Below the pieces are notes generated by a model. The model made no database searches and was not told where the DNA came from. It was given only the letters and a program-made list of their open reading frames with translations. This document shows, piece after piece, positions 1 through 27,041 of a stretch of DNA of 27,041 nucleotides. The stretch spans positions 1 through 27,041 of the IMG/VR virus record IMGVR_UViG_3300020436_000073. One strand, written 5' to 3'. Position numbers and translations under genes: made by a program. The stretch's first letter is position 1, and every line of letters starts with the position of its first letter. The DNA is from a virus.

Positions 1-137
1 GAACATTTGTTATATTTGGAATGACTCCACAAGACTATGAAAATATGGCGTTTAACTTACAAGAGTTACGCAGATACATACGCCAGCAGAAAGAAATAAT
101 TATTTACTATCGAGATGCAACAAAAGTAGAGCAGTAA
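1..137 (+). CDS. 3' end of a small hypothetical gene upstream of terminase
   Basis: A reading frame is open from the left edge and stops at TAA 135-137, three bases before the terminase ATG. The visible 44 residues begin TFVIFGMTPQDYENMAF and continue as a helical, charged stretch (NLQELRRYIRQQKEIIIYYRD). There is no signal peptide or membrane segment in this part. The position directly upstream of terL is where a small terminase subunit is often found, but nothing in the visible residues shows a helix-turn-helix, so I do not assign that role. The tight spacing suggests co-transcription with the terminase gene. The start lies outside the window. Confidence 0.6.
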   Translation, partial: TFVIFGMTPQDYENMAFNLQELRRYIRQQKEIIIYYRDATKVEQ

Positions 138-140
138 CTT

Positions 141-1445
141 ATGGCAGTTGAAGTAAGTAGAAGGGATGTTCCTTCAGAAAGAATTATCGATTTACAATCT
201 GAGACAAGGTTTCTAAAGCTACCAGTAGATCCCTATTTGGAACTACTCGGCATCGAACCTCTACCGTCTCAAAAGGCGATCATTAACGCGATAAATAATG
301 ACAAATATCGCTTTGTCTCTGCAGCAATTTCAAGAAGACAAGGCAAAACATACATCGCGAACATAATTGGGCAATTAGTATCATTAGTACCCAACTCTCA
401 TATCTTAATTATGTCTCCGAACTATGCCTTGTCTCAGATTTCTTTCGATTTACAGCGTCAACTTATAAAGCATTTTGACTTAGAGGTAGCAAAAGATAAC
501 GCAAAAGATAAAGTAATTGAACTGACTAATGGGTCTAGTATACGTATGGGGTCTATTAATCAGGTTGATTCTTGTGTGGGTAGAAGTTACGATCTGATTA
601 TTTTTGATGAGGCAGCACTTGCTGACGGTAAAGAAGCTTTTAATGTAGCTCTTCGACCGACTCTCGACAAAGACAACTCGAAAGCACTTTTTATATCTAC
701 TCCTAGGGGTAAGAACAATTGGTTCGCAGAATTTTTTAATAGAGGTTTCTCAAATGAGTTTCCAGAATGGGCATCAATCCGAGCAACTTTCCGCGATAAT
801 CCAAGGATGTCTGAAACGGACGTTGACGAAGCTCGCAAAAGTATGTCCGAAGCCGAATTTCGACAGGAATATGAAGCTGACTTTAATACTTATGAAGGCC
901 AGATATGGAATTTCAATCACGAAAAGTGTATCGCAGATAACCAAGAACTCGAACTCAAAGGATTTGATGTATTCGCAGGCTTAGACGTAGGCTATAGAGA
1001 TCCTACTGCTTTTTGCGTAGTCGCATACAACTGGGACGAAAAAGTTTACTACTTGTTAGATGAGTATTTAGATGCAGAACGAACTACAGAACAGCACGCT
1101 GTCGAAATTCGTAGGCTTATGGAAAAATGGGATATTGATTACATCTACATTGATTCCGCGGCTCAGCAAACTAGATTTGACTTTGCTCAGAACTATGACA
1201 TTACAACAGTTAATGCTAAAAAGTCTGTACTGGATGGTATTGCTCATGTCGCTGGTATTGTGGATAATGACTTGTTATTTGTCGATCAAAAATGTAAGCA
1301 CTCTTTAATGTCTTTGGATCAGTATCAATGGGATCCAAATCCAAATCTAGCAAGAGAAAAGCCAAAACACAATATGGCATCACACATGGCAGACGCACTT
1401 CGATATGCATTATATTCGTTTGAAACCTCAGTTACTAGTTTCTAA
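141..1445 (+). CDS. terL: Terminase large subunit (DNA-packaging ATPase/nuclease)
   Basis: This is the packaging motor that pumps phage DNA into the prohead and cuts the concatemer. The 434 residues show both expected domains. In the N-terminal ATPase there is a Walker A motif SRRQGKT at residues 64-70, a Walker B DLIIFDEAA at 151-159 with catalytic Glu157, and a coupling motif FISTPRG at about 184-190. In the C-terminal RNase H-like nuclease the acidic triad is D282 (GLDVGYRDP), D338 (YIYIDSAA) and D418 (HMADALRYA). The length is somewhat short but complete for the family. The start ATG is three bases after the preceding stop, with only a weak GAG-type ribosome site, so coupling to the upstream gene is likely. 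All catalytic residues are intact. Confidence 0.97.
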   Translation: MAVEVSRRDVPSERIIDLQSETRFLKLPVDPYLELLGIEPLPSQKAIINAINNDKYRFVSAAISRRQGKTYIANIIGQLVSLVPNSHILIMSPNYALSQISFDLQRQLIKHFDLEVAKDNAKDKVIELTNGSSIRMGSINQVDSCVGRSYDLIIFDEAALADGKEAFNVALRPTLDKDNSKALFISTPRGKNNWFAEFFNRGFSNEFPEWASIRATFRDNPRMSETDVDEARKSMSEAEFRQEYEADFNTYEGQIWNFNHEKCIADNQELELKGFDVFAGLDVGYRDPTAFCVVAYNWDEKVYYLLDEYLDAERTTEQHAVEIRRLMEKWDIDYIYIDSAAQQTRFDFAQNYDITTVNAKKSVLDGIAHVAGIVDNDLLFVDQKCKHSLMSLDQYQWDPNPNLAREKPKHNMASHMADALRYALYSFETSVTSF

Positions 1446-1469
1446 TTTACACCAACTCAAAAATAGTAG

Positions 1470-1498
1470 TTGACAATTTAGTTCCCTCGAGATATAAT
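1470..1498 (+). promoter_or_regulatory. Perfect sigma-70 promoter P1 upstream of HNH/portal genes
   Basis: TTGACA at 1470-1475 and TATAAT at 1493-1498 are separated by exactly 17 bases. Both hexamers match the consensus fully. The start of transcription should be near 1505, giving a leader of roughly 20 bases before the HNH gene ATG at 1528. The promoter lies in the only sizeable gap between terL and the head genes, so it would let head genes be expressed independently of terL. Confidence 0.9.
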
Positions 1499-1527
1499 TT
1501 CGGTAATAAAAAGTAATAGATTCAAAG

Positions 1528-1893
1528 ATGAAAGAGCTGAAACGAGATCCCGTAAAGTACATTCGGGACAAAGCAAAAGCAAGGTATGAAAAAGGAACCG
1601 AGTGCTATATTTGCGGAAAGGAAACAGAGTTAGACTTTCATCATTACTATAGCTTAAGCCCCCTCCTGTACAAGTGGGTTGAAGAAGTAGGATACGATTT
1701 ACAGGATATAAGGGAGTTTCGCGACGAGTTTATTAATGAACATATTGAAGAGCTTTACGACTATACTGTAACTCTCTGTCATACGCACCATTTAAAATTA
1801 CATTCTATTTATGGGCGGAATCCCACCCTGCACTCAGCCCCAAAGCAGCAGCGCTGGGTAGAGATTCAAAGAGGAAAGCATGGCTTGGTATAA
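1528..1893 (+). CDS. HNH-type nuclease-like zinc protein
   Basis: The 121-residue protein carries CxxC at C26/C29, a His pair at H38/H39 (LDFHHYYSL), and a second cluster LCHTHHLKLH with C84, H85, H88 and H92. This pattern of two metal-binding knuckles around an HH motif fits small HNH endonucleases. In HK97 an HNH protein (gp74) encoded near the terminase assists terminase-dependent cutting, so a packaging role is plausible here. It sits between terL and portal, starts just after promoter P1, and overlaps the portal start by 14 bases. The ribosome site is poor (CAAAG before ATG). It could also be a selfish homing-type nuclease, but its small size and its overlap with the next gene argue for a settled phage gene. 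Confidence 0.75.
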   Translation: MKELKRDPVKYIRDKAKARYEKGTECYICGKETELDFHHYYSLSPLLYKWVEEVGYDLQDIREFRDEFINEHIEELYDYTVTLCHTHHLKLHSIYGRNPTLHSAPKQQRWVEIQRGKHGLV

Positions 1894-3085
1894 TAACATA
1901 TTCGGCGGAGGAAAGAAAAAGGAAGAAGCCGACATGGAAAAGTTGAATCCAATTCAACAATACCTGGGCCAAACAAGTGAGTCATCTCGTGAGTTTACTG
2001 CAAACTATGAGCAGTTCTACGAGAATTTAGAAATTGTTAATCGAGGTGTAAACCTTATTGTAGATGATGTTGCAGAGATTCCTGCAACAGTCAATCGAGT
2101 AGCAACAAATGGCGTTATAAAAGGTCTTCGACGCGCACGTGTCGACTCTCTTTTAAATAAGGAGCCTAATCTTTTTCAAGACATTAGTTCCTTTAAGCGT
2201 AACTTAGTTACTGACTTTCTTCTCGATGGTAACATTTTTATCTATTTTGATGGCGCTCATTTATATCATCTTCCCGCAGACAATGTAACAATTCATGCGG
2301 ATAGTAAAACGTATATTGAAAAGTATACTTATAATGATGTAGACTATGCTCCGGAAGAGATTATACATATAAAAGAAAATTCTTTTTATTCAATCTTTCG
2401 AGGAACATCAAGACTGAAGCCTGCGGTAAGAACAATGCAACTTACCACAAATATGAGAAAGTTTCAGGATAACTTTTTCAAGAACGGAGCAGTTCCAGGT
2501 CTTGTACTAAAGTCTCCAAATACTTTATCAGAAAAAATTAAAGAGCGCATGATTCAGTCTTGGACTATGCGTTATCGCCCAGACGCAGGAGGTAGACGGC
2601 CTCTGATTCTTGATGGCGGTATTGAAGTCGATGAGATTTCAAATGTAAACTTCAGAGAGCTAGACTTCCAAGTTGCTATCTCTGAAAATGATAAAATTAT
2701 TTTAAAAGCATTGGGAGTACCACCAATTATGTTGGACTCTGGCAACAATGCAAATATTCGTCCAAATATGAGAATGTACTACCTTGAAACTGTACTTCCA
2801 ATTGTACGAAAAATAAATGCAGCATATTCTAGATTTTTTGGATTTGAAATCTCAGAAGATGTAACAGATATTCCTGCTTTGCAACCTGAGTTGCGCGATG
2901 CAGCTTCATACTATACTGCTCTTGTAAATGGCGGTATTATTACAATAAATGAAGCAAGAGACTCTCTGGGTTATGAAACTCTTGATGGACAAGATGATAT
3001 TCGTGTTCCACAAAATATTGCAGGAAGTGCAGTAAACCCAGACGAAGGAGGTCGACCAGAGGAATCTGATGATAACGAGGAATAG
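1880..3085 (+). CDS. Portal protein (HK97 family)
   Basis: The portal forms the ring at one capsid vertex through which DNA enters and leaves, and it docks the terminase and later the connector. The 401 residues show typical HK97/lambda-type portal segments: NYEQFYENLEIVNRGVNLIVDDVA near the N-terminus, FKRNLVTDFLLDGNIFIYFD in the wing region, FRGTSRLKPAVRTMQLTTNMRKFQDNFFKNGAVPGLVL in the core, and KALGVPPIMLDSGN followed by the stem/crown helices. The C-terminus is acidic (PDEGGRPEESDDNEE). A good ribosome site (AGAGGAAAGC) precedes the ATG, inside the end of the HNH gene. Length and order are normal for the family. Confidence 0.93.
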   Translation: MAWYNNIFGGGKKKEEADMEKLNPIQQYLGQTSESSREFTANYEQFYENLEIVNRGVNLIVDDVAEIPATVNRVATNGVIKGLRRARVDSLLNKEPNLFQDISSFKRNLVTDFLLDGNIFIYFDGAHLYHLPADNVTIHADSKTYIEKYTYNDVDYAPEEIIHIKENSFYSIFRGTSRLKPAVRTMQLTTNMRKFQDNFFKNGAVPGLVLKSPNTLSEKIKERMIQSWTMRYRPDAGGRRPLILDGGIEVDEISNVNFRELDFQVAISENDKIILKALGVPPIMLDSGNNANIRPNMRMYYLETVLPIVRKINAAYSRFFGFEISEDVTDIPALQPELRDAASYYTALVNGGIITINEARDSLGYETLDGQDDIRVPQNIAGSAVNPDEGGRPEESDDNEE

Positions 3086-3371
3086 AAAACATAGGTTAGT
3101 GCGAGAGCTTGGATTATTCTTTGCTGAAAATGGCGGAGTATTGACAGCAAGAGATTATAAAAACTCTAATCTTCGCCCCAAGCATCTAACAATGAAAGAA
3201 ATTTTAAGAGTAATGGGTTCTTATACTACAGCAGTAAGTTGGATAGAAAAATATGAACCCGAACTGTGGAATACCATTCACGGTATTAAACCAGCCCCCG
3301 AACCTAAGAAGGAAGATCCCTTAGAGAAGCTGGCTAAGAAAACAGGAAAAGAAGATGGAAAAGATATTTAA
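3069..3371 (+). CDS. Small basic protein of unknown function between portal and capsid fusion
   Basis: I do not recognise this 100-residue protein. It overlaps the end of the portal gene by 17 bases and the start of the protease-capsid gene by 17 bases, and has a ribosome site (AGAGGAATCTG) spaced correctly before ATG 3069, so it is very likely translated. The body is helical (HRLVRELGLFFAENGG, LTMKEILRVMGSYTTAVSWIEKY), and the C-terminus is a Lys/Glu/Pro-rich tail (PAPEPKKEDPLEKLAKK). The middle could form a small helix-turn-helix-like fold, but this is only an impression. Its position suggests a head-assembly accessory role. Confidence 0.7.
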   Translation: MITRNRKHRLVRELGLFFAENGGVLTARDYKNSNLRPKHLTMKEILRVMGSYTTAVSWIEKYEPELWNTIHGIKPAPEPKKEDPLEKLAKKTGKEDGKDI

Positions 3372-5382
3372 TCTTACTTCTACTTTCAAAGCTTTTGAAG
3401 AGGACGATGGCGGCGTCCACATCTGTGGAATGGCCAGTACTCACGATACTGATCGTGCTGGTGATGTAATTGCAGCCGAAGCATGGTCAAAAGGTGGTCT
3501 TTCAAACTTTGAAAAGAATCCAATTATTTTGTTCAATCATGATTATAATAAGCCTATTGGCAGAGCTACAGGACTAAAAGTTAATGATAACGGTCTTGAG
3601 CTTAAAGCAAAAATTTCTAAGTCTGCTCCCGATCATGTAGCAGAACTAGTTAAAGAAGGTATCCTTGGAGCTTTCTCCGTCGGTTTTCGAGTCAAGGATG
3701 CTGATTACCTGGAGGAAACTGACGGATTAAAGATAAAGGATGCTGAGTTGTTTGAAGTATCAGTTGTATCGGTACCTTGCAATCAAGCAGCAACTTTCTC
3801 GCTCTCAAAGTCTTTTGATTCTATGGAAGAATACGAAGATTTTAAGAAAACTTTCAAAAATAGTGTAGATCTAGCCGGTCAGTCTCTGGCTAAGGATGAA
3901 AATTCATCGGTAGCTAGTGACACACCGGACGGGGTTACAAAAGCCCAAAAGGAGATGAAAATGTCGGAAGTACAAACTCCCGAAATCGACCTGGATGCTT
4001 TTGCTAAGAAAGTAGCAGAGGAAACTGCTGCTAAGATTGCAATGAAGCAGGCCGAAGAAAAAGCAGCTGCTGAAGCTGCTCGTAAGGAAGTAGAAGAGGC
4101 CGAAATGGCTAAAGCTGCTCAAGAAGAAGAAGTTCAGTCTGCTATCAAAGTAGGCGTTGAGTCTGGTGCTGAGCGCCTGATGGCTGATCTGCAGAAAGAG
4201 TTTGAAGCTAAGGAAGCGGATACTACTGAAATTCTTCAAAAGTACAAGGCTGATCTTGAAGAGAAGTCTGCTGAACTCGAAGCCATGCGTAACAGCAAGC
4301 GTGACTTCTCTGGCCGTAAGGCTCCCGGTGATCTGAAGCCCATCGCTAAGGATCTCCTCTCTGCTCACATTCTCGGCAAAATTACTCGTAAGGGTTGGGA
4401 CACTGACTTTGGTCGTGACCTGCTTGAGAAGGCAGAAATCACTTATACGGCAACTTCTTCAGCTGGTATCGACGTTGTCGTATCAACTCAGTTTGAGGAA
4501 GAAGTACGTCAAGCACAGAAGATTGCTCCTCTCTTCCGAGAGATCAATGTAACTTCTGGCGCTACTGTACTGCCGATCGCTCCCGATACTGAGCCTGCAA
4601 ACTGGGCTGCTACGGGTGCGGACGTTACTGCTAACAACCTCGAAGAGGCTGGCGCAAGTGACAACAACTATAACATCAATCAGGTAATCCTGCAAGCGCA
4701 TCGACTGATTTCTAGTACGTTCATCACGAACGACACGGACGAGCAAATCGTTCTTTCAGTCTTGCCCATGATTACTTCAGCTCTGGCTCGTGCACACGCT
4801 ATTGCTATCGACAAGGCCATCCTTGTTGGTAACTCTGGCGGCTACACCACTGGTCTCGTAGGTGCTTCTGGTACTGACGATACTAACGGTTATGCTGAGG
4901 CATCTGCTCAGACTGCTCTGGACGCTTCTACTACGGCAGAAGTTACTCCTGCTAACCTTCTCGCAATGCGTAAGGAAATGGGCAAGTATGGTCTCGAGGC
5001 TTCTCAAGTCGCGTATATCGTACCGACTGATTGCTATTACGAGCTGATTGATGCTTCTGGCTTCACCGACGTTACTGAAGTTGGTTCCGATCTGGCAACC
5101 AAACTCACCGGTATGGTTGGTACGGTCTTCGGTTCACCCGTGATCGCTACTGATCAACTGGCTCAGAACCTTGGTGCTGCTGGTGCAGCAACTACGACTG
5201 CAGCTCTGGCTGTTTATATGCCGAATTATGTGGCTCCGCGTCTGCGTGGTGTCAACGTAGAAACCGACTACATCGTCAAAGAGCAGCGCACCGTACTGGT
5301 CGCAACTCAGTCTCTTGGCTTTAACGAGTTGGTTGCTAATTCTGGCTCTAACAAGCCTGCTATCCGCTGGCCTTTCCAGTAA
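3355..5382 (+). CDS. Prohead protease / scaffold / HK97-fold major capsid protein fusion
   Basis: One 675-residue frame holds three head-assembly functions. Residues 1 to about 165 are an HK97-type prohead protease (peptidase U35 family), with the expected His (FNHDYNKPIG, H62), Ser (GAFSVGF, S108) and acidic motif ELFEVSVVSVPCN (E131/E134). Residues about 203-330 are a charged Ala/Glu/Lys-rich coiled coil like an HK97 delta/scaffold domain. Residues about 335-675 are an HK97-fold capsid, with E-loop and P-domain type sequence (e.g. STQFEEEVRQAQKIAPLFREI, near 380-400). The outer ATG at 3355 has an AGGAAAAGAAG ribosome site. An internal in-frame ATG at 3961 has a better one (separate entry). 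From about 3961 on, codons become those of highly expressed genes: 16 Arg codons, none AGA/AGG. A terminator follows the stop. In most phages protease and capsid are separate genes. Confidence 0.93.
   Translation: MEKIFNLTSTFKAFEEDDGGVHICGMASTHDTDRAGDVIAAEAWSKGGLSNFEKNPIILFNHDYNKPIGRATGLKVNDNGLELKAKISKSAPDHVAELVKEGILGAFSVGFRVKDADYLEETDGLKIKDAELFEVSVVSVPCNQAATFSLSKSFDSMEEYEDFKKTFKNSVDLAGQSLAKDENSSVASDTPDGVTKAQKEMKMSEVQTPEIDLDAFAKKVAEETAAKIAMKQAEEKAAAEAARKEVEEAEMAKAAQEEEVQSAIKVGVESGAERLMADLQKEFEAKEADTTEILQKYKADLEEKSAELEAMRNSKRDFSGRKAPGDLKPIAKDLLSAHILGKITRKGWDTDFGRDLLEKAEITYTATSSAGIDVVVSTQFEEEVRQAQKIAPLFREINVTSGATVLPIAPDTEPANWAATGADVTANNLEEAGASDNNYNINQVILQAHRLISSTFITNDTDEQIVLSVLPMITSALARAHAIAIDKAILVGNSGGYTTGLVGASGTDDTNGYAEASAQTALDASTTAEVTPANLLAMRKEMGKYGLEASQVAYIVPTDCYYELIDASGFTDVTEVGSDLATKLTGMVGTVFGSPVIATDQLAQNLGAAGAATTTAALAVYMPNYVAPRLRGVNVETDYIVKEQRTVLVATQSLGFNELVANSGSNKPAIRWPFQ
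3949..3963 (+). promoter_or_regulatory. Internal ribosome binding site and ATG giving a scaffold-capsid product
   Basis: AAGGAG at 3949-3954 stands six bases before an in-frame ATG at 3961 (MSEVQTPEID...). Another ATG at 3955 is too close to the AAGGAG to use it well. Starting at 3961 would give a 473-residue scaffold-plus-capsid protein without the protease. The site sits exactly at the junction of protease and scaffold domains and where codon use changes, which is what a real internal start would look like. Lambda offers a precedent in C/Nu3, where the scaffold is made from an internal start within the protease gene. Confidence 0.7.
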
Positions 5383-5423
5383 GATAGAGTATAAACTGGG
5401 AGAAATACTTCTTCTAGTTGGCC

Positions 5424-5450
5424 TGGGGCGGTACGCCGCCCCAAGTTTTT
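5424..5450 (+). terminator. Intrinsic terminator after the capsid gene
   Basis: A GC-rich hairpin has stem GGGGCGG at 5425-5431, loop TACG, and CCGCCCC at 5436-5442, with one extra T-A pair at the base (5424/5443). AAG and then five T residues (5446-5450) follow. UACG belongs to the stable UNCG tetraloops. It lies about 40 bases after the capsid stop. No strong promoter is visible before the next gene at 5463, so the terminator is probably leaky and sets a high capsid to connector ratio. Confidence 0.88.
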
Positions 5451-5462
5451 ATGAGTTAATTT

Positions 5463-6050
5463 ATGGCGGATTTAGTTACATTAAATGATTACAAGTCGGC
5501 AGAGGGCATCAACAGCCCCAAAGATGATAGCCGTCTGAACTTTATCATTCCCTCTGTGAGTCAACTCGTAAAAACTTATTGTGCAAATAGTTTTGTAGAT
5601 TTCTACTCAACTAATAAAACGGAGACAATTTCTGTAAACTGGGAGACACATATTGTACAGTTAACAGAGAGTCCTATTGTTAGTATTGTATCTGTAGAGG
5701 AGCGAGATAACTATAGTCAAAGTTATAGCACTCTTACTACAGGAGCTCATGAATATTATCTTGATGAGTCTACAGATTGTTTATATAGAACAACAGGACA
5801 AAGTTATAAAAACTGGGCTCGTGGCCCAGCATCAGTTCGTGTAGTGTACAAAGCAGGATATGCTTCTCTACCCTCTGATTTGCAACTTGCAGTTTTTGAT
5901 TTGATTACATACTACTTGAAAGATGAACACAAAGAGCGACGCTCTATCGCAGGCGCCAGTATTCAAAATCAATCAAGCACAAGTCAGCGTAATAATGTGG
6001 CATTTCCAGATCACATAAAACGTGTACTTGATTTGTATAAGAACTTTTAA
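5463..6050 (+). CDS. Head-tail connector (gp6-like adaptor)
   Basis: The 195-residue protein matches the gp6-like head-tail connectors that form a ring under the portal after packaging. It has an N-terminal helical part (LNDYKSAEGI...DDSRLNFIIPSVSQLVKTYC), a beta-rich centre (ESPIVSIVSVEERDNYS; VRVVYKAGYASLPSDLQLAVFDLITYYLKDEHKERRS), and a short C-terminal tail. The run AGYASLPSDLQLAVFDL is typical of the family. The start is unusual: the ATG comes only 12 bases after the terminator T-tract and has no clear Shine-Dalgarno sequence (AGTTAATTT). The stop overlaps the next ATG by one base. Confidence 0.85.
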   Translation: MADLVTLNDYKSAEGINSPKDDSRLNFIIPSVSQLVKTYCANSFVDFYSTNKTETISVNWETHIVQLTESPIVSIVSVEERDNYSQSYSTLTTGAHEYYLDESTDCLYRTTGQSYKNWARGPASVRVVYKAGYASLPSDLQLAVFDLITYYLKDEHKERRSIAGASIQNQSSTSQRNNVAFPDHIKRVLDLYKNF

Positions 6051-7399
6051 TGGCTAGTAATGATTTAAAAGCATTTTTAACAAAATTAGATTCTGAACTA
6101 CAACAAGATTCGGATGACTACAGAAGACTTGTAGGCAATAAGAAAACTCATATATTTACCTATAAAAGTTCTACAATTAGATTTGTACTAAGGGATTTAT
6201 TTAACAGGTCTACTGGTAGTGCCCCAGAAGGTAGAGAAGCTATGAGAGCAATCTCAAAAGATCTAAGACCTTTAATAACAAACTTAACACAAAGAATTAG
6301 AGATGAATTTTTAAAGATTGCTCAAGGAGATCCCACTATTCAGTATAAACTTATACGAGGTGGGGTATCTGTTATGGTTCTTGAGTTTACAGGAGCCAGG
6401 GGACAAAGAAATAATTATGGTTTAATTGCTTCAACTTATAAAGAAGCTTTAGATGATTTTTATGAAAGTTTTCTAGCTTTACTAGATAAACCTTTAACTC
6501 GCCCTAGTAGTAGTAAGAAGGGGCAAGTTAGAGAGATAAGTACAGCAGGAGAAGCTTTTAACTTAGAGCATGTTCAAGGAAGTAATATTGAGTCTTTTTT
6601 AAATGATGCAGTTTACAATGCATTACAAGAAACATATGGAGACTCAACAGTTCCTCCCGAGCTACGAAAAGAGCTAGAAGAATTAGGATTAGGTAGTATA
6701 TTAGAAGTTTATAAAGATGCAGAAACAGGAATTATAAACGTAACAATAAGAAGTCAAATTTTAAATGCAATAGCAGGTGGAGGCGCAGAAAAAACTTTAG
6801 CAAAAAAATTACGAGAAGCAGTAAGTAAGTTAGATATACCAAACTTGCCGGGGTCAGATAGTCTTGTAGAGGCAAAAAGAAAGAAAGCTGTTGATAAAAT
6901 CATGAAGCCTTTTAAAAGGCAAGACAACTTAAAAGTAAAAAAAGAAAATACTAAAATTAAAGGAGCAAAAAGTTCAACTTCTTTAAAAAAGACCCCTAAA
7001 AAGTCTAAAATTAAAAAGTCTGCTCCTGCATTGATGGCAAAAAAATCTATAAAAAGTAAAAGAGATCCTGAAGAAAAACGTTCACTCTTTTCAGTGATGG
7101 CAATGATAAATCAAAAACTGCCACAAACAGTAGAAAAGAACATGAGATCTCCGGGATTAGAAAGCCAAACAGGTAGATTTGCAAGGAGTGTTAGGCTAAC
7201 AGATGTAAGTGAAACTCGACAAGGTTTTCCAAGTTTTGGCTATACTTATAGAAAAGATCCTTATCAAGTTTTTGAAGTAGGAACAGGTAAGGCTCCGTGG
7301 GCAACTACACAGAGAGATCCTCGTAGACTTATTGACGCATCTATAAGAGAGTTAGCAGCACAGATGGCATTAGGAAGATTTTATACTAGGAGAGTATAG
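6050..7399 (+). CDS. Probable neck / tail-completion protein with a lysine-rich linker
   Basis: This 449-residue protein sits between connector and tail terminator, where HK97 gp10-like or lambda Z-like neck proteins are encoded. The N-terminal half is mixed alpha/beta (DDYRRLVGNKKTHIFTYK, SVMVLEFTGARGQRNNYGL). Residues about 276-345 are an extremely lysine-rich, low-complexity linker. The C-terminal 100 residues form a second compact domain (SQTGRFARSVRLTD, YRKDPYQVFEVGTGKAPW, DPRRLIDASIRELAAQ) that looks like the gp10-type neck fold (GRFxxS...PYxxxxExGT). It is much longer than typical gp10 (about 110-150 residues), so the N-terminal part and linker may be an addition. The start overlaps the previous stop (TAATG). 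Function is inferred mainly from position. Confidence 0.65.
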   Translation: MASNDLKAFLTKLDSELQQDSDDYRRLVGNKKTHIFTYKSSTIRFVLRDLFNRSTGSAPEGREAMRAISKDLRPLITNLTQRIRDEFLKIAQGDPTIQYKLIRGGVSVMVLEFTGARGQRNNYGLIASTYKEALDDFYESFLALLDKPLTRPSSSKKGQVREISTAGEAFNLEHVQGSNIESFLNDAVYNALQETYGDSTVPPELRKELEELGLGSILEVYKDAETGIINVTIRSQILNAIAGGGAEKTLAKKLREAVSKLDIPNLPGSDSLVEAKRKKAVDKIMKPFKRQDNLKVKKENTKIKGAKSSTSLKKTPKKSKIKKSAPALMAKKSIKSKRDPEEKRSLFSVMAMINQKLPQTVEKNMRSPGLESQTGRFARSVRLTDVSETRQGFPSFGYTYRKDPYQVFEVGTGKAPWATTQRDPRRLIDASIRELAAQMALGRFYTRRV

Positions 7400-7860
7400 T
7401 GGCAGAAAAAGCAGCGCATAGACAGTATACAAGTCGTCGAGCTGGAATTACACGCGCCCTTGCTGATAAAATTGCTCTCATAGATGGTCGAGGAATTTTT
7501 CATACAGCAGTAGCTGAAGTTAGTCCTCGACTTAAGTTTTGGGATGAAGTAGAAGAGTTTCCTGCAGTGCATTTGAATGCAGGATCAGAAACTCGACAGT
7601 ATCAAGGCGGCCAGTATAAAGACCGCTTTTTGAATGTAACTATTCGATGTTATGTAAATCAAGATGATTCTGTAGATGCTCTTGATGAACTCTTAGAAGA
7701 TGTAGAAACAGTTATTGAAGAAAATAGTAGACTGCGTTACTATGATAGAATGGGACTTGAGCAGTTTACTCAACAAATCACAATTGTTAGTATAGATACT
7801 GACGAAGGTGTGTTAGATCCTCTAGGAGTAGGCGAAATACTTGTAGAGGTTCGATACTAG
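7399..7860 (+). CDS. Tail terminator protein (lambda gpU-like)
   Basis: The 153-residue protein begins with GTG, overlapping the previous TAG by one base. GGAGAGTATA upstream supplies a ribosome site. The pattern EFPAVHLNAGSETRQYQGGQYKDRFLNVTIRCYVNQDD followed by a helix (DALDELLEDVETVIEEN) and a final strand (VLDPLGVGEILVEVRY) fits tail terminator/minor tail U-type proteins, which form the hexamer capping the finished tail tube and contacting the head connector. Position immediately before the tail tube gene supports this. Family assignment is from pattern, not an alignment. Confidence 0.75.
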   Translation: MAEKAAHRQYTSRRAGITRALADKIALIDGRGIFHTAVAEVSPRLKFWDEVEEFPAVHLNAGSETRQYQGGQYKDRFLNVTIRCYVNQDDSVDALDELLEDVETVIEENSRLRYYDRMGLEQFTQQITIVSIDTDEGVLDPLGVGEILVEVRY

Positions 7861-7920
7861 AAAATGCTGGCACGAACAAACGTTCACGTCCATGCCTTTT
7901 CAAGACATAGGAGATAATCT

Positions 7921-9480
7921 ATGGCAGATAAACTTTATTTTAGTCGTGATACAAAACTGTATGTCGAACTAACAAGTAATCTCGGCAAGTTCCAAGGACT
8001 TTGGGAAGTGCCTGTTCTTGATGGTTTCAGTTTTTCTCAGGCTACTAATCAAACCGAAATTGGTTTGAATGAAATGGAAAGTACTGTAGGTATTAGCCGC
8101 CGGGGCCGACGTCTCTTTACAGATTCTCTTGCTCCAGCAGAGTTTTCCTTCAGTACTTATATTCGACCAACTCTTAAAGGCTCTAATCATCACCTTGTAG
8201 ATGAAGTTCTTTGGGCAGCAATGGCGGGTGCAGATGTGCATCACTCCAGCCAATCGGACGGAAGTACAGCACACACCGTAGAAAGTGTTGACTATTTTAG
8301 AAATAGTGGTGACAATGCAGAAAGTACTCCTGTTTTTGATGTTAGTGCAGGTACTTTAAATTTTAAAGAATCAAATCGTTCTACGCTTCCTAAAATCACT
8401 TTGTATTTTGTATTTGAAACGGATGTTGCAGAGCCTATGGTATACAAGCTCTCAAATGCAATTGTAAATGAGTGTTCTATTGATTTTGATATTGATGGAA
8501 TTGCAACTGCTAACTGGTCTGGTTTTGCAAAAGAAGTAACAGATATGAAGAGCGGTGGTCAAGTAACTGTTCAAAGTGGAACTACTATTTCTGGTGCAAC
8601 CGTAGGAGATGTATTCTTAGATAATAGTAATGACTTATTACTTGGTGTAGCTACTGCTGCTAATACTCTTCAATCAGCTTATACGACGGGTGTAACTTCG
8701 ACAGCTAACTTTATTCGTAATCGTTTGACGCAGCTTGAAGTTCGAGGTCAAAATCCGGATGTAATGGAAGGCAAGCCTGTAGCAATTTCTGGTATAACTA
8801 ATGCTGGTTCAGCAGTTCTTACTGTACCCTCTGGACATGGCGTAGTTGTAGGAGACACTATTTCGATTGTAGGTGTAGTAGATGATAATACTTCTACAAA
8901 CAATACTCTTCAGGCAGCTTTGAACAGCAAGAACCATGCTGTAACTGGAGTAGGTGCAACAACTATTACAATTTCTACAAGTACAAGCGGTCTTGATAGC
9001 TACTCTAGCGGAGGAACTGTAAATACTGGTATTTATAGCTTTACTCTAACTGGTGGTAATCTTACAATTTCTAATAATGTAACTTACCTTGTACCAGAAG
9101 AAATCGGTACAATTAATAAGCCAATTGAGGGTGTAACAGGTGCAAGAGGAATTGGTGGAAGCTTTACTTGCTATCTTGTATTTGATGATACTGGAGCGGA
9201 TGGTGCAAATACTGGATCTTCGGCAGACTTCTTTGCTGATCTTGTAAATCCAACTAAAGGTCTTACAAAAGTTGTAAACGATTTTGATGTTACGTTTAAA
9301 GTTGGTGGTACTACAGCGTCTACTCCGCGTGTGAATTTTAACTTCCCGCAGGTTCATATTGACGTACCTAGTCACAATATTGAAGATGTTATTTCACTGG
9401 AAACAAACTTTGGTGCATATACCAACGACTTTGATACTGTAGATGAGTTTACTATGACTGTATTTGGAGTTAGCGCATAA
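7921..9480 (+). CDS. Major tail tube protein with an inserted beta domain
   Basis: The 519-residue protein is the building block of the tail tube. The N-terminus (ADKLYFSRDTKLYVEL..., WEVPVLDGFSFSQATNQTEIGL, RRLFTDSLAPAEFSFSTYIRP) and the later TANWSGFAKEV and SFTLTGGNLTISNNVTYLVPE...INKPIEG blocks are typical of phage tail tube proteins. Residues about 287-367 (nt 8779-9021) look like an extra beta domain with SGHGVVVGDTISIVG, dropped in between RNRLTQLEV and the YSFTLTGGN strand. A clear ribosome site (TAGGAGATAATCT) lies upstream. A strong terminator follows the stop. The length exceeds lambda gpV (about 246 residues), which fits the added surface domain. The 60 bases before the gene contain no promoter that I can see. 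Confidence 0.88.
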   Translation: MADKLYFSRDTKLYVELTSNLGKFQGLWEVPVLDGFSFSQATNQTEIGLNEMESTVGISRRGRRLFTDSLAPAEFSFSTYIRPTLKGSNHHLVDEVLWAAMAGADVHHSSQSDGSTAHTVESVDYFRNSGDNAESTPVFDVSAGTLNFKESNRSTLPKITLYFVFETDVAEPMVYKLSNAIVNECSIDFDIDGIATANWSGFAKEVTDMKSGGQVTVQSGTTISGATVGDVFLDNSNDLLLGVATAANTLQSAYTTGVTSTANFIRNRLTQLEVRGQNPDVMEGKPVAISGITNAGSAVLTVPSGHGVVVGDTISIVGVVDDNTSTNNTLQAALNSKNHAVTGVGATTITISTSTSGLDSYSSGGTVNTGIYSFTLTGGNLTISNNVTYLVPEEIGTINKPIEGVTGARGIGGSFTCYLVFDDTGADGANTGSSADFFADLVNPTKGLTKVVNDFDVTFKVGGTTASTPRVNFNFPQVHIDVPSHNIEDVISLETNFGAYTNDFDTVDEFTMTVFGVSA

Positions 9481-9499
9481 TAAAAATAATAGTTTTACT

Positions 9500-9523
9500 A
9501 AAACCCGCTTCGGCGGGTTTTTT
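9500..9523 (+). terminator. Intrinsic terminator after the tail tube gene
   Basis: The hairpin AAACCCGC / GCGGGTTT (9501-9508 and 9513-9520) closes on a TTCG tetraloop and runs into TTTTTT (9518-9523). An A-run on the 5' side would make it partly functional in both directions. It ends the tail tube transcript 20 bases after the stop, and promoter P2 follows within 30 bases. Confidence 0.93.
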
Positions 9524-9547
9524 CTTTGCAGGTCATAAAAATAATTC

Positions 9548-9576
9548 TTGACATATCAGCTCACCTTCGCTATAAT
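9548..9576 (+). promoter_or_regulatory. Perfect sigma-70 promoter P2 for the tail-assembly genes
   Basis: TTGACA at 9548-9553 and TATAAT at 9571-9576 are spaced by exactly 17 bases. Transcription should start near 9583, leaving a leader of about 35 bases with AAGGA (9605-9609) before the chaperone gene ATG at 9617. It follows the terminator directly, so this marks a true operon boundary. Confidence 0.93.
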
Positions 9577-9616
9577 ATGTGTTATAAATGCCCAATAACT
9601 TTTTAAGGAACACAAC

Positions 9617-10042
9617 ATGACTGATAAAACTCCTGTTTCTCTTGCGAGTCTTATGACTCCTAGTAAAACAGTTTCAATAGACTTTCCTGGCTTTTCAGGA
9701 TTAAAAATAGATCTTTGTTATCTTGCACGAGAAGAACTTATAAAACTTCGTAAACGTTGTTTAATAACTAAGTTTAACAGAAAAACTCGACAACCAGAAG
9801 AAGAACTAGATGAAGAAAAGTTTTTAACAGAATATTGTAAAGCAGTAATTAAGGGATGGAAAGGGCTGAAATTTCGATACCTAGAAGAGCTTCTTTTGGT
9901 TGATATTTCTGAACAAGATCCCGAAGATGAGCTGTCTTATACTCAAGAAAATGCAGAACTTCTTATGAAGAATGCAAATGATTTTGATACTTGGGTAACT
10001 GAATCAGTAGGTGATCTTGAAAATTTTACGAGCAACAAGTAG
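9617..10042 (+). CDS. Tail assembly chaperone (lambda gpG-like)
   Basis: The 141-residue product is the short form of the tail chaperone pair. Position between tail tube and tape measure genes, acidic helical sequence, and the frameshift signal at its end identify it as gpG-like. Such chaperones coat the tape measure protein and recruit tube subunits, then leave before the tail is finished. Visible features are an N-terminal SLASLMTPSKTVSIDFPGFSGLKIDL strand block and helices LAREELIKLRKRC and DEEKFLTEYCKAVIKGWKGL. Lambda gpG is about 140 residues, which agrees. AAGGAACACAAC precedes the ATG. The last codons (N136-F137) form part of the slippery site. Confidence 0.87.
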   Translation: MTDKTPVSLASLMTPSKTVSIDFPGFSGLKIDLCYLAREELIKLRKRCLITKFNRKTRQPEEELDEEKFLTEYCKAVIKGWKGLKFRYLEELLLVDISEQDPEDELSYTQENAELLMKNANDFDTWVTESVGDLENFTSNK

Positions 10043-10458
10043 TTGAAGTTAAAAAACTACTTGAACGATACGTAAGAGAAAGCACACAGATAGATATAGA
10101 TAAATATCTATTAGTGTGTGAACAGTTAGGGCAAGAACCTGACCCAGCCAAAATGCCGCTCGAACCTTCTGCTTTTCCAGAAGAAGTTCAAGTGGCATTT
10201 TTTATATACGGACTTCTGTCTGATCGCTGGGATGGAATGTCGGGCACATACTTAGGAAAAGATTGGAATTCTTTAGAGTATATATTTAAATTATATAATA
10301 TAGATAATCCAAAAGAAGTATTTTTCTTTTTAAAACTTTATGAAAGTATAATAGTATCAAATAGAGCAGAAGAAACAGAAAAAAAGCGAAAACTAGAAGA
10401 GCGTAAGAAAAGATCTTCAGGAGGTGGAAAACAGTACACCCATAAAGTTAGCGGCTAA
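9617..10458 (+). CDS. Tail assembly chaperone GT fusion made by -1 frameshift
   Basis: A -1 shift after F137 (codon 10025-10027) continues as YEQQVVEVKKLLERYVRES from 10027 and joins, without a stop, the frame ending at TAA 10456-10458. The fused product would be 280 residues (137 + 143), close to the size of lambda gpGT. The T part carries MPLEPSAFPEEVQVAFFIYGLLSDRWDGMSG and a basic tail (EKKRKLEERKKRSSGGG) that would bind the tape measure. The T part has no credible own start: the only early candidate, GTG at 10114, has no ribosome site. This entry spans both frames; coding is 9617-10027 joined to 10027-10458 with one base read twice. Confidence 0.85.
10021..10063 (+). promoter_or_regulatory. 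Programmed -1 ribosomal frameshift signal (slippery heptamer plus hairpin)
   Basis: The heptamer A_AAT_TTT at 10021-10027 fits the X_XXY_YYZ rule in the G frame. Eight bases later a perfect 9-bp stem begins: CAAGTAGTT (10036-10044), 10-base loop, AACTACTTG (10055-10063). The G stop codon TAG (10040-10042) lies in the 5' arm. The -1 frame has a TGA at 10018-10020, so a shift can only occur between 10021 and the G stop, and the heptamer is exactly there. Confidence 0.88.
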
Positions 10459-13400
10459 TGGCAGCAAATGAAATTAACTTAACTATTAAAGTTTCTGATG
10501 ACGGAAACCTTAAAATAGTTGGAAAAAATGCAGAAAAAGCAGCTGACGGACTAAATAAGACCGGAAAATCTGCTCGCACCGCCGATCGTAACCTAAAAGG
10601 TGCGTCTCAGCAGTCTGCAAATGGTACTAAAAACTTTTCTAAAATGGCACAAGGTATTTCGGGTTCTCTTGTACCTGCTTACGCTACTCTTGCTGCAAAT
10701 ATCTTTGCAATCACAGCAGCTTTTGGGTTTTTAAAAGAGTCTGCAGATTTTAGAGTTCTTCAAGATGCTCAGATTGCTTTTTCATCTGCAACCGGAGTAG
10801 GCTTACGAAGTCTTACCTCAGATATTAAAGAAGCAAGTGATGGTCTAATTGGATTTAAAGAATCTGCTCAAGCTGCCGCGATTGGTGTTGCTGCAGGATT
10901 AAATCCAAAACAAATAGAAGGATTTGCTGAAGGTGCAAAAAATGCTTCTTTGATTTTGGGAAGAGATGTAACAGATTCTTTTAATCGTCTTATTCGAGGT
11001 GTTACAAAAGCAGAACCAGAACTTCTTGATGAACTTGGTATTATTCTTCGATTAGATGATGCCACAGCTAAATACGCTGCTAGTATAGGAAAAGCGGCAA
11101 AAGATTTATCTGTTTTTGAAAGAAGTCAAGCAGTAGCCGTAGAAGTACAAGAACAATTAGACAAAAAATATGCTTCTGTTGCAGGTGCAGTCCAATTACA
11201 GTCTAATGCCGTAGCTCAGTTGGGTGTTGAGTTTGAAAAAGTACTATTACCCTTCAGAGAATTTATTACAAGTATGGCAGAACCAACCGCAAAGTTTCTT
11301 GCAGATAATATTCGTGCTTTAACTGCTGCTTTTGCACTCTTTGCAATCCCTTTAGTAAAAGCAATTATTCCCAACTTAGAAGCTTGGGGAGAGACTTCAA
11401 GACAAGCTGCAATGGAAGCAGCAGATGCATACGAGTATGCAAAACTAGAAATTGAAGAATTAAAAATTGCCCAAGAAAAATTAAATCAAACCTCTCCACT
11501 AAAAGGAGCCCAAGAAGCTCTACAAGGTATAGATGTAAAATCGAAAGGTGCAAAAGCAATTCAAGCTGGAGATTTTGAGAATATAAGCCCAAAACAAGTA
11601 AATGCTCTTTTAGCTGCAGCGGAGAAAGGAAAAGGCGCAGTAGTTGATATGAGTAATGAAATGCGCACTCAATATATAGCTTCTCTTAAAGCTATGAAAA
11701 ATAGCACCGATACGCAAATGGGTTTTATAGAACGCAAATTTAAAAAAACAACAGCATTTCTTTCTTTGCAAGCAAAACGAGTAGAAGCTGCTTGGAAAGG
11801 AGCAATGGCAAAAGTTAGATCCGCTGGAGAGCTTGCCGCAAAAGGAGTTGATAAAGCATTTAAAGGATTAGCACTTATAGGTATCATAGTTCTTATAAAA
11901 GATTTAGCTGTTCAAGCCGGAGAAGCCTTAGGAGTTATTGGACAAAGTCAAGAGATACAAGATCTTGCAAATAGCTTTAAAGACTTACAAAAAGATTTAA
12001 AAAATACTTCTATAGAATTTTCTAAGTTTACAGAAATTCAAAATGCATTCTTTGAGAAAAATGCAGGAAAAATTACTTTAGATCAAGTTTCTGCAGTTAC
12101 TGGTTTCGCATCTCAAGCAGGATCAAAGCTAACAGAGATAAATGAAGCTTTTGTAGAAATGGAGCGGCTACGAGCAAAGGGGCTTGATTTAGATGCAGGT
12201 ACAGCTTCTCAACTTTTACTCGGCTATGAAAATATCGAAGATGCAGCAAAAGGGCTGGCAGCTGAGTCAGTAGCATTAACAGGTCAGCTTATAGAGGGGC
12301 TCGAAGCAGGAAAGCTCGCTTCTCAAACATTCGGTGGAGAGTTTATAGGTTTAGTAGAAAAAATAAGAGCTAAAGGAGGTATTACTGGTCTTACTGATGA
12401 CGAGAGAGAAAGGTTTGCAGAGCTTAGCACACATTTTAGCGAGCTTCAATCTAAAGCAAATATTCTTAAAGAAGAGAATCAAGCAATCAGTCAAGAATAT
12501 GATCGCCAGCTTGCAAGTGTTACTCAGTTTCAAACTTCTACAACTCAACTTGTAAAACGAATTGAACAACAAATAGAAGCGGAAGGAGAGATTACAAGCG
12601 ATAATGAAGCTCGTTTAGCTACTTATAACAAGCAACTGGCTGTATTGAAAAAAATTCATGATGCTGAAATTAAGTTTGCAAATGATAGAAATAGACTAGA
12701 GTTTGCAAAAACTAAAGCAATGATAGGGGCTACAGAACTCCAAAGACAAGAAAGAGATCGTTTGCTACAAATACAAGGCATAGAAATAGATAGAGCAGAG
12801 CTTCAAAATCAACTTGATTTAGCAACAGCAGACGGAGTAGAAAGAGATCAAGATAAAATTGACTCTTTAAATATTCAGTTAGGCATTTTAGATGCACAAG
12901 AAGAGTCTTTACTTCGTCAAGGCGAATTAGCGGCTCAATTAGCAGATACTTTGAAACAAAGTTTTGAAACTGCTATGACCAAAGGATTAGCTGACCTAAT
13001 AAAAGGTGATGAAACTAGTATTAAAGATGCAATTGCTTCTCTTGCTCGTAGTGTTCTTTCTTCTTTAGCAGATACTTTAGCAACAAATATAGTTAGCTCC
13101 ATAATGAATGCAGGAGAACAAACCCCAGAACAAAAGATAAAAACTGCAATGCATGAAGCAGCAGACTACCATGCAATGAAAATTAAAGAAGCTCTGGGAA
13201 GTCCAACAGGAACTACTCCAGGATCAGATCCTTCTTCGTCAGTGATAGAAAAAATTACTGAAAACCAAACAGGTGAGCCCGCTAAGGAGAAAAAGCCCCT
13301 CATGGAAAAACTTTTCGGAACTCCCACTGCCGCTACTACGGGTTCTGACGGAGGAGGTCCACAAATTGGAGGCAACACGACTGTAAAAGTAGGAGGAAGC

Positions 13401-13946
13401 ATACCCACTTTCTTACAGGATTTTAGTGACATATTTAAGACAAATACAGATGCTGGCTTTATGGAAAAACTAGGCACTGCTTTTGAGTCCGGAGGGCAGA
13501 TATTCTCAGATCTTTTTGGGAGTCTCGGGGACTTATTTGGAGGTCTATTTGAAGGCATGGGAGGGGCAGGCGGAATTATGTCCTTCTTTGGGTTTGCAAA
13601 GGGAGGAATTGCAAAAGGCGGTTTTCGTTCAATGGCGTATGCTTCTGGAGGGGTTGCTACTCGTCCAACTGTGGGATTAATTGGAGAAGGTAAACATAAT
13701 GAAGCAGTTGTACCTTTGCCGGATGGAAAATCAATTCCTGTCTCTATGCCTGGAGGGGCAGGAGGAATGCAACAAAATAATGTAACTGTAAATGTTGTAG
13801 TAGATTCTGAAGGAAATGGATCCACTGAAGTAGAATCAGGACAACAAGGAGCAGACTTAGGACGAATGGTTGCAGCAGCAGTTCAAAGAGAGTTAATAAA
13901 TCAAAAACGAGCAGGCGGTATTCTTAATCCAATGGGAGTAGCATAA
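10458..13946 (+). CDS. Tape measure protein
   Basis: This 1162-residue protein sets tail length and is injected or ejected with the DNA. It is long, helical and Ala/Gln/Glu-rich, with hydrophobic segments near residues 68-93 (LVPAYATLAANIFAITAAFGFL), 283-303 (ALTAAFALFAIPLVKAIIP) and 468-495 (GLALIGIIVLIKDL). Long coiled-coil stretches follow (about 650-830). The C-terminal glycine-rich part (about 1043-1100) has FAKGGIAKGG, GGVATRPTVGLIGEGKHNEAVVPLP, a widespread tape-measure C-terminal motif. By the lambda ratio of about 0.15 nm per residue, the tail would be around 170-180 nm (inference). The start overlaps the T stop (TAATG), so translation is coupled to the frameshifted chaperone. There is no peptidase or lysozyme motif that I recognise. 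Confidence 0.95.
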   Translation: MAANEINLTIKVSDDGNLKIVGKNAEKAADGLNKTGKSARTADRNLKGASQQSANGTKNFSKMAQGISGSLVPAYATLAANIFAITAAFGFLKESADFRVLQDAQIAFSSATGVGLRSLTSDIKEASDGLIGFKESAQAAAIGVAAGLNPKQIEGFAEGAKNASLILGRDVTDSFNRLIRGVTKAEPELLDELGIILRLDDATAKYAASIGKAAKDLSVFERSQAVAVEVQEQLDKKYASVAGAVQLQSNAVAQLGVEFEKVLLPFREFITSMAEPTAKFLADNIRALTAAFALFAIPLVKAIIPNLEAWGETSRQAAMEAADAYEYAKLEIEELKIAQEKLNQTSPLKGAQEALQGIDVKSKGAKAIQAGDFENISPKQVNALLAAAEKGKGAVVDMSNEMRTQYIASLKAMKNSTDTQMGFIERKFKKTTAFLSLQAKRVEAAWKGAMAKVRSAGELAAKGVDKAFKGLALIGIIVLIKDLAVQAGEALGVIGQSQEIQDLANSFKDLQKDLKNTSIEFSKFTEIQNAFFEKNAGKITLDQVSAVTGFASQAGSKLTEINEAFVEMERLRAKGLDLDAGTASQLLLGYENIEDAAKGLAAESVALTGQLIEGLEAGKLASQTFGGEFIGLVEKIRAKGGITGLTDDERERFAELSTHFSELQSKANILKEENQAISQEYDRQLASVTQFQTSTTQLVKRIEQQIEAEGEITSDNEARLATYNKQLAVLKKIHDAEIKFANDRNRLEFAKTKAMIGATELQRQERDRLLQIQGIEIDRAELQNQLDLATADGVERDQDKIDSLNIQLGILDAQEESLLRQGELAAQLADTLKQSFETAMTKGLADLIKGDETSIKDAIASLARSVLSSLADTLATNIVSSIMNAGEQTPEQKIKTAMHEAADYHAMKIKEALGSPTGTTPGSDPSSSVIEKITENQTGEPAKEKKPLMEKLFGTPTAATTGSDGGGPQIGGNTTVKVGGSIPTFLQDFSDIFKTNTDAGFMEKLGTAFESGGQIFSDLFGSLGDLFGGLFEGMGGAGGIMSFFGFAKGGIAKGGFRSMAYASGGVATRPTVGLIGEGKHNEAVVPLPDGKSIPVSMPGGAGGMQQNNVTVNVVVDSEGNGSTEVESGQQGADLGRMVAAAVQRELINQKRAGGILNPMGVA

Positions 13947-14545
13947 TGGCAGAGTTTACAATGACAATTCCTGCAGACTCAATTTCTACAACTGTGAAAA
14001 CAACTGCAGAAGCTGCCGTAAGTCAAGCAATAGTTTCTGCTGCTACAGTTAGTGCATTTTCAGTAGGGGATAAAGTATCAGGAACTAATGTTCCTTCTAA
14101 CTCAACAATAAGTTCTATAGATACTGGAAACAAAACAATTACTCTAAATAATAATATAAGCACTGCTATTGCGAATGATACTACTCTTACTATAACTCAT
14201 CCACCTTCTGATTTAAAAGTTACTGTTGATCGAGGATTAAATAAAAAGACAACGCAACGCGTACTTACAGCACAATTTGGAGATGGATACTCTCAAAGAG
14301 TACGGCATGGAATAAATCCAAAAGATGATGTATTTAGAGTAACATTTAAAAATCGTTCTAGTGGAGAAATAAATAGATTAGCTAAATTTTTTGATAATTT
14401 TGCTGCAAAAGCTTTTCCATTTACAGTTACTGACTTTGATGGAGAAACTCAAATGAAAGTAACTTGTGAAGATTATAGTGTTGCATATATACAAACAACT
14501 GTTCATAGTCTTTCCGCAACTTTTAAAAGAGTGTATGAACCATAA
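13946..14545 (+). CDS. Minor tail protein (lambda gpM-like) with an N-terminal inserted domain
   Basis: The C-terminal 110 residues carry the lambda gpM family pattern: QRVLTAQFGDGYSQRVRHGINP, then DVFRVTFKNRSSGEINRLAKFFDNF and FPFTVTDFDGETQMKVTCEDYS. gpM acts at the tail tip next to the tape measure. Lambda gpM is about 109 residues; here the protein has 199. The extra part is residues about 15-87 (nt 13988-14206), a Thr/Ser/Ala-rich beta stretch with FSVGDKVSGTNVPSNSTISSI and NKTITLNNNIS, a module seen in many phage tail proteins. It splits the short N-terminal strand from the conserved core. The gene overlaps its neighbours on both sides by one base (TAATG). Confidence 0.85.
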   Translation: MAEFTMTIPADSISTTVKTTAEAAVSQAIVSAATVSAFSVGDKVSGTNVPSNSTISSIDTGNKTITLNNNISTAIANDTTLTITHPPSDLKVTVDRGLNKKTTQRVLTAQFGDGYSQRVRHGINPKDDVFRVTFKNRSSGEINRLAKFFDNFAAKAFPFTVTDFDGETQMKVTCEDYSVAYIQTTVHSLSATFKRVYEP

Positions 14546-15765
14546 TGACAGACGTAATAGATACAGTACAGTTAAATGAAATAGCTGATCCTATATTAGA
14601 GTTTTTTGATATTACTCTTCCAGGGCATCCAAAAAGTGTGGGGGATACTACAGGAACTTTTCATTTATTCCCGGGATTAGAACAAGGAGGTAATGCAACC
14701 GTAACTTTTGATGGGAATGAATATCATGCTATTCCTATTCAGTTAACTGGACAAGAGGTGGCTTCTTCAGGTACAATTGCGAGACCTAGTCTTGCTATTG
14801 CAAATATTCCTGCATTAACAAAAACAGCAGATAGTAATAAAGAAATGGTGGGTGTTCAAGGCATTAGAAAGGATTCAGATTTAACTCTTCCTTTTGAAAC
14901 AAATGATGATTTAATTGGAACAAAGATTGTATACAGAAGAGCTTTTGAATCCGCTTTAGATACTAGCAGTCCTCCGGAATTTCCTAGTCAAACTTATTTT
15001 ATCGATAGAGTTGCATCTGAAAATAATATTATTGCAACTTTTGAACTAGCATCTCCAATGGATGTTGAGGGTGTAACAATACCTGGAAGAAGAATTGTAG
15101 GAAAATATTGTTCTTGGCAGTATCAAGGTAAAGCTTTAGGCTTTGGAGGGGGATGTAGCTGGGGGTATACTGCAGCAGATCAAGGCGGTTATATTGATAT
15201 AGATAATAATAGAATAACAGGAATTTTAGGAAACTGGGACTCTATCTCTGGCGGAACTTATAGTGCAAATGATAAAGTATTTACAGAAGAAACTGGTACA
15301 GGTCAAAGGCAAATTTGGGAAGCTATAATAGCTTCTCCTAACAAAGGAACCGTTGGAGCAAAAGATCCCAGAATATTCAGAAGATACTGGAAAAGAATAG
15401 ATGTATGCGGAAAAGTTTTAACCTCTTGTAAAGTAAGATTTCAAAAAGATGTAAAAAATTTCACAGCGGTAGCTTCAGCTAGTGGAGATAACACAAAAAC
15501 TACTATTACTTTTGCAGATGCTCATCCATTCGCAGTGGGAGATGAAGTTGTTATTTATGTAACTCAAAATGATAGCTTACGTACAGCGTTATCAGGAACA
15601 AAAACAATTTCAGCAGCAACCACTAATACTATAACTATAGATAGTACAGATATTAGCTCTGCCGCGTCATTAAATAGTACTGATAAATGGGTGGAAGATG
15701 CAGATTTTAATAAGCAAATGCATTTACCTTTTGGAGGATTTCCAGGATCTAAGCAGTTCCGATGA
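14545..15765 (+). CDS. Minor tail protein (lambda gpL-like), probable Fe-S protein
   Basis: The 406-residue protein follows the M homologue as in lambda. Four cysteines, C189 (VGKYCSWQ), C204 (GFGGGCSWGY), C288 (RIDVCGKVL) and C295 (LTSCKVRF), match the cysteine pattern of the gpL family, in which they hold an iron-sulfur cluster at the tail tip. The N-terminal beta domain is FFDITLPGHP...FHLFPGLEQGGNATVTFDGNEYHAIPI. Between C295 and the C-terminal MHLPFGGFPGSKQFR, residues about 306-372 (nt 15460-15660) form an extra beta module with DAHPFAVGDEVVIYV. In lambda-type relatives the last Cys is followed almost directly by the conserved PFGGFP tail, so this is probably an insertion. The stop overlaps the next ATG (ATGA). 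Confidence 0.87.
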   Translation: MTDVIDTVQLNEIADPILEFFDITLPGHPKSVGDTTGTFHLFPGLEQGGNATVTFDGNEYHAIPIQLTGQEVASSGTIARPSLAIANIPALTKTADSNKEMVGVQGIRKDSDLTLPFETNDDLIGTKIVYRRAFESALDTSSPPEFPSQTYFIDRVASENNIIATFELASPMDVEGVTIPGRRIVGKYCSWQYQGKALGFGGGCSWGYTAADQGGYIDIDNNRITGILGNWDSISGGTYSANDKVFTEETGTGQRQIWEAIIASPNKGTVGAKDPRIFRRYWKRIDVCGKVLTSCKVRFQKDVKNFTAVASASGDNTKTTITFADAHPFAVGDEVVIYVTQNDSLRTALSGTKTISAATTNTITIDSTDISSAASLNSTDKWVEDADFNKQMHLPFGGFPGSKQFR

Positions 15766-16448
15766 TTGAAGAAATACAACAGCATTTTGAAAAAGAATAT
15801 CCTAGAGAAGCTTGTGGTGTAATTGGTATTATAAAAGGTAAAAGACAGTGGTTTCCTTGTGAAAATTTAGCACAAGGAACAGAAAATTTTGTACTATCAT
15901 CAAAAGATTACTTAAATATAAAAAGTAAAGCAGATATTTTAGGAATTGTTCATAGTCATCCAGATGCATCAAACAAAGCATCAGAGCATGATATAGATTG
16001 TTGCAATGCTTTAGGAATACCTTACTATATTTTTAGTTATCCAGATATGGAACTAAATATAGTAGAACCGAAAAAAAGAGCTTATCCTTTAATAGGTAGA
16101 GAATATGAGTTTGGAATAAAAGATTGTTTTGAAGCAATGAGAGACTGGTTAGAGAAAGAGAACATACATATTCCCCCAAGAGAGCCGTTTGAAGATGATT
16201 GGTGGAATAATGACTTGGATTATTTTACAGAAGAAAATATTAAAAATTGGAATCATAAAAAAGTGGATTCTCCCGAAAAAAATGATGTTTTAATATTTAA
16301 AATTAGAGAAAAAGTTGCAAATCATTGCGGCGTATATTTAGGAAATGATATATTTTTTCATCATGCAGAAAATCGATTATCATGCAGAGAAAATCTATAC
16401 CCTTTCTGGATACAGCATTTAGTAGGAATTTATCGTTATGTTACGTAA
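15762..16448 (+). CDS. Tail tip peptidase with JAMM and NlpC/P60 domains (lambda gpK-like)
   Basis: The 228 residues contain two hydrolase domains in the lambda gpK order. Residues 1-105 form an Mov34/JAMM metalloprotease-type fold with E16 and the full motif HSHPDASNKASEHD (H64, H66, S74, D77). Residues 112-228 form an NlpC/P60 cysteine peptidase, with the nucleophile C122 (GIKDCFEAM) and His188 (VANHCGVYLGN), followed by a polar His/Glu stretch (FFHHAENR). NlpC/P60 domains in tail tips cut peptidoglycan cross-bridges during DNA entry. The role of the JAMM half is not clear; tail-tip processing is an inference. All the catalytic residues I can identify are present. It overlaps the L and I homologues by 4 and 11 bases. 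Confidence 0.92.
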   Translation: MIEEIQQHFEKEYPREACGVIGIIKGKRQWFPCENLAQGTENFVLSSKDYLNIKSKADILGIVHSHPDASNKASEHDIDCCNALGIPYYIFSYPDMELNIVEPKKRAYPLIGREYEFGIKDCFEAMRDWLEKENIHIPPREPFEDDWWNNDLDYFTEENIKNWNHKKVDSPEKNDVLIFKIREKVANHCGVYLGNDIFFHHAENRLSCRENLYPFWIQHLVGIYRYVT

Positions 16449-17193
16449 AGTGTACTTAGAAGGTGAAATAGCAGATAGATTTGGCTCAGAGTTTGAAATG
16501 GAAGTAAACTCTTTTGCCGATGTTATGTCTTGTTTAAATGCAAACTTTGATGATTTTCGTCAATATATTACAGAATGCTATGAAAAAGGCATAGGTTTTG
16601 TTTGCCAAATAAATGGTAAAGGAATTCAAAGAGAAGAAGAACTTCTTCTTAATTATAAAGAAGGAGATATGATTATTTCCGCAATGCCTATGGGTAGTAA
16701 AGGAGGGATTGGAAAAATAATTGCAGCTGTGGTTATTGCTGTTATTTTAATGACCCCTGGATTACGAGAAGCTTTTCTACTTGGATCTGGGCCTGGTGCT
16801 GCAGCAGCAACTTTAACTGGTTTCGGTAAATTTATGGCAATGGTAGCAATAAATCTAGCAATGACAGGATTGCAAGAAATGATGGCACCCGACCCTTCAG
16901 TAGATGATTCAGTGCAGCAAGATGAGAGTTATCTTTTCCAAGGAGCTGGACAAACAATATTAGAAGGAGATCCAGTGCCTGTACTTTATGGAGAGTTAAG
17001 AATTCCTGGAAGGCCTATTTCTTTCGCAGTAAGAAATGAAAATAGAGGATTTATAGATATTGCTCAACCAGCATCGGACTCCGTAGAGCCTTACGATACT
17101 GGAGGATATAGCTCTAGTGGTGGTGATTCTGCTTCGGATTATACTAAAGATCCGAACAACTCACAAGACTATCTAGATTGGACGGGGTCATAA
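16438..17193 (+). CDS. Tail tip assembly protein (lambda gpI-like)
   Basis: The 251-residue protein is the gpI homologue, needed to attach gpJ during tip assembly. The N-terminal 80 residues form a ubiquitin/ThiS-like beta-grasp (VYLEGEIADRFGSEFEMEVNSFADVMSCL...DMIISAMPMGSKGG). A glycine/alanine-rich hydrophobic pair of helices follows (residues about 98-150: IIAAVVIAVILMTPG, FMAMVAINLAMTGLQEMM), then the conserved region FQGAGQTILEGDPVPVLYGELRIPGRPISF that is shared with the lambda I family. The C-terminal 40 residues are Ser/Asp/Gly-rich and probably disordered. It starts inside the end of the K homologue and stops one base before the J ATG. Confidence 0.9.
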   Translation: MLRKVYLEGEIADRFGSEFEMEVNSFADVMSCLNANFDDFRQYITECYEKGIGFVCQINGKGIQREEELLLNYKEGDMIISAMPMGSKGGIGKIIAAVVIAVILMTPGLREAFLLGSGPGAAAATLTGFGKFMAMVAINLAMTGLQEMMAPDPSVDDSVQQDESYLFQGAGQTILEGDPVPVLYGELRIPGRPISFAVRNENRGFIDIAQPASDSVEPYDTGGYSSSGGDSASDYTKDPNNSQDYLDWTGS

Positions 17194-17194
17194 T

Positions 17195-20100
17195 ATGCCA
17201 AATATTTTTCATGGAATGTATGTTCCCGTAGGGAAAATGGCAGGAATAGGATCGTCGAAACAAAATATTGGTTTTGTCGATATGCTTTGCGAAGGCCCTA
17301 TTTATGGTTTAGTTGATGGAAAAAATTCTGTTTTTGTTGATAATATTGCGTTTGAAAGTTCATCGGCAGTAGGTTCTTTTACTAAATCAAATGCCACTGC
17401 ACTGCCTACTCTTAGTACTACCGGAAATATTACTAAAACATATACTGTATCAGGAATTGAACTAAGAGATGTAGATGTAGGAAAGCTAGCAATAATAGAA
17501 GTAGCCTCTGTAAATGTTATTACTCTAAGTCAGGCCTTTAACGCAGGTGGTCAACGTACGCTTTCAAATGTAACAGCAGCTAGTGGTGCTTTTAGCTCTC
17601 AACAAGATTGGTCAACGATAAATAATTCACTACAGTTTGGTGTTTTAAAAAGTAGTGGTGGTTCTCAATATGAAGTTCAAATTCTTGTACAATCCGGTAC
17701 TGATACTAATGCAATTATATACTATGCACAAAATGCACGAAATTTAGATATAAATTACAGTGATACATTTACACTTTGTTTATATCAAGCAGTAGAAATT
17801 CAAAACGTAACTTCTACTACTACTTTTACAAGTACTTTTTCTGACTTTCCCTTTTCTAGAGCTAATGTAACGAATGTAAACTTTTATATTCGAGATAAAG
17901 TAACTTTTGATAGTACTGTTACCGGAGATACATCAAATATATCAAAAAATAATGGATCCACTCTTCAGTTTCGACGAGGCACGGGAGATCAAGTACCTAT
18001 ACAAGATGTGAATGGAGTGTCGGCGGGAGTTTCAATTACAGGAAGTGGTAATGCAAAACCTATTCCTCAAACTAGGCCTATGCCGGACGGTTTTACTGCT
18101 TATGATACCGCAGGATATCCTACTGGACAGAATTATACTGATCAAGGAGGAGCAGCTATTGTTATTCCTGCTTCAGGCCCCTCTTCAGGCCCAAATTTTG
18201 GGCTATCAGCAGCTCGTAGAAGTCAAATAGATGAAGTAACTATACGAATTAATTATGGCTCTCTGATACTCTATAACAATACAAATGGAGATAAAGAACA
18301 AGGTAGAGCAATTTATGCTTTTCAAATTAGAACCACACTAGACGGCCAACAGTCTCCTTATAAAACTCTTTTTGCAAATCAAAATAATGGTCAAGTAGTT
18401 CATACTGCTAAAACTACTGCTCCCGTTTCTTTTGATCACACCATAGGATTAAATAGATTTAAACCCTTTGATGATTTTGATATTCGAATTATTAGATTAA
18501 GTCGTCCAAACGGTCGTCCCGTAAGAGCAGATGGATCAACAGAAGGAAATGCTGATGATTGGTCTTTACAAGCGGAATCTTCTGTAGCTGGAGGAGACTT
18601 AACTTCTACTTTACATGATAAGTTATACTATCCGTATACTGCTCATGCTGCTATTACTTTTTCTTCTCAAACATACAATAACGTTCCCTCTCGAAGTTAT
18701 CATCTTCGAGGATTAAAAGTCAGAATTCCGAATGCATATACTCCTAGAGAAGAAACAGACAATGGAGTGGCAAAATATGATAAGTTTTGGAATGGAAAAT
18801 TTAAAGATCAGCTTTTTTACACAGATAACCCGGCATGGGTGTTCTATGATATTATTACAAATAATAGGTATGGATGTGGTCAGTGGATTTCCCCAGATAT
18901 AATTGATAAGTACTCACTGTTTAGAGTCGCTAAGTACTGTGACGAACTAGTACCCTCTGGTAATAAAGATTCAAATGGAAATGATATACTTGAGCCTCGA
19001 TTTAGGGCAAATATTTATTTAGCAAAATCTACCGAAGTATATAAAGTTTTAAAAGATATGGCTACAGTTTTTATAGGTATGCTATACTGGCTGGATGGTA
19101 AATTAACAGTAGTTCAAGATGTTCCAGGTGAGCCTATTGCTAACTTTTCCAAAGCAAACGTTGTTGATGGAGAGTTTGCTTACGAAACTTCAGGACGAAA
19201 AACACGAATCAATCAATGTGTTGTAACTTGGAATGATCCTGATAATAATTATGAACCTGTACCTTTAGTAGTAGAGGATAGGGAAGCAATAGTTAGAGAT
19301 AATAGGGTTATTTCTCAATCTGCTGTTGCAATGGGAGCAACTTCAGAAGGTCAAGCATATCGATATGGTAAGTGGAAACTTTGGACTGCACAAAATCAAA
19401 AAGAGATTGTAAGTTTTAAAACTGGACTTCAAGGTGCATTTCTTCGCCCAGGAGATGTAATTAATGTTCAAGATAGAGACAGAAATGCTGTAGATTTTAG
19501 TGGAGTAGTAAAGAGTGCCACCTCTTCTACTATTACTTTTGATCGACAAATTGAAGTTGACCCTACTAATACTTATGAAATTACTACTCTTGTAACAAGC
19601 GGTGCGGCATACTATATTGGTACTGATAATCTTCAAATAACTGGTCAAAGTGAAATATATACCCGTGGACAGAGAATTACTGGTAGAGTTTTTCTTGATG
19701 CAGATCAAGATAATGATCCAGATGAGCTTCTTAGTTTAGGTTATATAGATACTGAAGCTAAAGCAGCTTCTGCCTTCAAAGAAGCTACGGGACTTACTCC
19801 AATTGAAATTGATTGGAAACCCCACTCTTATATTGTTACTAAAACTGTTACTTTAAGCTCTGGCAATCCTACGGTCGCTACAGTAGTGGGTGATAGTAGT
19901 AATAACTATGCAACGGAAGATATTCCTGTTGCAGGCACAGTCTGGGTTTTAAAAGCAAATGATGGTACGGTAGATATAGAGGGCTCTAAAAAAGAATATA
20001 GAGTATTAAGTGTAGGACTTGAGGATGACGGAAATATATATGAAATTACTGCAGCAGAATATTTTAATGTAAAATATGATGCAGTTGATAAAGATTACTA

Positions 20101-23100
20101 TTTAGGAGCTATTCCTGAAAGCACAATAGATAATGTTGAACCAGAACAAGTTCCAGCTCCTGAAAATATTTATATAATTCTAAACTCTGATTCTACAAGA
20201 GACGGAGAGGAAATAACAGTATCTTGGGATGTACCTCAATCTCTTTTTTCAAGTTTGTTAGCGACAGTAACTCAAAACTATCAATATCTTAATAATTATG
20301 AGCTTCATCATGATATTCCAGATTTAGACTCACCTATTATGACAGGGACTAGAACCTCTCATTCATTTACTGGTTTAAAAAATGATTTATATACTTTTCG
20401 AGTTCGTGCCGTAAGTAAGAAAGGAAATTATTCAGATTTTACCTCAGTTTCCTATAATGTAATAGATATTTTTGGAACAGATATACCCAGAGTAATAGGA
20501 GGCTTGCCAAAAGGTATAAAAAGTAACTCTGATATAAGCTATTCTAGTGATCCTGGTTCGTCTTTGCCTGAAGCGCTTCGTTTTTCAGAATTAAATCCTG
20601 TAGGTTTTTCTTTAGGAAGTCCCTTAACAGCTGAAGGAGGAGCTTCAACTAGTCTTCTTGCTCCTGGTGGTACACAGATAGATGTTTCGGCAATTGCCGA
20701 TACTGCAAATAGAGAGAGAGTTGCTATGAGAAATAGCAGCTACTCACAGCTATTAACTTGGTACTTTCTACTTTATGATGGGGCAAGTTTTTTAGCTTTA
20801 TGGGATACTGATACCTTAGAAACGTTGCCTTTTTATAGGAAGATACCGTCCGGAAGCTGGAGAGGAAGCGCTCAAGATTCGCAGTGGATCAACCAAGCAG
20901 GAACTGTAAGTATTCCTGCAAACTCAACAAGAATGACGACAAGCACGTCTAGCACTCTTCAATTAAATGATATAATTCGTCTTGATGATCGAACAACGTC
21001 ATTAAAAGCACACTATATTACTGCTGTAACAGTTGCTAGCTCTTCTGGCAGCACGGGAACTATAATTGCATCAGCTGAGGCTCATGGGCTTAGTACTGGC
21101 GATAAAATTATTGTAGAAGAAGTTTTAAACAATACAAGTAGTGAAGAAAACCAAACATATAATCCTGTAACAGGATTAACGTATGGACAATTTTATGTTC
21201 TAGTACTAAGTTCCACTACAGTTGCCATTTTCTTCGATGAAGCGCGAACACAACCAGTACAGTCAGATACAATTACAGATACTGTTGCAAGCACTCCCAG
21301 AGGGTGGTTTAGAAAAATAGGTGTAAAAGCTGCAAAAATTGTCGGAAAAGTAAACGATACAACTTTTATTTTGGATAGAAGTTTTACAACTGCTATTTCT
21401 AATCTTGCTATTTGTCGACATCTTTATCGACCTTCTTATATAAATGATGCTGTTTATGGAAGGGTACAGCATGCAACTACAACCGTTGACTCAGAAACTA
21501 ATGAAGTTACAAATGACTTTTCATTAGAGACCTTTATACAGTTAAATGAAAGTTTAACTAAAGGCAAGCTTTGTAATGTAGAGCCTGCAATATCTGCGAT
21601 TCAATACTCTACTGAAGCGGATGGAACAACGAGTCAAGAAACTCAATTTACAGAAATTAAAGCAAAAGTTCAGGCCATTGGATTTTCAAATCCTCAATTT
21701 AGAATTAGTAATGTAACTTCAGGAGCCAATTTAGATGTAACTAATACAAATAATGTTGCCACTGTGGTATCAACTACTTTTGTTGGCCCTGATTCTGCAG
21801 GAGGAAATGAAAAAGAATTTATTATCAATCAAGATAGTAGTGTAGACTACGGAGATGGAACTCCCATTATAATTACTGCTGAAGTAAGAGAGGCTAATAA
21901 TGCAGGAATAAATGCCATTGGTTCAAATGATATTTTAAGAATCAAAGACGGAGCCTCGGGAGCTTCTGGAAGAGTAGTTAATTTTATCGCCGAAGATTAC
22001 TCTATTCTATATGATGATTTTGGAGAAAATCCGCGATTCCAATCCTCTGTTAGTGGACAAATAAAACTTACAGCTACAGCTAGAAATTTTTCAGATCCTA
22101 TTTTTAAAATTTTTCAAGATGGAACTGCTCTTAATAGTGGAAACTATTACGATCCTTCGGGCGAGTCAACTTCAATTCCTGCTCAAGCAGGGTTCAATAA
22201 ACAAGAAGTAAACTATTCTGTTCCTACTGATATTGGTTCAATTGCAACTAAAGTTTTTGAAGTACAAGTAGCTGAAAAACCCGAAAACTGGAATGCAAGT
22301 AATCAGACAGGTCAAGATGCTAACGGTAATCCTATAACTCCAACAGTACAAGCCATAGATGCTTTTACTATTGCTCATATCCCTGCCGGAGAAGGCGGAC
22401 CTATAATTATTAATCCAAATTCTGCGCACGCTTATGCAACTCTTGAAGATGGCTCATTTACTGTAAGTGCTGGAATTCCTAACTCTGCTACTTCTCTAGA
22501 AGTCATTGTCGGAGGAAGAGTAGGAAATTATGTAGGAAATACAAGTGGTAGTTCCGGAAAGACAAATGGACAAAATGGTTTAGCCGCAAATGGTGTTTTA
22601 GGTCAAGGTCAGTGGTATATTTTAAGTGCAGTATCTACAACGACTGCTTTTACCCCCGGAAACATAACAGGAATTTCTAACAATGTGGTGTCTATTGGAA
22701 ATGTGGGAGTTCCTATTGTTAGTCCGCAAGTATTTGGCGGAGACGATGAACAGATAACAACTACAATTCGACTAGGAACTGGCGAAGGCAACACGATAGA
22801 TTTAAAAACTATTCAAAGTTTATCAAAGTCTAAAGCAGGAGCAATTGGTAATAATATTAATTTTGCTTTTGTAAAAGTTCCCTCTAGTGTTCCTGCAAGC
22901 GATGTAGTTGCACTAGGCTCAAATAGCTTGCCAAATCAATTTACATCTGGATCAATTACTTATACTTGGTCAGATGATGTGCCTTCTGGTACAGGTCTTT
23001 TATATGTTTCAAAAGGTCAGCTTGCATCTGGTTCAAGTGCATGGAACTGGGCAACTCCTTTTGTACTCAATGCAAAAAGTGTAGCAGAATTAGTAATTTA

Positions 23101-24874
23101 TACAGCAAATGTTCAAACAGGAGCAGCACCAAGCGTTCCAACAGGCTCTACTTTTAAATTTAGTGATTCAACTTTAACAGTAAATAACAGTAACTGGGGT
23201 CTAAATATTCCTACTTTTACTGCATCAGGTCAAACTATCTATGCAGCGAGAGCATTAGTTACAGGTTCTCCTGATGAAACTGTTTCAATTACTTGGAGCA
23301 CAGCTTTTGTATTTGCTCAAAGAATTGACGGAGAAGAGGGTGATGCAGTTGATGCTATATTTATACGCTCAGCTAACAATCCTGGAGCTCCAACTGCCTC
23401 TGCAGGAACTCCCTCTAGTTGGTCTACTAATCCTCCTACAGGCACTTCTCCATTATGGATGTCGATTGGAACAAAAGCAGCAGGACAAACAGTTTTTACT
23501 TGGCAAGCTCCTAGTAAAGTAGAAGGAGAGGCATTTGTAGAAGTTTTTGCCTACAGAGCTCTTCTTGCAAGTGCGCCCAACGCTTGGAATCCTGCAACTA
23601 CTCCAAGTGCCACTACTTGGAATTTTACAAATAATACTTTTGCGATGCCATCAGGCTGGAGCCAAACTCAACCGAGTCTTAGTAATCATGATGATAAACT
23701 ATACGTTATTCTTGGAACTGCAAGTGGAGGACCAACGAATACTGGGGCAACTCTTACTTGGTCAGCTCCTGTTCTTCAACAAATACGACAAGATGGAGCA
23801 GATGGAGTTGCACTAACTTTAACACCTAGTCCTGCAACTATTATATACAATAAAGATGGCACTACTTTTGATCCAAATGGGAGTAATTCCGGTGTAACTC
23901 TAAATGTAACTGCAAATGTTACAGGAATTACGAACCCAAGCTATAGCTGGACACTGCCTTCAGGAGCTACCTCTAGCAGTAATGTTGCTCAGCTATCTTT
24001 TTCAGCAAATTTAGCACAAGCATCCGTACCGACTGGTGACAAAACTTTTGGAGTTACTGTTAGTGGAACTGACTCAAATGGCACAAATGTAACAAGAAGT
24101 GAAAGTATTATTGTTCCTGTGTCCATCGGAGGCATAGCAAATGTAGATGAAACTCCTAGAATTGTAACTGGATACTTATACTATACTGGGGGTGCTTCAG
24201 ATAGTCTAAGTACTGTTCAAGGCTTAGTAAATAACTTGGGCACCTCTGCCAGGGCTTATACTTTTGCAAATGCGGGAACAGACTCAGCATTTACTAGCTC
24301 CGTGACGTCAAACTTTAGCCACAGTCCTCCCGCAGCAAGCGGCACTAGAACCACTGTTTTTTATGCGCCGTATACAGCTACAGAAACTTTAAATGCTAAT
24401 GGAGAACAAAGCGGTACAGGCACAGCCGTATTAGGTTCTGTAGCTGCTGGCATTTCATTCACAGGTCTTGTTACTTTTAATGGTACTTCAGGAGATGCCG
24501 GAAGTACAATAACTGATGCGAATGGTACGGAGCATAATCTTACTCAAATAAGTGGCTCTAACATAACAACAGGTATTTTAAAATCAGCAGGAACTTCAAC
24601 AGCAACTGTTGATGGTAGTGCTTTTACAGGCAATAATGCTCACTCATATTTTAACTTAACAAATGGAGCTATTGCTACAAATAGCTTTAGAGTACGGACA
24701 AATGGAGAGGCTGCCTTTAGAGGATCAGTAACTATGAATTCTTCGAGTAGCTTGACAAACAGTCTTACAGTCGGAAGCGGAACTGGTTCTGTCACTATCA
24801 GTGGCAGTAATCAAAAAATTGTAGTTACAGATGCTAGTAACGTAGATAGAGTAATACTTGGAAAGCTAACATAA
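17195..24874 (+). CDS. Giant tail tip / host specificity protein (lambda gpJ-like)
   Basis: At 2559 residues this is the central tip protein that recognises the host. The N-terminus (GMAGIGSSKQNIGFVDMLCEGPIYGL type) is typical of gpJ. Residues about 520-700 (DNPAWVFYDIITNNRYGCGQ) match the Phage-tail_3 region that builds the tip hub. Residues about 987-1093 look like a fibronectin type III domain (VSWDVPQ...YTFRVRAVSKKGNYSDF). Residues about 1280-1345 hold a VGD-type beta module (HGLSTGDKI, H1297). Two Ig-like modules follow at about 1485-1735, then four related modules at about 1886-2199 and another Ig-like domain at about 2204-2310. The last 100 residues (NITTGILKSAG, YFNLTNGAIATNSFRV, GEAAFRG) form the conserved gpJ C-terminus that trimerises. 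Lambda gpJ has 1132 residues, so this one is more than twice as long. No stop or frameshift interrupts it. Confidence 0.95.
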   Translation: MPNIFHGMYVPVGKMAGIGSSKQNIGFVDMLCEGPIYGLVDGKNSVFVDNIAFESSSAVGSFTKSNATALPTLSTTGNITKTYTVSGIELRDVDVGKLAIIEVASVNVITLSQAFNAGGQRTLSNVTAASGAFSSQQDWSTINNSLQFGVLKSSGGSQYEVQILVQSGTDTNAIIYYAQNARNLDINYSDTFTLCLYQAVEIQNVTSTTTFTSTFSDFPFSRANVTNVNFYIRDKVTFDSTVTGDTSNISKNNGSTLQFRRGTGDQVPIQDVNGVSAGVSITGSGNAKPIPQTRPMPDGFTAYDTAGYPTGQNYTDQGGAAIVIPASGPSSGPNFGLSAARRSQIDEVTIRINYGSLILYNNTNGDKEQGRAIYAFQIRTTLDGQQSPYKTLFANQNNGQVVHTAKTTAPVSFDHTIGLNRFKPFDDFDIRIIRLSRPNGRPVRADGSTEGNADDWSLQAESSVAGGDLTSTLHDKLYYPYTAHAAITFSSQTYNNVPSRSYHLRGLKVRIPNAYTPREETDNGVAKYDKFWNGKFKDQLFYTDNPAWVFYDIITNNRYGCGQWISPDIIDKYSLFRVAKYCDELVPSGNKDSNGNDILEPRFRANIYLAKSTEVYKVLKDMATVFIGMLYWLDGKLTVVQDVPGEPIANFSKANVVDGEFAYETSGRKTRINQCVVTWNDPDNNYEPVPLVVEDREAIVRDNRVISQSAVAMGATSEGQAYRYGKWKLWTAQNQKEIVSFKTGLQGAFLRPGDVINVQDRDRNAVDFSGVVKSATSSTITFDRQIEVDPTNTYEITTLVTSGAAYYIGTDNLQITGQSEIYTRGQRITGRVFLDADQDNDPDELLSLGYIDTEAKAASAFKEATGLTPIEIDWKPHSYIVTKTVTLSSGNPTVATVVGDSSNNYATEDIPVAGTVWVLKANDGTVDIEGSKKEYRVLSVGLEDDGNIYEITAAEYFNVKYDAVDKDYYLGAIPESTIDNVEPEQVPAPENIYIILNSDSTRDGEEITVSWDVPQSLFSSLLATVTQNYQYLNNYELHHDIPDLDSPIMTGTRTSHSFTGLKNDLYTFRVRAVSKKGNYSDFTSVSYNVIDIFGTDIPRVIGGLPKGIKSNSDISYSSDPGSSLPEALRFSELNPVGFSLGSPLTAEGGASTSLLAPGGTQIDVSAIADTANRERVAMRNSSYSQLLTWYFLLYDGASFLALWDTDTLETLPFYRKIPSGSWRGSAQDSQWINQAGTVSIPANSTRMTTSTSSTLQLNDIIRLDDRTTSLKAHYITAVTVASSSGSTGTIIASAEAHGLSTGDKIIVEEVLNNTSSEENQTYNPVTGLTYGQFYVLVLSSTTVAIFFDEARTQPVQSDTITDTVASTPRGWFRKIGVKAAKIVGKVNDTTFILDRSFTTAISNLAICRHLYRPSYINDAVYGRVQHATTTVDSETNEVTNDFSLETFIQLNESLTKGKLCNVEPAISAIQYSTEADGTTSQETQFTEIKAKVQAIGFSNPQFRISNVTSGANLDVTNTNNVATVVSTTFVGPDSAGGNEKEFIINQDSSVDYGDGTPIIITAEVREANNAGINAIGSNDILRIKDGASGASGRVVNFIAEDYSILYDDFGENPRFQSSVSGQIKLTATARNFSDPIFKIFQDGTALNSGNYYDPSGESTSIPAQAGFNKQEVNYSVPTDIGSIATKVFEVQVAEKPENWNASNQTGQDANGNPITPTVQAIDAFTIAHIPAGEGGPIIINPNSAHAYATLEDGSFTVSAGIPNSATSLEVIVGGRVGNYVGNTSGSSGKTNGQNGLAANGVLGQGQWYILSAVSTTTAFTPGNITGISNNVVSIGNVGVPIVSPQVFGGDDEQITTTIRLGTGEGNTIDLKTIQSLSKSKAGAIGNNINFAFVKVPSSVPASDVVALGSNSLPNQFTSGSITYTWSDDVPSGTGLLYVSKGQLASGSSAWNWATPFVLNAKSVAELVIYTANVQTGAAPSVPTGSTFKFSDSTLTVNNSNWGLNIPTFTASGQTIYAARALVTGSPDETVSITWSTAFVFAQRIDGEEGDAVDAIFIRSANNPGAPTASAGTPSSWSTNPPTGTSPLWMSIGTKAAGQTVFTWQAPSKVEGEAFVEVFAYRALLASAPNAWNPATTPSATTWNFTNNTFAMPSGWSQTQPSLSNHDDKLYVILGTASGGPTNTGATLTWSAPVLQQIRQDGADGVALTLTPSPATIIYNKDGTTFDPNGSNSGVTLNVTANVTGITNPSYSWTLPSGATSSSNVAQLSFSANLAQASVPTGDKTFGVTVSGTDSNGTNVTRSESIIVPVSIGGIANVDETPRIVTGYLYYTGGASDSLSTVQGLVNNLGTSARAYTFANAGTDSAFTSSVTSNFSHSPPAASGTRTTVFYAPYTATETLNANGEQSGTGTAVLGSVAAGISFTGLVTFNGTSGDAGSTITDANGTEHNLTQISGSNITTGILKSAGTSTATVDGSAFTGNNAHSYFNLTNGAIATNSFRVRTNGEAAFRGSVTMNSSSSLTNSLTVGSGTGSVTISGSNQKIVVTDASNVDRVILGKLT
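22852..23790 (+). repeat. Four diverged repeat modules encoded in the J-like gene
   Basis: At the protein level four modules of about 60-85 residues follow each other (residues about 1886-1962, 1965-2048, 2053-2112, 2115-2199). Each starts with a short strand and a proline-rich turn (AFVKVPSSVPAS, IYTANVQTGAAPS, IFIRSANNPGAPT, VFAYRALLASAPN) and ends near a Trp-Ser/Ala strand (WNWATPFV, ITWSTAFVF, FTWQAPSKV, LTWSAPVLQ), two of them with a closing DG. I see no nucleotide-level tandem repeat, so the duplication is old. Confidence 0.7.
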
Positions 24875-24892
24875 CCACCAAAAAAATAACAC

Positions 24893-24921
24893 TTGACATA
24901 AAATGTCCCCTTTGTTATAAT
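24893..24921 (+). promoter_or_regulatory. Perfect sigma-70 promoter P3 for the fibre genes
   Basis: TTGACA at 24893-24898 and TATAAT at 24916-24921 have a 17-base spacer. TG at 24913-24914 adds an extended -10 (TGTTATAAT). The likely start of transcription is near 24928, with GGAGA (24930-24934) in the very short leader before ATG 24942. The inverted repeat GACAT-AAA-ATGTC (24895-24907) overlaps the -35 box and could be an operator or a coincidence. Confidence 0.92.
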
Positions 24922-24941
24922 TTCATCATGGAGAACTTTAA

Positions 24942-25313
24942 ATGAGCGCAGCTACTTACAACTTATTCATTGACCAAGGATCCGACTTCGCCGTTGACTT
25001 AGTAATTAAAGAATCGGGAACTGCTAAAAATCTGAGTAACTACTCAGGTCGTGGCCAACTGCGCTCGTCTCATACATCAAGTACAATTGCAGCATATCTT
25101 AAAGTTACGGTAACAAATGCTGCAAATGGCTCTCTTAAAGTTGAACTTCCAAACAGTACTTGGACTGATTCGGGTGGCGTAAGTCGGGATGGCTCAAAAG
25201 ATGTTGCAGCAGGACAGTATGTTTATGATGTAGAAATATTTACAAACTCAGATGCTGTTGTAAAAAGAATTATACAAGGAACTGCAACAATTAATCCTGA
25301 GGTAACTCGATAA
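24942..25313 (+). CDS. Small virion structural protein, BppU-N-like fold
   Basis: The 123-residue protein (NLFIDQGSDFAVDLVIKESGTAKNLSNYSGRGQLRSS near the N-terminus, GQYVYDVEIFTNSDAVVKRIIQGTATINPEVTR at the C-terminus) has the strand pattern of small phage tail proteins related to baseplate-upper-protein N-terminal domains. The Q-G-S-D-F motif and the closing strand RIIQGTATINPEVT are common in fibre-linked proteins of marine phages. It probably attaches a fibre to the tip, but this is inference. It is the first gene after promoter P3, has a GGAGA ribosome site, and overlaps the next gene by TAATG. Confidence 0.7.
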   Translation: MSAATYNLFIDQGSDFAVDLVIKESGTAKNLSNYSGRGQLRSSHTSSTIAAYLKVTVTNAANGSLKVELPNSTWTDSGGVSRDGSKDVAAGQYVYDVEIFTNSDAVVKRIIQGTATINPEVTR

Positions 25314-25720
25314 TGTCCACTACAACATCCACAGTAATCGAAGTAACAGAGACAGTTTCAGAAATCACTGCAACTGGAGATCAAATATCTATTGATCTTA
25401 CTGATGATGTTACTACAATTGAAGCATATAATTTAGCAGTTCCTACTGCAGTTCCTGGCGTCATTGCGGCTTCAAGCGTAACTGTAGATGGATATAATAC
25501 TATTCCTTCAGGATTTTTAGATAATGCACTAAAAGTTCTTGCAGATCAAAGTTTTCGCGGAAGTTCTGCGCCTTCAGGTGCCCGAGTAGAAGAAGGAGAT
25601 ACTTGGTACGACACTACAAATGATATATTTTTCGTCTATCGTACGCTCAATGGAGTTACAGACTGGCATCCTTTGCTCGCAACAGCGCAGGACAGCAGAC
25701 TAGACGGAGGGGCCTTTTAA
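25313..25720 (+). CDS. Small tail fibre-associated protein
   Basis: The 135-residue protein has a Thr/Val/Ile-rich, coiled or beta N-terminus (STVIEVTETVSEITATGDQISIDLTDD), a central proline-containing turn (AVPTAVPGVIAASSVTVDGYNT), and a conserved end, SSAPSGARVEEGDTWYDTTNDIFFVYRTLNGVTDWHPL. This EGDxWYDTxxxxxFVY...WxPL element is widespread in phage fibre proteins and is probably a small beta cap. The protein ends in DSRLDGGAF; the GGxF end recurs in the next gene. Function as a fibre adaptor or short fibre is inferred from context. Confidence 0.68.
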   Translation: MSTTTSTVIEVTETVSEITATGDQISIDLTDDVTTIEAYNLAVPTAVPGVIAASSVTVDGYNTIPSGFLDNALKVLADQSFRGSSAPSGARVEEGDTWYDTTNDIFFVYRTLNGVTDWHPLLATAQDSRLDGGAF

Positions 25721-25740
25721 AGGCTACTGGAGACTCTTAA

Positions 25741-26625
25741 ATGGCTCAAGTAATTCAAATCAAGCGCAGCTCATCTACAGCAGCTCCTAGCAGTAGTCTT
25801 GCTGCGGGAGAATTGGCCTACTCTGGAGCTAGTGCTTCCCATAAACTCTTTATCGGGCATCCAGATGGTAGTACCGGTAATATTGTAATTGGCGGAAAAG
25901 TTTATGTAGATATGTTAGATCATACTGCAGGAACTCTTACAGCTTCTAGTGCACTTATTGTAGATTCCAATAGTAAGATTGACGTATTAAATGTTGATAA
26001 TCTTACTTTAAATGGTAACTCAATTACTTCTACTGATACCAATGGTAATATTAATATTACTCCAAATGGTAATGGTGCAATTATTCTTGATGGATTTCAG
26101 TTTCCTCGTAATGGAGATGGAACTACAGGACAGTTTTTAAGAAAAAATGCTAGTGGAGAGTTAGAATTTGCTACTTCAAGTAATCAATTTACTATTGCTG
26201 CAGATTCTGGAAGTGATGACATTTTCAATACTGGAAGTACTCTCACATTTGCAGGTACTTCAAATGAGATTGAGACTTCAGTATCGAACGATCAAATTCA
26301 GATTGGTATTGTAAGTAATCCAACACTTACTGGTAATGTTACAGTTACTGGAAATCTTACTGTTCAAGGTACAACTACCACTGTAAATTCAGAAACTGTT
26401 ACTATTGATGACAATATTATTGTACTCAATAATAATGTAAGCGGTTCTCCCACTGAGAATGCAGGAATTGAAATTGAGCGTGGATCTGCTTCAAATGTAA
26501 CTCTTCGTTGGAATGAGACTTCCGATCTTTGGCAAGTTACTGTAGATGGATCAAACTACCAAGACATTCTCACAGACGGCAACTTTGACGCACAAATAAC
26601 TGTAATTAACGGCGGCACATTTTAA
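25741..26625 (+). CDS. Tail fibre protein with Mtd-N-like head
   Basis: The 294-residue protein starts MAQVIQIKRSSSTAAPSSSLAAGELAYSGASASHKLFIG, the pattern (IKR...AAP....AGELAY......L.IG) of the N-terminal beta domain of major-tropism-determinant and other fibre proteins. The middle is repetitive beta-helix-like sequence (NGNSITSTDTNGNINITPNGNGAIIL; VTVTGNLTVQGTTTTVNS). The C-terminal part, AGIEIERGSASNVTLRWNETSDLWQV, is common in marine and cyanophage fibres, and the protein ends in INGGTF. CTGGAGACTCTTAA before the ATG supplies a ribosome site. No C-type lectin variable domain is present, so an Mtd-style diversification role is not supported. It likely trimerises along its length. Confidence 0.75.
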   Translation: MAQVIQIKRSSSTAAPSSSLAAGELAYSGASASHKLFIGHPDGSTGNIVIGGKVYVDMLDHTAGTLTASSALIVDSNSKIDVLNVDNLTLNGNSITSTDTNGNINITPNGNGAIILDGFQFPRNGDGTTGQFLRKNASGELEFATSSNQFTIAADSGSDDIFNTGSTLTFAGTSNEIETSVSNDQIQIGIVSNPTLTGNVTVTGNLTVQGTTTTVNSETVTIDDNIIVLNNNVSGSPTENAGIEIERGSASNVTLRWNETSDLWQVTVDGSNYQDILTDGNFDAQITVINGGTF

Positions 26626-26638
26626 TTAGGAGACTACT

Positions 26639-27041
26639 GTGGCTCAGATAATTAAATTAAAAAGAGGCACGAGTGCACCTACTACAAGTGACATTGTAGA
26701 CGGTGAGGTAGCAATTGATACCTCTGGCCGAAAACTATATATTAATGCTTCGGGAACAATTAAAGAAATTGGCTCTACAAGTGATGCCGCTTTAATTACT
26801 TCTGGATCAGTTGCGCTACAAGAGTTTGAGTACACTGCAACTTCTAATCAAACAACTTTTTCTGGAGCAGACACAGGATCTCAAACATTATCATATATTG
26901 CAAATTCAATTATGGTATTTGTCAATGGTGTTTTGCAAGATGACACTGTAGATTATACTGCTACGAATGGAACTTCAGTTGTATTTACAAATGGACTAGC
27001 AACGAACGACGAAGTTCGTATTATGAGCTTTAGTGTTGTTG
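26639..27041 (+). CDS. Second tail fibre protein with Mtd-N-like head, partial, GTG start
   Basis: An open frame begins with GTG at 26639, preceded by AGGAG at 26628-26632, and runs 134 codons off the right edge. Its N-terminus, AQIIKLKRGTSAPTTSDIV, then DGEVAIDTSGRKLYIN, is paralogous to the neighbouring fibre gene. The second part (FEYTATSNQTTFSGADT, IMVFVNGVLQDDTVDYTATNG, VVFTNGLATNDEVRIMSF) is a beta module repeated in many marine-phage fibres, in which a strand exposes a variable region. The N-terminus begins only 13 bases after the previous stop. An AUG-only gene search would miss it. The C-terminus, where the receptor-binding part would be, is outside the window. Confidence 0.85.
   Translation, partial: MAQIIKLKRGTSAPTTSDIVDGEVAIDTSGRKLYINASGTIKEIGSTSDAALITSGSVALQEFEYTATSNQTTFSGADTGSQTLSYIANSIMVFVNGVLQDDTVDYTATNGTSVVFTNGLATNDEVRIMSFSVV

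Follow-up and report, generated by a model that had tools for sequence, protein, structure and literature searches.

Probable internal initiation of a major capsid protein precursor within the protease-capsid fusion gene of viruses with a T5-like head gene order

In phages lambda (gpC/gpNu3) and Mu the scaffold is produced from an in-frame start nested in the protease gene, and in lambda the short product is made in excess. For the Mu-like phage PaMx73 a nested scaffold start in the protease gene, with a Shine-Dalgarno (SD) sequence plus Val177, is described (PMC4378225). Fusions of protease and capsid protein are described in actinophages, namely Circum gp12, Maggie gp7 and RRH1 (PMC5513430, PMC7302621 and PMC9671378). 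Nested starts in phage protease genes, serving scaffolds, and protease-capsid fusions in actinophages are already known; a search of the openly licensed literature found no paper on a protease-capsid fusion that contains a nested capsid start preceded by a conserved RNA leader. In the T5-like phages (Demerecviridae) the genes for the prohead protease and the major capsid protein pb8 are separated by a stop codon, whereas at the locus described here they are fused. A head of this type takes hundreds of shell subunits but few proteases (the head of the T5 relative DT57C is T=13; PMC10713586), and here one gene would supply both.

The window, that is, the whole stretch of DNA analysed (27,041 nucleotides), is a 27-kb viral record with head and tail genes in T5-like order. 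The head genes and their expression signals were located as follows.

141-1445: terminase gene
1470-1498, + strand: sigma70-type promoter, perfect TTGACA-17-TATAAT, upstream of the head-gene operon
1528-1893: T5 nicking-endonuclease-like gene, at the T5-like gene position and with weak HNH-endonuclease matches
1880-3085: portal gene
3069-3371: small gene
3355-5382, + strand: protease-major capsid protein fusion ORF of 675 aa, fused in 226 of 226 distinct relatives
5424-5443, + strand: terminator-like hairpin after the capsid stop, present in 111 of 114 relatives

The perfect promoter upstream of the operon was found in 73 of 80 relatives. No strong sigma70 promoter pattern was found on the + strand of the window between 3355 and 3960, and a scan of the protease half in 124 representatives detected a strong sigma70 pattern in one of them and nothing conserved. 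Since the upstream promoter and the terminator are conserved and an internal promoter is not, the capsid and portal genes appear to share one transcript; an excess of capsid must then have a post-transcriptional origin, unless the scan overlooked a phage-specific promoter. A second perfect TTGACA-17-TATAAT promoter was observed at 9548-9576, before a tail gene block. The nicking-endonuclease-like gene (1528-1893) suggests that these phages may carry T5-like nicked DNA. All close relatives were metagenomic contigs from uncultured phages distantly related to T5. Their clade is frequent in viral metagenomes; in cellular genomes it was represented by one contig in a gammaproteobacterial MAG, which is probably a binned virus.

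Within the fusion ORF the following domains and signals were recognized.

3421-3825, + strand: HK97-type prohead protease domain (S78; Pfam PF04586, E 1.5e-16, residues 23-157)
3659-3743, + strand: H0, a 19-pair RNA hairpin around the presumed catalytic serine codon, 200-300 bases from the internal start
3875-3928, + strand: H1, a long RNA hairpin (CCGGU..GUC..CUGGCUA / UAGCUAG..GAC..ACCGG)
3932-3946, + strand: H2, a short hairpin ending a few bases before the SD
3949-3954, + strand: AAGGAG, the SD of the internal start; xGGAG-N6-ATG in 226 of 226 distinct relatives
3961-3963, + strand: internal ATG, putative capsid precursor start, codon 203; ATG in 226 of 226
3961-5382, + strand: predicted internal product, a major capsid protein precursor of 473 aa with matches to PDB 8ho3 and 5tjt

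The protease part scored 61.4 against Pfam S78 (cut-off 21) and 72.2 bits against TIGR01543 (cut-off 59), the latter placing it among the HK97 family prohead proteases. The His and Ser active-site motifs were present, and H62 and S108, which we take to be the catalytic residues, were invariant among relatives. The capsid part matched the T5 capsid precursor (8ho3, E 3.3e-38) over residues 29-456 of the internal product, with residue 29 aligned to T5 capsid residue 25, and also the mature T5 capsid (5tjt, E 6.2e-36). Homology thus extends across scaffold and shell, as expected of a T5-type HK97-fold capsid protein; judged by the alignment to the mature T5 capsid, the N-terminal scaffold/delta domain reaches roughly 4425, an approximate boundary. 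Scores below the cut-off were obtained with TIGR01554 (27.3 bits for the fusion and 23.3 for the internal product, cut-off 27.5), the direct T5 match being far stronger, and with the NCBIfam model for prohead protease/major capsid fusions, NF045541 (49.9 bits over residues 49-268 only, cut-off 525). An AlphaFold model of the fusion had a mean pLDDT of 46.8, too low for the fold to be read. Because S78 ends at residue 157 and the T5 capsid match begins at internal residue 29, the ATG at 3961 lies at the domain junction, which is where the initial annotation had placed a start for excess capsid protein.

Direct reading of the sequence agreed exactly with that annotation as to the AAGGAG at 3949-3954, its six-base spacer (ATGAAA) and the ATG at 3961. 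This ATG is in frame with the ATG at 3355, 606 nt or 202 codons upstream, and ORF 3355-5382 is open; an additional in-frame ATG at 3955 was not conserved among relatives. AAGGAG occurs 22 times in the window, so that a single copy is unremarkable and it is the conservation that is remarkable. Three IMG/VR scans gave 189 distinct proteins including that of the window, all of them fused and all with the ATG; AGGAG with 6-nt spacing was present in 187 and TTGGAG in two. After a fourth scan the set comprised 226 distinct proteins, every one with the in-frame SD and start at the protease domain junction, and the loss of AAGGAG/ATG in close relatives, named at the outset as grounds for abandoning the idea, was not encountered.

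As the relatives are not independent, codon changes were tallied along a tree built from 124 sequences with identities under 97%. Codon 199 (AAG, CAG, GAG or TTG, encoding K, Q, E or L) had changed 17 times at base 1, once at base 2 and never at base 3, where mixed K/Q/E columns elsewhere mostly had 13 to 28 third-base changes. Codon 200 was GAG in 124 of 124 sequences (median for other conserved Glu columns, 19 third-base changes). A third base that stays fixed while the amino acid varies indicates that conservation acts on the nucleotides rather than on the amino acid. Insertions and deletions were found on either side of the SD-ATG unit and none within it. At -10.8 kcal/mol the internal SD ranked first among the 21 starts of the window, compared with a weak -4.3 kcal/mol for the protease start and -7.3 kcal/mol for the major tail protein, all three values being subject to the anti-SD of the host, which may differ. 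The start region was moderately open, at about the 80th percentile of unstructuredness.

A change of codon use exactly at the junction had also been claimed. Recounting gave the same 16 Arg codons from 3961 onwards with no AGA/AGG, and the contrast held against neighbouring genes, which have many AGA/AGG; against the protease half it was thin, there being only 3 Arg codons (1 AGA), too few for Arg codons alone to be accepted as evidence. ATC accounted for 17 of 26 Ile codons after the junction versus 2 of 9 in the protease half, and CTG/CTC for 26 of 36 Leu codons versus 3 of 14, the codon set after the junction being rich in ATC, CTG and CGT. Free change-point analysis placed the shift at codon 210 when 124 relatives were pooled and at codon 260 for the window alone (the junction is codon 203); a change at the junction was thus upheld for the clade and only roughly for the window.

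Across the fusion gene synonymous diversity was about 0.85 of expectation, but only 0.08-0.5 at codons 165-216 and 0.3-0.5 at codons 101-130, the latter covering H0. No intervals of low synonymous diversity were found in the portal and terminase genes. Those in other genes lay at adjoining or overlapping starts of the next gene (1870-1888, 3354-3366 and 7385-7394); overlapping starts served as the positive control for the method, and the junction behaves like these true overlapping gene starts. Low synonymous variation was also observed at 5559-5574 (codons 33-38 of the head-completion gene), where an overlapping start is no explanation. An overlapping gene was rejected as the source of the low values at codons 165-182 and 101-130, the other frames being stopped in most relatives. 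At 3875-3946 the cause is RNA structure.

Against protein-preserving codon shuffles the H1 region was more stable in 20 of 20 sequences (mean z -2.8), as was H0 (20 of 20, mean z about -3.5), with control regions at a mean z of -0.6 to -1.2; the folding z of the H1 region (3847-3975) was -5.05. In 39 diverse sequences 95.6% of the cells in H1 paired, and two-sided changes were found at five pairs versus 1.3 in shuffles. Its covariation score was 0.102 versus 0.041, none of 500 shuffles scoring as high, and the changes were compensatory. The H2 stem was kept, with compensatory changes, in all 80 distinct leaders while its sequence varied freely, the mean stem score being 13.89 versus 10.56 +/- 0.24 for arm-swapped and 6.26 +/- 0.42 for shuffled leaders. 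H1 was absent from 23 of the 124 representatives, and these 23 retained H2, the SD and the ATG. H0 was kept in 124 sequences with an alifold value of -19.6 on the + strand versus -0.56 on the reverse strand; its covariation was not above the control, because its changes were mostly one-sided between G-C and G-U.

A covariance model of H1, H2 and the SD gave one full-strength match (at least 110 bits) in each of 10 records, with the next-best match elsewhere at 19 bits or less and E-values that are rough; a further copy of the element in the genome was rejected on this ground. An Rfam search returned no known RNA family. A DNA hairpin on either strand was rejected, since H0 folds on the + strand only and G-U pairs occur in H1 and H2. 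A long-range interaction between ACUUUC (3850) and the sequence following the ATG was likewise discarded, as on inspection it was not kept in relatives. A near-repeat, AAGGATGCTGA, occurs in H0 at 3691-3707 (loop) and 3733-3748 (3' arm) and is conserved in relatives. Unusually conserved synonymous sites were also seen at 3850-3870 (AAAACTTTC..GTAGATC), upstream of H1 and outside its stem. H1, with its internal loops, is a long irregular stem upstream of a downstream ribosome binding site, as is typical of RNase III-type sites, and both H0 and H1 resemble sites at which double-stranded RNA is processed, for which they are candidates only.

Taken together, it is very probable from the sequence comparisons that one transcript gives rise to few protease-capsid fusions and many capsid precursors through internal initiation. 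Weak initiation at 3355 would yield the 675-aa fusion as the minor product, and strong initiation at 3961, from AAGGAG with its fixed 6-nt spacer, the 473-aa capsid precursor in excess. The existence of two nested products with capsid in excess, as first proposed, gains support from the conservation, the third-base constraint, the T5-like alignment and the SD strength. As there is no stop between the domains, the protease would be made only as an extension of a capsid subunit, barring cleavage of the polypeptide or of its mRNA. Through their common capsid part, fusion and capsid precursor would assemble together, and the protease would thereby enter the prohead; during maturation it would free itself and trim the scaffold domains. 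The H1/H2 leader within the protease code would most likely keep the start open, with its ribosome binding site clear of pairing to upstream sequence, or else process or stabilise a capsid-only mRNA, with the effect that capsid exceeds the portal and the protease of the same operon. That both proteins are made, their ratio, their co-assembly, the self-release and the action of the hairpins are what we infer from the sequence. A more tentative extension, possible though doubtful, is that H0, H1 and H2 form a control element for the protease:capsid ratio: cleavage at H0/H1 would destroy the protease-coding part and release a stable capsid-only mRNA bounded by H2 and the terminator, while uncut transcripts would supply the protease-bearing subunits.

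Tying the protease to a shell subunit would settle its delivery and its dosage at one stroke, and the conserved RNA leader within the coding sequence makes dosage control directly testable. Gene callers give one 675-aa protein here and would miss the probable major product of the gene.

Other readings of the junction were weighed against internal initiation. If only the full fusion were translated, each capsid subunit would begin with its own protease, self-removed at maturation. The single open frame in all relatives agrees with this, as do the actinophage fusions described without an internal start in the available parts of PMC5513430 and PMC7302621. In the Circum family the junction start was not conserved across 11 phages, so that such an arrangement exists or is tolerated and fusions can work without a junction start, which counts against a nested start. 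Translation of the fusion only is nevertheless very unlikely here, for the third bases of AGGAG are absolutely conserved despite changing amino acids, the 6-nt spacing is fixed, and the strongest SD of the window lies exactly at the T5-like capsid start, none of which would be predicted if translation did not initiate there. The hairpins could instead belong to an RNA element with another task (autoregulation, a small RNA, or a packaging or replication signal) in which the SD-like part is not a start; H0, H1 and H2 are indeed conserved RNA structures, and H0 lies 200-300 bases from the start. We regard this as most unlikely, because SD, spacing and ATG persist although the sequence of H2 is free and 23 of the 124 representatives have no H1, and because what is conserved corresponds exactly to a ribosome binding site, placed where T5-like capsid genes have their homologous start.

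A separate transcript originating within the protease gene, with 3961 as its first start codon, would also account for excess capsid; H1 could lie near its 5' end, and phage-encoded promoter types are possible. With a strong sigma70 pattern in the protease half of 1 of 124 representatives and none on the + strand of the window at 3355-3960, it is improbable, and if it were true the internal start at 3961 would still be used. Strong hairpins inside a coding sequence could, finally, cause a programmed frameshift or bypass from which free protease results, with capsid supplied by the fusion. No other-frame stop near the junction is conserved, however (TGA at 3956 depends on codon 201 being ATG), none of the relatives has an interruption of the zero frame, and the conservation of SD and ATG would go unexplained, which makes this reading scarcely credible.

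Internal initiation at 3961 can be set beside several described arrangements. Overlapping in-frame endolysin genes (PMC9430671) likewise give long and short products with a common stop, and differ in function. The actinophage fusions also have protease and capsid in one open frame, but are not close homologues. In four of four Maggie-type small actinophages an in-frame junction ATG was observed with AAGGA/GAGG (L255:186-1802, L256:195-1760, L257:153-1745 and L244:3704-5287), a possible independent case of a nested capsid start. In a Circum-type gut phage fusion (L258) the junction KEEEKM, in protein letters, might correspond to an AGGAG-type site followed by an in-frame Met. An ES18-like Salmonella phage considered as a fusion was rejected, its genes being split.

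With the T5-like phages the locus shares the order terminase, nicking endonuclease-like gene, portal, small protein, protease, capsid, head completion and tail terminator, and their capsid proteins align end to end with the internal product from its first methionine. In Proteus phage Stubb, Enterobacter phage KKP_3711 and Vibrio phages VspSw_1 and D239 the capsid gene begins with an ATG 2-13 bases past the protease stop, and purine-rich sequences resembling an SD overlap the end of the protease gene or lie next to it. Protease and capsid are in the same frame in Stubb, so that only stop codons separate the split and fused arrangements. The capsid of D239 is only about 24% identical to that of the window. 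H0, H1 and H2 are absent from the four T5-like records examined, in which the model of H1, H2 and SD gave no matches.

The parallel to lambda Nu3 drawn in the initial annotation stands as regards the nested in-frame start. As in the lambda/Mu type, this start is at the end of the protease domain and the two products would have a common C-terminus, the shorter presumably being in excess here too. In the part of PMC4378225 available, no structured leader is described for that type. The parallel fails as regards the product: in the lambda/Mu type the nested product is scaffold only and the capsid is encoded elsewhere, whereas here it would be the whole capsid precursor, including the capsid shell domain.
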